Shown piece after piece: positions 1 to 52,193 of a DNA stretch of 52,193 nt (the first letter of the stretch is position 1; each line of letters begins with the position of its first letter). Under the pieces are notes generated by a model. The model was not told the origin of the DNA. It saw only the letters and a program-made list of their open reading frames with translations, and did not search any database. The stretch spans positions 1 to 52,193 of the forward strand of contig JABSRN010000119.1 of the NCBI GenBank assembly GCA_013214025.1, written 5' to 3'. Source of the stretch: Polyangiaceae bacterium. Its GTDB lineage: Bacteria; Myxococcota_A; Polyangia; Polyangiales; Polyangiaceae. Made by a program: the position numbers and the translations under genes.

Positions 1-278
1 GCGGCAGGCTCGGGGCTCGGAGCTGGTGCGGCAGCTTCGGGGCTAGTGGGGGGAGAAGGGGCGGCCCCGTGGGGCGCCACGAAACCACCGACCACGGTCT
101 GTTTGATCGCTCGGGCTTTCCGAACTGGGGCAGGCGCTTCGTCGCCGTCCGACACTCTGGTCCCGTCGACGATGATCGGGGTGTTGCACTTCTTGCAGGT
201 GATTTTGACTTTGCGACCCTTTATCTTGGCGTCGCTGATGGCGTACTTGGCCGGACAATTGGAGCACTGGACGTTCAT
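1..278 (-). CDS. MJ0042-type zinc-ribbon protein (C-terminus beyond the window)
   Basis: The frame is open from an ATG at 278 to the window edge, so only the first 92 residues are visible. Residues 1-31 form a zinc ribbon with Cys5-x2-Cys8 and Cys28-x2-Cys31 and the usual YAISDAKIKGRKVKITC spacing of the MJ0042 family. After about residue 55 the chain becomes a Pro/Ala-rich linker. An AGGAAG Shine-Dalgarno sequence lies 6-10 bases before the ATG. In this family the ribbon usually sits at the N-terminus of larger, often multidomain proteins of delta-proteobacteria. The downstream domains, and so the function, cannot be seen. The ribbon is clear; the role is unknown. Confidence 0.8.
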   Translation of the reverse strand, partial: MNVQCSNCPAKYAISDAKIKGRKVKITCKKCNTPIIVDGTRVSDGDEAPAPVRKARAIKQTVVGGFVAPHGAAPSPPTSPEAAAPAPSPEPA

Positions 279-671
279 GTTCTTCCTGCCGTGGGCGACT
301 CCCCTGAGAGCCCATAAGTATCGAAAACAGAACAGTAGCGGAGGAGAAAGCCATTCGGCCAGTCCGTGGTGCGATTTCTATAACTTGATAGGTCGATCCG
401 AGCTTCGCCGGCTGGCGCCTTGCGACCACGGCTGAGACACGGACGCCTTGGGCCCGAGTCTGCAGACAGCAGAAGACCGCCTAGAGAGCATCGGAGCGGC
501 AGGCTTCTGTGCTGGCCGACGCCTCCCCCTCGGGTAAATTCCTGCCGATCGGTCGCGAGAAGGCCCGTTGACCTGGCCAAAGTAGCGGGGGATGCAGGGG
601 ATTTTGTCTGTGTAGCTGGGTTCCGGTGGCGATCCTTGGCCCGGCCGGGCTCGCGTGCTTAGGTCCGCCGA
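279..671. other. Intergenic region between divergent genes
   Basis: About 390 bases separate the zinc-ribbon gene from the acyltransferase. The ORFs present (for example 80-130 codon frames) have low-complexity, Arg/Ser-rich translations with no family resemblance, so I treat them as chance. No tRNA, clear promoter hexamers or strong inverted repeat was recognised. The region should carry the divergent promoters of both neighbours. Confidence 0.5.
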
Positions 672-1370
672 ATGATTTCTCTAGCGATATTAGGTCACGC
701 GGCGGTCCAGACCGTTCGGGTCAGCGCTCCGACCATGGTGGATGAATATCTAGGGACATCGAGCGTTCGAGTTCACAACGCCCGATTGCTGAGCTGGGGG
801 CGGGCCTTCTGCAAGCGCGCCGAGTTGCGCCTGGATGTGGCCGGTCGGGAGAATATCACCGACGGCGAATCCTATATTGTCATGAGCAACCACCAGTCGC
901 ACTACGACATCCCAGTGCTGTTCGACGCCTTGAGCATTCCCCTGCGGATGGTGGCGAAGAAGGAGCTCTTCGACATTCCTGTGATGTCCCATGCCATGCG
1001 TTATTCGGGCTTCGTAGAGATCGACCGCGGTAATCAGCGTGCGGCGGTACAGAGTATCAAGGAAGCGCGTGCCAAGTTGCGGAGCGGACTCAGCCTCTGG
1101 ATTGCACCCGAGGGAACCCGCAGCGAGGATGGGCAATTGCTACCGTTTAAGCGTGGAGGATTTCAACTCGCGCGCATGGCGAAGGCGCGGATCCTCCCTG
1201 TCTCCCTCTCGGGCACTCGCTTCGTATTGCGGCCGGGTTCGGGAGAGGTGCATCGCGGCGTGAGTGTGAAAGTCACGATTCACCCGCCGGTGGATCCCCG
1301 GTCATACAAGTCCAAAGAAGTCGACCAACTGGTTGAGCAGATCAAAACTACAATCGCATCTGGATTGTAG
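672..1370 (+). CDS. plsC: 1-acyl-sn-glycerol-3-phosphate acyltransferase (PlsC family)
   Basis: Predicted membrane-associated lysophosphatidate acyltransferase, which moves an acyl chain to the sn-2 position to make phosphatidic acid in phospholipid synthesis. The 232-residue protein has the catalytic NHQSHYD block (HX4D, His74 and Asp79) and the EGTRS substrate block (Glu147-Arg150), in the right order and spacing for PlsC. The length is typical. The ribosome-binding site before 672 is weak, and Met22 is a possible alternative start. It stands alone between a divergent gene and the convergent gltD. Species like this often carry several paralogues, so identity with the main PlsC is not assured. 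Confidence 0.85.
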   Translation: MISLAILGHAAVQTVRVSAPTMVDEYLGTSSVRVHNARLLSWGRAFCKRAELRLDVAGRENITDGESYIVMSNHQSHYDIPVLFDALSIPLRMVAKKELFDIPVMSHAMRYSGFVEIDRGNQRAAVQSIKEARAKLRSGLSLWIAPEGTRSEDGQLLPFKRGGFQLARMAKARILPVSLSGTRFVLRPGSGEVHRGVSVKVTIHPPVDPRSYKSKEVDQLVEQIKTTIASGL

Positions 1371-1438
1371 TTGACCGTCTCTGTTGCAGTCGGGCTCAAG
1401 CGGATGCCCCCACTGTTGTCGCCCCCGTTTGTTTTGAC

Positions 1439-1466
1439 GCCGTCCGGACAAAAAAACGCGGACGGC
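1439..1466. terminator. Hairpin between convergent plsC and gltD
   Basis: Perfect 8-bp inverted repeat GCCGTCCG / CGGACGGC around a 12-base loop holding an A7 run. It lies between the 3' ends of two convergent genes, where a shared terminator is expected. Neither side has a good U-tract, so intrinsic activity is uncertain. Confidence 0.4.
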
Positions 1467-1529
1467 TTAGCTAAGACCATTGGCGTGGTGGTTCTCAAGC
1501 GCCAATCGGCTGAGAGAGAGCCAGAGGCC

Positions 1530-2981
1530 TCAGCGAACGATGCCGGCTTCTCGCGGTGTCTCAAGTTCGGACACCTTGTTAGTGAGGTATTCGTCGATGC
1601 CCTTGGCAGCCTTGCGACCGTCGGCGATTCCCCAGACGATCAGTGATTGACCGCGCTGCATGTCGCCGGCAGCGAACACACCGGAAACGCTGGTCATGAA
1701 GTTCTCGTCCACTACGACGTTGCCGCGACCGTTCAGCTCGACGCCGAGCTCTTCGAGCATGCCGGGCTTTTCCGGATGAACGAAACCCATGGCGAGCAAG
1801 ACGAGATCGGCTTTGAGGGTGAACTCAGTGCCGGGGACGTTCTCGATCTTGCCGTTCTCGAACTTGATGCGTACACATTCGAGATCGGTAATTTTTCCGT
1901 CCTGGCTGGTGGCGGCGGTTGCCGACACGGCGAAGTCTCGATTAACGCCTTCTTCGTGAGATGAGGACGTGCGAAGCAGCAACGGCCACAGGGGCCAGGG
2001 CGCATGGGGGGCCCGCTCGTCGGAGGGGCGGGGCATGATCTCAAGGTTGGTGACGCTCTTGGCACCCTGCCGATTCGACGTGCCGATGCAGTCGCTGCCG
2101 GTGTCGCCGCCGCCAATGACGATGACGTGTTTGTCCGTCGCCAATATAGCGACTTCTTTGGGCACCGTGTCTCCGGCGTTGCGTTTGTTTTGCTGTGTCA
2201 GAAAATCCATCGCGAAATGGATGCCGTTGACATCGCGGTTTTTTATCTGAAGATCTCGAGGCGCGCGGGAGCCACCGGTTAGGCAGATCGCGTCGTATTC
2301 GGATTGCAGACTAGCCACGCTGAGATCGACGCCGACGTGAACGGAGGTCCTAAAATCGACGCCTTCCGCCTTCATTTGTTCCATGCGGCTGTCGATCAGA
2401 GACTTGCTTAGCTTGAAATCTGGGATCCCGTAGCGGAGCAAGCCGCCGATGCGATCGTCTCGCTCGAATAGGGTCACTGCATGGCCGGCGCGCCCGAGCT
2501 GTTGGGCGGTCGCCATGCCCGCCGGGCCGGAACCGATGATGGCCACTCGCTTGCCGGTCTTTCTTGCGGCCGGACGAGGAGGGAGGCCTACGGTCTCGAT
2601 GGCGATATCGATGATGTTTTTCTCGAGCAGCTTGATGCTGACGGGATTGTTGTCGATGTTGAGCACACACGACGCCTCGCAAGGCGCTGGGCACACTCGA
2701 CCTGTGAACTCTGGGAAGTTGTTGGTGGACTCAAGAGATTCGAGCGCTGCCGTCATGTCTCCGCGATAGACGTGATCATTCCAGTCTGGGATCAAGTTGC
2801 CTACCGGACAGCCTGTGTTGCAGAACGGAATGCCGCAGTCCATGCAGCGAGCACCCTGAGTCTTGAGATCTTCCTGCAGAACGGGAAGCTCAAACTCTTT
2901 GTAGCTCTTGAGGCGCTCCTCGGGGGCGCGGCGATCGGCGACCTTGCGGTCGTAGTCCATGAAACCTGTGATTTTACCCAC
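1530..2981 (-). CDS. gltD: Glutamate synthase [NADPH] small subunit
   Basis: Beta subunit of NADPH-GOGAT. It takes electrons from NADPH through FAD and iron-sulfur clusters to the large subunit, which makes two glutamates from glutamine and 2-oxoglutarate. The N-terminal Cys-rich region contains CMDCGIPFCNTGCP and CPAPCEASC, the two 4Fe-4S ligand sets. These are followed by the FAD Rossmann motif GSGPAGMATA and the NADPH motif GGGDTGSDC. A GTG start at 2981 gives 483 residues beginning MGKITGF, as is usual in the family, with GGAG seven bases upstream. A GTG at 3008, overlapping the gltB stop, would add nine residues. It is cotranscribed with gltB. Confidence 0.95.
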   Translation of the reverse strand: MGKITGFMDYDRKVADRRAPEERLKSYKEFELPVLQEDLKTQGARCMDCGIPFCNTGCPVGNLIPDWNDHVYRGDMTAALESLESTNNFPEFTGRVCPAPCEASCVLNIDNNPVSIKLLEKNIIDIAIETVGLPPRPAARKTGKRVAIIGSGPAGMATAQQLGRAGHAVTLFERDDRIGGLLRYGIPDFKLSKSLIDSRMEQMKAEGVDFRTSVHVGVDLSVASLQSEYDAICLTGGSRAPRDLQIKNRDVNGIHFAMDFLTQQNKRNAGDTVPKEVAILATDKHVIVIGGGDTGSDCIGTSNRQGAKSVTNLEIMPRPSDERAPHAPWPLWPLLLRTSSSHEEGVNRDFAVSATAATSQDGKITDLECVRIKFENGKIENVPGTEFTLKADLVLLAMGFVHPEKPGMLEELGVELNGRGNVVVDENFMTSVSGVFAAGDMQRGQSLIVWGIADGRKAAKGIDEYLTNKVSELETPREAGIVR

Positions 2982-3007
2982 TTGATGACTCCGCTTTCGT
3001 GTTGGCA

Positions 3008-6000
3008 CTAGCGCCCCAGTGCCGGAGCGCTGGCGCTCGTAGAAGGCGTGGTCGCTTTTTTGGCCTGGTTCGCTTCGTTCAACACCCGCCGGTACTCGGA
3101 GGGGAAAACTTTAACGAACTGATTGCTGGTGGTGCTCCAGTCGTCGAGCAACGCTTTGGCTTTCGGACTGGTGGTGCGATCTACGTGCTCCTGGAGGAGG
3201 TTTTTGAGGAATACTTCGTCGTCTGAATCGAGACGCTCCAGCGTAACCATTTCCATATTGCAGCGCTGTTTGAAGTCGCCTTCGGCGTCGAGAACGAAGG
3301 CAATGCCGCCGCTCATGCCCGCACCAAAGTTGCGCCCGGTGCGACCGATGATGATGGCGCGTCCGCCGGTCATGTATTCGCAGCCGTGGTCCCCGATGCC
3401 CTCGACCACGGCAGTAGCACCGCTATTTCGAACACAGAATCGCTCTCCGCCCATGCCGTTGAAGAAACATCGGCCGCCGGTGGCGCCATACAGAGCGACG
3501 TTCCCGACGATGACGTTCTCTTCTGCGCTGAAGGACGACACAGCAGGTGGGAAGATGGCGGTCACGCCTCCGGACATGCCCTTGCCGACGTAGTCGTTGG
3601 CATCACCGGAAAGCTCGATGGACATTCCGTTGACCACGAAGGCGCCGAAGCTTTGTCCGGCCGTGCCTTCGAAGCGGATCTTGATGGTGTCCTCGGGGAG
3701 TCCCTCGGCTCCGTAGCGACGGGTCAATTCGCCGGCGAGCTGGGTCCCGACGGTGCGGTCGACGTTGCGAATCGGCATGGTGAAGGATACCGGCTTCTTG
3801 CTGTCGAGAGCCTCGCTGCACTTGGCGATGAGCTTCACATCGAGCGAGCGGTCAACGCCGTGGTCCTGGGCCTGGCTCTTAAAGACGCCGACACCTTCGG
3901 CGCGATCAGCGGGGTGCAGGACGTCGCTGAAATCCAGGTGACGGGCTTTCCAGTGGTCGAGATCTTTTCGCGCGGTGAGCCGGTCAACGCGGCCCACCAT
4001 CTCGCTGATCGTGCGGAAACCGAGTTTGCCCATGATCTCCCGTACTTCCTCGGCGACGTAGAACATGAAGTTGATCACGTGCTCCGGCTTTCCTTCGAAC
4101 TTCTTGCGAAGCTCCGGGTCCTGAGTGGCGATGCCGACGGGGCAGGTGTTGAGATGACACTTGCGCATCATGACGCAGCCGGAGGCAATCAGTGGAGCTG
4201 TGGCGAAGCCGTACTCCTCGGCACCGAGCATCGTGGCCATGACGACATCTTTACCGGTGCGCATCTGCCCGTCCGTCTGCACAACGACGCGGCTGCGCAA
4301 GTCGTTCTTGACGAGGACTTGGTGGGTTTCGGCCAGGCCGAGCTCCCAGGGGACGCCCGCATGTTTGATAGAGGTCTGGGGTGAGGCTCCCGTGCCGCCG
4401 TCGTAGCCTGAGATCAGGATCAGATCGGCGTGGGCTTTCGCCACGCCTGCAGCCACTGTTCCCACGCCCGCTTCGGACACCAGTTTGACGCTGATGCGTG
4501 CCCTCGGGTTGGCCATCTTCAGGTCGAAGATGAGCTGTGCGAGGTCTTCGATCGAGTAGATGTCGTGGTGGGGCGGCGGCGAGATGAGCGTCACCCCCGG
4601 AGTCGAGTGGCGCGTCTTCGCGATGATGTAGTCGACCTTGTGGCCCGGCAGCTGACCGCCTTCGCCGGGTTTGGCGCCTTGGGCGACTTTGATTTGGAGC
4701 TCGTCGGCGTTGACCATGTAGTGGGTCGTCACGCCGAACCGTCCGGAGGCGACCTGTTTGATAGCGCTTCGTCTGTTGTCCGTGAAGCGCTCGTCTTTTT
4801 CGCCGCCCTCGCCGGTGTTGCTCTTGCCACCGATCGCGTTCATCGCCATCGCGAGGTTTTCGTGAGCCTCAGCGCTGATGGATCCGTAACTCATGGCGCC
4901 GGTTGCGAAGCGTTTGACGATTTCCGTTGCGGGCTCTACCTCGTCCAGAGGTACGGACGTTCCTTCGTCCGTAAATTCCCACATCCCACGCAGGGTGATG
5001 AGCCCCTTCGTTTGGTTGTTGATGATGGAGGAGTACTCGGAGAAGCTCTTCTTGTCCTTGAGCCGTACCGCCCGCTGCAGGGCCCCCACAGTGCGTGGGT
5101 TCCAGAGGTGTCGTTCTCCCTGGACGCGGAAGTGGTAGTTGCCGCCGACGTCGAGCCGTAGCTTCGGCGTGTTGATCGGAAAGGCCTTACGGAACCGCAT
5201 CTCGCACTCGGTGGCGAGAACGTCGATGCCGATGCCGGAGATGCGACTATCGGTGCCGGTGAAGTATCGCTCCACCAGGTTGGGCTCTAGACCGATGCAC
5301 TCGAATATCTGGGCGCCGCGGTAGCTTTGCAGCGTGCTGATGCCCATCTTGCTCATGACCTTGAGCATGCCCTTCTTGATAGCCTTGATGTATTTATCGA
5401 CGGCTTCGTCGGGGTTCGTGACGCCCGGCAAGGTGCCATCGCCCACCATGTCAGCGATGCTTTCCATCGCGACGTAGGGGTTCACGGCGGCGGCGCCATA
5501 TCCGGTGAGCAAGCAAAAGTGGTGGACCTCTCGGGCCTCGCCGGTTTCGACGATGATGCCCAGTTTGGTCCGCGTGCCATTCCGCACGAGGTGATGATGT
5601 ACGGCGGCTGTCGCGAGCAGCGCAGGGACTGGCGCCATCTTCTCGTTGGCGTTCCGGTCGCTTAGAATGATGAAGCTATGTTCGTCCGTGACAGCCACGG
5701 AGGCGAGGCGGCACAGTTCGTCAAGGGCAGCTTTTAGCCCCGCGCCACCATCATCCAGCTTGTAGAGCATGGGCAGGGAGGGGGGCTGACGGTGATGCTT
5801 GATATGGCTATGGCGGACCTTCGCGAGATCCCGATTGGTCAAGATCGGCTGGTCGAGCTCAAGCATTTGCGCCTGGTCGGGCAATTCTTCGAGCAGGTTG
5901 CCCTCCGGGCCAACGTAGGTCTTGAGGCTCATAACGAGCTCTTCGCGGATCGGATCGATCGCGGGGTTGGTGACCTGGGCGAAGTGCTGCTTGAAGTAGT

Positions 6001-7543
6001 TGTAGAGAACCTGAGGCTGGTCGCTGAGCACGGCTAGCGGCGTGTCTGTGCCCATGGATCCCGTGGGTTCGGCTCCGGATTGCGCCATGGGACCAAGCAA
6101 AATGCGTAGGTCTTCTAAGGAGTAACCGAACATTTTTTGTCGCTGGACGAGCGAAGTGACATAGCTGTCGGGCACCGGGACGTCGACGTCGTCGAGATCC
6201 TCAAGTCTCACCATGTTCTCCTTGAGCCACTTGCCGTAGGGCTTGGCGGAGGAGAGCCGGCGCTTGATGTCGTCGTCTTCGACCAGCTTGCCGTTCTTCA
6301 GATCGACGAGCAGCATGCGGCCGGGCTCAAGGCGGCCCTTGCGTCGGATGTCTTCGGGCGGAAACTCGAGCACGCCAGTTTCGGAGCCCATCACGATGTC
6401 ATTGTCTTTGGTGATGATCCAGCGCGCGGGGCGCAGACCATTGCGGTCGAGGATGGCACCAATGGCGTCTCCGTCGGTGAACGCGAGGGCGGCAGGCCCG
6501 TCCCAGGGCTCCATGAGACAGGAGTGATAGGCGTAAAAATCACGCTTTTGCTGGGCCATCAGCTCGTCGTTTTGCCAGGCCTCGGGGACCATCATCATCA
6601 TCACGTGATCGACGCCGCGACCGGCGTGAATCAACATCTCTGCGGCGTTGTCCAGACAAGCGGAGTCGCTGCCCTCTTCGTCGATGATGGGCAGAATGTG
6701 GTGAACATCTTCGCCGAAGAACTTGCCGTCGAAGACCTGCTCCCGGGCGCGCATCCACGCCTTGTTGCCGCGTACGGTGTTGATCTCCCCGTTGTGGCAG
6801 AGCATGCGGAAGGGCTGAGCTAGTTCCCAGGTCGGGAAGGTGTTGGTACTGAATCGCTGATGCACCATGGCGAGCGCGCTCACCATCGTGTCGTCCTTGA
6901 GATCGAGGTAAAATTCAGCGAGCTGATCCGCTAGCAGCAAGCCTTTGTAACAGATGGTCTTGCTGGATAGGCTGGGCAGGTAGAACGTAGTTTTTGACGT
7001 GATGTCGCTTTCCACAACTGTGCGCTCGGCCCACTTACGGATCACGTACAGCTTCCGTTCGAACTCTTTTGGCGAGGCGCAACTCGAGCCGATCACAATC
7101 TGACGAATGTACGGAACTGTCCGACGAGCGACAGGCCCGGGGGTTTCGCTGCGCACGGGCACGTCACGCCATCCCAGGAGCTTCTGTCCCGTGCCGAGCA
7201 CCTTATCTTCTAGGATCCGCTCACACTTCTCTCGATCGTTCGGATCTTGCGGGAGAAATACGCAACCGATGCCGTACTCGCCGATGTTCGGCAGATCGAT
7301 CCCGATGGCTTGGCATTCCTTCTTGAAGAACTCGTGGGGCATCTGCAGCAGCAGCCCAGCGCCGTCGCCGGTCAGCGGATCGCAGCCGGAAGCGCCGCGA
7401 TGCACGAGGTTGAGCAAGATCTGCAGGCCCTGTTGGACGATTCGATGAGAGGCCTTGCCGTCGATGTTCGCTACGAAGCCGATGCCGCAGGCGTCGTGCT
7501 CGTGTTTCGGGTCATACAATCCGGAGCGGCGGGGTAGAGTCAT
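3008..7543 (-). CDS. gltB: Glutamate synthase [NADPH] large subunit
   Basis: Alpha subunit of glutamate synthase, 1511 residues, the normal length. The mature N-terminus is expected at Cys19 (HDACGIGF), the glutaminase nucleophile, exposed after removal of an 18-residue propeptide. The class II amidotransferase domain runs to about residue 430. It is followed by the central domain, the FMN-binding synthase barrel (ISAEAHENLAMAMN, GGKSNTGEGGE) and the 3Fe-4S ligands in CHLNTCPVG, then the C-terminal GXGXG beta-helix. GAAGGA lies eight to ten bases before the ATG. It is first gene of the gltBD operon and central to nitrogen assimilation. Confidence 0.97.
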   Translation of the reverse strand: MTLPRRSGLYDPKHEHDACGIGFVANIDGKASHRIVQQGLQILLNLVHRGASGCDPLTGDGAGLLLQMPHEFFKKECQAIGIDLPNIGEYGIGCVFLPQDPNDREKCERILEDKVLGTGQKLLGWRDVPVRSETPGPVARRTVPYIRQIVIGSSCASPKEFERKLYVIRKWAERTVVESDITSKTTFYLPSLSSKTICYKGLLLADQLAEFYLDLKDDTMVSALAMVHQRFSTNTFPTWELAQPFRMLCHNGEINTVRGNKAWMRAREQVFDGKFFGEDVHHILPIIDEEGSDSACLDNAAEMLIHAGRGVDHVMMMMVPEAWQNDELMAQQKRDFYAYHSCLMEPWDGPAALAFTDGDAIGAILDRNGLRPARWIITKDNDIVMGSETGVLEFPPEDIRRKGRLEPGRMLLVDLKNGKLVEDDDIKRRLSSAKPYGKWLKENMVRLEDLDDVDVPVPDSYVTSLVQRQKMFGYSLEDLRILLGPMAQSGAEPTGSMGTDTPLAVLSDQPQVLYNYFKQHFAQVTNPAIDPIREELVMSLKTYVGPEGNLLEELPDQAQMLELDQPILTNRDLAKVRHSHIKHHRQPPSLPMLYKLDDGGAGLKAALDELCRLASVAVTDEHSFIILSDRNANEKMAPVPALLATAAVHHHLVRNGTRTKLGIIVETGEAREVHHFCLLTGYGAAAVNPYVAMESIADMVGDGTLPGVTNPDEAVDKYIKAIKKGMLKVMSKMGISTLQSYRGAQIFECIGLEPNLVERYFTGTDSRISGIGIDVLATECEMRFRKAFPINTPKLRLDVGGNYHFRVQGERHLWNPRTVGALQRAVRLKDKKSFSEYSSIINNQTKGLITLRGMWEFTDEGTSVPLDEVEPATEIVKRFATGAMSYGSISAEAHENLAMAMNAIGGKSNTGEGGEKDERFTDNRRSAIKQVASGRFGVTTHYMVNADELQIKVAQGAKPGEGGQLPGHKVDYIIAKTRHSTPGVTLISPPPHHDIYSIEDLAQLIFDLKMANPRARISVKLVSEAGVGTVAAGVAKAHADLILISGYDGGTGASPQTSIKHAGVPWELGLAETHQVLVKNDLRSRVVVQTDGQMRTGKDVVMATMLGAEEYGFATAPLIASGCVMMRKCHLNTCPVGIATQDPELRKKFEGKPEHVINFMFYVAEEVREIMGKLGFRTISEMVGRVDRLTARKDLDHWKARHLDFSDVLHPADRAEGVGVFKSQAQDHGVDRSLDVKLIAKCSEALDSKKPVSFTMPIRNVDRTVGTQLAGELTRRYGAEGLPEDTIKIRFEGTAGQSFGAFVVNGMSIELSGDANDYVGKGMSGGVTAIFPPAVSSFSAEENVIVGNVALYGATGGRCFFNGMGGERFCVRNSGATAVVEGIGDHGCEYMTGGRAIIIGRTGRNFGAGMSGGIAFVLDAEGDFKQRCNMEMVTLERLDSDDEVFLKNLLQEHVDRTTSPKAKALLDDWSTTSNQFVKVFPSEYRRVLNEANQAKKATTPSTSASAPALGR

Positions 7544-7838
7544 GGGAGGGTCCTTCGGTCGAGTCGCTGCCGGAGACCGGCGCGGGAGATTTCCCCGGGC
7601 AGAACTCAGGGGGAGTTCCGTTGAGGCCGGCGAGATGGCCGGCGGTTGTTCGGGCGGGGGTTGTTCAGGCGAGGGAGCCGCCGAGGCGAGTACAAAAACG
7701 CCTGCGATTCCAACTGGGACCCCGCGCGGGGGAGCGCATAATGGATGGTCGGGCCCTGCTTCGCAAGGGCGGACTCGCCGCTTGTCAGTCTACTGGTTTA
7801 ACCAATGTTTGATATATAACGAGTGGCGCAGAATTCCG

Positions 7839-8717
7839 CTAAAGTTCGGCACTCTGACAGCATCGGAATCCAACCTCGTAGCCCCAGTCGTCTTCGTGGT
7901 GAAACCGGACCGTGGGCCGGCATCTGTCCCGAACTGGGCCCCACCACCCGCCCTTTAGTCCAGAACGCTCCGGGTACTGTTCGCCGGGGAGCGACACCCA
8001 CTCGTTGGCATTGCCGTTCATGTCGTGCACACCAAAGGGCGAAACACACTGTGCGAATCGTCCGGCCGGCTCGCGTTGGTCGAGTCGCGCGAACTCAGCG
8101 CTGCATTTTTCTGATGTTTGGCAGTGCTCCCAGCGTGATAAACCTACCTGGCGGGCCACGTAGAGCCGGTCGATGACGCAGGCGGTGGGATCACGCCGGT
8201 AGCCGTATGTGTACGGCAGGGATTCTTCGCCCTCGCAGGCGAATACCCACTCGGTCTCGGTGCAGAGCCGCTTTCCGACGGATTCGCAGAGCTGCTGGGC
8301 TTCCCCCCATTGGGTGAGCACCCGCGGTTTCTCGCCCGCCTGGTTGGGCCACTCAAAGCGGTCCACGCAGTAACTCATCGCCGTCCGGTTTTTCGACTCG
8401 CACTGGACGGGCTGCTCGTACTCTAAGCAGCGCTCGCTCTTGCGGTGGTTGCGTACGTATTCCGGGTGGTGCTCAAGACACACCTGTTTGGGCTCGGGGC
8501 AGTAATCACCCTCCACCCACACCATGTCCTGGGGGCACTGGCTGCGGTGGGCACCCGGCGTCGGGACTTCGACGGGCTCCATGGTTGCGGATTCTGCTGC
8601 GTCCACTCGCGGGGCGGCGGGATCGGCGTCGTGTAGGCTCGCGGGCGGATCTGCCTTGGCGCTACACCCAGCGATGAGTGCATAAATAACGACTTCCGCT
8701 AGGCGCCGGGACATCAC
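7839..8717 (-). CDS. Lipoprotein with FGE-sulfatase (SUMF1-like) domain
   Basis: The 292-residue protein has a short hydrophobic signal with lipobox LIAGC (Cys18), so it should be a lipid-anchored envelope protein. From about residue 60 it has the formylglycine-generating-enzyme fold signature: MVWVEGDYC, SYCVDRFEWP, W-x-EAQQLCESVGKRLCTETEWVFAC, PFGVHDMNGNANEWV, KGGWWGP. The two redox cysteines of true FGE lie in a GGSxxCxxxxC-like block. Here the first position is Pro and only the second Cys remains (KGGWWGPVRDRC), so catalysis is doubtful. Such lipoproteins are common in Myxococcota, and their roles are mostly unknown. It is transcribed away from the next gene. Confidence 0.85.
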   Translation of the reverse strand: MMSRRLAEVVIYALIAGCSAKADPPASLHDADPAAPRVDAAESATMEPVEVPTPGAHRSQCPQDMVWVEGDYCPEPKQVCLEHHPEYVRNHRKSERCLEYEQPVQCESKNRTAMSYCVDRFEWPNQAGEKPRVLTQWGEAQQLCESVGKRLCTETEWVFACEGEESLPYTYGYRRDPTACVIDRLYVARQVGLSRWEHCQTSEKCSAEFARLDQREPAGRFAQCVSPFGVHDMNGNANEWVSLPGEQYPERSGLKGGWWGPVRDRCRPTVRFHHEDDWGYEVGFRCCQSAEL

Positions 8718-8832
8718 GAAACGGTAGCTCGAAGCCTGCGCGCCGGCCCAATGCGTGACGACGGAGTTTGGAACTTCTCGTCGGCCAACGATATGGGCTC
8801 GATGTTGCCCCGTTCGGTACTAGGGTCTGGCG

Positions 8833-8934
8833 GTGAACGCGCTGCCCGAAATTCAGAGCTCTCCTGGGCTGCGCTGGTTCTCTCTGATGGTGTTGGGCAT
8901 TGCCGCTGTCGATCTCGTGTGGATATGGCTGTAG
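8833..8934 (+). CDS. Possible 33-residue membrane peptide ORF upstream of the polytopic protein
   Basis: A GTG at 8833 with AGGG seven bases upstream opens a 33-codon frame ending at TAG 8934. The product is a short polar head followed by one hydrophobic helix (about residues 14-33). The stop overlaps the ATGGCTGTAG that starts the next gene at 8925, in a different frame, so it could act as a coupled leader peptide. Equally, it could be chance, or the true N-terminus of the next protein separated by a frameshift. No homology is recognised. Confidence 0.3.
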   Translation: MNALPEIQSSPGLRWFSLMVLGIAAVDLVWIWL

Positions 8935-10454
8935 ATGTCCGTCGTTGGCTTCACCGGGCCTCCGTCCCACTGGTGATGGTGGTCGCAACGGCGGCGGGCG
9001 TTTGGGCCAGCCGTCAGCTCAGCCCGAGCGTCAGCGAACTCCGGATCTTGGCGGACGCTGATTCCTTGCACGGGATCGTGCGCGCCATCGCGTCTGTGGG
9101 TCCCTCCGAGCTGGGAGGCAATCACCGAGCTGCTTACGACGAGCTCCGGACCCTGACACCGACCCATGCACTGCTGCGGGCTTGGTCGACCTTGTCGCTG
9201 TGGCGTTGGCCGCTAATGGATAGACTGAGCGCGGCGCGCATGGTGACGCTCTTGCTGGGCACCGTGGCGACCGGAGCGTTGTATTCCGTGGTGCGTCGTG
9301 CGGCGAGAGCTCCGGCAGCTTGGCTTAGCATCGCGCTGCTGTGGAGCATCCCCGCGTGGAGTCACGGGGTGGGCACCTCGGATGATGGAGTGTTGGTATC
9401 CGCCGCCTGGCTGTCGGTTTTCGCTCTTTATCTTGGCAGCTCTGAGCACACGCTTCGGCGGCATCGCCTGCTCGGCGGTATCGCGACCGCCGTTGTGTTT
9501 GCGATTTTCCTCTCTCTCACGTTGAGGACGTGCTGGGTGCTTCCCCTGATCGTTGCGCACTCGCTCTTGCAGCGTCCTGGCGAAGTGCTCGCCAGCCTTC
9601 GGTCGGCTCAACTGCGGGCCCCGGCCCTCCTCCTCTATGTGCTGGGCGTCTCTCCCGTCGTGTTCGTGGCTCTGTCACCTCAAACTTGGTCAGGCGGGGC
9701 CATCCATCACGCTCGGGCCTTCCTCGCCAAATTGGGGCCGGAGATCGAAGCGAGTCGCTATCACGGCAGTCTGATTACGGAGCTACCGGTTCCGAGGCTC
9801 GCTTTGGGCGAACGGTGGCTGATCGAACTGCCGCCTGTGGTGGTCGTATTGAGCGTTGTGGGCGCGGGCTTCCTGGCCCTGGGTGCATTTCGGGGAGACC
9901 GATCAGCCCGCAGTCTGCTGGCTTTTTGTTTTGTAGGAGTGAGCTTTTTGTTCGTTTGGTCGGCGATCAGTCCCGAAGTATTCACCGTGTATCCCGGCTC
10001 TGCCTTGACCGCGTTTCCGTTTATTGCAGCTGCCGCCGGAGTGGGGGCGTGGAGCCTTGGGCGGACTCGCCGGCAGCGACAAGCGGTGGTCGTGCTGGCG
10101 CTGGCGCTGTGTGTGTCGTCTCTGGTGACGGTTCAAAATGCATCTGGTTATGGATCGTGGATTGCTGGAGGCACCGACGCCAAACACGAAAGATTTTCAG
10201 TAAGTGACAGTAGCGAGTTGGCAGGCGCGTTTCGCGAGTTGTCCTCCGGCGATGCCGTGGTGTTCGCTCCAGATGTTCCCGCGAGTTACTGGGATTGGAT
10301 GGCGCGCAGCGGACGATTTTCGACCGTGGTCTCGGGAACGCACCGTCAAGCAACACACTCGCTGCTTCGGGGAGATGTGAACGGCGCGAGTTATCGGATC
10401 CGTCGGGGTCGCCACACTCTGTGGAGTGTCGTGCCGACTGGGGCAGACCGCTAG
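8925..10454 (+). CDS. Polytopic membrane protein, ArnT/PMT-like glycosyltransferase topology
   Basis: The 509-residue integral membrane protein has about ten hydrophobic helices. It has one at residues 12-30, then an extracytoplasmic loop, clusters of helices between about 100 and 400, and a soluble C-terminal domain of about 100 residues. The arrangement (N-terminal helix, large first loop, many helices, soluble tail) resembles GT-C dolichyl/undecaprenyl-phosphate mannosyltransferase-like proteins. The diagnostic Asp-Glu in the first loop is not securely identified. The longer frame from 8751 has an unlikely N-terminal translation, so I use the ATG at 8925, which has no good ribosome-binding site but overlaps the small ORF stop. 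Confidence 0.6.
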   Translation: MAVDVRRWLHRASVPLVMVVATAAGVWASRQLSPSVSELRILADADSLHGIVRAIASVGPSELGGNHRAAYDELRTLTPTHALLRAWSTLSLWRWPLMDRLSAARMVTLLLGTVATGALYSVVRRAARAPAAWLSIALLWSIPAWSHGVGTSDDGVLVSAAWLSVFALYLGSSEHTLRRHRLLGGIATAVVFAIFLSLTLRTCWVLPLIVAHSLLQRPGEVLASLRSAQLRAPALLLYVLGVSPVVFVALSPQTWSGGAIHHARAFLAKLGPEIEASRYHGSLITELPVPRLALGERWLIELPPVVVVLSVVGAGFLALGAFRGDRSARSLLAFCFVGVSFLFVWSAISPEVFTVYPGSALTAFPFIAAAAGVGAWSLGRTRRQRQAVVVLALALCVSSLVTVQNASGYGSWIAGGTDAKHERFSVSDSSELAGAFRELSSGDAVVFAPDVPASYWDWMARSGRFSTVVSGTHRQATHSLLRGDVNGASYRIRRGRHTLWSVVPTGADR

Positions 10455-10475
10455 AGAGCTTTCGCCCCGGGGAGC

Positions 10476-11087
10476 TCACTTCTTGCGCGTGATTTTTTCG
10501 GAGCGCTCTCGAATTCCGATTACGGCGACATCGGCCGCATAGGCCACTTCACCGGTCACGATGGAGCCCGGAGCCGGGATGTCTGGCACGATGAGCAGGG
10601 AAAGATCGAGCTGGGTATTGTTGTCGTCCAGGCGGGTGATACGCCAGTTGACGTCGAGGAACTTCACGTTGCCCTTTATCAAGTGCCCCTTGATGACGAC
10701 GTCGTCTTTGCCCAGGTGCTTTGGCGGATCGAATCGCACAACTGCCCAAACCTTGGCGAGTCCTTTGAGGATCGGAACCTCTAGGTAGACATCAGTCTTA
10801 CCCCCAGACTTCCCGACGATTTTGGACTTCTTGAAGCGGTGGATCCATTTGGAGTAGCGATTGAATTTTAGGACCGTCTTCTGGACAGTCTTGGCGGAGG
10901 CTCGCACCGTGACCCGGGCGGCCCCGGCTTGGATGCTACTTTTCGGTGTCTTGACCTTGTATCGCTGGGAATCGCGAATCTTCATCAAGTGCTTCGAGTG
11001 CTGCGTGGTCCTCGCCCCGGCGTTGGCGGCGGTGGTGCCGAGGCAGATCAGGATGCAGACGGGCCAGATGATTCGCTTGAAAAACAT
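10476..11087 (-). CDS. Secreted SRPBCC (START-like) domain protein
   Basis: The 203-residue protein begins with a signal peptide (MFFKRIIWPVCILICLGTTAANA). GGAG six bases before the ATG at 11087 fixes this start against a longer frame. After about residue 50 it shows the polyketide-cyclase/SRPBCC pattern: VRASAKTVQKTVLKFNRYSKW at the start of the domain, alternating strands, and a long C-terminal helix region. These domains form a hydrophobic cavity that binds lipids or other apolar ligands. The export signal suggests a periplasmic ligand carrier, but no ligand can be named. It is convergent with the preceding membrane protein gene. Confidence 0.65.
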   Translation of the reverse strand: MFFKRIIWPVCILICLGTTAANAGARTTQHSKHLMKIRDSQRYKVKTPKSSIQAGAARVTVRASAKTVQKTVLKFNRYSKWIHRFKKSKIVGKSGGKTDVYLEVPILKGLAKVWAVVRFDPPKHLGKDDVVIKGHLIKGNVKFLDVNWRITRLDDNNTQLDLSLLIVPDIPAPGSIVTGEVAYAADVAVIGIRERSEKITRKK

Positions 11088-11393
11088 GGAGGACTCCGGA
11101 CAGGATAGGCGTGGCCGAGCGACACCCGAAGGGTTCGTCTTGGCGGGTGCATTGCGTGTACTGCAACGCGCGTGCCGGCTGCCCTGGGCGGCGTCAATCG
11201 GCGAAATTGCCCTGTGATTCTGTAAAAAGTGGGGCACCAGGTGGAGTCTCCGAGTGGTGAATGGGCGGATGGGAGCCCAGTGATCGTTACACTGTGACGT
11301 CACGATACGCGTGACGATTATCTGGGGCTCCCCCGCCAGAACGCAATAGATTCGACCGAGTTTAGCCCGAAAACCAGAGACGAGTAGCCCAAT
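11088..11393. other. Intergenic region with clustered GTnACGAT repeats
   Basis: About 306 bases lie between the bactofilin stop and the SRPBCC start. No ORF with protein-like composition is present. The only structure noticed is the palindrome/repeat group at 11283-11318, described separately. It should hold the promoter of the SRPBCC gene. Confidence 0.45.
11283..11318. promoter_or_regulatory. Putative operator: three GTnACGAT half-sites around GTGACGTCAC
   Basis: Within 36 bases there is ATCGTTAC (reverse of GTAACGAT, 11283-11290), the perfect palindrome GTGACGTCAC (11294-11303) running into GTCACGAT (11299-11306), and GTGACGAT (11311-11318). Repeated 8-mers in both orientations look like a dimeric regulator site about 200 bp upstream of the SRPBCC gene start. 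No regulator can be assigned. Confidence 0.3.
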
Positions 11394-11849
11394 TTAGCAG
11401 GCGGATCCGGAGTCGGAGCCGCCTGCCGAGTCCTCGCGGCCTCCGGAGCGTTGGGGGCCAGGGGAGCCTTCCGGGCCGGCAGTGGTCGAGGGCAGAGATT
11501 CGGCGGTCAACGGGGCCATCCGGCAATTGCCTGAAAAATGCACGCCCTTGTCCATGAACACCTCGGGGGCCTGCAAGTTTCCCGTAACGATACAAGGGAC
11601 GTAAAGCTCGATCGAGCGGGTCGCGTGCACGTTGCCGCTGACTCGCCCCCCCTTGATGATGACCGTTTCGGCGTGTATCTCGGCGTCGATTTCGGCACCT
11701 TCTCCCACCACCAGGGTGCCTTCGCTGCGAATTTCTCCGCGGAAGCCGCCGTCGATTCGAACGCGCCCTGTAAAATGTAACTTGCCGTCAAAAGTTGTTC
11801 CGCGACCCAAGAGCGCAGTGATTTCGTTGGCTGGCAGCACGCGTGGCAT
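11394..11849 (-). CDS. Bactofilin (polymer-forming cytoskeletal protein)
   Basis: The 151-residue protein has a bactofilin core at about residues 10-115, a right-handed beta-helix made of short repeats such as GTTFDGKLHFTGRVRIDGGFRGEI, GTLVVGEGAEIDAEIHAE and VIIKGGRVSGNVHA. The core is followed by a Pro/Gly/Ser-rich tail ending in Cys. Bactofilins self-assemble without nucleotide into filaments that scaffold polarity, stalk or cell-wall proteins. The match in repeat length and size is good. The start codon is an ATG at 11849 without a strong ribosome-binding site. The gene is monocistronic as far as can be seen. Confidence 0.92.
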   Translation of the reverse strand: MPRVLPANEITALLGRGTTFDGKLHFTGRVRIDGGFRGEIRSEGTLVVGEGAEIDAEIHAETVIIKGGRVSGNVHATRSIELYVPCIVTGNLQAPEVFMDKGVHFSGNCRMAPLTAESLPSTTAGPEGSPGPQRSGGREDSAGGSDSGSAC

Positions 11850-12209
11850 GGAAGTCTACTGCCTGGAGTCCAAGCGGCACACAAGCGGAATCGCTGTCGG
11901 ACGCGCTTCCGTTCCGCCGAGGGCGGGTCCGGTCTACCCGTCAAATCTCTGACGGAACGGCGCTCCGCTCGAACACACACCTTCGTCCAACGCCACACAC
12001 CGCCCAGTCGGACATGAGCTACCGAGGAAGGCCATGACCATCAGCGAGGGTCGCCGTCAACGGCCATCAACATAAACGGCCATCAACATAAACGGCCATC
12101 AACATAAATAGGCGGCGCTCATCAGTATGCATGGGCTAATTCGACTGCCTGGTTGGAATACTCGCGCGGCCATTCCAAAGGAGTCGCTTTCGAGCTACTC
12201 TGAGCGATA
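11850..12209. other. Intergenic region with a 16-bp triplet repeat
   Basis: The 360 bases between the divergent bactofilin gene and the response-regulator gene contain no convincing ORF. The right half contains the 16-bp tandem repeat at 12059-12106 and a locally AT-rich stretch (12100-12200) that is the likely promoter region for the regulator operon. No RNA gene was recognised. Confidence 0.45.
12059..12106. repeat. Three exact tandem copies of a 16-bp unit
   Basis: The unit AACGGCCATCAACATA occurs three times head to tail without mismatch (12059-12074, 12075-12090, 12091-12106), followed by AATA. It lies 104 bp before the GTG of the regulator gene. The 16-bp spacing is not a whole helical turn multiple. 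It may be a polymorphic simple repeat or an array of binding sites. Confidence 0.85.
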
Positions 12210-13430
12210 GTGCCGAACACGCCTCTGCCGCCTGCCCGCCTTGCGCGAATCGTTGTCGCCGATGACGACCGTCTGACTCGTCGCGGAGTGACGCAGGCTT
12301 TGGAGCGTCACGGATATCTCGTTGAAGATTTCGAGAATGGCCAAGCTGCCGTGGAACGCGTGGGAGCCGGTGGCGTCGATCTGGTGTTGCTCGACGTCAT
12401 GATGCCGAAGATGGGAGGGCTGGAAGCCTGTCGGATTCTGAAGGCAATGGGCACCGGTCGTTTTTTGCCGGTACTCCTGGTAACCACCAAGAGCGATACC
12501 GAGAGCCGCGTAACCGGGCTGCGCCTCGGAGCTGACGACTATCTGTGCAAGCCGGTGGATGAAGACGAACTGATCGCTCGCGTCGAGGGGATGCTCCGAA
12601 TTAAGGCGCTTCACGACGATGTCAGTGACGCCAAGGAACGACTGACCGCTCTCAGCATTCACGATGAAACGACGGGCCTCTACAATTATCGCTACCTACA
12701 CGATCGGCTGACTACCGAGTTCAAACGAGCTGAGCGCTACCACGACCCGCTCACTTGCATGATGGTCGACGTCGACGGACTTGCCCGTTTCAACCGCGTG
12801 GATAGAAAGCGCGGAGACGACGTCCTGGTCGTTGTGGCGGAGATTCTGAAACGCGCGCTTCGCGAGGTTGATGTCGTCGCCCGCTTTGGTGCGGACGAAT
12901 TCCTGGTCGTTCTCCCGAGCACTCACTTTGCCGGATCCGTCACCGTCGCCGAGCGGATTTGGCGCAAGGCGCGTCAGGAACGGTGCGCAGTGGACGGCAA
13001 CGAAACCAAGGGAATATCCGTTTCCATCGGGATTTCGCTGTTTCCGTCGAAGGACGTGAAAACCAAGGATTCACTGGTCTCCGCGGCGGACAACGCACTG
13101 ACCCAGGCGAAGCAGAGCGGCGGAGACCGGATTTGTGTCTATCAGCAAGAGGGGTATCTCTACACTCCGATGGATCCCGAGTCTCCTGGCCCCGGCGTGC
13201 CCCGGAACGCGGAGCGAGATCGGGTATCAGAAACGGGCTTTGCGGCTTTCAAGGCGAAAAGGGCCGTCAGCGAGCGACCCAGCACTAGGGGAAGTGCTGG
13301 GGGGCCCGATATTTCGAACAAAGATGCGACCGCGAGTGCTCTCAGTTCCCGCGACGAGCAAAAATTCGCTACTGTTGTCGACCCCGGCGCCCGAGTAAAG
13401 GCACCGGCGGAGCGGGGGAAGGATTCATGA
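12210..13430 (+). CDS. Response regulator with GGDEF-type (GADEF) output domain
   Basis: The 406-residue cytoplasmic protein has a receiver domain at about residues 12-130 (acid pocket ADDD, phospho-acceptor Asp62 in LLDVMMP, Lys114). This is followed by a GGDEF domain at about 145-315 and a polar, probably disordered tail of about 90 residues. The signature is GADEF (227-231) in place of GGDEF, and an intact inhibitory-site RxxD (218-221) sits five residues before it. So it is either a diguanylate cyclase with a tolerated Gly-to-Ala change or a c-di-GMP-sensing relic. The GTG start is weakly supported. Its stop overlaps the ATG of the next regulator by four bases. Confidence 0.9.
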   Translation: MPNTPLPPARLARIVVADDDRLTRRGVTQALERHGYLVEDFENGQAAVERVGAGGVDLVLLDVMMPKMGGLEACRILKAMGTGRFLPVLLVTTKSDTESRVTGLRLGADDYLCKPVDEDELIARVEGMLRIKALHDDVSDAKERLTALSIHDETTGLYNYRYLHDRLTTEFKRAERYHDPLTCMMVDVDGLARFNRVDRKRGDDVLVVVAEILKRALREVDVVARFGADEFLVVLPSTHFAGSVTVAERIWRKARQERCAVDGNETKGISVSIGISLFPSKDVKTKDSLVSAADNALTQAKQSGGDRICVYQQEGYLYTPMDPESPGPGVPRNAERDRVSETGFAAFKAKRAVSERPSTRGSAGGPDISNKDATASALSSRDEQKFATVVDPGARVKAPAERGKDS

Positions 13431-14908
13431 CGGCAGCGGTAGGTATTCAGACGCAAGAAGCGAAACCGATTCGCTTGGCGAAGGCTGGTGTGATTCGCGT
13501 TCTTGTCGTGGATGACGAGCCCACTTTGCGACGCGGCGTCGCCCGCATGTTGGAAAGTCGCGGTATGCACGTCTTGACAGCCGAGGACGGCAACGCCGCC
13601 CAACAGGTGTTGGCGGTCGAGTCCGTTCACGTGGCCATTGTCGATCTGATGATGCCCAACATCGGTGGCTTGGAGTTGCTCGAGCTGATCAAGAAGAATC
13701 ACTCGGACATCGAGGTGATCATGATGACCGCCTTCGCCGACGTCGAGACGGCAGTGACCGCCGTCCGGGCGGGTGCGTATCACTTCCTCACAAAGCCGTT
13801 CCGTTCCAACGACGAAGTCAGTCTGACGGTGGTGAAGGCCGCCGAACGCCGTCAGCTCCTCGACCGAACGTTGATGCTGGAGCGTCGCCTTGAGAAGAAA
13901 GAAAACTTCGGCGACTTGCTCGGAAACTCTCCCCAGATGCAGGAGGTGTACCGCCTCGCCATGGGAGTCGCGCCCACCCAGTCGACGGTGCTGATCTTGG
14001 GGGAAAGCGGGACGGGCAAGGAACTCACCGCTAGGGCACTGCACGAACATTCGACCCGGTCCGGGAATCCCTTTGTAGCGGTTAACTGCTCGGCGATTCC
14101 CGAGAACCTCGTGGAGAGCGAACTCTTCGGCCACGTGCGTGGAGCCTTCACCGGGGCGACAGCGACCCGCGAAGGTTTGTTTGAAGCCGCCGACAAGGGG
14201 ACGATCTTTCTGGACGAGGTGGGCGACTTGCCACCGTTGGCTCAGGTAAAGCTGCTGCGTGTATTGCAAGAAGGCGAGATCAAACGAGTTGGCTCTAATG
14301 AGACGCGGCGGGTGGATGTTCGCGTCATAGCGGCGACGAATGTTGATCTGCAGCAGCAAATTGGTGTGGGGAAGTTTCGGGAAGATCTCTACTACCGCTT
14401 GAATGTCATCGCCGTGGAATTGCCGGCGCTTCGCCGCCGTCGGGAAGACATTCCGCTGCTCGCCTATCACTTCCTTCAGAAGTACGCCGATCGGGCTCGG
14501 CGAGACGTTCGGAACATTTCTCCTGAGGCGATGCGCATGCTTCGCGCCCGTCAGTGGCCGGGCAACGTCCGTGAACTGGAAAATGCGATCGAACATGCGG
14601 TCGTGTTTTGTCAGGGCGAAACCATTGTCCCGGCGGATCTACCCAGTGCACGTTCGAACTCCATGCCGTCAAGCTCCCAGCAAGAGCCGGATGAGGGCAG
14701 CGTCGTATTGCCGGCGAGCCTCACGGATCTGCCCTACCGCGATGCCAAACAGCTGGCGGTGACAGCCTTCGATACTTCATACTTCGGGACGTTGCTCGAA
14801 CGCACCGGCGGGAACATTTCCGAGGCGGCTCGGCGCGCAGGCTTGGATCGCTCGAATTTTCGTCGGGCGGCGAAGCGGGCAGGAGTGGCTCCCAGGGGCA
14901 GCGACTAA
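13427..14908 (+). CDS. Sigma-54-dependent response regulator, NtrC family
   Basis: The 493-residue transcription activator has three parts. The receiver (about 23-140) carries phospho-acceptor Asp73 in IVDLMMP. The AAA+ domain (about 165-395) carries Walker A GESGTGKE (192-199), the sigma54-contacting loop GAFTGA (239-244) and Walker B IFLDEVGDL. The C-terminal Fis-type helix-turn-helix contains TGGNISEAARRAGLDRSNFRR. With an intact GAFTGA it should open sigma54 promoters on phosphorylation. It overlaps the GGDEF regulator gene by four bases (ATGA), so the two are translated together and probably answer one input. No histidine kinase lies next to them; the partner and target promoters are unknown. 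Confidence 0.95.
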   Translation: MTAAVGIQTQEAKPIRLAKAGVIRVLVVDDEPTLRRGVARMLESRGMHVLTAEDGNAAQQVLAVESVHVAIVDLMMPNIGGLELLELIKKNHSDIEVIMMTAFADVETAVTAVRAGAYHFLTKPFRSNDEVSLTVVKAAERRQLLDRTLMLERRLEKKENFGDLLGNSPQMQEVYRLAMGVAPTQSTVLILGESGTGKELTARALHEHSTRSGNPFVAVNCSAIPENLVESELFGHVRGAFTGATATREGLFEAADKGTIFLDEVGDLPPLAQVKLLRVLQEGEIKRVGSNETRRVDVRVIAATNVDLQQQIGVGKFREDLYYRLNVIAVELPALRRRREDIPLLAYHFLQKYADRARRDVRNISPEAMRMLRARQWPGNVRELENAIEHAVVFCQGETIVPADLPSARSNSMPSSSQQEPDEGSVVLPASLTDLPYRDAKQLAVTAFDTSYFGTLLERTGGNISEAARRAGLDRSNFRRAAKRAGVAPRGSD

Positions 14909-15053
14909 GGATCCCGCAGCCGAGCTCGTGTATTGCATGAGCGCCTGAAGAACATATTTCGAGCTGCACGTCGGTGGGGCTTGGAGCCGGGATTCCCCCT
15001 CATCTGGATTTGCCCTCGTCCCTGGCGAGGAAAACTTTGCTAGGCTCGCCCGC

Positions 15054-16475
15054 ATGTTAGGCGTCCCGGCCAGCGCGCGGAGTGTTTGCGCGCGGAGTGT
15101 TTGCGCGTTCACCGTTTGCGCTGTTTTGGCATCTGGGCCGGCCCAGGCCCAGAGTTCGACGCCAGGCTCCGGCCTATCTGAGCTGCGTCAGCCGATGCTT
15201 GCCAGTCGCACACACTCCCTGGAACGCTGTCTGGATTTGGCGATCCAAAACTACCCCAAGATTCGCGAGGCGCGCGCGCGCCATAAGAAGCAGAAGCATC
15301 GCCTGTGGGAAGTGCAAACCACACCGTACAGCCAGTTCTCCCTTCGGGCCGGCTTGGCGGTGGTCCCCTCCGTAAACGGAACTAGCGTCTACAGTCCAAA
15401 CTCCGACGTCGCTTTGAGTTCAGAGATGGCCCTGGCGTGGCAGGTGGGGCTGCAGGGGGTGGTGCCCCTTTGGACTTTCGGCAAGATCGATAGCGCGATC
15501 GACGCCGCTCGGGCTCACACGGCGGTGGGCGAGCACCAGGTGGAGAAAGCGAAGAACGAGCTCCGCTTGTCGGTTCGCGAGGCCTTTTACGGAGCGCAGC
15601 TTTCTCGCGATGCGCGTCTACTCATCGAGCAAGCGACTACCCGCATCGACAAATACATCGTCCGAATGCAAATAGCCGTAGACGACGACGATGGCGATGA
15701 GATTGAGTTGTTGAAGCTCAAGATGCATCGAGCAGAGCTGAATGCGCGTCATAGCGAGGCTACCAAGAATCGGCGCATCGCGATGAGCGCGCTCCAGTTT
15801 CTCATAGGATCGAAGGGGCGATTAGAAATCGATGACGTGCCGCTCGAAGAACTAGGACATTCCCTGGGGCCGCTGAGCCGCTACATGACGGCCGCTCGTT
15901 TTCACCGTCCGGAAATCAATATGGCCAAGGCCGGCGTGCAGGTTCGGCGCGCGTTGGTTCAGTTCGAGCGCAGTCGCTACTTTCCCGATGTCGGTGTGGG
16001 GCTCAGCTTCGCGTATTCCCGCGCTCCGGGACGTGCGGACCAGGTCAATCCCTACGTGAACGACGTAGCGAACTTCCTTTCCTATGGCGCTGGACTGGTC
16101 CTCAATTGGAAGATGGACTTGCTACCCCAAGCGGCTCGGGTGGCCCAAGCGAGAGCTCAACTCGAAGAGGTCCGCGCAACGGAAGCCTATGCTCTTGGTG
16201 GCGTGGCTGTGGAGGTCGAGAAAGCGTTCGCTGAAGCGGTAGATGCCGAGCAGAGACTGTCCGCCTATCGCGAGGCCACAGGTTATGCCAAGCGGTGGCT
16301 CATCTCCGTCCAGCAGGGCATTGATATCGGAACCTATGACGACGAAGACGTTGTCGATCCGGCGAAAGAATTTGCACTCAAGCGATTTTCCCTGATGCAA
16401 GCGACCTTTGATTTCAATATGGCCCTGGCTCGACTCGCTCTCGCGACGGGCTGGGACGACGTAGCGTCGGGCTGA
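15054..16475 (+). CDS. TolC-family outer membrane efflux protein
   Basis: The 473-residue exported protein begins with a Cys/Val-rich signal peptide (cleavage near APAQAQ-like GPAQAQS, residue 33). It then shows the two internally related halves of an outer-membrane efflux protein: long charged helices (LERCLDLAIQNYPKIREARA, VEKAKNELRLSVREAFYGAQ) alternate with beta-strand segments (VGLQGVVPLWTFGKIDSAI, YGAGLVLNWKMDL). TolC trimers form a channel-tunnel through the outer membrane and periplasm for type I secretion or RND pumps. No inner-membrane pump or adaptor lies beside it, so the substrate is unknown. Confidence 0.85.
   Translation: MLGVPASARSVCARSVCAFTVCAVLASGPAQAQSSTPGSGLSELRQPMLASRTHSLERCLDLAIQNYPKIREARARHKKQKHRLWEVQTTPYSQFSLRAGLAVVPSVNGTSVYSPNSDVALSSEMALAWQVGLQGVVPLWTFGKIDSAIDAARAHTAVGEHQVEKAKNELRLSVREAFYGAQLSRDARLLIEQATTRIDKYIVRMQIAVDDDDGDEIELLKLKMHRAELNARHSEATKNRRIAMSALQFLIGSKGRLEIDDVPLEELGHSLGPLSRYMTAARFHRPEINMAKAGVQVRRALVQFERSRYFPDVGVGLSFAYSRAPGRADQVNPYVNDVANFLSYGAGLVLNWKMDLLPQAARVAQARAQLEEVRATEAYALGGVAVEVEKAFAEAVDAEQRLSAYREATGYAKRWLISVQQGIDIGTYDDEDVVDPAKEFALKRFSLMQATFDFNMALARLALATGWDDVASG
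15076..15105 (+). repeat. In-frame 15-bp duplication in a signal peptide
   Basis: CGCGGAGTGTTTGCG occurs twice in direct tandem and duplicates five codons in the signal peptide of the TolC-like protein (ARSVC repeated). It looks like a recent slippage event and should not disturb export. Confidence 0.8.
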
Positions 16476-16514
16476 GAGCCCGCCCCTATCCCAGCTCTCA
16501 GGTGACGCCAGCCC

Positions 16515-18437
16515 TCAGCCGTGCAGCGGGCGCGGGGGGGGCGGCGGGGGGCGCTTCTCGTCGAGCTTTTTCTCGATACTCTGCAGCCCGTTGGACATGG
16601 AGTCCGTGACGAGGGTGACAATCGTAGGGAAGGACCCCTTGAGGGCGTCGTAATAGCGCTGTCGTTCGGTGGAATGCAGGATGGTCGGCGGGTAACCAGC
16701 TCGGAGAAGAAGAATGTTCATGAGCAAACGCGCCACTTTGCCGCTGTCCTGCTTGAACGGGAAGATTCGCACAATGTCGTAGTGCATCTGGGCCGCCACA
16801 TGGAGGGGGCTCTTGAGCTTCTTCGGCTCGGGACCGTTGTACCACTCGAACACCTGACGCATGCGGAACACGATCTTGTCCGGCTGCGAGTACTCGTGGA
16901 AGTACAGACGGTGCTGGGGGATGTCTTTACGGTACTTAACCGTCTTTAGATCTCCCTCTTCTGGGTGCAAGGTCAGGAAGAGTCGTTTGACAATCTCCAA
17001 TGTGACGGGCGTGCGCTTCTTGTCGCCTAGTTCTTGGACGAGCTCGATCGCCGCCTTGTGATGGCGGATGTCGTCGCAAACGGACTGCAGGCTTGAATCG
17101 GGGACGATCGTGATGTCCGGGTCAATCGCCGTCCGGAGCTCCTCATAATTGTAGACAACACCTTCCAACACGCTGTCGTGGTAAATCCAGGACATCAGCA
17201 GGTTGTCTTCGTAGTCCTTGCGGAAGGTCGAACCGGCATCCTTCAAGCGTTGCTTGATCAGCTGGTAGCGCTCTTCGATCGTGGGCGGCGGCGGAGTCGG
17301 AGGGGGTGGGGGGAGGGTCGCCGGTCGCAGATTCTCCGTTGAACCTTCGGGAGGAATCGACGGAATTCGCAGGTTGGCAAACTTGTGGTTGCTGCCGGCC
17401 GGGCCGAGGCTGGTTCCGGATTGATTGGGGATGGAGCGCGGGGAGTAAACCCGGGTGCTCGTCGAAGTTCGGCCCACGCCCGCCGTTCGGGGGGTCCGTC
17501 CACTCGCCCGCGCAACACGTTCCTCAAGAGCGCGCCGAACGGCTTCCTTTTCGGCGCGCAGCTTCTCTCGCTCCGCTTCCTTGGCTTTTTTGTAGGCTTC
17601 GCGCTCCGCGTGCTTGCGGGCTCGTTCGGCCTCGACGCGGAGGCGCTTTTCTTCGATGAGGCGCGCCTTCTCCGCTTCGCGTTCAGCTTTTAGGCGAGCC
17701 TTCTCTGCGTCGCGCTCCTGCTTGAGGCGGACCCGCTCTGCTTCGCGCTCGGCCTTCGCTTCAGCCCGGGCGATGGCTTTTGCCTCCTTCGCGTCGGCCT
17801 TCGCCTTCTCTTTTTCCTTACGGACGGCGTCGCGAGCCTTGAGCTTCAATGCTCGTTCGCGCCCGGCTTCTTTGTCCCGGCGGGCTCGCTCGCGGAGTTT
17901 GTCGGCCTTGGCCTTGGCTTTTTCACGGGTCGCCGCCTTGACTTCGGCTGCCCGGACTTTGAGCGCGCGTTTCCGTTCGCGCTTTTTGTCTGCGGCGGCT
18001 TTATCTCGTTCCTTGGCGGCCTGGGCTCGCGCCTTCGCCTTCTCTCGGCGTTCTTGCTCGTTGACCTTCCGCTCGTTGAGTTTTTCGGCCTTGAGCTTTT
18101 TCGCTTCGGCCTGGGCTCGGGTACGCACCTTCTTGGCCGCGGCCTTATCGCGCTCGCGTTGCTTTTTTTCAGCCGCTTTCTCGCGCTCGCGCTCCTTCTT
18201 CAGCCGCGCTTTTTCCCGTGCGCGTTGCGCAGGGGTTGCTTGTTTGGCCGCGGGCTTCTTTTTGGCGGGAGCCTTCTTAGCCGGCTTCTTTTTGGCGGGA
18301 GCCTTCTTAGCCGGCTTCTTTTTCGACGTGCCCTTTTTAGCGGAGGACTTCGGTTTGGCCGGGCGCTTTGCTGCCTTCGACTTCGGTTTGGCCGACTTGG
18401 TAGTGGCCTTCTTTTTAGTCTTTTTTCGTGACGCCAT
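16515..18437 (-). CDS. Histone-H1-like / coiled-coil protein with degenerate C-terminal Fic domain
   Basis: The 640-residue protein has three parts. Residues 1-75 are Lys/Ala/Pro-rich with KKPAKKAPA repeats, like histone H1 tails. Residues about 70-320 are an extremely charged Lys/Arg/Glu/Ala helix, probably a long coiled coil. A Pro-rich linker leads to a Fic fold (about 395-640). The fold is recognised by HDSVLEG (421-426), which resembles the inhibitory-helix motif, by HVAAQMHYDIVRIFPF and by LLMNILLLRAGYPP. The catalytic HPFx(D/E)GNGRxxR block reads FPFKQDSGKVAR (559-570). The catalytic His is Phe (TTC, 16761-16763), and the Gly-Asn-Gly phosphate loop and first Arg are altered. AMP transfer is therefore unlikely. 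The N-terminus should bind DNA or other polyanions. Confidence 0.8.
   Translation of the reverse strand: MASRKKTKKKATTKSAKPKSKAAKRPAKPKSSAKKGTSKKKPAKKAPAKKKPAKKAPAKKKPAAKQATPAQRAREKARLKKEREREKAAEKKQRERDKAAAKKVRTRAQAEAKKLKAEKLNERKVNEQERREKAKARAQAAKERDKAAADKKRERKRALKVRAAEVKAATREKAKAKADKLRERARRDKEAGRERALKLKARDAVRKEKEKAKADAKEAKAIARAEAKAEREAERVRLKQERDAEKARLKAEREAEKARLIEEKRLRVEAERARKHAEREAYKKAKEAEREKLRAEKEAVRRALEERVARASGRTPRTAGVGRTSTSTRVYSPRSIPNQSGTSLGPAGSNHKFANLRIPSIPPEGSTENLRPATLPPPPPTPPPPTIEERYQLIKQRLKDAGSTFRKDYEDNLLMSWIYHDSVLEGVVYNYEELRTAIDPDITIVPDSSLQSVCDDIRHHKAAIELVQELGDKKRTPVTLEIVKRLFLTLHPEEGDLKTVKYRKDIPQHRLYFHEYSQPDKIVFRMRQVFEWYNGPEPKKLKSPLHVAAQMHYDIVRIFPFKQDSGKVARLLMNILLLRAGYPPTILHSTERQRYYDALKGSFPTIVTLVTDSMSNGLQSIEKKLDEKRPPPPPPRPLHG
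18254..18323 (-). repeat. 30-bp tandem repeat encoding Lys/Ala/Pro repeats
   Basis: A 30-bp unit starting GCCTTCTTAGCCGGCTTC is present at 18271-18300, repeated at 18301-18323 before diverging, and preceded by its last 17-19 bases at 18252-18270. It encodes the KKPAKKAPA repeats of the Fic-domain protein and shows growth of the basic tail by duplication. Confidence 0.8.
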
Positions 18438-18631
18438 GGGTGGGTCTTGCTGAAGAGGCGAAAAGTTCGTTGATCCTGCGGACTTAGTTACAGGTGGTCC
18501 GGAAGTTCCGGGCGTCTATGAGTCCCTGATCCGGCCATCGAATGGGCTGAACAGTAGATCGGTGGCGAGGCTAGTCGGCGGGGAAGTGATCCGTCAAGCC
18601 TACATTTCTCGCATTCTTGCGGATAGTTGGC

Positions 18632-19459
18632 TTAGTCGGACCCAGCAGTCCCTGCTTTCCAGTAGTCGGGGTAGATCTCGCTGTTAGCTAGGACGCGCTC
18701 GCGAGCCGTCAATACATCCACTCCGTCGGGTGTAACCAGCAGGGTGTGCTCGAATTGTGCGGACAATTGACCGTCCCGAGTGACGGCGGTCCATTCGTCC
18801 TCGAGCACCTCGATTTCCCAAGTGCCCAGATTGATCATCGGCTCGATGGTGAAAATCATTCCCGCCTTCAAGCGCTCACCGCGGCCTGCCCGGCCGTAAT
18901 GTTTCACCTGCGGCTCCTCGTGGAACTCCTGACCGATGCCGTGCCCCACAAAATCTCGCACAACGCCGAGTTGCTGAGCTTCGGCGAAATCTTGAATGGC
19001 GGCGCCTATGTCCCCCAGTCGCGCGCCGGGCCGGACAGTGGCGATGGCGAGGTCGAGGCAGCGCCGTGATGTTTCCGTTACGAGAATGGCTTCCTTGGAG
19101 GGCGAGCCGACGTAGAAGGTTGCGGAGGTATCTCCGTGAAAACCTTCGTAAATATGTGTGACATCCACGTTTATGATGTCGCCATCCAGCAGCGCGCGAT
19201 CTTCTGGGATCCCGTGGCATACCACTTCATTTATAGAAGTACATACACTTTTGGGGAACCCTCGGTAGTTCAGCGGTGCGGGCACCGCTCCTTGGCTGAG
19301 CGTATGATCGTGCACGAAGGTGTTGATATCTTCGGTGGTCATCCCAGCCCGGATGATGTCGCCCACCGCCGTCAGGGTTTGGGATGCCAGGGCACCCGCT
19401 TTACGCATCGCCTCGATTTCCCGGGGTGACTTCAACTTCACGGTGCGGCGTTTCAACAT
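18632..19459 (-). CDS. map: Methionine aminopeptidase, type I
   Basis: Removes the initiator methionine from nascent proteins in the cytoplasm, using two divalent metal ions. The 275-residue protein has the full ligand set: His82 (CHGIP), Asp99 (NVDVT), Asp110 (HGDTSATF), His173 (GHGIGQEFHEEP), Glu206 (FTIEPM) and Glu237 (QFEHTLLVT). It lacks a zinc-finger extension, as in bacterial type I enzymes. The ATG lies five bases after the stop of the upstream lipoprotein gene, so the two form one transcription unit. It is not in the more usual secY-map context. Confidence 0.96.
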   Translation of the reverse strand: MLKRRTVKLKSPREIEAMRKAGALASQTLTAVGDIIRAGMTTEDINTFVHDHTLSQGAVPAPLNYRGFPKSVCTSINEVVCHGIPEDRALLDGDIINVDVTHIYEGFHGDTSATFYVGSPSKEAILVTETSRRCLDLAIATVRPGARLGDIGAAIQDFAEAQQLGVVRDFVGHGIGQEFHEEPQVKHYGRAGRGERLKAGMIFTIEPMINLGTWEIEVLEDEWTAVTRDGQLSAQFEHTLLVTPDGVDVLTARERVLANSEIYPDYWKAGTAGSD

Positions 19460-19463
19460 GGCG

Positions 19464-20021
19464 TCACGATCCCAATTCTCGAAATAGCTTGGCTCGCTCG
19501 ATGGCTTTGCGCACGGCCTGGCTATCCGCTTCTGCTCGGAAGTGCACGACCGGAACTCCGTCCTGGTTGTAGTGGCGCATGAGCAAGATCATCGTCGTGC
19601 CGACTAAACGGCTTGAAGCCGCCCGAAGAAAAGTCACGCTAGGGTTATCGTGAGAAAGGGTCACGCTCAACGGGCCGGCGAGGGGTACCCCGAGAAGCGC
19701 GTCGCCCTGCTGGTTCAGCACTAACTGGTAGCTTACCACTCCCCCGCGGGCGTCTTCATTCAGTGTCATGAGGCGGACGGGCATCACGCTATCGGCGAGG
19801 GCGACCCGTTGGGCAAGCAAGAGATCCTCGTCGGGTTCGGTGATGCCGATGGATAGTCCGAAAATGGCCTCCGCCAGCGAGTCATCAAACAGGCCGATCT
19901 CTTGTCCGGAGTAGCTCGGGAGCTCCCACGTGGGGCGCTGGCTGCCTCCTTGGCTGACGGGTGCGCAGGCAGTCAGACTGAGGCTGACCAGCAGGAGCAG
20001 GATTTTCGGTGCGGTGGTCAT
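19464..20021 (-). CDS. Predicted lipoprotein of unknown function
   Basis: The 185-residue protein has a classic lipoprotein signal, MTTAPKILLLLVSLSLTAC, with the lipidated Cys at 19. The mature part alternates strands and helices, with VVSYQLVLNQQGDALLGVPLAGPLSVTL and a C-terminal helix rich in Ala/Arg/Glu. I recognise no family. An ATG at 20051 would add ten residues; neither start has a strong ribosome-binding site, and the shorter form gives the better signal peptide. It is cotranscribed with map. Confidence 0.7.
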   Translation of the reverse strand: MTTAPKILLLLVSLSLTACAPVSQGGSQRPTWELPSYSGQEIGLFDDSLAEAIFGLSIGITEPDEDLLLAQRVALADSVMPVRLMTLNEDARGGVVSYQLVLNQQGDALLGVPLAGPLSVTLSHDNPSVTFLRAASSRLVGTTMILLMRHYNQDGVPVVHFRAEADSQAVRKAIERAKLFRELGS

Positions 20022-20245
20022 CGGGCAGGAATTGTTCAACAATCGAGCCATCTTGGAAAACTATCCGTCTAGTGGCACTGAGTGCACCAGTATAGGGGAG
20101 GAGTGGGTGCGCCTAGCAGTTTTCGCTGGACACGTATCTCTCAAAGCGGCACTCCAAGTTTCGGGCCGCCAGACTCCATGCTTTTCAAGGTTGCTACGTC
20201 TGAGAGCTGGTGAGTTAGAAATTCGTGCGGGAAGGTAACGTCAAA

Positions 20246-21058
20246 ATGGCTGTTGGAACGAAACACATGAGCGTAATCGGGCTGGTCTTGGCAGCGGCAC
20301 TGGTCGTCCCAGTCACTTCCGCGACTGCGGCTCCGGCTGCCACGGTGCTGGCAAAATCGAAGAGCTCGAAGACCAAAGCGACCAAAGTTGTCGCTGCGTC
20401 GGTCAAAAAAAGCATCAAGATGAAGCCGCGCGGTCTCAGGTTCGGCATGTCCGCTGCGAAGCTCGCCACTTTCTACGACAAGGTGTTCGATAAGAAATTT
20501 ATCCCCAAGTACCGGAAACTGTCTCCGGGCCCGCGCATGGCCGCCCTGGACATCGAACTGGCCAACAAGAAGAAGATTCTTCGTAAGAATCTGCTGAAAT
20601 TCGACACCGTCCCCATGGGCATGGACAAGGGTGCGCTTCGCTTCGAGTTCACCCATGGCAATGGCGAGAGCATGACCAAGGTCAAGCTCCGCAAAGGCGT
20701 GACGCGTTACTTCTTCTTCTTCAATGACGCGTTGTGGAAGGTCTACGAAGAGCACAAGCTCCGAAAGAAAGGGGCTCTGGGGAAAACTTTCGACGCGGCC
20801 GTCGAGAAGGTGACCAAGCAGCTGGCGACGGCCCCTAAGACCGTCAAGGCCGACCCGGACGCGGGACTGGGCTACGACTCTGCTAACTGGGCGGATTCGA
20901 AGGTCTTGATTCGCCTATTAGACCGCGAAGAGGAGGGCCGAGTGGGCTTGCTCTACATCGACAAGAACGTAGAGAAGAACCTGCATCGGCATCGCGTGCA
21001 CAAGAGCCAGGCAGATGATCATGTCGGGCGCGACGTGCGTTCGGTCACTCGCCACTGA
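20246..21058 (+). CDS. Exported protein of unknown function
   Basis: The 270-residue protein begins with a signal peptide ending near SATAA (about residue 29), then a Lys/Ser/Thr-rich stretch. It then has a domain beginning GLRFGMSAAKLATFYDKVFDKK, with many Lys/Phe pairs and a FFFFNDALWKVYEEH segment. The composition and opening motif resemble hypothetical periplasmic proteins of Myxococcota, but I cannot name a family. AAGG lies about ten bases before the ATG. It is divergent from the map lipoprotein unit and probably expressed on its own. Confidence 0.65.
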   Translation: MAVGTKHMSVIGLVLAAALVVPVTSATAAPAATVLAKSKSSKTKATKVVAASVKKSIKMKPRGLRFGMSAAKLATFYDKVFDKKFIPKYRKLSPGPRMAALDIELANKKKILRKNLLKFDTVPMGMDKGALRFEFTHGNGESMTKVKLRKGVTRYFFFFNDALWKVYEEHKLRKKGALGKTFDAAVEKVTKQLATAPKTVKADPDAGLGYDSANWADSKVLIRLLDREEEGRVGLLYIDKNVEKNLHRHRVHKSQADDHVGRDVRSVTRH

Positions 21059-21279
21059 TTGAGCGCGCCGGGTTGAGTGGATCGGGACTGGCTCGATCGG
21101 CGCGGGACCTGGCCCCTCAGACGTTGCTCAGGCATCTCAGGCATTGGGGGTCTGTTTGCGTTTGTGGCTTGAGCAGCCGGCGGACATTCGGGCTCACTGG
21201 AATCCAAGTGGGCTGAGCTGGGCGTACTCGCAGCGCAAGATATTCTGGGCGGCGGCTGTAGCGCCGGGGCCTGTGCGGC

Positions 21280-21558
21280 CTACGGGGTAGCGGCGGCGAT
21301 GACTTCAGCGTTTTTTGGAAGCAATGCGCCGTGGGTGATGGTCACGACGATGTCGGGCGCCACCTTGTGTATCGCCGGTTCCAGCAAGCGTCTTGTCACC
21401 AAGGTGTTGCCTGGACAGCCCGCGAACTGACCGGCCAAGTGGAGTTGGACCGCGTTATCACTCGCGGAAATGAGGTACAGGGACCCGCCATCAGCCTTGA
21501 CCAGGGGGCCCAACACGTCTCGGACCACCGCTTCTACTACTTCCTTTTGGCTCGCCAT
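21280..21558 (-). CDS. NifU C-terminal-like (Nfu) domain protein with incomplete CxxC
   Basis: The 92-residue protein matches the Nfu domain that carries a labile 4Fe-4S cluster between two subunits: EVVEAVVRDVLGPLVKADGGSLYLI, then LAGQFAGCPGNTLVTRRLLEPAI. In functional Nfu the loop is CxxC. Here the first Cys is Phe45 and only Cys48 is kept, so the usual dimeric cluster would lose two of four ligands. The start is taken as the ATG at 21558 (MASQKEVVE); a GTG at 21627 would add 23 unrelated residues. It may be a relic or a partner protein. It is transcribed away from rpsP. Confidence 0.75.
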   Translation of the reverse strand: MASQKEVVEAVVRDVLGPLVKADGGSLYLISASDNAVQLHLAGQFAGCPGNTLVTRRLLEPAIHKVAPDIVVTITHGALLPKNAEVIAAATP

Positions 21559-21872
21559 CAGCCTGCAAACTACCACGTCCGTCGCCTGGCGCGTGAGCCC
21601 AGTGCCCGCAGGGGCTGAAAATCCCACTTGCGGAGGCCCACCGGGATAAATCCCCTTGTCAACGGGGGGGTCCGGGGATACCAGGGCGCTTCACCGGAAT
21701 TGTCGGACTCCCTTCGACGGCTTCGGATTGCAATATCGATTGATAGATCACGCAGGCTTCTGAAGAAAAACCCAACCGTGAAGATCGCCCCCCGGGGCAG
21801 TGGCGCCCCAACCGGCGAGTGCTACGTTTGATTAAGCGGTGAAAGTAGCTTCAGCATTTTTACCAGGTACCT
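21559..21872. other. Divergent intergenic region upstream of rpsP
   Basis: About 314 bases lie between the Nfu-like gene and rpsP. It must contain the promoter of the rpsP operon; a relatively AT-rich patch at 21728-21780 is the likeliest place. No ribosomal-protein leader structure or RNA gene was recognised, and ORFs here lack protein-like composition. Confidence 0.4.
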
Positions 21873-22145
21873 ATGTCCGTTCAAATCCGCCTCAGCCGTC
21901 ACGGCTCCAAGAAGCAACCGTTCTACCGGATTGTCGTCGCCGACAAGCGCGCCCCGCGCGATGGCCGCTTTCTAGAGCGTATTGGCGTCTTCAACCCGAC
22001 GGCAAAGCCTGAGGCTTTCGAGATTGATTCAGCCCGTTTTGAGTACTGGACCGGCAAGGGCGCACAGCCCAGCGATACCGTCGCTCAACTGGTTAAGAAG
22101 TACGCGAAGATCGCTGCTGCTTCCTCGGACGCAGCCTCCGCATAG
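21873..22145 (+). CDS. rpsP: 30S ribosomal protein bS16
   Basis: The 90-residue protein begins [26 protein letters not shown] and contains [14 protein letters not shown], the strongly conserved parts of bS16, a structural protein of the 30S body. The short Ala/Ser-rich tail is normal. An AGG precedes the ATG. It is first gene of the conserved rpsP-khpA-rimM-trmD cluster that links ribosome assembly with tRNA modification. Confidence 0.98.
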
Positions 22146-22160
22146 GTAGAAAAGACGAGA

Positions 22161-22397
22161 ATGGCGCTTAAAGAACTAATTGAGGCAATTGCGCAGGCTC
22201 TCGTGGACGAGCCCGACAACGTCGAGGTTCAGGAAATCGATGGCGAGCACAATTCGCTGATCGAGCTGCGCGTCGCTAAGAACGACATCGGGAAAGTGAT
22301 TGGCAAGGACGGGCGTACTGCGCAGTCCATGAGGACAATCCTGACCGCTGCGTCGACGAAGCTGGGTCGTCGGGCTCACCTCGACATCGTCGATTGA
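22161..22397 (+). CDS. khpA: KH-domain RNA-binding protein KhpA
   Basis: The 78-residue single KH domain carries the RNA-binding GxxG loop in GKVIGKDG (residues 44-51), followed by RTAQSMRTIL. KhpA (YlqC) binds RNA widely, often together with KhpB, and affects cell division and translation in other bacteria. It lies 15 bases after rpsP in the usual gene order. Its stop codon (TGA, 22395-22397) overlaps the first unit of the repeat that leads into rimM. Confidence 0.95.
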   Translation: MALKELIEAIAQALVDEPDNVEVQEIDGEHNSLIELRVAKNDIGKVIGKDGRTAQSMRTILTAASTKLGRRAHLDIVD

Positions 22398-22464
22398 AGA
22401 CGCTGGTCGAGTGAAAGCCCGGGTCGAGTGAAGACGCTGGTCGAGTGAAAGCCCGGGTCCATTG
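22394..22464 (+). repeat. 17-bp tandem repeat forming a chain of overlapping mini-ORFs
   Basis: Four 17-bp units follow the khpA stop: TTGAAGACGCTGGTCGA, GTGAAAGCCCGGGTCGA, GTGAAGACGCTGGTCGA and GTGAAAGCCCGGGTCCA. Then comes TTGAAG, the rimM start. Units 1 and 3, and units 2 and 4, are almost the same, giving a 34-bp higher-order duplication (22392-22425, 22426-22459). Each unit opens with TTG or GTG and encodes six codons ending in a TGA inside the next unit's start (GTGA or TTGA). Five start codons and four stops are thus chained into rimM. Confidence 0.85.
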
Positions 22465-22968
22465 AAGCTTCTTGAGCTGGGGATCATTACCCGTCCGCAC
22501 GGTGTGCGGGGCGAGGTGCGGGTGAAACTGCACAATCCCGACAGCGACGCGTTGGCCTCTCTGGACTCGGTGCAGCTGCGTTTCGGCAAAACGCCGGAGC
22601 GCACCATGAAGATTCAGGGCGCTCGACACACCGCCAAAGGAGCGTTGGTCAAATTCGTCGGTGTGGTGGATATGGACGCGGCCGAAGCCCTGCGCGACTA
22701 TGTGGTGCTCGCTGACCGCGCTCTGCTTCCGCCGCTTCAGCCGGGGGAGTACTACCTGTCGGACCTCGTGGGCGCCACCGTAAGCGGCCCGGAGGGCACT
22801 ATCGGGACGGTTCGAGAAGTTTGCATTCACCCGACTATCGAAACCATTGTCATCGACCGCGCGGAGGGCGGCAGCGTCGAACTGCCGCTCGTTGACGAGT
22901 GGCTGGGCAAGGTAGACACCGAGGCCGGGCAGATAGAGCTGCTGAGTCTCGACGGCTTACTGGACTGA
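22462..22968 (+). CDS. rimM: Ribosome maturation factor RimM
   Basis: Assembly factor for the 30S head that binds uS19. The 168-residue protein begins MKLLELGIITRPHGVRGEVRVK, the family's N-terminal signature, and has the PRC-barrel C-terminal half with EYYLSDLVGATV and PLVDEWLGKVD. The family start fits the TTG at 22462, which has no Shine-Dalgarno sequence. Translation may depend on ribosomes arriving from khpA through the overlapping mini-ORF repeat. trmD follows after three bases. Confidence 0.96.
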   Translation: MKLLELGIITRPHGVRGEVRVKLHNPDSDALASLDSVQLRFGKTPERTMKIQGARHTAKGALVKFVGVVDMDAAEALRDYVVLADRALLPPLQPGEYYLSDLVGATVSGPEGTIGTVREVCIHPTIETIVIDRAEGGSVELPLVDEWLGKVDTEAGQIELLSLDGLLD

Positions 22969-22971
22969 GCC

Positions 22972-23724
22972 ATGTCGGAACACGACTCGGCATTGGGGGA
23001 ATCACCGAAGGCGGAGCCTGAGAGCACGCTACGTATCGGCATCGTGACGCTGTTTCCGGAGCTCTTTGGGAGTTTCGTTGAAACGAGCATGGTCGGCCGA
23101 GCCGTCAAATCCGGCAACCTAGACGTCTTGTTTGAGCAGCTTCGGGAGCACGGCCTGGGCGTGCACAAGAGCGTTGACGACACGCCCTACGGCGGGGGGC
23201 CCGGCATGGTGCTGCGGGTGGACACGATGACCTCCGCCATCGAGGCGCTCAGTGCCCGCATGGATTCGCCCCGGAAGATCTTGCTCAGTCCCCAGGGCAA
23301 GCGCTTCGAGCAAGCGGACGCTCGGAGGCTGAGCGCGATGGGCGATCTGCTGTTCATATGTGGTCGTTATGAGGGCTTTGACGAACGTGTGCGCGGTGCG
23401 GTGGACGAAGAGCTCAGCCTGGGAGATTTCGTGATGACCGGCGGCGAGGTTGCCGCCATGGCGATGATAGAAGCCATCGCCCGCTTGCGTCCGGCGGTGC
23501 TGGGCAATGCCAAGTCCGCGGACGACGAGTCCTTCAGCGCGGGGGCCTTGGAGTACCCGCAGTACACCCGCCCTGTAGAATTCCGAGGCGTGATGGTTCC
23601 CGACATTCTACGCTCGGGCGATCACGGAAAGATCGACCTCTGGCGAAAGAACGCATCCGCCGTCCGAACCGCAGAACGCCGACCGGACCTATGCGACGGG
23701 GAGAAGACGAATGAGACGAGTTAG
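22972..23724 (+). CDS. trmD: tRNA (guanine-N1-)-methyltransferase TrmD
   Basis: SPOUT-fold enzyme that makes m1G37 in tRNAs with G36, preventing +1 frameshifts; uses S-adenosylmethionine. The 250-residue protein has the expected motifs: IVTLFPELF, DDTPYGGGPGMV, CGRYEGFDERV, GDFVMTGGEVAA and PQYTRPVEF. It has a short N-terminal extension of about 18 polar residues. It lies three bases after rimM and overlaps the next gene by 14 bases. Confidence 0.97.
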   Translation: MSEHDSALGESPKAEPESTLRIGIVTLFPELFGSFVETSMVGRAVKSGNLDVLFEQLREHGLGVHKSVDDTPYGGGPGMVLRVDTMTSAIEALSARMDSPRKILLSPQGKRFEQADARRLSAMGDLLFICGRYEGFDERVRGAVDEELSLGDFVMTGGEVAAMAMIEAIARLRPAVLGNAKSADDESFSAGALEYPQYTRPVEFRGVMVPDILRSGDHGKIDLWRKNASAVRTAERRPDLCDGEKTNETS

Positions 23725-24268
23725 CGCCGTTTTGGTTCACTACCCCGTGCTGGATCGAAAAGGCGCGACCGTGACCAGCGCCATCACGAACATCGATCTA
23801 CATGATATCTCCCGGAGCGCGCTGAGCTACGGCCTCGAGGCCTTCTACGTTGTCCACCCAATCGCTGCCCAGCGCGAGTTGGCGAACCGTATCCGGGATC
23901 ACTGGACGACTGGCTCCGGCCCGAAACGCATGCCCGACCGCCAACCCGCGATGGAGCGCCTCGCTATCAAAGCTTCCCTGGAAGACGCGCTGGCAGACTT
24001 CGAGCCGAATGGCAGCGCCGAGCTGTGGACCACTAGCGCCGCGCCTCGCGATGGAGCGCTGACGTGGCCTGTGGCCCGCGCGCAGATTTCTACCGAAGGT
24101 CCGCCGGTCATGTTGTGTTTTGGTACAGGCTGGGGCTTGAGCGCCGAGGTGTACGAGCAAGCCACCGTTCATATTCATCCCATTCATGGTGCGGCCGTCG
24201 GGGGCTACAATCACCTCAGTGTTCGCGCGGCGGCGGCCATCCTGCTGGACCGACTGCTCGCCTGCTAA
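23711..24268 (+). CDS. SPOUT-class RNA methyltransferase-like protein (TM1570 type)
   Basis: The 185-residue protein resembles the TM1570-type knotted RNA methyltransferase family. It begins VSAVLVHYPVLDRKGATVTSAITNIDLHDISRSALSYGLEAFYVVHP and ends with a cofactor-knot-like region, PVMLCFGTGWGLSAEVYEQ and HPIHGAAVGGYNHLSVRAAAAILLDRL. In some thermophiles this domain is encoded next to or fused with TrmD. Here it starts 14 bases before the trmD stop, so the two are translationally coupled. Its RNA target is not established. It takes the place where rplS is often found. Confidence 0.85.
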   Translation: MRRVSAVLVHYPVLDRKGATVTSAITNIDLHDISRSALSYGLEAFYVVHPIAAQRELANRIRDHWTTGSGPKRMPDRQPAMERLAIKASLEDALADFEPNGSAELWTTSAAPRDGALTWPVARAQISTEGPPVMLCFGTGWGLSAEVYEQATVHIHPIHGAAVGGYNHLSVRAAAAILLDRLLAC

Positions 24269-24330
24269 GGCTTCGACTGAATGATTACGGAGCCTGGGGC
24301 GTCTCACGAGTTGGATAGCTCGGGTCCTAG

Positions 24331-24366
24331 CTGCTATTACTTTGCAATCTGCTATTACTTTCCAAT
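24331..24366 (+). repeat. 18-bp direct repeat at the TPR gene start
   Basis: CTGCTATTACTTTGCAAT (24331-24348) is followed at once by CTGCTATTACTTTCCAAT (24349-24366), one mismatch in 18. The second copy ends inside the ATG at 24365. It may affect translation start, or it may be a slippage scar. Confidence 0.8.
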
Positions 24367-25639
24367 GCTGAAGAAGGGCGCAACGTCAGTCATCATTGCT
24401 TTTGTTGTTGCGGCGTCCGGGACGGCAGCTGCCGACTCCCTCGACGAGCTGCGGAGACGGGCGAAGAAGCCGCCAACGAATCCCCAAAAAGCCCTCGAAC
24501 TGGGCCGTGAGCTCCGCCATGGGGCGCTGTATCAGGAGTCGCTGAGGGCGCTGCGCATGGGGTACGGAAAAGCCAGGGGTATCCCCATGGTCTCCGCACT
24601 CCGAATGGCTGTGGCGCGCACTCACCTCGCCAATCACGATCAAAAGCGGGCGCTCCGCGAGTGTGAGCAACTGAAGAAACTCAAGAGCCGTACCCAGTAC
24701 CTGTGCATCGCCGAGGCGAGATTGATGAGGAAACGAGGCTCCCTCGCCCTTCCTGCGGCCGAGAAGATGCTCAAGTACGAGCCGAAAAATTACGACGCGA
24801 TGGTCGCCAAGGGACGGGCGCAAGCCCAATTGGGTCGCACCAAAGACGCGGAATTCGCTCTGCGGCAGGCAATCGCTCTAGAGCCCAATCGCCACGAGGC
24901 CTTCGAGCACCTCGGCCATTTACAGTTGGCGGCGGGAAGAACATCCGAGGGCACGGATTCTCTTCGCAGTGCTCTCAAGTTGGGTCCCCAATCCGCGCTC
25001 GTGCAGTTCGCCCTGGCTGGCGCCCTGCCTGTCGGTACCGAAGCCGTAACGTTGCTCCAGAGCGCGATCGCCCAGCGGAGGCAGTACGCGGAAGCCCACG
25101 CCCGGTTGGGCAAGGTGTTGTTGAAATTAGAGCGATGGAAGGAGGCCGAGACGGCGTTGGTTTCGGCTAGCGGACTGAAACCTTCCAAGGTGGATTGGAG
25201 CGTGGATCTCGCGAAGGCTGTGTTGGCCCAGGGGCGTGCCCGCCCCGCTCTGGCTGCGGTTCAGGCAGCCTTGAAAGTGGCGCCTCACCACCCCGAAGCG
25301 AAGCTAGTGGAGGCAGATGCTTTGGCCGCCAGTGGGGAAATCGATCTCGCCATCTCGGCCTACGAGATGGCTTACGGATTGTCTCGTCGTGAACCGGCTA
25401 GTTTGGTGCGAGGCGCCCAGGCCAGCCTGCGGGGAAAACGTCCTACAACCGCCGCTGCTTTCGCCGAACGGGCAGTGGATGAATTCCCGAAATGGGCCCC
25501 CGCCTGGGTTGTCGCGGGCGACGTCGCTGCGGCTCATGGGACGAAGGCGGATGCGAAACGAGCCTACAAAAAGGCCCTGAAATTGGGTGGGCCGCTGGAT
25601 CGAGCCGCGGTAAAAAAGAAGCTACGGGCTCTCCAATAG
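24365..25639 (+). CDS. Exported TPR-repeat protein
   Basis: The 424-residue protein has a signal peptide (MLKKGATSVIIAFVVAASGTAAA) and then about eight to ten tetratricopeptide-like helical hairpins covering the rest, for example YDAMVAKGRAQAQLGRTKDAE, HEAFEHLGHLQLAAGRTSEG and YAEAHARLGKVLLKLERWKEAE. TPR arrays are protein-binding scaffolds; export suggests an envelope assembly or transport role, partner unknown. An ATG at 24281, which has AAGG nine bases upstream, would add 28 residues ahead of the signal peptide. I prefer 24365 because of the signal sequence, although it has no ribosome-binding site. Confidence 0.8.
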   Translation: MLKKGATSVIIAFVVAASGTAAADSLDELRRRAKKPPTNPQKALELGRELRHGALYQESLRALRMGYGKARGIPMVSALRMAVARTHLANHDQKRALRECEQLKKLKSRTQYLCIAEARLMRKRGSLALPAAEKMLKYEPKNYDAMVAKGRAQAQLGRTKDAEFALRQAIALEPNRHEAFEHLGHLQLAAGRTSEGTDSLRSALKLGPQSALVQFALAGALPVGTEAVTLLQSAIAQRRQYAEAHARLGKVLLKLERWKEAETALVSASGLKPSKVDWSVDLAKAVLAQGRARPALAAVQAALKVAPHHPEAKLVEADALAASGEIDLAISAYEMAYGLSRREPASLVRGAQASLRGKRPTTAAAFAERAVDEFPKWAPAWVVAGDVAAAHGTKADAKRAYKKALKLGGPLDRAAVKKKLRALQ

Positions 25640-25733
25640 CTGGGGGCAGGGCGTTTGCGGCGGAGCGGGATTTGCCGTTTCCGCCTCGGAAGGTGTGCGC
25701 CGCCGGCTTTCGTGCGCTATAGGCACCGTCCTT

Positions 25734-26492
25734 ATGCTGCTCCGGATTGGCCAGTCTTCGTTTCGTGGTGCGTTTCCGCGGTACTCCCGTCACTTTTCCA
25801 TGCACGAGGTCACAGCAGAGCCTGGCCGCTTGCCGCGGGCTCCGAAACTCAAGCTCTGGCGCGAGGCGGTGCCGGAGTCATTTTCCTTCGCTGTGCGCTT
25901 TGCGCCGTCGGCATCGGAGCTGACATCCCCCGATAATGTTCGCGACGCGCTCAAGTACGCATTGCAGGTTGCGACAGCGTTGGAAGCCGAGTGGTTCGTA
26001 CTGAGCTCGCCCGTGTCGGTTCGCCCGACCGCTCGAAACCGAGCTCGCGTTGTTGAGCTGTTTGAGAGCGTGCCGTCATCGCTGAAAAAGGCGTGGGACG
26101 TTGGCGGTATGTGGGACCAAGAAGCGGTCGCGTCCGTATTGGACGCCTCTGGAGCCGTCTGGTCCCGGGACTTGAGTCGAGCGGACGACCCGCAGTCCGG
26201 TGCGGTGTACACGCGATTGAAGGATTGGGGGAACGCGGTGCGGTTACGCTCGGGTCCGGCGCAACAGCTCGCGATCAACATCCTGGGAGCTGACGAGGCG
26301 ATGGTCGTGGTCGATAGCCTCTACGGTTTGCCGGCGAAGCGTATGTTGCTCGAAGAGCTCAGTTTTGGCGGAGACGATCTGTCCGACGATGATATGGGAC
26401 CGCCCGACGACTACGAAGACGAGGACGAGGAAGCTGACGACGACGCGGAAGAGTCGGACGACGAACCCTCCAGCCCTGCGGACGACGAGTGA
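25734..26492 (+). CDS. DUF72 (YecE)-like protein with acidic tail
   Basis: The 252-residue protein opens with RIGQSSFRGAFPRYSRHFSMHEVTAEP and continues with LKLWREAVPESFSFAVRF. This fits the order of conserved elements at the start of DUF72 TIM-barrel proteins (IG..., Y...F...E, W...P..F.F). Later YTRLKDW matches the family's (Y/V)xRxxG-like strand. The usual Trp and Tyr positions are poorly kept, so the family call is tentative. The last 40 residues are almost all Asp/Glu, probably disordered. The function of DUF72 is unknown. The next gene starts at a GTGA overlap. Confidence 0.55.
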   Translation: MLLRIGQSSFRGAFPRYSRHFSMHEVTAEPGRLPRAPKLKLWREAVPESFSFAVRFAPSASELTSPDNVRDALKYALQVATALEAEWFVLSSPVSVRPTARNRARVVELFESVPSSLKKAWDVGGMWDQEAVASVLDASGAVWSRDLSRADDPQSGAVYTRLKDWGNAVRLRSGPAQQLAINILGADEAMVVVDSLYGLPAKRMLLEELSFGGDDLSDDDMGPPDDYEDEDEEADDDAEESDDEPSSPADDE

Positions 26493-27430
26493 CGCGCAGG
26501 GGCATTGCCGGTACCGAGCTCTCGGCGACACGCATCGGTGAAGAAATTCTGAACCGAACCGATTCCGCTTTGGCGGCAGTAGTGGGCGCGTATTTCGGCG
26601 CGGCGGGGGAACGTCCCGGAGTGCTCTTGGGGGCAGTGAGTTTGATCAGCGCGGGGGTCGCCCGCGGACCTCGAAGTTTCGATGGTCGCCATACCCAGCC
26701 GGGCCTCGGGGCTAAGCGCCCGCGTGGCTTTGAGGAAGGCTCTGAGATCCCGGAAGGCGCTTGGCTAGCGGTGCCTCGGGGACCGGCGGCATGTCTGGTT
26801 GCATTGGCCTACGGCGGTGCGCCGCCCCTGCGTCAGGTAGTGAAGAACGGCATCGCTGAGGCCAAGAGGGTCGGAGCCGACGGCCGCAGGCAGCTGTTGG
26901 ACACCCTGTCTCGCGAGGGGGCACACGCCCTTACCAGCACTGGTTTTGTTCGTCCGCTGATCCACGTTGGCGGCCCAAGCGAAGGGGGGCTGCTCACGGA
27001 GGCTGATTTCGCCCCCGCCGACGAAATGGATCGGCCGCTGGAGTTGGGAAGGGGCGATTCGGAGCCGGGACCGGGCGGTTCGGAGCAACGATATCGGGTG
27101 CCCTGGGCGGATGACCCGGCGCCGTCCCCACCTTGGACGATGAGTTACCTCGCCGCCGTCGACACGCACGGCGGCTTCGCGGCTTTGGGCTTCAGCTGGT
27201 GCGAAAGCGGCACGGAAATCGATGCGGGGCAGCTCTTGATGGGACCCTGTGCGGAACCGGTTCGTCGCGGGGTGCCCCGGGTCGCACCGGGGGCGCGAGT
27301 GCCGTGCACGGCCCCGCTGCAAATCCTAGCCCGTGACGGGGTGTTTACGGACGTGATCGCCGGTCCTGCCGATGCCGTGCATGTGGGGCTGCATTGCGAC
27401 CCCGTAGGCCGGGCCGTAACGCGCGTTTGA
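26489..27430 (+). CDS. Uncharacterised protein, faint resemblance to gamma-glutamyltranspeptidases
   Basis: The 313-residue protein has no signal peptide and is Gly/Ala/Pro-rich. Weak resemblances to the GGT/Ntn-hydrolase family are visible: LLDTLSREGAHAL with GGLLTEADF, then TMSYLAAVDTHGGFAALGFSW where GGT small subunits have TTH...D..G....T, and RVAPGARVPCTAPLQI where GGT has PGKRP..SM.P. The catalytic Thr-Thr pair is absent (Thr-Met), so it may be an inactive relative or the likeness may be chance. The GTG start overlaps the stop of the DUF72-like gene by four bases, so the pair is coexpressed. Confidence 0.45.
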   Translation: MTRRGIAGTELSATRIGEEILNRTDSALAAVVGAYFGAAGERPGVLLGAVSLISAGVARGPRSFDGRHTQPGLGAKRPRGFEEGSEIPEGAWLAVPRGPAACLVALAYGGAPPLRQVVKNGIAEAKRVGADGRRQLLDTLSREGAHALTSTGFVRPLIHVGGPSEGGLLTEADFAPADEMDRPLELGRGDSEPGPGGSEQRYRVPWADDPAPSPPWTMSYLAAVDTHGGFAALGFSWCESGTEIDAGQLLMGPCAEPVRRGVPRVAPGARVPCTAPLQILARDGVFTDVIAGPADAVHVGLHCDPVGRAVTRV

Positions 27431-27786
27431 GGGCTCAGGGGGCTTCTCGCCTAGGGCGCGAGCCCAGCTGCGTGGCTAAGCCCTGTCGGCACTCCGTGGC
27501 GAGCAGCGTGCTGGGTAGGGCACCGAGTCGGTGGGACTTTTCGTTTGGACGGGCTAAATGCAGCCTGGTGAGGGTCTGGAGACCACGCTGGCGCGGGCAC
27601 CGATTCGAGGCTCGACGGCCTGGCTACTTCGGTATTTGGAGATGCTAAATAGGAGAACGGCGGGGCCAATGGCACAAACGCAGCGAGCCCACGAAGCGAA
27701 TCGCGGGCTCGTCGTCCGTGGCGCTAGCTGAGCGAAGGTCCGTCGTTGGGACTGGGTGGCCTACCTAAGGCTAGCTGCCTGGAGTT
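27431..27786. other. Intergenic region between convergent genes
   Basis: The 356 bases contain several GC-rich short inverted repeats but no recognisable gene. The clearest hairpin is at 27684-27711. A second small hairpin, CACC-GAGTC-GGTG at 27521-27533, is followed by GGACTTTT. No tRNA cloverleaf, SRP RNA or tmRNA signature was found. No ORF here has convincing protein-like composition. Confidence 0.4.
27684..27711. terminator. Hairpin beyond the rpmB stop
   Basis: CGAGCCC (27684-27690) pairs with GGGCTCG (27705-27711) around a 14-base loop. It lies about 76 bases downstream of the rpmB stop on the minus strand and about 250 bases beyond the convergent gene. There is no U-tract, so activity is uncertain. 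Confidence 0.3.
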
Positions 27787-28014
27787 TCAGGAGAGGCGCA
27801 TGCCGCAACGACGTGCGTAGGCGACGACACCAATTTTATCGATCGTCCGAAGATCACTGGTGGTGAGCTTGAGAGAGACGAAGCGACCGAACTCAGGAAC
27901 CCAGAGGCGCCGACGCTGCACATTTACGTGCTGCCAACGAGGGGTCTTGATGTTGGAATGGGAAACGTGTCGCGCTCGCATGCGGCGCTTACCGGTAAAA
28001 TCACTACGGGCCAT
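27787..28014 (-). CDS. rpmB: 50S ribosomal protein bL28
   Basis: The 75-residue basic protein has the bL28 pattern: TGKRRMRARHVSHSNIKTPRWQHVNVQRRRLWVPEFGRFVSLKLTTSDLRTIDKIGV. It sits near the L1 stalk base and E-site region of the 50S subunit. It lacks the zinc-binding cysteines seen in some bL28 copies, so it is the zinc-independent type. It is transcribed alone or at the end of the upstream minus-strand run. Confidence 0.93.
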   Translation of the reverse strand: MARSDFTGKRRMRARHVSHSNIKTPRWQHVNVQRRRLWVPEFGRFVSLKLTTSDLRTIDKIGVVAYARRCGMRLS

Positions 28015-28157
28015 ATCGGGGGCGGAACTTAGCGGAGCCGGCTATTATGTCAAGAGATCTCGTGGGCCTCGAGCCACTACAGCGCAGGGACCCGTGGCGA
28101 AAACTCTGGGAACAGCCCGATCTGAGGGAAATTCCTGCGAACAAGACGGAAGCGGCC

Positions 28158-29045
28158 CTATTTGCTTTCCTCGGTGTTCAAGCTTTGGTTTCTGGCGTCC
28201 GCCGCGAAGGCTAGGGCGGCGAGTTGGAACAGGCCGACACTGGCGGCGATGCTGGCGCATACCAGTCCGACGGCCGTCGTTGGGTAAGCGAGTATTCCCA
28301 CGTCGGGACCGGCCAGTGGGCTGAGTTCTCGGGCGGCAATGTCTATTGCGGGTACGCCCAGGACGAGAGCAGCCCAGACGGCTCCGGCGCCAGTTGTCTG
28401 CCCGCCCACAAATCCGAATAGTGAACAGGCGACCGCTACCGCGTTTACGCCCGCCGCGATACGCACCACTCCGCTTACTGAGATGTCGAGCAGGACCACC
28501 CCTTGAAGAGCGGCAAACGGCAAAGAGAGCGCAAAGGCGATCCCCAGCAATACGCGGGCACGTCGATAGGCTCGGTAGTGGGCGCGAAAAAGCAGCGCCG
28601 CGGGCAGTGTGGTGATCGCTAGAAGGCGTGCGAGATCGCCGGAGAGTCCGCCGTCCATCGCGAGCCCGGCGAGGGGGCCAGCGCCTGCGAGACCGACACC
28701 CATGACCGCGAGGCCAATGAGCGTAGTGACTCCTGCTCGTAGCCCGTAGGGAAACGGCAACAGTGCAGTGGCCGCTAACGAAGCGGCGAACAAGAAGGAT
28801 AAGGCGGAGGAATCGGCAGTCTGGCTGAGAGCGCCGACGCCATGCCGTTGGGCGAAACCGAGGGACGCTAGGGAGAGGGCGACGCAGACCAGCCAGATGC
28901 GCGTGGGCTTCGCTGCCGGTTGATGTGGCGCTAGCTCGTCCCTCAACGCTTCGGACGCGAGAACGGGCGGGGGTCGCTGCGAGTCTGGCGCAATAGACGG
29001 GGTGTCGACCGCACCAGCGGAATCGTTGGAAATGTCCTCGGCCAT
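28158..29045 (-). CDS. Polytopic inner membrane protein of unknown function
   Basis: The 295-residue protein has a polar, Pro-rich N-terminal 45 residues, then about eight closely spaced hydrophobic helices with short loops (for example IWLVCVALSLASLGFA, ALSFLFAASLAATALLPF, LAVMGVGLAGAGPLAGLAM). Its last 15 residues are polar. No transporter or enzyme motif is recognised. The ATG lies 19 bases after the stop of the amidohydrolase gene, so it probably belongs to the same transcript. Confidence 0.65.
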   Translation of the reverse strand: MAEDISNDSAGAVDTPSIAPDSQRPPPVLASEALRDELAPHQPAAKPTRIWLVCVALSLASLGFAQRHGVGALSQTADSSALSFLFAASLAATALLPFPYGLRAGVTTLIGLAVMGVGLAGAGPLAGLAMDGGLSGDLARLLAITTLPAALLFRAHYRAYRRARVLLGIAFALSLPFAALQGVVLLDISVSGVVRIAAGVNAVAVACSLFGFVGGQTTGAGAVWAALVLGVPAIDIAARELSPLAGPDVGILAYPTTAVGLVCASIAASVGLFQLAALAFAADARNQSLNTEESK

Positions 29046-29064
29046 GGTCGGGTTGAATTGCGCG

Positions 29065-29901
29065 CTATGTTACATCCAGCGCGCCGAGGCGCGCCACCAG
29101 CGCTCGACAGTAGCCACGCACTTTTTCGAACTCCAGCGGCTTTTTCGTGCATTTTACTTCGTCCATGTAGAGGCGCCGGGCGAGTTCCACCTGAACCGCG
29201 TGCACTTCTTCGTTCGGCCGACCGTAATGATACGTCGAATAGCCGCCCCGGTATGGGTCGTCGTGCAGAACGCTCCAGCCGTAGTCCCCAGCGAGTTGCG
29301 CGGGCGCGTTGATCACGTCGAGGGCCGCACTGGTGTGGGACCGGCTGCCGGGAACGACATCGGCTCGCCCCCTTCCTGGGTCGTCGTGCCCCGCTCGGCC
29401 TTGGCTAGGCATGGAGTGACCGCACAGAAGAATCACGAAGCCAAAGCGACGTCGTTTGGCCTCGAGCAGTTGCATGAGGGTCTCGTGGTAGGGCCGATAC
29501 ACTGAGTTGATACGTCGAGTGAACTCAGCCCGGTCTAGCGGGGCGCGAATGGCGGGGAGATCATCCGTCGTGGTTCGCCAGATCAGTCCGTGAGGGGCGT
29601 GGTTAGCCGTGCCGTCCACCACGGCGAGTGCATCCACGTCGCGCTCGCTCCGATTCAGATCGCAAACGTATCGACTGACGTGAGAAACCAAGAAGCTAGC
29701 GCCCTCTGCCGGCGCGTCTTGATACAATTCGTCCACGTACAAGTCGGCATCCCGACGCAGTGAATCCTCCGGCGCGATCAAGCTTCGGGACGCGAGCGCA
29801 TCTACTTCCAAGCCGGCGTGCGGGACTTCAACGAGGACGGCGGTTTCGTCTGCCGTGGGCTCGAATACCGTAAACAACTCGCCGGGAGCGTGCGACAGCA
29901 C
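29065..29901 (-). CDS. N-formylglutamate amidohydrolase family protein
   Basis: The 278-residue predicted cytoplasmic metal-dependent hydrolase has VLVEVPHAG near the start, DADLYVDELY, VSRYVCDLNR, INSVYRPYHETLMQLLEAKR, VILLCGHSMPS and the C-terminal GGYSTYHYGRP. These are the conserved blocks of the N-formylglutamate amidohydrolase family (HutG type, last step of one histidine-degradation route). No other hut genes are nearby, so the substrate here may differ. Its start follows directly on the xerD stop, suggesting coupled translation. Confidence 0.88.
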   Translation of the reverse strand: MLSHAPGELFTVFEPTADETAVLVEVPHAGLEVDALASRSLIAPEDSLRRDADLYVDELYQDAPAEGASFLVSHVSRYVCDLNRSERDVDALAVVDGTANHAPHGLIWRTTTDDLPAIRAPLDRAEFTRRINSVYRPYHETLMQLLEAKRRRFGFVILLCGHSMPSQGRAGHDDPGRGRADVVPGSRSHTSAALDVINAPAQLAGDYGWSVLHDDPYRGGYSTYHYGRPNEEVHAVQVELARRLYMDEVKCTKKPLEFEKVRGYCRALVARLGALDVT

Positions 29902-30807
29902 TCAGCCCCTCGGGTGTGCGCTCTGATGCGCGCGTGCGATGTGGTCACGACTTACGTGAGTGTAAATCTCGGTGGTGGCGATGTCGCTGTGCCCCAGCAT
30001 CGCCTGAACACTACGAAGATCTGCGCCCCCCGCGAGCAAGTGGGTCGCGAAGGAATGGCGCAAGCGGTGGGGGTGCATCGTGTCCCCAAGCCCAGCTTTC
30101 TGCGCACTTCGCTTCACCAGTTTCCAGAAGCTCTGACGGCTGAACGGCTTTCCACTGGGTGATGGGAATATCAGCGAGCTGCGCGGCGGCAACTTGCGAC
30201 GGGAGCCGCTTTCGATGTTGTCTCGGGCGTCGAGATACTCCCGCAGGTGGCGTATCGCTACTTCCCCCAGTGGGACCAGTCGACGTTTGCCACCCTTTCC
30301 GAAGGCGGCGACCACGCCTCGAGCGAGATCGATATCCCCGAGCTCCAGGCGCAACACTTCGCTCACTCGAAGCCCGGCGGCGTAGCTCAAGCTCAGCATC
30401 GCCCTGTCCCGGCGGCCCCGCCAATCATCGCCGGGCACTTCGATCAGCCGTTTGATATCCGAGACGCTGATGGGTTTCGGAAGTTTTCGTCCGATGCGAG
30501 GTCGGGCAGCGAGGGAGGTGGGGTCCTTTTTCAGTTCGCCTTCCGAGACGAGAAATTTTGCGAAGCCGCGGAGGGCTGAGAGGTGTCGTGCCGCGCTGCG
30601 TGTTCCGAGCCCCGCTTCGCTAAGCGAGCCCAGCCACGCGCTGACCTGAGCTAAGTCGAGATCGTCCAAGGCGCCGTCCGAATGGCTCTCGACGAACACC
30701 GCGAGTTTTTGGAGATCTCTCGCGTAAGACAACACTGTATTTTTAGCTAAGGCCCGCTCCACCCGAAGATAGTCCAGGTAGGCGTCGATGGCGCTGTCGA
30801 GTCTCAC
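29902..30807 (-). CDS. xerD: Tyrosine recombinase XerD
   Basis: The 301-residue tyrosine recombinase has an N-terminal SAM-like DNA-binding domain (about 1-90) and a catalytic domain with Arg147 (AAGLRVSEVL), His247-x-x-Arg250 (HPHRLRHSF), His273 (LGHSDIATTEIY) and the nucleophile Tyr282. With XerC it resolves chromosome dimers at dif. The HPHRLRHSFATHLL and LGHSDIATTEIYTHV blocks and the length favour a housekeeping Xer protein over a phage integrase. No dif-like site was recognised in the window. XerC versus XerD cannot be settled by sequence reading alone. Confidence 0.88.
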   Translation of the reverse strand: MRLDSAIDAYLDYLRVERALAKNTVLSYARDLQKLAVFVESHSDGALDDLDLAQVSAWLGSLSEAGLGTRSAARHLSALRGFAKFLVSEGELKKDPTSLAARPRIGRKLPKPISVSDIKRLIEVPGDDWRGRRDRAMLSLSYAAGLRVSEVLRLELGDIDLARGVVAAFGKGGKRRLVPLGEVAIRHLREYLDARDNIESGSRRKLPPRSSLIFPSPSGKPFSRQSFWKLVKRSAQKAGLGDTMHPHRLRHSFATHLLAGGADLRSVQAMLGHSDIATTEIYTHVSRDHIARAHQSAHPRG

Positions 30808-30891
30808 GCTGAAAGCGTACGGCTTTCAGCGCGTGGAGGCGAACTTCGGACGGGAGCTAGTGTCTCGGGCGTTCGGCCGTGGTTTCGGGCG

Positions 30892-31650
30892 TTAGGCGGA
30901 GGCTGCGGCCGAGAGCTCGGACAACAGGGGCAACGGGTCATCCTGTCGCATCAAGGCTTCGCCGATGAGAGCCGCATCGGCCGGACCTCGGCGGATTCGT
31001 GCGACGTCTGATGGCTGACTCAATCCGGAGAGGTGGACTGAGCGAACGTTTGACGGAATTTCGGCAAGGACCGCTGCTGCCCGCGTTGCGTTCATTTCCA
31101 AGGTGTCGAGATCGCGTGCGTTGACGCCGATCAGCTCGGCACCAGCGGCCAGTGCCCGTTTTAGCTCGACGGCGGTGTGGATCTCGACGAGGGCGGCTAG
31201 CTTTCGCTCGGTACATGCGGCGACTAGGTCTTGCAGCTGGGCGTCGGTCAGGCATCGAACGATCAGCAGTGCAGCGTCGGCTCCCCAGGCACGAGCGAGA
31301 TCCAGTTGAACCGGATCGATGATGAACTCTTTGCACAATAGCGGTAGCGAACAAGCGGACCGGGCGAGTGCCAGACATTCGTAACTGCCGGCGAAAAAAT
31401 GTTCGTCGCAGAGCACGCTCACGGCATCGGCACCGCCCGCTTCGTAGGCTGCGGCCCGTTGCTCCACGCTGAGCGTCTGGGAGAGCCAGCCGGCGGAGGG
31501 GGACTTGCGCTTGATCTCGGCGATCAGCCCGAGTCGGCCCGGCGCCCCTAATTGGAACGGACGTAGCTCGGGCGCCTCCGGCAGCTTCGTGTGCCGTAAA
31601 GCGGGCAGTTCCTTGCGCTTGCGGGCGAGAATGTCTTCTAGGACGCTCAT
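30892..31650 (-). CDS. trpC: Indole-3-glycerol phosphate synthase
   Basis: Closes the indole ring in tryptophan synthesis: CdRP to indole-3-glycerol phosphate. The 252-residue TIM-barrel protein carries the family motifs LIAEIKRKSPSAG (catalytic Lys), VLCDEHFFAGSY, LCKEFIIDPVQ, LVEIHTAVEL, IGVNARDLDT and ALIGEALMR. The ATG at 31650 overlaps the trpD stop by four bases (ATGA). An upstream extension to 31692 is unlikely. It is last gene of a trpG-trpD-trpC operon. Confidence 0.96.
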   Translation of the reverse strand: MSVLEDILARKRKELPALRHTKLPEAPELRPFQLGAPGRLGLIAEIKRKSPSAGWLSQTLSVEQRAAAYEAGGADAVSVLCDEHFFAGSYECLALARSACSLPLLCKEFIIDPVQLDLARAWGADAALLIVRCLTDAQLQDLVAACTERKLAALVEIHTAVELKRALAAGAELIGVNARDLDTLEMNATRAAAVLAEIPSNVRSVHLSGLSQPSDVARIRRGPADAALIGEALMRQDDPLPLLSELSAAASA

Positions 31651-32690
31651 GACGAAGTGGATGAACTTCGTTTCGTCGCGGCTGACCGCCACGACTCAAG
31701 CTTGCCCGCGGCGTCCCCCGAATCGAGACACTGGACCACCCGCTGGGTGGCGGCGGTGGGAGTCATCGAGTCACTGACGACGAGGGCAGCGGCCGCGTTG
31801 AGCACAAACGCGTTCCTCGATGGGATGTCTTTGCCGGCGAAGAGAGCTCGCATGATCTGAGCGTTCTGCTCCGCGTCGCCACCAACCGCGGCCTGTGCGG
31901 GGCTGAGCGGCAGGCCGAATTCCTCGGGACCGATGGTGAACTCACGGATCTTGCCGTCGGCCAATTCGCTGACGTGGGTCGGTCCGTAGGGACTGAGCTC
32001 ATCGAGGCCGTCCTGTCCGCGCACGACCCAAGCCCGTTCCGTGCCGAGGCCTTTCAGGGTTTCGGCGAGTACGGGGCGCAGGTGGTCGGCGTAGGCGCCG
32101 AGCAAATGGTGGGTGGCCCGCGCGGGGTTCGCCAATGGGCCCAGACAATTAAAGATGGTCCGAATGCCGAGTTCTTTGCGAGCCGGCCCGGCGTGGCGCA
32201 TGCAGGGGTGGTGGGAAGGCGCGATCATGAAGGCGATGCCGGCTTCCTTCAACAGGGGCATCACTTCTGCCGGTGGCAGATCCGTCGGGATCCCGAGGGC
32301 TTCGAGAACATCCGCGGAGCCCGCCTTGCTAGAGACGGCGCGGTTCCCGTGCTTGGCGACCACGACGCCACAGCCGGCCGCGATGATGGCCGCTCCCGTC
32401 GATAAGTTCACTGTTCCCGAGCCATCGCCTCCGGTACCGCAGGTGTCGAGCAGCTTCGGAAAATCGTGTTCGACCGGTATCATCGCGGCGCGCATCGCTT
32501 CGGCGGCGGCGCGAATCGTGGTCGCAGACTCGCCCGCGGAACGCAGGGCTACGACAAATCCGGCGATTTGTACGGGCGTCCATTCGCCGGCGAGTATTCC
32601 GTCAAAGGCGGCGCGGACGGACTCGGTCCCGATGCCGCTCTCTGAGGTGATCTCGTCGAATAGTTCTCCGAATGATTTTTTGTGACTCAC
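31647..32690 (-). CDS. trpD: Anthranilate phosphoribosyltransferase
   Basis: Transfers phosphoribose from PRPP to anthranilate, the second committed step to tryptophan. The 347-residue protein has the PRPP/Mg signatures LLDTCGTGGDGSGTVNLST and VAKHGNRAVSSKAGSADVLEALG, plus FNCLGPLANPARATHHLLG. It overlaps trpG upstream and trpC downstream by four bases each, so the three enzymes are translated as a coupled set. Confidence 0.97.
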   Translation of the reverse strand: MSHKKSFGELFDEITSESGIGTESVRAAFDGILAGEWTPVQIAGFVVALRSAGESATTIRAAAEAMRAAMIPVEHDFPKLLDTCGTGGDGSGTVNLSTGAAIIAAGCGVVVAKHGNRAVSSKAGSADVLEALGIPTDLPPAEVMPLLKEAGIAFMIAPSHHPCMRHAGPARKELGIRTIFNCLGPLANPARATHHLLGAYADHLRPVLAETLKGLGTERAWVVRGQDGLDELSPYGPTHVSELADGKIREFTIGPEEFGLPLSPAQAAVGGDAEQNAQIMRALFAGKDIPSRNAFVLNAAAALVVSDSMTPTAATQRVVQCLDSGDAAGKLESWRSAATKRSSSTSS

Positions 32691-33259
32691 AGTGACTCCA
32701 GCCAGTTGTTGAGCATCTCTTTGCCAGCCTCAGTTAGGATCGACTCGGGATGAAATTGTACGCCCTCGATGGGGCGGTTTCGGTGTCGGATGCCCATGAC
32801 CTCGCCGTTATCTCGCAGCCGGGCACTGATCGCCAGGCCCGACGGTAGAGATGTGTCATCTACGCAGACGGAATTGTAACGGGCTACGGATAGCGGGCTG
32901 GGCAATTTGTTGAGGCAGCCAGAGCCGTCGTGTTCGACCCATACGGAGCGGCCGTGGGTGGGAGAGCTGGACCGGACGATTCGCGCACCGTGGCTGGCAG
33001 CGATCGCCTGATGCCCGAGGCAAATGCCGAGCACGGCGGCCGATTCCGGGAGGTCTCGGAGTAGGCGCTGGGTGTTGGGCCAGTCCTCTGGCAAGCCCGG
33101 GCCCGGCGACAACAATATACCGGCCCATTGCTTTGATGTCGGCTCGGAGGTCAGCGAATCACTCTGCTGCACGCTGCAACTGGCGCCCAGCTCGCCGAGG
33201 TATTGGACCAAGTTGTAAGTGAAGGAGTCCCGATGATCGACGATGAGCAGGGGCAGCAC
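32687..33259 (-). CDS. trpG: Anthranilate synthase component II (glutamine amidotransferase)
   Basis: Class I glutaminase that supplies ammonia to the TrpE subunit for anthranilate synthesis. In many bacteria it also serves p-aminobenzoate synthesis. The 190-residue protein has nucleophile Cys80 in LGICLGHQ, and His170 and Glu172 in FHPES. SPGPG forms the oxyanion-strand region. It is first gene of trpGDC. No trpE lies in the window; the divergent gene upstream is PilZ, so the synthase subunit must be elsewhere. Confidence 0.95.
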   Translation of the reverse strand: MLPLLIVDHRDSFTYNLVQYLGELGASCSVQQSDSLTSEPTSKQWAGILLSPGPGLPEDWPNTQRLLRDLPESAAVLGICLGHQAIAASHGARIVRSSSPTHGRSVWVEHDGSGCLNKLPSPLSVARYNSVCVDDTSLPSGLAISARLRDNGEVMGIRHRNRPIEGVQFHPESILTEAGKEMLNNWLESL

Positions 33260-33384
33260 GCGCGGACCCTAGGCGGCATGTTGAGGCCCGACAACCGATC
33301 GGTCGCGGGTGTCCGGGGTGTCCCACTCGCTTCGGAACACGAGAAAGTTTCTTTGTTCGCCGGTCGCCAGATACGATTTCGGTC

Positions 33385-33699
33385 ATGTTCGAGCGCAGAA
33401 ACCTAGGCCGACGTCCCGCAAACCTCCTTTTCAATCGATTCGTGGAGGGTCAGCCCTACCTTTCGAGGTTAGTGGACCTCTCCGAAACGGGGCTTTGCGC
33501 CGAAACCTTCGTCGAGCCGGTCTCAGATAGGTTTCGTTGCACGGTCGAGATTATGCTCCCCGAGGGGGATTCGATTTGGATCTGGGCCAAGCGAGTTTGG
33601 GGCCGGGGCAACCTCCAGGGGCTAAGTTTTCTGGGATTAGCCCCGGACGATGCCCAAAAACTGCGGGCGTTCGCTTTGGCGACAGCTCCCGGACGCTGA
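33385..33699 (+). CDS. PilZ-domain protein, putative c-di-GMP receptor
   Basis: The 104-residue single-domain protein carries both halves of the PilZ c-di-GMP signature: the N-terminal Arg-rich stretch ERRNLGRRPA (RxxxR) and DLSETG ((D/N)xSxxG). The family strands CTVEIMLPEGDSIWIWAKRVW and LQGLSFLG follow. It would bind c-di-GMP, for example from a GGDEF protein such as that at 12.2 kb, and act on an unknown partner. It is transcribed divergently from trpG. Confidence 0.85.
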   Translation: MFERRNLGRRPANLLFNRFVEGQPYLSRLVDLSETGLCAETFVEPVSDRFRCTVEIMLPEGDSIWIWAKRVWGRGNLQGLSFLGLAPDDAQKLRAFALATAPGR

Positions 33700-33766
33700 G
33701 CCAGTAAGGCCCCAGGCCTACCGTTTGGGGCAGCGGGGAGACTTTCGGCAATCGCAAGCTGTTCGG

Positions 33767-33806
33767 GCTATGGCGGTTTTCTTTTTGAATCTTGCCGAGC
33801 CATAGC
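33767..33806. promoter_or_regulatory. 8-bp inverted repeat upstream of the membrane-anchored unknown
   Basis: GCTATGGC (33767-33774) and GCCATAGC (33799-33806) are exact inverted copies around a 24-base T-rich loop containing GGTTTTCTTTTTGAATCTTG. It lies 57 bases before the ATG at 33863. It could be a terminator for the PilZ gene, since the T-run sits inside the loop, or an operator for the next gene. Confidence 0.3.
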
Positions 33807-33862
33807 GGGCTGGCTACTGTGCCGCTGGATTTTCCGCCCATTCCGCGGAGCCGAGGAAGTCG

Positions 33863-35017
33863 ATGTCCGAAGAGCAAGAGAAGAAGCCCAAAATTGACCT
33901 GAAGGCGCGATTGGGGCGCAAAGCCATAGCGGCACCCGTTGGCGGGCCCGCCATACCACCTCCCGTGGGTATTCCCGCTCCGGTCGCGTTCAGCGGGCCC
34001 GGCGGCGATGCTCCCGTACCGGGCGCTCCCAAAGTCGATGGGTCGGATCCCTATGCAGCCGTAGAGGCAGCCCAGGCCCCTGCACGAGCCGTCGAACAAC
34101 AGTCGATCAAAATCGAAATGAGCGACGAGGTCATGGAGGCCCAGGCCAAGACGAAAAAGAACTACCTGATCTTCGGAGCGGTCGGAGCGCTGGTTGGCGC
34201 CCTCGTGGGTTTCGCCTGGGGTGGTGGTTCGGCCCGAGGCGAGCAGCATGAACACGCCATTGCTGGCGCGGGCCAGTTGGTCCAAGAGGTCGATGCGGCG
34301 AACATCAAGGTGACGGAGCTCTCGGATGTTCTGAAATCGATCTTCAAGAGCCTCCAGAACAACAAGTACCCCGAGGCAGAGGTGAGCAAGCTCGCCGAAC
34401 TTGACGTTCCCTTTGAGGGATCGAACCTCAATGGAAAGGGTATCGGTAACTTCAACAAGACGGCGCTTGGGCTGTTGCTGAAGTACGCGAACGCCGCGGA
34501 AGCGGTGAACGACGAGAAAGACCAGATCCGCCGAATTCTCAATCATCAGAAAAAGCGGATCAACGGTTACCTGTCTCAGAAGAAGGACCCGGCGATTCGT
34601 TGGGCGGTCTTCGTCACGAGTGGTCCGAAAGGGCCCTGGGCTCAGATGCAGCCGCTGCCGGAGCCATTCGTGGTAAAGAGCGACAAAAAGGTAAAAGACA
34701 AGGACGGCAAGGAGTCGGATTACGATTGGCCTGCCGAGTTCAAGATCAAAGAGGGCAAGAAGGTTCACGACCTCAAGCGCTACAAGAAGGGCGATCCTCT
34801 GAGTGGCAGCTCCCCCGTGATCATCCCGGTGGCTCCTGAAACCGAAGCCAAGGTTTGCTCAAACGACGCGATGAGCAAGCTCCGCGGCAAAGTCATGGCC
34901 ATCCAAAAGCATCTCCGCGGAGATCAAACCCCCGGTCGTGAGCGCGAAGGTTTAGTCACCATTGGTGAAAAGCTGCTGGAAGCGCTCAAGAAGATCGAGC
35001 TAGCGGGCGCCGGCTGA
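33863..35017 (+). CDS. Membrane-anchored protein of unknown function
   Basis: The 384-residue protein has a basic N-terminus (KKPKIDLKARLGRK), a Pro/Gly/Ala-rich linker, a single hydrophobic helix at about 103-119 (IFGAVGALVGALVGFAWGG) and a C-terminal, mostly helical, Lys-rich domain of about 260 residues. The topology suggests a cytoplasmic disordered head and periplasmic domain. GAGGAAG lies before the ATG. No family is recognised. A strong terminator follows at 35039-35075. Confidence 0.7.
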   Translation: MSEEQEKKPKIDLKARLGRKAIAAPVGGPAIPPPVGIPAPVAFSGPGGDAPVPGAPKVDGSDPYAAVEAAQAPARAVEQQSIKIEMSDEVMEAQAKTKKNYLIFGAVGALVGALVGFAWGGGSARGEQHEHAIAGAGQLVQEVDAANIKVTELSDVLKSIFKSLQNNKYPEAEVSKLAELDVPFEGSNLNGKGIGNFNKTALGLLLKYANAAEAVNDEKDQIRRILNHQKKRINGYLSQKKDPAIRWAVFVTSGPKGPWAQMQPLPEPFVVKSDKKVKDKDGKESDYDWPAEFKIKEGKKVHDLKRYKKGDPLSGSSPVIIPVAPETEAKVCSNDAMSKLRGKVMAIQKHLRGDQTPGREREGLVTIGEKLLEALKKIELAGAG

Positions 35018-35038
35018 GCAGGGCCTATCTGGTAGCAC

Positions 35039-35075
35039 GCAAAACGGCGTATCCAGTGTGGATACGCCGTTTTGC
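35039..35075. terminator. Perfect 17-bp bidirectional terminator hairpin
   Basis: GCAAAACGGCGTATCCA pairs exactly with TGGATACGCCGTTTTGC around loop GTG. A 4-base A/T run flanks each side of the GC stem, so both strands have GC stem followed by TTTTGC. It sits between convergent genes and should stop both the 33863 gene and the CorC-like gene. Confidence 0.85.
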
Positions 35076-35133
35076 ATTTAGGCGGGGCCGGCGGCATCAG
35101 ACCGATCCTGCGCAGCCTACAAGATGGAGTCGC

Positions 35134-36456
35134 TTATAGGATGGGTTGGTTCGAACTCGGGGGAGGCATCGATTCCGGAGATGGTTGTTTGCGAACGACC
35201 TCGACTTTGACGATGTGTCGCTCGTCGGCTTCACGAATCACGAACTCGACGCCTTCGTCGCTGTAGACAGCACCCTTTTGCGGGACGCTGCCTATACGCT
35301 CGATTAAAAAGCCACCCAGGGAGTGATAGTCCTCGTTCTCGGGCAAATGTATCGCGAGATAGCGATTGAGATCGCCAATCGCCACGCTGGCGTCGACGAG
35401 CAATCGGCCATCGCCCAGATCGACGATGGGCGCCTCATCGTCGTCGTGTTCGTCTCGGATGTCGCCGATGATCTCCTCGATCAAGTCTTCGAGAGTGGCG
35501 ACACCGTTGATGCCTCCGAACTCGTCAATCACGACTGCCATATGGTGGCGGCGGCCGGAGCGCATATCCTTGAGCACGGTGCTGGCTGATTGCGACTCCG
35601 GAACGAACACCACGGGAGTGCGCATCAGATCTCGAATGCGCAGGTCTTTCAGCTCGCTGGTGGCCGCGAAGGTCAGTAAGTCTTTTACGTGGAGGATGCC
35701 CACCACATTGTCGACGCGACCCTCGTACACCGGGTACCGAGAATGTTCATTTTCTTCCACGACTCGCAGGAGATCGGCGCTTCCGAGCGTAACCTCGATG
35801 GCGACCACTTGGGTGCGCGGCACCATCACGTCGCCGACCCGTACATCGCTAAAATCCAGCACGTTGCGAATCATCTCGGATTGATCCGGCGCCAGCGAGC
35901 CGGTTTTTTCCCCCTCTGTGACTAAGTACTCAACTTCGGTCTCCGTCAGGCTGGGGGTGGCCTCGCGGGGGGGATCCACCGTGCCGGAAACCACGCCGCT
36001 CAATCGAGTGATGAACCAGGCAATCGGTGACACCACCAGTTCGAAGGGCCTCAGCAGAATCAAGAACCAAGCGATGCTTTTCTCTGCAGTACGACGGGCG
36101 ATGACGGTGCCGATTTCCGCGGGAATGCCGTACGCTACGAGCACCCCAAAGGTAACGAGGCCGATTCTCATGCGACCGCTTTGGTCCACCAGCGCCTCGG
36201 AGAGTAGAGCGGCCCCGAAGGCAATGGCCATCCCGCGAATGATGAGCCAGCTCGACTCGATATGTTCTCCGTGTAGAACGTAGCGCTCCACCGCAGCCTT
36301 TTGGCGGCCACTCAAGCTCTCGACGAGGGCCTGCAATCGGGCGTGGGGAATGCTCGTTGTCGCTGCGCTGGCGGCTGCGAAGACCGCCGCTAGGATGGCG
36401 GGCAGAGTCGCGAGAGCGAGCTGGAGGCTGGGTTCTGGAGGGCTGCTTGGATCCAA
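35134..36456 (-). CDS. CorC/HlyC-family CBS-pair membrane protein
   Basis: The 440-residue protein has an N-terminal DUF21/CNNM-like membrane region with about three or four helices (to about residue 165), then a tandem CBS pair (RVGDVMVPRTQVVAIEV..., IRDLMRTPVVFVPESQSASTVLKDM with VIDEFGGINGVATLEDLIEEIIGDI) and a C-terminal CorC_HlyC transporter-associated domain. Such proteins affect Mg/Co efflux or resistance. The start is unclear: I use TTG at 36456, giving the family-like MDPSSPPE; a TTG at 36528 would add 24 Arg-rich residues. It is last in the gatC-to-CorC minus-strand run. Confidence 0.85.
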   Translation of the reverse strand: MDPSSPPEPSLQLALATLPAILAAVFAAASAATTSIPHARLQALVESLSGRQKAAVERYVLHGEHIESSWLIIRGMAIAFGAALLSEALVDQSGRMRIGLVTFGVLVAYGIPAEIGTVIARRTAEKSIAWFLILLRPFELVVSPIAWFITRLSGVVSGTVDPPREATPSLTETEVEYLVTEGEKTGSLAPDQSEMIRNVLDFSDVRVGDVMVPRTQVVAIEVTLGSADLLRVVEENEHSRYPVYEGRVDNVVGILHVKDLLTFAATSELKDLRIRDLMRTPVVFVPESQSASTVLKDMRSGRRHHMAVVIDEFGGINGVATLEDLIEEIIGDIRDEHDDDEAPIVDLGDGRLLVDASVAIGDLNRYLAIHLPENEDYHSLGGFLIERIGSVPQKGAVYSDEGVEFVIREADERHIVKVEVVRKQPSPESMPPPSSNQPIL

Positions 36457-36644
36457 ATAGGCGTCCCGCCGGTTCCGTACCGGCCGATTCCTTCGGCTAA
36501 CCCTACGGGGCAAGGCTCCGACAAGCAAGTCGTGTCAGTCCCGACGGGCCCTGCCGGGAGTTCCTGTCGGGACCGCAACGTGTGGGAAATGTGCCGAATT
36601 ATTGGGCTGCGCCACCGGGAGACATTGGCGGCCAAAACATGCGC

Positions 36645-37562
36645 TTAGATATTGAAGCCCCGCACGACCCGAAATCCACGTGCGGTTCCGGCGCCGATCG
36701 CGATCAGCTTGCCGTCCTCGGTTAACCAGGCACGGACATCGCGGTTGTCGGGTCCGAGCTTCTCGACAAATTCGTCGGGTGTGATGGCCTGTCCCATACG
36801 CGCCTTCGCGGCACCTGCTTCGGTCAGGGTCAGCACACCGAGTGCGTTCGTCGCAGCGGTGGCGACGTCAATCAACGGCACCGCCTGGCTGAGCGGCCAG
36901 GGGTGGGCTTGGAGCAGATCTAGATGCCCGCTGGCGAGTCGGCGCAGGGCGGTGATGTGCGCTGGAACGCCCAGGCTGCGCCCGATGTCGCGAGCGAAGG
37001 ATCGGACGTAGTAGCCCTTCGAGACGAGCATCTCGATATCAATCGTGAAGGCGTCGCGTTTGAGCAAACTCAGCTCTTCGACGCGGACGACCCGTGGCGC
37101 GAGTGCTGGCGTGGCGCCCTCGCGAACTAGCCGGTATGCGCGTTTGCCATCGATCCGGATCGCGCTCACGCCGGGGGGGACTTGGCTTTGTCTGGAATGT
37201 TCGAGTTCGAGGGCGGCGTGGAGTCGGCTGTCTGTGCACCAGTCGGCGTCCAGAGCCATCTGTTCCGTCGTTTCCCCCTGGGCGTCGTCGCTAGTGGTGC
37301 CCACCCCGAAACGAACCGTCGCTCGGTAGCGTTTGTGCTGCGCCGTCAGATGCCCGCTCAGTTTGCACGCTTCGCCGAAGAGTAACACCAGGACGCCAGT
37401 GGCCATGGGGTCGAGTGTACCGGCGTGGCCGACGCTTTTCGTTCGGTAGAGGCGCCGGGCTTGGGCGACTAGATCATGACTCGTCGGACCGGGCGATTTG
37501 TCGACGATGAGCAATCCGTGGGGGCCTTTAGCCAAACCACACGCTCTTGCGATCTCGCACAT
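36645..37562 (-). CDS. truB: tRNA pseudouridine(55) synthase
   Basis: Makes pseudouridine 55 in the T-loop of tRNAs. The protein has LLIVDKSPGPTSHDLV, the catalytic GHAGTLDPMATGVL (Asp nucleophile), KRYRATVRFGVGTTSDDAQGE, VPPGVSAIRIDGKRAYRLVREG and GYYVRSFARDIG, then a PUA-like C-terminus. The ATG at 37562 gives 305 residues and lies inside the end of the upstream acyltransferase gene. A TTG at 37535 is also possible, and its TTGGCTAA overlaps that gene's stop. Longer starts are unlikely. It is found here outside the more common rbfA-truB context. Confidence 0.95.
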   Translation of the reverse strand: MCEIARACGLAKGPHGLLIVDKSPGPTSHDLVAQARRLYRTKSVGHAGTLDPMATGVLVLLFGEACKLSGHLTAQHKRYRATVRFGVGTTSDDAQGETTEQMALDADWCTDSRLHAALELEHSRQSQVPPGVSAIRIDGKRAYRLVREGATPALAPRVVRVEELSLLKRDAFTIDIEMLVSKGYYVRSFARDIGRSLGVPAHITALRRLASGHLDLLQAHPWPLSQAVPLIDVATAATNALGVLTLTEAGAAKARMGQAITPDEFVEKLGPDNRDVRAWLTEDGKLIAIGAGTARGFRVVRGFNI

Positions 37563-38844
37563 GGGTATCGAGTAGTCGTTGGATACTTCCGCGAACTTCC
37601 TCCGCGAGTCGGGCCACCAACACGTCATCCTCTGCCGCGTCCGGGCCGTAGTCGTCAAAATCGATGCGCTCGGCGAACAATATTTTCCATTTGCTGGGCG
37701 CCGGGATCAGTCCGACGGGGCCCAGCCACGGGAAGGTCGGCGTGATGGGCAGGTAGGGGAGTCCCAGCAATCTCCCCAGCCCCTGATGTCGGTAGAGCAG
37801 CGGGTTGGACTCTTCGGCGCCGACAATAGCGCAGGGAACCAGGGGGGTTCGATTCTTGAGGCACAAGCGCACAAATCCGCCTCGCCCGAAACGCTGCAGG
37901 CGGTAGCGCTGGCGAAACAGCTTGCTGCTGCCCTTATTGCCTTCTGGGAATACCGCGACCAGTTGATTCTGTGCGAGCAGGTGGGTGGCGTTCTCTGGGC
38001 AGGCACGAACCGCACCCATGCGGTTCATGAAGGTGCCAAGGAACGGCATCTTGACCAATTCGTCCTCGATCAGCCACCGCAGATCGCGGCGCCTGGGGTG
38101 CTCCCTATGAAGAGCGGCTCGCAGCATGAGTCCATCCAGTGGAAGGGTGCCAGAGTGATTGGACACGATGACGCAGGGGCCGTGATTGGGGATATTTTCG
38201 ACGCCGTCGGTGGCAACACGAAAGTAGTGTTTGTAGAAAAATTCGGAAATCGCCAGAGTCTTCTGGGCGTAGCCGGAGTCCATTCCCAGGTCGTCGATTT
38301 CGTCCGATCGGTCGCGGGCCTGCAGCCCGCCCCACTGGCGCATGTAGTAGTCGGAGCGATAGAGTTCGCGCATCATGTCGCTGGCTCGGCTGGCGTATCC
38401 GGGGGAGGGCGGTGCCAGGCGGCTCACCACGTCTCGGGCGGTGTCACTGACCTGGGCGCGAATCGATGCGGGCGCCTCGTCCTTGGGGGATTGGGAATCG
38501 CTGCTCAGTAGGTTTTCTAGGCGGTCTTCTAGGTGTCGAAGACGAGAGCCGGGGCCCATGGACCGGCGTGGCTCTGTCTTTATCACCACCTCTGCGGCTT
38601 CGACCACCGCTGGGGTGCCGGCTTCGGCTCCGCTTTTGGGTACCGGATTTGACTCGACTGGGTCAGCCGGGGAGGTGTCGGTCCGCGATCGTTTTCGGGT
38701 CTTCGGTTGAGTCGACTTTATCTTGGAAGCCTTTTTCCTAGCGGCATTCTTTTTTGAGACTTTCTTTCGAGCGCTCTTCTTCTTGATTGGCTTCTCAGAG
38801 CCTTTGGACTGGCTCGACGCTTTTTCGCCTTTCGCAGGCTTCAT
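37528..38844 (-). CDS. Lysophospholipid-type acyltransferase with Lys-rich N-terminal extension
   Basis: The 438-residue protein has residues 1-60 very rich in Lys, Ala and Ser (KKKSARKKVSKKNAARKKAS), then a polar linker to about 200. The acyltransferase domain follows, with the NHSGTLPLDG block (the HXnD catalytic motif), ELVKMPFLGTFMNRMGAVRA, VFPEGNKGS and LVPCAIVGAEESNPLL. Related proteins acylate glycerolipids at the membrane. The basic head could hold it to anionic lipid or nucleic acid. The ATG at 38844 is 13 bases after the SDR stop. Confidence 0.82.
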   Translation of the reverse strand: MKPAKGEKASSQSKGSEKPIKKKSARKKVSKKNAARKKASKIKSTQPKTRKRSRTDTSPADPVESNPVPKSGAEAGTPAVVEAAEVVIKTEPRRSMGPGSRLRHLEDRLENLLSSDSQSPKDEAPASIRAQVSDTARDVVSRLAPPSPGYASRASDMMRELYRSDYYMRQWGGLQARDRSDEIDDLGMDSGYAQKTLAISEFFYKHYFRVATDGVENIPNHGPCVIVSNHSGTLPLDGLMLRAALHREHPRRRDLRWLIEDELVKMPFLGTFMNRMGAVRACPENATHLLAQNQLVAVFPEGNKGSSKLFRQRYRLQRFGRGGFVRLCLKNRTPLVPCAIVGAEESNPLLYRHQGLGRLLGLPYLPITPTFPWLGPVGLIPAPSKWKILFAERIDFDDYGPDAAEDDVLVARLAEEVRGSIQRLLDTHVRDRKSVWFG

Positions 38845-38857
38845 TCTTGCTGCCACG

Positions 38858-39847
38858 TCAGCCTGCCAGTTCTTTTGCACCGTGGCGTCCGGCCACGAAA
38901 TCGATGAAGGCTTCTCGACTGGTGTAGACGGGGCGATAACCCAGATGCTTCTCCGCCAAGCTCCCGTCCGCGACGCACAGGTATTGCAGATAATCCAAAA
39001 AGCCCGAAGGGGCTTCCCCGAGTTGGGCGAACCAAGTGGCGGTGGCCACGGGACCGGCAAGGAAGCGGGGCAGCGGGATGCCACGCCGTTGGTTCAGCCG
39101 AACGAGGTGACTCAAAGGGATGACGCCATCGCCGACGATGTTGTAAACGCCGCTGACATCCCGGTCGAGCGCCAACTTGAACGCTGCAACAGCGTCTGCT
39201 TCGTGGACGAATTGGCAGAGCGGATCGTAGCCCATTATCGTCATGATGAGCCGGCGGCTGAAGTACTTGGTGACGAAGTTGCTGACGTTGGGTCCGAGCA
39301 GAGGGGCCATGCGAAGAACCGTCACGGTCCGATCCGGAGAGCTACTGGCGAAGCGAAGCACTTCGTTCTCGGCCTCGATCTTGTCCAAAAAGAAAGCTTC
39401 GGAACGCCGGGCCCGTAAAGGGTGGGCTTCGGTCAGAAAATTCGGATTGGTGCTGTCGGCGCCGTACAAGAGTGTCGAGCTCCGCATGACTAGCTTATTG
39501 ACGCCGGCACGTCGGCAGGCGTTCACGATATGCATCGTGCCGACGCTCTCCAATTCGTGAGACCAAACCTTAGCTGGCCCAGGCGAATTCAGAAAGGCGA
39601 GATGAACCAAGGTGTCGATATTTTCTCGCTCGAACAGGACGGCGGTTTGCTCAGCGGCCTCGGCACTGGTGAGATCGAGCTCGTGGTGGACCGTCTTGTC
39701 CGCCGCCGTGTCGGGCTGGCGCGGACCTAGACTCACGATCTTGTCGACGGAGACGTCCTCTTCGAGCAGACCCGTCAGGTTTCGTCCGAGAAAGGACGTA
39801 GCTCCTGTGAGCGCGATTACTCTGCTTTGTCGCGCCCCGTCCGCCAT
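38858..39847 (-). CDS. NAD-dependent epimerase/dehydratase (atypical SDR)
   Basis: The 329-residue Rossmann protein has the nucleotide-binding motif TGATSFLGRNL at the N-terminus, DLTS and LVHLAF at cofactor positions, and a strand ending MRSSTLLYG (active-site Ser/Thr). The catalytic Tyr-x3-Lys reads FFLDK: Phe replaces Tyr, as in several atypical extended SDRs, so standard oxidoreductase chemistry is uncertain. The start at 39847 (MADGARQSRVIAL) is preferred; the frame is open 85 codons further up without protein-like sequence. It lies upstream of, and is probably cotranscribed with, the acyltransferase, which suggests lipid modification. Confidence 0.85.
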   Translation of the reverse strand: MADGARQSRVIALTGATSFLGRNLTGLLEEDVSVDKIVSLGPRQPDTAADKTVHHELDLTSAEAAEQTAVLFERENIDTLVHLAFLNSPGPAKVWSHELESVGTMHIVNACRRAGVNKLVMRSSTLLYGADSTNPNFLTEAHPLRARRSEAFFLDKIEAENEVLRFASSSPDRTVTVLRMAPLLGPNVSNFVTKYFSRRLIMTIMGYDPLCQFVHEADAVAAFKLALDRDVSGVYNIVGDGVIPLSHLVRLNQRRGIPLPRFLAGPVATATWFAQLGEAPSGFLDYLQYLCVADGSLAEKHLGYRPVYTSREAFIDFVAGRHGAKELAG

Positions 39848-39965
39848 CACCGACACCGTAGCGGAGGCACTGCAAATTTGAAGGGCAGCGTCGAGAATAA
39901 TTGCCGCGCTGCTACCTGCAGGCCTGACCGCTTTGGCGATTCTTGCGGTGGCGCCGGCGGCGGCT

Positions 39966-40556
39966 TCAGAGAGGGCAACGGAGCACGGGATAGGGCCCGA
40001 AATCGTGCACGATCTCGAAGCCGAGGCTTTCCAAGGTGGAAAAGGGGCCGAGCCACAGCTCGGCGTCAGAAAGGTACTCGTCGCGTCGGGGAAAGGCTTC
40101 AATAGCCGTCCCTCCGAGGGATCGAGCCCAGCCTATGGCAGCGCTGATGAGCGCAGAGGCGACGCCTTGCTTACGGAACTCGGGATCCACCAGCAAACAG
40201 CTGAGCGTGAAGACTCCGGAGCGATCGCCGCCGAAAATGTCGAGCGTACGGTACAGACGTTGCCCATACAGCTTGGGGAGCTGGTCCGCGCGGCTGAGTT
40301 TGAGCCAACCGACGACCGCCGAGGAGTCCGGGGCGCGGGCCACCATTCCTCGGGCGCTCTCTTCGGAATTTCGAGTGGTGTCCCGCAGTTCAGTCTCGTT
40401 GGTCACCGTGTCGTTGAACAAGCGGTCATGCCAGTCGTCGGTGTTGCCTTCGAAGTGCCAGTAGCGGCAGTAGCAGGTCAGTCCACATCGTTGGTGCAGA
40501 GACACCAGCTCATCTACGTCTTCCGGTCCAAGCGGAGTCGCTCGAAAGTTCGTCAT
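39966..40556 (-). CDS. GNAT-family N-acetyltransferase
   Basis: The 196-residue protein has the acetyl-CoA-binding core LSCLLVDPEFRKQGVASALISAAIGWARSLGG (motif A, RKQGVA in place of R/QxxGxG/A) and an end strand LESLGFEIVHDFGPYPVLR typical of GNATs. The N-terminal CGLTCYCRYWHFEGN is Cys-rich and resembles a subgroup of uncharacterised GNATs. The substrate is unknown. It follows gatA by 11 bases, so it is probably part of the gatCA operon. Confidence 0.88.
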   Translation of the reverse strand: MTNFRATPLGPEDVDELVSLHQRCGLTCYCRYWHFEGNTDDWHDRLFNDTVTNETELRDTTRNSEESARGMVARAPDSSAVVGWLKLSRADQLPKLYGQRLYRTLDIFGGDRSGVFTLSCLLVDPEFRKQGVASALISAAIGWARSLGGTAIEAFPRRDEYLSDAELWLGPFSTLESLGFEIVHDFGPYPVLRCPL

Positions 40557-40567
40557 GGTTGGGTGAC

Positions 40568-42091
40568 CTAGTTGGAGGGCGGTAGGCTGCCGAGAAATGA
40601 GCTGGTCGCTTCCGCGCCGGCGGCGAGGCGGAACATGCGTTCTTCCTCGAAAGCGGGAGCGAGGATTTGCAGCCCGATGGGCATGGGCCGGTCGCCGTCG
40701 TCCGGCGTCACGGTGCCACAGGGGACTGAGATGCCACAGACGCCCGCGAGACTGGCGGGGAGGGTGTAGACATCTTCCATGTACATGGCGAGGGGATCCG
40801 TTGAGCGGGCGCCAAATCGAAATGCTGCGTGAGGCGTGACAGGAGTGACCAGGGCGTCGACCTTCTCGAAAGCGCGGTCGAAGTCGCGAGCGATCAAGGT
40901 GCGAACCTTCTGCGCCTTGATGTAGTAGGCGTCGTAGTAACCCGCGCTCAAAACGTAGGTGCCGAGCATGATGCGTCGCTTGACCTCGGGACCGAAGCCG
41001 GCTTGTCGCGTGGCTTGATACATCTGTTCGAGATCGCTCTTCGGTGCCTCTACTCGCAGTCCGAAGCGCACACCATCGAAACGCGCCAAGTTGGCGGAGG
41101 CCTCGGCGGTGGCGACGACGTAGTAGGTGCCCACCCCGTAACGCGTGTGGGGCATGTCGACCGGGACCACGGAGGCTCCGGCGTCCTTGAGGCGGTCAAT
41201 GCTCGCCAACACGCAGGCTTTGACGTCGTCACGAATGCCGTCTGCGAAGTACTCAGCGGGCATGCCTAGCTTGAGGCCGCTGACGTCTTGATCGCAGGCG
41301 GCTTCGTAATTGCCTACCGGCAGTCGGCTACTCGTAGAATCGGCGGGGTCGTGACCGGCGATGACTTCGAGCAAACGCGCGGAGCTGCGAACATCTGGCG
41401 TCATCGGCCCCACTTGATCGAGGCTGGAGGCGAAGGCGACGAGGCCGAAGCGGGAGACCCTACCGTAACTTGGCTTGACGCCGACGACTCCGCAGAGGGC
41501 GGCAGGTTGGCGGATGGAACCACCCGTATCGCTGCCGAGCGCTCCAGGTGCCAAGCGGGCAGCGACTGACACGGCGCTGCCGCCGCTGCTGCCCCCGGGG
41601 ATGCGAGCCGGGTCCCACGGGTTCTTGACACTTCCGAAGGCGCTATTTTCATTGGAGGAGCCCATGGCAAATTCGTCCATGTTGGTCTTCCCTATGATGA
41701 TGGCGTCGGCAGCACGAAGCCGCGCGACCACCGTCGCGTCGTAGGGCGGTCGCCATCCGTGCTCTGGCGTACTGCCGGCAACTCCGCTCGCATCGACTCG
41801 GGTGAGGATCTTGGATGCGGACGTCGTGGGGGCGTCTATCGTGCACAGAGCGTCTTTCACCGCGATGGGCACGCCGGCCAATTTGCCTAGGCCCTCGCCT
41901 TGGGAGCGTCGTTTATCAATGAGCTCGGCTGCGGCCGTGCTGCTTGTCGCGGACGCCGTCAAGACAGCATTGAGATCGGCACCAGCAGCTATGCGAGCGA
42001 GACTGTCCCGGCAAAGATCGGCAGCACAAAGTGTTCCGGATCGGACGTCGTCGGCGATCTTACTGATGGGGAGGTCCAATGAATCGCTCAT
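40568..42091 (-). CDS. gatA: Asp/Glu-tRNA(Asn/Gln) amidotransferase subunit A
   Basis: The amidase subunit frees ammonia from glutamine to convert misacylated Glu-tRNA(Gln) and Asp-tRNA(Asn). The 507-residue protein has the full Ser-cisSer-Lys triad: Lys79 (IAVKDA), Ser168 (GGSSGGSA) and Ser192 (SDTGGSIRQPA), with the usual 24-residue spacing between the serines. It overlaps gatC by four bases. gatB is not adjacent: a GNAT gene follows instead. Confidence 0.97.
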   Translation of the reverse strand: MSDSLDLPISKIADDVRSGTLCAADLCRDSLARIAAGADLNAVLTASATSSTAAAELIDKRRSQGEGLGKLAGVPIAVKDALCTIDAPTTSASKILTRVDASGVAGSTPEHGWRPPYDATVVARLRAADAIIIGKTNMDEFAMGSSNENSAFGSVKNPWDPARIPGGSSGGSAVSVAARLAPGALGSDTGGSIRQPAALCGVVGVKPSYGRVSRFGLVAFASSLDQVGPMTPDVRSSARLLEVIAGHDPADSTSSRLPVGNYEAACDQDVSGLKLGMPAEYFADGIRDDVKACVLASIDRLKDAGASVVPVDMPHTRYGVGTYYVVATAEASANLARFDGVRFGLRVEAPKSDLEQMYQATRQAGFGPEVKRRIMLGTYVLSAGYYDAYYIKAQKVRTLIARDFDRAFEKVDALVTPVTPHAAFRFGARSTDPLAMYMEDVYTLPASLAGVCGISVPCGTVTPDDGDRPMPIGLQILAPAFEEERMFRLAAGAEATSSFLGSLPPSN

Positions 42092-42381
42092 GGGTCGCTC
42101 ACAAATCCAGGGACAGCAAAACCTTCAGGTGTCGCTCGGGGGGATTCGCTCAGTGCCGTTTCGGGTGACAGCTGGGCGTGGGGGGCGTCCGGGCGCGTGG
42201 GCATTTGCAGCACGGCAAGGTGGGCGGTCGCCTCTACGCTGTCGGTGTTGACCTCAGTCAGCTCCGCGATATGCCCGAGGATTTGTCGGAGTTCCGTGGT
42301 CATGCTCTGGAGCTCGTCGCGGTCGAGAGCGAGTCGCGCGAGTTTTGCCACGTGAAGTACGTCTTCGTCAGTGATGGCCAT
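42088..42381 (-). CDS. gatC: Asp/Glu-tRNA(Asn/Gln) amidotransferase subunit C
   Basis: The 97-residue small subunit wraps GatA and GatB together. It starts MAITDEDVLHVAKLARLALDRDE, the N-terminal helix signature, and ends with the extended LSPETALSESPRATPEGFAVPGFV peptide that contacts GatA. The ATG at 42381 fits the family; a frame extending to 42525 adds 48 Arg/Pro-rich residues and is rejected. First gene of the run; ATGA overlap with gatA. Confidence 0.94.
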   Translation of the reverse strand: MAITDEDVLHVAKLARLALDRDELQSMTTELRQILGHIAELTEVNTDSVEATAHLAVLQMPTRPDAPHAQLSPETALSESPRATPEGFAVPGFVSDP

Positions 42382-42550
42382 GAGATGGCGCGAGGGTAGT
42401 CGCTCGCCCCTGGGGTGCAACGCCTTGTTGCGCCTGGGGGCTGCGTCAGGTGCGAATTTTCCGCAACTGGCGTCGGGTTCGCGACGAGAGGGGGGGAGCA
42501 GGCTCGACTGACGAGCGGGGGACAATTAGGGTAGGTAAGGAACCGAGGAA

Positions 42551-44293
42551 ATGGGCGCGATAGACGAGTTTTCAGACGGGCAGCTAGTTCCGGGCACGAA
42601 GTATCGAGTGGTGACGCTGATCGGGCGTGGCGGCATGGGTTCCGTTTACGAGGTCGAGCACTTGGAGCTCGGAAAATGCTTCGTTCTGAAGGCGCTCCAG
42701 CGGGAATTGGGACGCCGGGCGGACCTGGTTCAACGCTTGCGCACCGAGTGGCGAGCGCTCGGTCAGCTCGAGCACGCCCATATCGTCACCGTGACGGACG
42801 CCGGCGAAACCGACGACGGGGTGCCCTACTTCGTCATGGAGCGGTTGAACGGGCAGACTCTTGGAGGCCTGATTGCACAGCACCGCCGAATCCCGGTTCG
42901 CCAGTCCTTGGAAATCGCCGCTCAGATCGCGGATGGTTTGGGCGCCGCGCATGCGATCGGGGTCGTGCACCGGGATGTGAAACCGGCGAATATCTTGCTC
43001 GTGAAAGGTCGCGGAGCTGTCCTTCTGGACTTCGGTGTGGCCAAGGTTCGGGACCAAGCCGCCGAGTCGATCACCGGCAAGGGACTGGCGGTCGGAACCC
43101 CGCGCTACATGTCGCCGGAACAGGCGTCGGGCGGCGCTCTTGACGGGCGGACAGACCTTTATGCGTTGGGACTGATCCTCTTCGAACTCCTGGCGGGGGT
43201 GGGCCCCTTTGGCAGTACGGACGCCAACGATATGGTGCTCGCCCAACTCAGTCAGCAACCGGCTCGGCTATCAGAACGGCTCCCGGGAGTGCCCGGCGAT
43301 GTGGAGCAACTGGTGGCTGAGCTGCTTGCGAAGAAGCCGGATGACCGTCCCCCGTCCGCAGGCAACGTATCCGGCCGATTGAAGCGCATGTTGACGGACT
43401 ATTCCGAGGATCCTCAGTGGGCTCAGGTACCGCGTTCGGATGAGCCGGTAACTCGTATCGATAGCCCCCAGGCTGGCGCTGTTGAAACCCCCGGGTGGAG
43501 CAAGGCGGGCCCCGTGCTTCCGCGGGGGGATCGAGCCGAGGGCTACTCCGCTGCCTCGAGTCCACCGACCACTTCCCACACTTTGCCAGCGGTCGTTGGG
43601 GGTACGCTGCCGGTGGGCCACATGACCAGCCCTGCACCGGAGGCTAACGAGCGCGGTACCGAGAAGCTACCGATCGCCAGCGTCGACGCTCCGGATCCAT
43701 CTACCGAGGTGGCGGACACTCACACCGCATCACCGGCCGGGCAGCGGGTCCCGCTCACCGCAGATCTGATGACCCCATCGTCGGCGATACCGATGAACTC
43801 GCCGCCATCCCGATGGTTGGTCCTGGGTGCCCTACTCGTCGTGGGGCTCGGCGTTTGGTGGCGACTGTCCGCCGATGAGGACCCACCGCCGGTAGTAGAC
43901 GTGACTCCCGCGCCGCCGGAGATGGTTCGCCCTGCGGGTCCTGAAGCTGTCCTGACGCCCGCGCCGATCGACAGCGCGGGCAGCTGGCTCCGGGAAGCTG
44001 CGATCACCGAAATGGTGATTCCGCCCGCCACTCCGATAAAATCGGCAGTCCTTAGGGGGGTTCCGCTGACGCCGAAAGCAAGTGTCGCGAGCGCTCCCGA
44101 TTCGACGCCAATCCCGACGCCAGCTCTGGCTGCGGCTCAGCCGGCTCCCCGAGCGCTATCACCTGCGCACCGACGTATTTCGACGAAGCCTCCGAGGAAG
44201 TCCCCGGCTTCTGCGCCGGTGTCGTCACCGCGAGCCGCGGATCGGCCCGGGAAACGGGGCATGATGCCGGAGATGCCCGCTTCCGGCCTGTAG
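42551..44293 (+). CDS. Hanks-type Ser/Thr protein kinase with transmembrane segment
   Basis: The 580-residue protein has a complete kinase domain (about 18-290) with the Gly loop GRGGMGSV (25-32), Lys47, Glu66, the catalytic loop HRDVKPAN (140-147), DFG (160-162) and the activation end GTPRYMSPE (182-190). A polar linker of about 130 residues leads to one membrane helix (about 422-438). A Pro/Ala-rich extracytoplasmic tail of about 140 residues without PASTA repeats completes it. All catalytic residues are present, so it should be active. The gene is divergent from gatC; AGGAA lies before the ATG. The tail may sense or anchor in the envelope. Confidence 0.95.
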   Translation: MGAIDEFSDGQLVPGTKYRVVTLIGRGGMGSVYEVEHLELGKCFVLKALQRELGRRADLVQRLRTEWRALGQLEHAHIVTVTDAGETDDGVPYFVMERLNGQTLGGLIAQHRRIPVRQSLEIAAQIADGLGAAHAIGVVHRDVKPANILLVKGRGAVLLDFGVAKVRDQAAESITGKGLAVGTPRYMSPEQASGGALDGRTDLYALGLILFELLAGVGPFGSTDANDMVLAQLSQQPARLSERLPGVPGDVEQLVAELLAKKPDDRPPSAGNVSGRLKRMLTDYSEDPQWAQVPRSDEPVTRIDSPQAGAVETPGWSKAGPVLPRGDRAEGYSAASSPPTTSHTLPAVVGGTLPVGHMTSPAPEANERGTEKLPIASVDAPDPSTEVADTHTASPAGQRVPLTADLMTPSSAIPMNSPPSRWLVLGALLVVGLGVWWRLSADEDPPPVVDVTPAPPEMVRPAGPEAVLTPAPIDSAGSWLREAAITEMVIPPATPIKSAVLRGVPLTPKASVASAPDSTPIPTPALAAAQPAPRALSPAHRRISTKPPRKSPASAPVSSPRAADRPGKRGMMPEMPASGL

Positions 44294-44528
44294 GTCGGCC
44301 CGTGTCGCTTAGGCAGGAAGCAGCCTGTAGGCCGCAATTCTGCACCTCTTGTTTCAGCTTGTGGCGTTGACCACTTTACAGATGGGCGCACCCTGATATG
44401 TTCCGCCGCCCCAACCAAAATACACGTTCTGCGCGCGAACGAGCTGGCCCGGTGCCTTCTTCAGAAATTTTTCTGTAGGGGGGTTGGTCAGTCGGCAGAA
44501 CGGATGCACAACCGAGAAGGAAAGCGCC

Positions 44529-45404
44529 ATGACAGAACCGACCACTCCCGAACCCAGTCCCGCTCCCGCAGCGGCTCCGCCCCCCGAACAACGCACCGTT
44601 GCACTTTGCGATCCAGAACAGCCGCTAACTGTTCGCGATCTCTTTGACGCTGGCGTTCACTTCGGTCACCAGACCAAGCGCTGGAATCCCAAGATGCGCC
44701 CATACATTTACGGCGCGCGCAACGGCATCCACATCATCGATCTTGACCAGACGGTCACGCTCTTCAAGCAGGCTTTCTCTTTTGCGACCAGCGTTGTCGC
44801 CAAGGGCGGACACATCATGTTCGTCGGAACCAAGCGCCAGGCTCAGGACATCGTACGGGACGAGGCCATGCGTGCCGGTCAGTACTACGTAATCAACCGT
44901 TGGCTCGGTGGCACGCTCACCAACTTCCGCACCATCAAGGTCGGCCTGGAGCGTCTTCGTACTCTCGAGCGTATGGCTGAGGACGGAACTCATCAGCAGC
45001 TCCGCAAGAAGGAAATCTCTCAGCTGGATCGCGAGCGCGCACGTTTGGAGAAACATATCGGCGGCGTGAAGGGCATGGGCTCTTTGCCCCAGGCTATCTT
45101 CGTCATCGACCCGCCCCAGGAGCAGATCGCCATGGCGGAAGCTCGTAAGTTGGGCGTTCCGATCATCGCCATCAGCGACTCCAACTGTGACCCGGGCATG
45201 ATCGACTACCCGATCCCCGGTAACGACGACGCCATCCGTTCCATTCGTCTGCTCACCAGCGCCCTCGCGGACGCCTGTGTGCATGGCACTTCTCGCCGCA
45301 AGGATATGCAAGCGGGTCGTGAGCGCGAGGCCAAGGCTTCAGGCGGCGGGCGTGAGGCCAGCGGCCCCGCACCGGTCGTGTACCAAAACCGACGCCCCTC
45401 CTAG
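44529..45404 (+). CDS. rpsB: 30S ribosomal protein uS2
   Basis: The 291-residue protein has the uS2 core from about residue 28: [80 protein letters not shown] and [29 protein letters not shown]. An Ala/Pro-rich N-terminal extension of about 25 residues and a polar tail are unusual additions. GAAGGA before the ATG at 44529 fixes the start. The 235-base region before it, after the kinase gene, should hold the rpsB-tsf promoter; no feedback-binding structure was recognised. Confidence 0.97.
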
Positions 45405-45438
45405 GGCCGATATTTACCCACCCATAAGAAGAGCTAGC

Positions 45439-45461
45439 GGGGGCGGCGTAAGGCTGCCCCC
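45439..45461 (+). terminator. Attenuator-like hairpin between rpsB and tsf
   Basis: GGGGGCGGC (45439-45447) pairs with GCTGCCCCC (45453-45461) around GTAAG, a 9-bp stem with one G-U pair, followed by a pyrimidine run TCTCTCTTTCTC. It lies 35 bases after the rpsB stop. A weak terminator here would lower tsf relative to rpsB. It could also be only an RNA-stability stem. Confidence 0.55.
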
Positions 45462-45495
45462 TCTCTCTTTCTCTGCAATAGCAAAGGCAAAGATC

Positions 45496-46422
45496 ATGGC
45501 TACAGTTAGCATGGCGCAGGTCAAGGAACTGCGTGAGCGCACTCAGGCAGGAATGTCGGATTGCAAAAAGTCTCTCGTAGAGGCTGACGGCGATATTGAA
45601 AAAGCCGTTGAGTTGATCCTCAAGAAGGGCCTCGTCAAGAGTGCCAAACGAGCAGGAGCTGCCGCCAGCGAGGGCGTTGTTGCGACCGAGTCGGCAGCGG
45701 ACGCCAAGTCGGCTGTCATTGTCGAAGTCAACATCCAGACGGACTTCGCGGCTCGAAACGACGACTTCAAGAAATTCGCCGCGGATATTCTGACGGTTGC
45801 AGCGGTCGCCGACGACGGCGCGGACATCGGCGCGATGACCTACCCGGGCTCCGACGCCACTGTCGAAGATACGCGCAAAGCTCTTGTGGGCAAGCTCGGA
45901 GAGAACATCACCGTGCGACGCTGGTCACGCCTTCGCGTAGAAGCCGGCATCGTGCACTCCTACGTGCACATGGGTGGCAAGATCGCGGCGTTACTAGGCG
46001 TAAAAACGTCGAAGGACGTGAGCGGCGAGCTGTCGTTCAAGAAGTTTGTCGACGATTGCGCCATGCAGATCGCGGCGATGGGCCCGCTGTATGTGCACCG
46101 CTCCCAAATTGACGACGCCGCCAAGGCAAAGAAGTCTAAGTTCTTCAATGAGCAGCTTGAGGAAGAGGGCAAGCCCGAAGCGGTCCGCCCGAAAATCATC
46201 GAAGGCAAGCTCAACAAGTGGATGCGTGAAATTTGCTTGCTGGAACAACAGAGCGTTGTGGACGGCGATAATACCGTCGACAAACTACGCGAGGCTCTGG
46301 AGACCGAGCTCGGAGCGAAAATCTCGCTGACCGAGTTGGTACGCTACGAGTGTGGCGAAGGTGTCGAGAAGGCTCCGGAGAAGGACTTCGCCGAAGAGGC
46401 GAGGGCCATGGCCGGCACCTGA
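45496..46422 (+). CDS. tsf: Elongation factor Ts
   Basis: Nucleotide-exchange factor for EF-Tu. The 308-residue protein begins MATVSMAQVKELRERTQAGMSDCKKSLVEADGDIEKAVELILKKG, the UBA-like N-terminal domain with the TxxGxxDCKKAL-type motif. It continues with VEVNIQTDFAARNDDF, the EF-Tu contact region, and a coiled-coil insertion. The ATG at 45496 is correct; the open frame upstream overlaps rpsB and is not protein-like. AAGG lies nine bases upstream. Cotranscribed with rpsB. Confidence 0.97.
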   Translation: MATVSMAQVKELRERTQAGMSDCKKSLVEADGDIEKAVELILKKGLVKSAKRAGAAASEGVVATESAADAKSAVIVEVNIQTDFAARNDDFKKFAADILTVAAVADDGADIGAMTYPGSDATVEDTRKALVGKLGENITVRRWSRLRVEAGIVHSYVHMGGKIAALLGVKTSKDVSGELSFKKFVDDCAMQIAAMGPLYVHRSQIDDAAKAKKSKFFNEQLEEEGKPEAVRPKIIEGKLNKWMREICLLEQQSVVDGDNTVDKLREALETELGAKISLTELVRYECGEGVEKAPEKDFAEEARAMAGT

Positions 46423-46445
46423 TCGCTAGTCAGGTCACTCTACGC

Positions 46446-46475
46446 AAAAACGGCGCTCTGAGGAGCGCCGTTTTT
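46446..46475. terminator. Bidirectional intrinsic terminator shared by tsf and the lasso operon
   Basis: AAAAACGGCGCTC pairs exactly with GAGCGCCGTTTTT around loop TGAG, a 13-bp stem. The plus strand ends TTTTTCTTTTG after the GC stem; the minus strand ends TTTTTGCG. It lies 24 bases past the tsf stop and 51 bases past the stop of the minus-strand precursor gene at 46527, so it can end both converging transcripts. Confidence 0.9.
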
Positions 46476-46526
46476 CTTTTGTGCAGCTTCGGGCGGCGAG
46501 CACGCCAGGAAAGGCGCGCGCGGCGA

Positions 46527-46694
46527 CTAGCCGCTGTTGGTGAAGGTAGGGATTTCGGAGGTATGTGACTGCGGTCCGCTCTGCGTAATATCAGCGATAT
46601 CCCCAAACTCGGTGAGCTGCGGTTTCGTATATGCGCGACGGGCTGGTGAGTCGTTGGTCTCCGCTACTTTTTCGTTTTTGCGGGGATTGGTCAT
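46527..46694 (-). CDS. Lasso peptide precursor (55 residues)
   Basis: Small ORF with AAGGA eight to nine bases before the ATG at 46694. Leader residues 22-37 read YTKPQLTEFGDIADIT, an exact match to the lasso-leader consensus YxxPxLxxxGxxxxxT that is read by the RRE protein. The Thr at leader position -2 places cleavage after Gln38. The predicted 17-residue core is SGPQSHTSEIPTFTNSG. Glu sits at core position 9, so a Ser1-alpha-amine to Glu9 side-chain macrolactam (nine-residue ring) with an eight-residue tail is predicted. Adding residue masses and subtracting water gives a neutral mass near 1727.8. It is last gene of the B1-B2-K-C-A operon, 84 bases after C. Confidence 0.9.
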   Translation of the reverse strand: MTNPRKNEKVAETNDSPARRAYTKPQLTEFGDIADITQSGPQSHTSEIPTFTNSG

Positions 46695-46778
46695 ACTGGC
46701 ATTCCTTGGAAGGATGAATTCACGTAAATTGTGGTCATCTGGGCGGGGAGATCAAGGGACATTTCAGGATTCGTTGGG

Positions 46779-48509
46779 TCAGGGAGTAGGCGGGAGCGGT
46801 CGGAGGTTGGCGCAGGCTTCATCGAGCATGCTTAACATCAAGGCTTCTCCCAGTGAGCAATCTGCCCCATAAAACAAGGTTTTCTGCTCGGTAATGCCCT
46901 CGAGGAGCTGCGGGTACTTTGGTTGCCAGGACCCCCGATAACATTCACCGAACCCGCGACCCTTGTCGACTCGCATCACGTTTTTCTCTGGCAAACGTCC
47001 TCGCATCACGGGCCGAATGAGCTGCCGGCTGGTTGACGTGAGAAGTTTGCGGATTGGGCAGCGGTAGGCAAATTCTAGGGCTTCGCGGGAGAAAAATGGA
47101 GCGCAGAGCCGGACGTCGTGCTCCGAGAGACGCTCCCACATGGTTTCCGGCCAAGAGGCGTTTTGCTCTCGCATGTACAACCCCATCTGAGGGCTACGGT
47201 CGTCCCTGAAGGAGCGAACCCGGTCTGCCCGATAGTCGCTGTATTCCTGATGTACCTCCGCCGACATTGTGCGGTGAAGCTTGTGGGGAAGATGGATGGG
47301 CGGGAACCCAGCAGCCCGGCGCAGCTGATGAGACAGCCACGCCTTTGGAGTGCGCAACCCCAGGGGCCAGTCCCTGGGCTGACGGAGCGCTTGAGGAAGG
47401 CTCGTCGCGTAGCACCAATCCTGCAGCCTTCGGAGCGTGCCCTGCGCCTCGTCGGCGAACTCGCCGCTGACCACGACCCGGGGGCGCTCGTCCGATGGCA
47501 GCTCCAGGCTCGCCAGGGCTGCCGGGTTGGGCAATCCGAAGAGCGTGCTGTTCCCCCGCAGAACCGGGGAGGCGAGAAGTCTCTCGTCGAAGAGCGTGCG
47601 CCGTCCGTTGCCGATGTCGAGTTGAGCCAGCGCCCCGTCGATGAACGGCAATTCATGCTCGCGCCAAGAGCGATTGTCACTCGTAATCGTCAGCGTACTG
47701 AAGGGGCGCTGGATGTCCCGCGCCAGCACTGCAGCCAGCGCCGATGAATCGACGCCGCCACTGAACCAGAGCAAGCTGGGGTGTTTGTCGGGCAGTTCAC
47801 GCGAGAAACTCTGGATCAGGATTTCTCGTAGCTCCCGAGACAGCTCTGCAGCACTCAAGGGGCTCAGCTCGGCATCGGACGTCGGCCGGGGGTGCCAATA
47901 GCGGACCAGCTGGGTTTTCGATCGCCGACCGATATGAGCGACGTGCCCGCGGGGGATGCATCGACTGTGGCGTAGTTCGGCTCTGCCGGCGGGCCGGGCC
48001 CCCGTGCCTGTTACGGTCAATGCTACGGCCAGCGGATCGAAGTGATGGTCCCCCGGGATGAAGCGCGGAAAATACGCAAGGCGCGTGGAGACGGCTAACA
48101 CCTCGCCGTGTTCATAGACGTAGAGCGGGACATACCCGCCGCAGGGGCGGACGAGATTGGCGCTGCCGTCCTCAGCGAAGTGCACCCAAGCGAAATCGCC
48201 AGGCAGGGTCGCGATTTTTTCGGGTCGATCGCGCCCGAAGGCGATTAGGCGCTCGGCGTCTTCGCCGCGAGATTCTTCAGTGGTCAAAAGGGCGCTCGCG
48301 CCTTGCAGGATCACCAAGTTGTCCCGGGCGCGGAACACGCCGTCATCCACTTCACCAAGCGGAGCGAGACCGGCGATCCAGCTCGCCGCAGGAGACCACA
48401 CCGCCCGGAACCGGGGGGATGTGGTCATGGCATCGCCGACGGCGCGTCGTTGGTCGGGGTCCGCCGTCCGGAGGGCGAAGAAGTCCGAACACGGGTAGGG
48501 ATCACTCAC
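46779..48509 (-). CDS. Lasso peptide macrolactam synthetase (asparagine-synthetase-like, C protein)
   Basis: The 576-residue AsnB homologue is predicted to adenylate the Glu9 side chain and close the ring. An N-terminal Ntn-like region (to about 210) lacks the catalytic Cys2 of glutaminases, as in lasso cyclases: residue 2 is Ser. The synthetase domain carries the ATP pyrophosphatase loop SGGVDSS (250-256) and, later, GEFADEAQGTLRR, where AsnB proteins have GxGxDExxxGY. GTG at 48509 overlaps the kinase stop (GTGA). A longer frame to 48677 lies inside the kinase gene and is rejected. Confidence 0.88.
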   Translation of the reverse strand: MSDPYPCSDFFALRTADPDQRRAVGDAMTTSPRFRAVWSPAASWIAGLAPLGEVDDGVFRARDNLVILQGASALLTTEESRGEDAERLIAFGRDRPEKIATLPGDFAWVHFAEDGSANLVRPCGGYVPLYVYEHGEVLAVSTRLAYFPRFIPGDHHFDPLAVALTVTGTGARPAGRAELRHSRCIPRGHVAHIGRRSKTQLVRYWHPRPTSDAELSPLSAAELSRELREILIQSFSRELPDKHPSLLWFSGGVDSSALAAVLARDIQRPFSTLTITSDNRSWREHELPFIDGALAQLDIGNGRRTLFDERLLASPVLRGNSTLFGLPNPAALASLELPSDERPRVVVSGEFADEAQGTLRRLQDWCYATSLPQALRQPRDWPLGLRTPKAWLSHQLRRAAGFPPIHLPHKLHRTMSAEVHQEYSDYRADRVRSFRDDRSPQMGLYMREQNASWPETMWERLSEHDVRLCAPFFSREALEFAYRCPIRKLLTSTSRQLIRPVMRGRLPEKNVMRVDKGRGFGECYRGSWQPKYPQLLEGITEQKTLFYGADCSLGEALMLSMLDEACANLRPLPPTP

Positions 48510-49450
48510 CGCGTTGGCTTTCGGTCGCTGAGGGTTAGCAGGCAGGTTTCCAGCTCGATTTGTCCGGCACTTGTCAGCAGCCTGTCGAAGCTGCCGTTCA
48601 ATCGGTACACGGGCACCCGACGGGCCAACGAGGCCGTGGCGCTGAATTGTTGTTGCATCAAATTGGCGTCGTTCCAACAGCTGATTCGGTTCGAGGCGAT
48701 GAGCGCGATGAGCGCGCCTCGCCCCTGCAGGGGGGCAAGCGCCAGGGGGCCCTCCTCAGTGAATTCCGGGCAAATGACGGCCGAGAGGCTGTAGGAACTG
48801 GGCTCCCACCACGGGGCACGAACCCCCAGGCGCTGGTCGACGGACTCGACGAGCTCGGTCTGATCGGCAGATGCTGCGGCCACGGCGTTCTCCCTTAGCC
48901 GCAGTTCCGTGCAACCCAGCGCGCACTCGACCTCATCGTCGGTGAGCGTGTAGCGGAGAGCGTCGTCAGTGACGACGCTCGCGCCGCGGCGGTGAAGCGC
49001 TGCGGCGGTTGTCGATTTGCCGCTACCGCTGGGTCCGGAAAATGCGAAAATTTCCCCGTCGAGGCAGACGGCACTGGCATGCAGGACGTGCTGCCCCCGG
49101 AGCACCAGCAGGACAGAAAGCACGTTGCTGGTAGCGTAGAGTGAGGCTAGACGCTCGTCCGCGTCGGGCGCGAGATGAAAAATTGCGCGGTCCAGTCCCG
49201 GGTTGATGACGATGTCGCAATTGCCAAAAAACCGGATGTGGTAGTCGGCTTCGGACCGACTTACAGCGTAGCCCTTGGCGCCTTGGAAGCTCAGCTGTCC
49301 GAGCAAAACACCAGGGGGATCGAGGTTCGGCACTTCTCGGCGCTCCCCCAGTCTCATCCTGACGTCCGGCTCCCCGCGTCCCTCCACCGAGGGCGCCCAC
49401 AGCTCCAGCTCGGATTCGATGTTCAGCCCGTACAGGCGATACGTTCTCAT
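48506..49450 (-). CDS. HPr-kinase-like lasso peptide kinase (K protein)
   Basis: The 314-residue protein has the HPrK/P-like kinase fold signature: VLHASAVCLDGEIFAFSGPSG with Walker A GPSGSGKST (139-147), a His at 124 and the acidic TDDAL (162-163). In Firmicute and proteobacterial lasso clusters of the paeninodin type, such kinases phosphorylate a C-terminal Ser of the precursor. Here the precursor ends Asn-Ser-Gly, so Ser16 of the core (penultimate) is the candidate. It starts four bases after B2 and overlaps C. Confidence 0.82.
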   Translation of the reverse strand: MRTYRLYGLNIESELELWAPSVEGRGEPDVRMRLGERREVPNLDPPGVLLGQLSFQGAKGYAVSRSEADYHIRFFGNCDIVINPGLDRAIFHLAPDADERLASLYATSNVLSVLLVLRGQHVLHASAVCLDGEIFAFSGPSGSGKSTTAAALHRRGASVVTDDALRYTLTDDEVECALGCTELRLRENAVAAASADQTELVESVDQRLGVRAPWWEPSSYSLSAVICPEFTEEGPLALAPLQGRGALIALIASNRISCWNDANLMQQQFSATASLARRVPVYRLNGSFDRLLTSAGQIELETCLLTLSDRKPTR

Positions 49451-49454
49451 GCGT

Positions 49455-49925
49455 TTAACGGTTCAGGGTCGAGAGGGGACGGTAGTCACCGGAGCCGCCC
49501 GCTTCGTTCTCTGTGGCCAGCAGCAGCGGTGTCCCGTTGACCGTCAACCACGCGTGGGCCTCGAGCCCCTCGTCCGCGTGTCGGACTCCCAGATGTAACT
49601 CGGGAGCGTGTTGACGGAGCAAGTGCCCGAGCACGAGAGCGCGGCGCAGACAGCTCGCGTCTCCGGGCCAGTGCCGATACACAGCGTCTACGGTCCACAG
49701 CGGCGTGGTGAAGTCGTCCGCGCGACTAGGCGGCGGCGAGTTGGACGGATCGGTGCCCGCCAATCGTACGCCCAGAGCGCGGGCGATATCGGGCACCGGC
49801 CGGCGTCCAAGAGATGCACTAACAAAAGAGACGGCCAAATAGGCGTTGGCGACTTGTAGTTTTTTTTCTGAGGGCCACTTCCAAGCGCGCTTGCATTGGG
49901 CGATGAGCGTGGCTATCCGGTTCAT
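49455..49925 (-). CDS. Lasso peptide B2 leader peptidase (transglutaminase-like)
   Basis: The 156-residue protein is the size of split-B lasso peptidases. An N-terminal helical part is followed by the papain/transglutaminase-like core with catalytic Cys92 in DASCLRRALVLGHLLR and His124 in LEAHAWLTVNG. It should cut the leader after Gln38 once B1 presents it. The third catalytic residue, usually Asp about 12 residues after His, is not obvious (the segment reads TPLLLATENE), so Glu or Asn may serve. It overlaps B1 by four bases (ATGA). Confidence 0.85.
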   Translation of the reverse strand: MNRIATLIAQCKRAWKWPSEKKLQVANAYLAVSFVSASLGRRPVPDIARALGVRLAGTDPSNSPPPSRADDFTTPLWTVDAVYRHWPGDASCLRRALVLGHLLRQHAPELHLGVRHADEGLEAHAWLTVNGTPLLLATENEAGGSGDYRPLSTLNR

Positions 49926-50194
49926 GGCGTTTTGTTGTCCAGGAGCAATCCGCGCTGGGTCAGGTCGCCCAGCAATTCTTCAAGGTCGCGGTTGAGAGTG
50001 GGTTCGTCGACGTCGAACTCGTTGGACATTTCCCGAACCACCGCTGGCAAATCGCCATGTTGTAGTAATAACTCCCACGCTCTCGACCCCACTGGATCGA
50101 GGCCAAAATACACGCCGGTGTTCAGATTCAGCAGTACGGTTTCGCCGCTGTGGGACTCGCCGATGACGTGAGCGGGGGCCGAATAGCGGTTCAT
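49922..50194 (-). CDS. Lasso peptide B1 recognition element (PqqD/RRE domain)
   Basis: The 90-residue protein is a stand-alone RiPP recognition element of the PqqD fold. It has three N-terminal strands, SAPAHVIGESHSGETVLLNLNTGVYFGLDPVG, then winged helices ending LEELLGDLTQRGLLL. It should bind the YxxPxL leader segment and deliver it to B2 and C. The ATG at 50194 gives the family length but has no clear ribosome-binding site; the frame is open to 50401 with implausible sequence. First gene of the cluster. Confidence 0.85.
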   Translation of the reverse strand: MNRYSAPAHVIGESHSGETVLLNLNTGVYFGLDPVGSRAWELLLQHGDLPAVVREMSNEFDVDEPTLNRDLEELLGDLTQRGLLLDNKTP

Positions 50195-50535
50195 GGTGAA
50201 AGTGGATTTTAGCACTCGCCAGATTGGTGCAGGGCTGAATCTCCCGCTCTTGAGTTGCGCGGTTTGGTTGGGGCATTCATCCGGCATTGGGGCCCGTGCA
50301 GATGACTTTCGACGTGCTAGTATTCGGAATACGCGGAGATCTTGGGAGGCACCACCAAAACTGGTGCGCCGCCCGGCCTGTCCGGGTCCCCGCGAGACCA
50401 ATAATCTTGCTTACGACGATTCCCAATTCAGCGTTTTTCCACCGCGACCGTTAGCGCAGGTGGCGCGCTTCGGCGTGTGTAGACACGCTATTGACGAATC
50501 GTATACTGAGAACCAAATTTCGAGGAGAGAGCGAT
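50195..50535. promoter_or_regulatory. Divergent promoter region of the lasso operon and surface lipoprotein
   Basis: The 341 bases separate B1 (minus) from the lipoprotein (plus). Visible structures are an exact inverted repeat GCGTGT-GTAG-ACACGC (50473-50488), a 6-bp hairpin GCACCA/TGGTGC (50349-50367) and CCCGG/CCGGG nearby. TATACT at 50502-50507, with GTAGAC 17 bases upstream, is a candidate sigma70 promoter for the lipoprotein; the inverted repeat overlaps its -35. No second precursor ORF was found here. Confidence 0.45.
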
Positions 50536-52193
50536 ATGATGAGACGGTCACTTAGCTTGTGGGGACCTGTCGCGTTGGCGATGGGAGTGGCATTGGTAGC
50601 GTGCAGCGATAGCGGCTCGCCGGGCGGTAGCGTCACCCCTGGCGGAAGCGATACCGGCACGGAGGATGGCGCAGAGGGCGGCGCTGACTCCTGCGATGTC
50701 CAGTTCTTGACGCCGGCGTCGACCCTAGCCCCTAGTGATGACGCGGACGGCGATTGCAGCAACGGCTTCAATATCGATATTGGCGTTGCAACTCGCGCGG
50801 GGTCGGGAACGGCCACGTTGACCTCCGGCGACGGACAACCCGTGACCAACGGAACCGCGGAAGTTTCGGGCCCAGCGGTGGTGTTCTCGGATATCTCTCT
50901 CGATCCCAACGCCACCACGGAAATCACAGTGACGGTCGGTGAATGCACGGCAACGCGTTCGTTTGAAGTTGTGTGCCCCGGTGTTCCCACCTGTTCGATC
51001 GCTTCCCCGCTTCTTACAGACTCTCGCCCGAGCTTGAACGGTGAGGCGGCTCCGGCGGGCGACCGCGTCAACGGGGCTGACCAAGATCTTCAGGTCGAGT
51101 TTACGGTAGCGACAAACGTTGCTGATGGACAGCTTGTCACGTTGACGATCAATGACGACGCAAACGCGGCAGTGGCAACAGTGGCTGACGGCGTTGCGAC
51201 TTTTGCGGGCGTAACCTTAGCGCCGGATACGGCGAGCATTCCATTTAGCATCACGGCTACCTGTCTGGCTACTGATGGCAGCTCGGTGCAAAGTGGTTCG
51301 GTCTCCTACTTTGTGGATACCGGCGCCCCTGCCCTGACTGTGTTGGAGCCGGCACCAGGACAACACTTCTCGTTTGAGTCGGGTGATGACGTCAACAGCG
51401 AGCGGGACGAACTTCAGTTCAATGTCTGCGGCAACACGGACAACCCAGACGCGCTGAACCTCTCGCCGGATCTCGGCGAGGCGGCGGCGAACTTTTGCGT
51501 GAGGCGCGGCGTAGAGTCCCCCGTCTGTGCGCCAGCTGTCACCGATGGTGCGGGCTCTGCCGATGGTGCCTGTGTTGAATACGACTGTCCCTCCGGCGCG
51601 CCGTTCACGCTCACCGTCAGCCTCACGGATGCGGCGGGGAACGTGGATAGCCAAGAGATCGTGGAGGTCACTTGTTCGTCCGACAAGCTGGACGTGGTCA
51701 TTATCTCTCCCGCGGATGAGGACCAACTCATCGCTGCAGGTCAGGTGATGCCGCCAGCTGGCACGCTCGATGCCGATGCCAATGAGCCTGGAGGCCAGTT
51801 GGAAGTGATCGCCTGCAGCAGTGCCGCGGTGGGCAGCACTGCCACCCTCTTTGGTAGCGTTCTGGGGAATGACCCCGCAGAGCTGGATCAGGTTGAGCTA
51901 GTGGCTGCCACCGATGACGTCTGTGGCGTGGCTTCCCCGCTGGGTAGCGTGGCTCACTTTCTCGGCAACGGCGCGGGCGTGACCTTGCCGGAGAGCACAA
52001 TCAACTCCAATGGCACCACCATTGACGTGCGCTTGTTTGTCAAGGTAACGGATGAGTCCACCGAGACCGGCCAGTCTGGCGACCATGACGTATGGGTGGA
52101 TACCAAGTTGCCGATTGTCACTTGGGTGAACCCGTTCCCGTCGGCTGGGGCTCAGTACCCGCAGGAGGGGCTGTGTGGATTGTTCCGTTCGCC
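50536..52193 (+). CDS. Large surface lipoprotein with Ig-like repeats (C-terminus beyond the window)
   Basis: Open frame of at least 552 codons from the ATG at 50536 (preceded by GAGGAGAG) to the window edge. The signal ends in the lipobox LVAC (Cys23), followed by a Ser/Gly/Asp-rich linker. The visible mature part is a series of beta-rich, Cys-containing repeats of about 100-130 residues, each with a strand pattern like ITVTVGECTATRSFEVVC or FTLTVSLTDAAGNVDSQEIVEVTC. These resemble bacterial Ig-like (Big) domains of surface adhesins. The role is unknown. It is divergent from the lasso operon and probably independent of it. Confidence 0.85.
   Translation, partial: MMRRSLSLWGPVALAMGVALVACSDSGSPGGSVTPGGSDTGTEDGAEGGADSCDVQFLTPASTLAPSDDADGDCSNGFNIDIGVATRAGSGTATLTSGDGQPVTNGTAEVSGPAVVFSDISLDPNATTEITVTVGECTATRSFEVVCPGVPTCSIASPLLTDSRPSLNGEAAPAGDRVNGADQDLQVEFTVATNVADGQLVTLTINDDANAAVATVADGVATFAGVTLAPDTASIPFSITATCLATDGSSVQSGSVSYFVDTGAPALTVLEPAPGQHFSFESGDDVNSERDELQFNVCGNTDNPDALNLSPDLGEAAANFCVRRGVESPVCAPAVTDGAGSADGACVEYDCPSGAPFTLTVSLTDAAGNVDSQEIVEVTCSSDKLDVVIISPADEDQLIAAGQVMPPAGTLDADANEPGGQLEVIACSSAAVGSTATLFGSVLGNDPAELDQVELVAATDDVCGVASPLGSVAHFLGNGAGVTLPESTINSNGTTIDVRLFVKVTDESTETGQSGDHDVWVDTKLPIVTWVNPFPSAGAQYPQEGLCGLFRS

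What the first reader, a model, noticed from the sequence alone, without database searches (positions are those of the whole stretch)
46527..46694. Unlisted lasso peptide precursor with a predicted new core
The 55-codon minus-strand ORF is short enough to be missed by gene callers. It has a ribosome-binding site, the exact leader motif YxxPxLxxxGxxxxxT (residues 22-37), Thr at -2, and a core SGPQSHTSEIPTFTNSG with Glu at ring position 9. I recall no known lasso peptide with this core. Ser at position 1 is uncommon but has precedent in caulonodins. Phe13 is the only bulky tail residue and is a candidate steric lock.
Basis: partly seen in the sequence, partly recalled or inferred. Interest (0 to 1): 0.93.

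Follow-up and report, generated by a model that had tools for sequence, protein, structure and literature searches.

The report
Lasso peptide precursor with kinase cluster
A short gene in this myxobacterial genome most likely encodes a new knotted "lasso" peptide that is probably tagged with phosphate, and its gene cluster sits beside a large cell-surface protein that relatives keep next to the same kind of cluster.

Summary
The ORF at 46694-46527 (-) encodes a 55-aa lasso precursor: leader motif Y22xxPxLxxxG31xxxxxT37, cut site Q38|S39, core SGPQSHTSE|IPTFTNSG. It ends an operon B1-B2-kinase-cyclase-A (50194-46527). Three relatives keep this five-gene order with a homologous precursor after C; the nearest (G116) also has a 17-aa core with Glu9. 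Of 59 precursors surveyed, 58 have Asp/Glu at core position 7, 8 or 9. The core is new, the kind is known: a kinase-bearing lasso cluster (paeninodin; Bradymonas bsf).

Phe13 as plug is not supported by relatives, whose tails lack bulky residues. Neither known lasso-kinase site is present: the core ends Ser16-Gly17, and position 3 (the BsfK site) is Pro. The kinase tree plus sister cores favour Ser16, then Ser5.

New here: a large FG-GAP lipoprotein, divergent from B1 (50536 to contig end), is kept beside lasso genes in ten further loci. In 14 other loci its family follows PqqD and radical SAM genes, suggesting a surface partner shared by two RiPP machineries. No product, threading or phosphorylation was shown.

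The parts
46527..46694 (-). Gene A: 55-aa lasso precursor, leader 1-38, core 39-55 SGPQSHTSEIPTFTNSG, predicted ring Ser1 (alpha-N) to Glu9
   Evidence: NF033521 lasso leader over cut-off; relatives after C in L045, L047, L049; profile match 6.9e-20
46703..46707 (-). AAGGA ribosome-binding site, 8 nt before ATG
   Evidence: read
46779..48509 (-). Gene C: asparagine-synthase-like macrolactam cyclase, GTG start overlapping the K stop; motif SGGVDSS; 576 aa
   Evidence: PF00733 51.3 bits; alignment A2
48506..49450 (-). Gene K: HPr-kinase-like peptide kinase; catalytic H124, K145, D162, D163 and P-loop GPSGSGKST present
   Evidence: PDB profile hits HPrK 1.9e-8; model pLDDT 86.7 with PEPCK and HprK fold matches
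49455..49925 (-). Gene B2: leader peptidase, transglutaminase-like; Cys92 and His124 conserved
   Evidence: NF033537 63.8 bits, cut-off 33; PF13471; alignment A3
49922..50194 (-). Gene B1: PqqD-type RiPP recognition element, 90 aa (ATG at 50194 preferred over the longer TTG start)
   Evidence: PF05402 59.5 bits; profile matches lasso TbiB1 5v1u at 7e-23; alignment A4
50536..52193 (+). Divergent FG-GAP beta-propeller surface lipoprotein, first 552 aa; the contig ends here, a match to the C-terminal part is on contig C138 of the same genome
   Evidence: conserved beside lasso clusters; FG-GAP and fn3 domains in full-length relatives; contig end; C-terminal part found
46446..46475 (.). 13-bp hairpin flanked by A/T runs, probable shared terminator between tsf (+) and the lasso operon (-)
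   Evidence: the scan finds no more such sites than shuffles do, but this stem is by far the longest

Best explanation
The ORF is the precursor gene of a disulfide-free (class II-type) lasso peptide made by a five-gene operon B1-B2-K-C-A. B1 binds the leader at Y22/P25/L27; K, helped by B1, phosphorylates a Ser of the linear core; B2 cuts between Gln38 and Ser39; C activates Glu9 with ATP and closes the Ser1-Glu9 ring around the 8-residue tail. Gene order, families and catalytic residues are shown by sequence; each enzymatic step is inferred from characterised relatives. The most likely phosphosite is Ser16, next to the C-terminal Gly (about 50%; Ser5 about 30%). What the product does is unknown; the conserved FG-GAP surface lipoprotein next door makes a role at the cell surface worth testing, but that step is conjecture.
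For: Exact motif and null test. B1/B2/C/K families. Same order and precursor in L045, L047, L049. L047's core GNDGPGGPEGRSGVSGG has the same length and Glu9; all four cores of this clade have exactly 8 residues after the presumed acceptor although ring size differs (9, 9, 7, 7), which supports the ring assignment. 58 of 59 cores have D/E at 7-9. Kinase H-K-D-D intact. Kinase tree: window K groups with L047, L045, L049 at SH-aLRT 98; the only Ser/Thr common to their cores is a Ser within three residues of the C-end. Phosphorylation of a core Ser before leader removal, helped by B1, is proven for BsfK (PMC10368454).
Against: No product is known. The tail has one aromatic residue and sister cores have none, so a stable threaded form is not assured; a branched-cyclic product is possible. 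C is only 28-30% identical to its nearest relatives. No transporter gene lies in the cluster. The kinase site is a prediction: Ser5 is favoured by analogy with 22 of 59 cores that have Ser/Thr there.
Confidence: 0.9

Rival explanations
1. Lasso-type operon whose product is phosphorylated in the ring (Ser5, or Thr7/Ser8) rather than near the C-terminus.
For: BsfK acts on ring Ser3. 39 of 59 cores have Ser/Thr at exactly one of positions 3 and 5, versus 24.4 expected from shuffled rings (0 of 2000 shuffles), and the two classes largely separate on the kinase tree. The window core has Ser5.
Against: The window kinase does not group with the position-5 kinases; its three sisters have no Ser/Thr at 3 or 5. 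Shuffles ignore relatedness.
Confidence: 0.3
2. The enzymes make a cyclised but unthreaded (branched-cyclic) or unstable peptide, not a true lasso.
For: Sister tails lack any bulky plug; Phe13 is not conserved. No mature peptide was ever detected from the related bsf cluster in several hosts (PMC10368454).
Against: Full lasso gene set with the leader rule and conserved acceptor position; small plugs are tolerated in some lasso peptides (own knowledge).
Confidence: 0.2
3. Chance ORF after a lasso operon whose real precursor is elsewhere.
For: GC3 of the ORF (0.62) is a little lower than its neighbours' (0.69-0.75).
Against: no other match to the leader motif in the window, and the only other hit in the genome is weak and has a stop inside.
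Confidence: 0.02

Closest known systems
bsf cluster of Bradymonas sediminis FA350 (BsfA/K/B1/B2/C/D/N; PMC10368454)
   Same: Kinase-bearing lasso cluster with separate B1 and B2, YxxPxL leader, bordered by an FG-GAP repeat protein on one side and ribosomal proteins on the other; precursor does not end in Ser
   Different: Bsf: Ile at -2, Gly1-Asp8 ring, Ser3 phosphorylated, has transporter and nucleotidyltransferase. Here: Thr at -2, Ser1-Glu9 ring, Pro3, neither D nor N gene
Paeninodin family (PadeA/K/C/B1/B2; kinases PadeK, ThcoK, SyanK; described in PMC9266682 and PMC8498205)
   Same: HPr-kinase-like enzyme with H-K-D-D residues, B1/B2/C, leader-dependent lasso formation
   Different: Their kinases act on a C-terminal Ser; here the C-terminus is Gly with Ser before it; A is the last gene of the operon
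G116 cluster of the same family (L047; uncharacterised)
   Same: Same gene order, 17-residue core with Glu9, FG-GAP lipoprotein divergent from B1
   Different: Core GNDGPGGPEGRSGVSGG, Gly1; followed by an NTP_transf_5 nucleotidyltransferase; C 30%, K 37% identical
Caulonodins (Caulobacter lasso peptides)
   Same: Precedent for Ser at core position 1 (own knowledge; the title of the paper, in the reference list of PMC13352647, speaks of unprecedented N-terminal residues)
   Different: Fused B, no kinase (own knowledge)

Membership tests
Lasso peptide biosynthetic system | Precursor with leader YxxPxL...G.....T and Thr at -2 | tested here: met
Lasso peptide biosynthetic system | Acidic residue at core position 7-9 as ring acceptor | tested here: met
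   Glu9; 58 of 59 cores surveyed
Lasso peptide biosynthetic system | RRE (B1), cysteine peptidase (B2) and asparagine-synthase-like cyclase (C) in the same operon | tested here: met
Lasso peptide biosynthetic system | Threaded macrolactam product | not testable with these tools
   needs MS and NMR
Kinase-bearing (phosphorylated) lasso clusters | HPrK-like kinase with essential His, Lys, Asp, Asp | tested here: met
   H124, K145, D162, D163; fold
Kinase-bearing (phosphorylated) lasso clusters | Phosphate on the core | not testable with these tools
   needs MS of the product or of the co-expressed precursor
Paeninodin-type | Precursor ends in the phosphorylated Ser | tested here: not met
   core ends Ser16-Gly17; only 10 of 51 kinase-associated cores surveyed end in Ser
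Bsf-type | Ser or Thr at core position 3, Ile/Val at -2 | tested here: not met
   Pro3 and Thr at -2
Lasso peptide biosynthetic system | Dedicated ABC transporter D (often present, not required) | tested here: not met
   none between tsf and the contig end

The most novel reading that the evidence does not exclude
In Polyangiales the HPrK-like kinase and the PqqD-type recognition protein form a module that is combined either with lasso enzymes or with a radical SAM/SPASM enzyme, and in both settings serves a large FG-GAP/Ig-like surface lipoprotein, so that the window's phospho-lasso peptide is a ligand or modifier of that surface protein and not a free antibiotic.
Probability: 0.4. Interest if true: 0.75.

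Novelty: new member of a known kind. Interest (0 to 1): 0.52.

Why it matters
The precursor is one of dozens in a myxobacterial order from which I found no characterised lasso peptide in the library searched. The clusters are nearly all kinase-associated, and their cores break the rule that lasso kinases modify a C-terminal Ser: 38 of 41 kinases beside cores that do not end in Ser keep all four catalytic residues. The core-position classes and the kinase tree give directly testable predictions for phosphosite choice. The conserved FG-GAP lipoprotein offers a first candidate for what such a peptide acts on; the role of phosphorylated lasso peptides is an open question.

Tried and rejected
tBLASTn of the precursor against plasmids found nothing. 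The genome-contig scan with the C alignment found one true relative (the G012 record, titled Polyangiaceae MAG) and otherwise remote Asn-synthase homologs without lasso partners detected. Phe13 as a conserved plug: rejected from sister tails. A 43-aa ORF between C and A (46822-46691), whose stop overlaps the A start, was taken as a chance frame; re-initiation at ATGA is possible. Ring Ser/Thr as evidence for the kinase target was weak when tested as presence or absence (40 of 41 versus 7 of 10), stronger as position 3 or 5. The promoter scan gave nothing beyond chance. PMC4919450 (paeninodin kinase) is not held. B2 has no solved relative by sequence. A greedy gene picker on GC-rich loci chose wrong frames and was dropped for profile searches.

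Full report
What is there. The minus-strand ORF 46694-46527 reads MTNPRKNEKVAETNDSPARRAYTKPQLTEFGDIADITQ|SGPQSHTSEIPTFTNSG. The leader motif is exact, with Thr at -2 and Glu at core position 9. The motif is found once in the six frames of the window. Shuffled windows give 0.03 per window, and none inside a short ORF with an acidic residue at 7-9.

Neighbours. Reading along the minus strand: B1 (50194-49922, PqqD), B2 (49925-49455, lasso B2 equivalog domain at 63.8 bits against a cut-off of 33), K (49450-48506), C (48509-46779) and A. B1/B2 and K/C overlap, B2/K are 4 nt apart, and A follows C after 84 nt with its own AAGGA. A 13-bp hairpin at 46446-46475 separates A from tsf, which runs towards it. 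B1's profile finds the lasso B1 protein TbiB1 at 7e-23. C is an asparagine-synthase homolog with SGGVDSS. B2 keeps Cys92 and His124. K has the four residues His, Lys, Asp, Asp that are needed in PadeK/ThcoK and BsfK. Its model matches PEPCK and HprK structures, which share a fold.

Relatives. The window's genome is 5.77 Mb in 184 contigs. The nearest named record with the same operon is a Polyangiaceae MAG. Three genomes of the same family (G012, G116, G117) have B1-B2-K-C-A in the same order, with a precursor just after C. The G116 precursor lies in a frame that my length filter passed over and was read from the translation: it has Val at the motif's Leu position, a 17-residue core and Glu9. 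In this clade the part after the acceptor is always 8 residues, while the ring is 9, 9, 7 and 7. This constancy supports the acceptor assignment. Wider searches gave 59 precursors. Of these, 58 have Asp/Glu at 7, 8 or 9, and 51 lie with a kinase. The first set was found by the leader motif alone near lasso genes, so the acidic position is not merely a product of the search profile, though later ones were found with a profile that includes the core. Other architectures are common: A-C-K-B1(-B2) and C-A-K.

Phosphorylation. A review states that lasso kinases act on a C-terminal Ser (PMC9266682). The Bradymonas paper shows Ser3 for BsfK, and help from B1 (PMC10368454). In the survey only 10 of 51 kinase-associated cores end in Ser, and 38 of the 41 kinases beside other cores keep H-K-D-D. 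Ser/Thr at exactly one of positions 3 and 5 occurs in 39 of 59 cores against 24.4 expected, and the two classes fall largely on different sides of a well-supported branch of the kinase tree. Shuffles do not correct for relatedness. The window kinase belongs to neither class; it groups (98) with L047, L045 and L049, whose cores share only a Ser at or near the C-end. Ser16 is therefore the best guess and Ser5 the second.

Fold of the product. Phe13 may plug the ring, but relatives' tails have no bulky residue, so threading is not secured by sequence. An unthreaded ring remains possible.

The lipoprotein. A gene divergent from B1 (50536 to the contig end at 52193) encodes a lipoprotein whose relatives are 1230-1490 aa with FG-GAP and, in most, fn3 or Ig-like domains. 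A match to its C-terminal part lies on contig C138. In a spot check of 20 genomes it occurred once each in exactly the six genomes where it stands beside a lasso cluster; these six had been used to define it, so the useful part of that check is its absence from the other 14. In the order-wide search 33 of 184 genomes have it. It adjoins lasso genes in the window, L037 (inside the operon), L045, L046, L047, L049, L176, L205, L206 and L207, and K and B1 at a contig end in L208. In 14 of 16 further loci it directly follows PqqD and a radical SAM/SPASM protein, usually with the HPrK-like kinase before them. Two of those radical SAM proteins were confirmed by Pfam; the rest were found with a model built from these two. 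The bsf paper also reports an FG-GAP protein at the border of its cluster but sets it aside. A functional link is inference from position only. Text searches found only that paper joining lasso peptides with FG-GAP, and none joining FG-GAP, radical SAM and PqqD.

Verdict. A real lasso precursor with a new core; a new member of a known kind in a little-studied order. Its most interesting aspects are the kinase without a C-terminal Ser or Ser3 target, and the conserved FG-GAP partner.

Noticed in passing
window 50536-52193 (+); L037:804-5261, L045:5960-9793, L047:3465-7451, L049:3949-7809, L176:3286-6981: FG-GAP surface lipoprotein kept beside lasso clusters, once inside the operon (L037), and in other families directly after kinase-PqqD-radical SAM/SPASM genes.
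   Followed up: partly
L210, L218, L219, L220, L222, L223, L224 and others: Conserved set kinase, PqqD-like protein, radical SAM/SPASM, FG-GAP lipoprotein in Polyangiales, preceded in L218 by a cyclic-nucleotide-binding protein; no precursor was looked for. It looks like a RiPP system without a described precursor.
   Followed up: partly
59 cores listed: Ser/Thr at core position 3 or 5, seldom both, in kinase-bearing lasso clusters; the two classes follow the kinase tree.
   Followed up: yes
L037, L042, L139, L176 kinases: Four kinases have Gly in place of the last Asp of the H-K-D-D set, three of them beside cores that end in Ser and one beside ...ASNG.
   Followed up: no
L047:11106-12000 (+): NTP_transf_5 nucleotidyltransferase directly after the precursor in G116, absent from the window's cluster; candidate for modifying the phosphate as in pseudomycoidin.
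   Followed up: no
L052, L147, L152: Two precursors per locus with different cores.
   Followed up: no
window 46822-46691 (-): 43-codon frame whose TGA overlaps the ATG of the precursor (ATGA), so re-initiation or coupling is possible.
   Followed up: no
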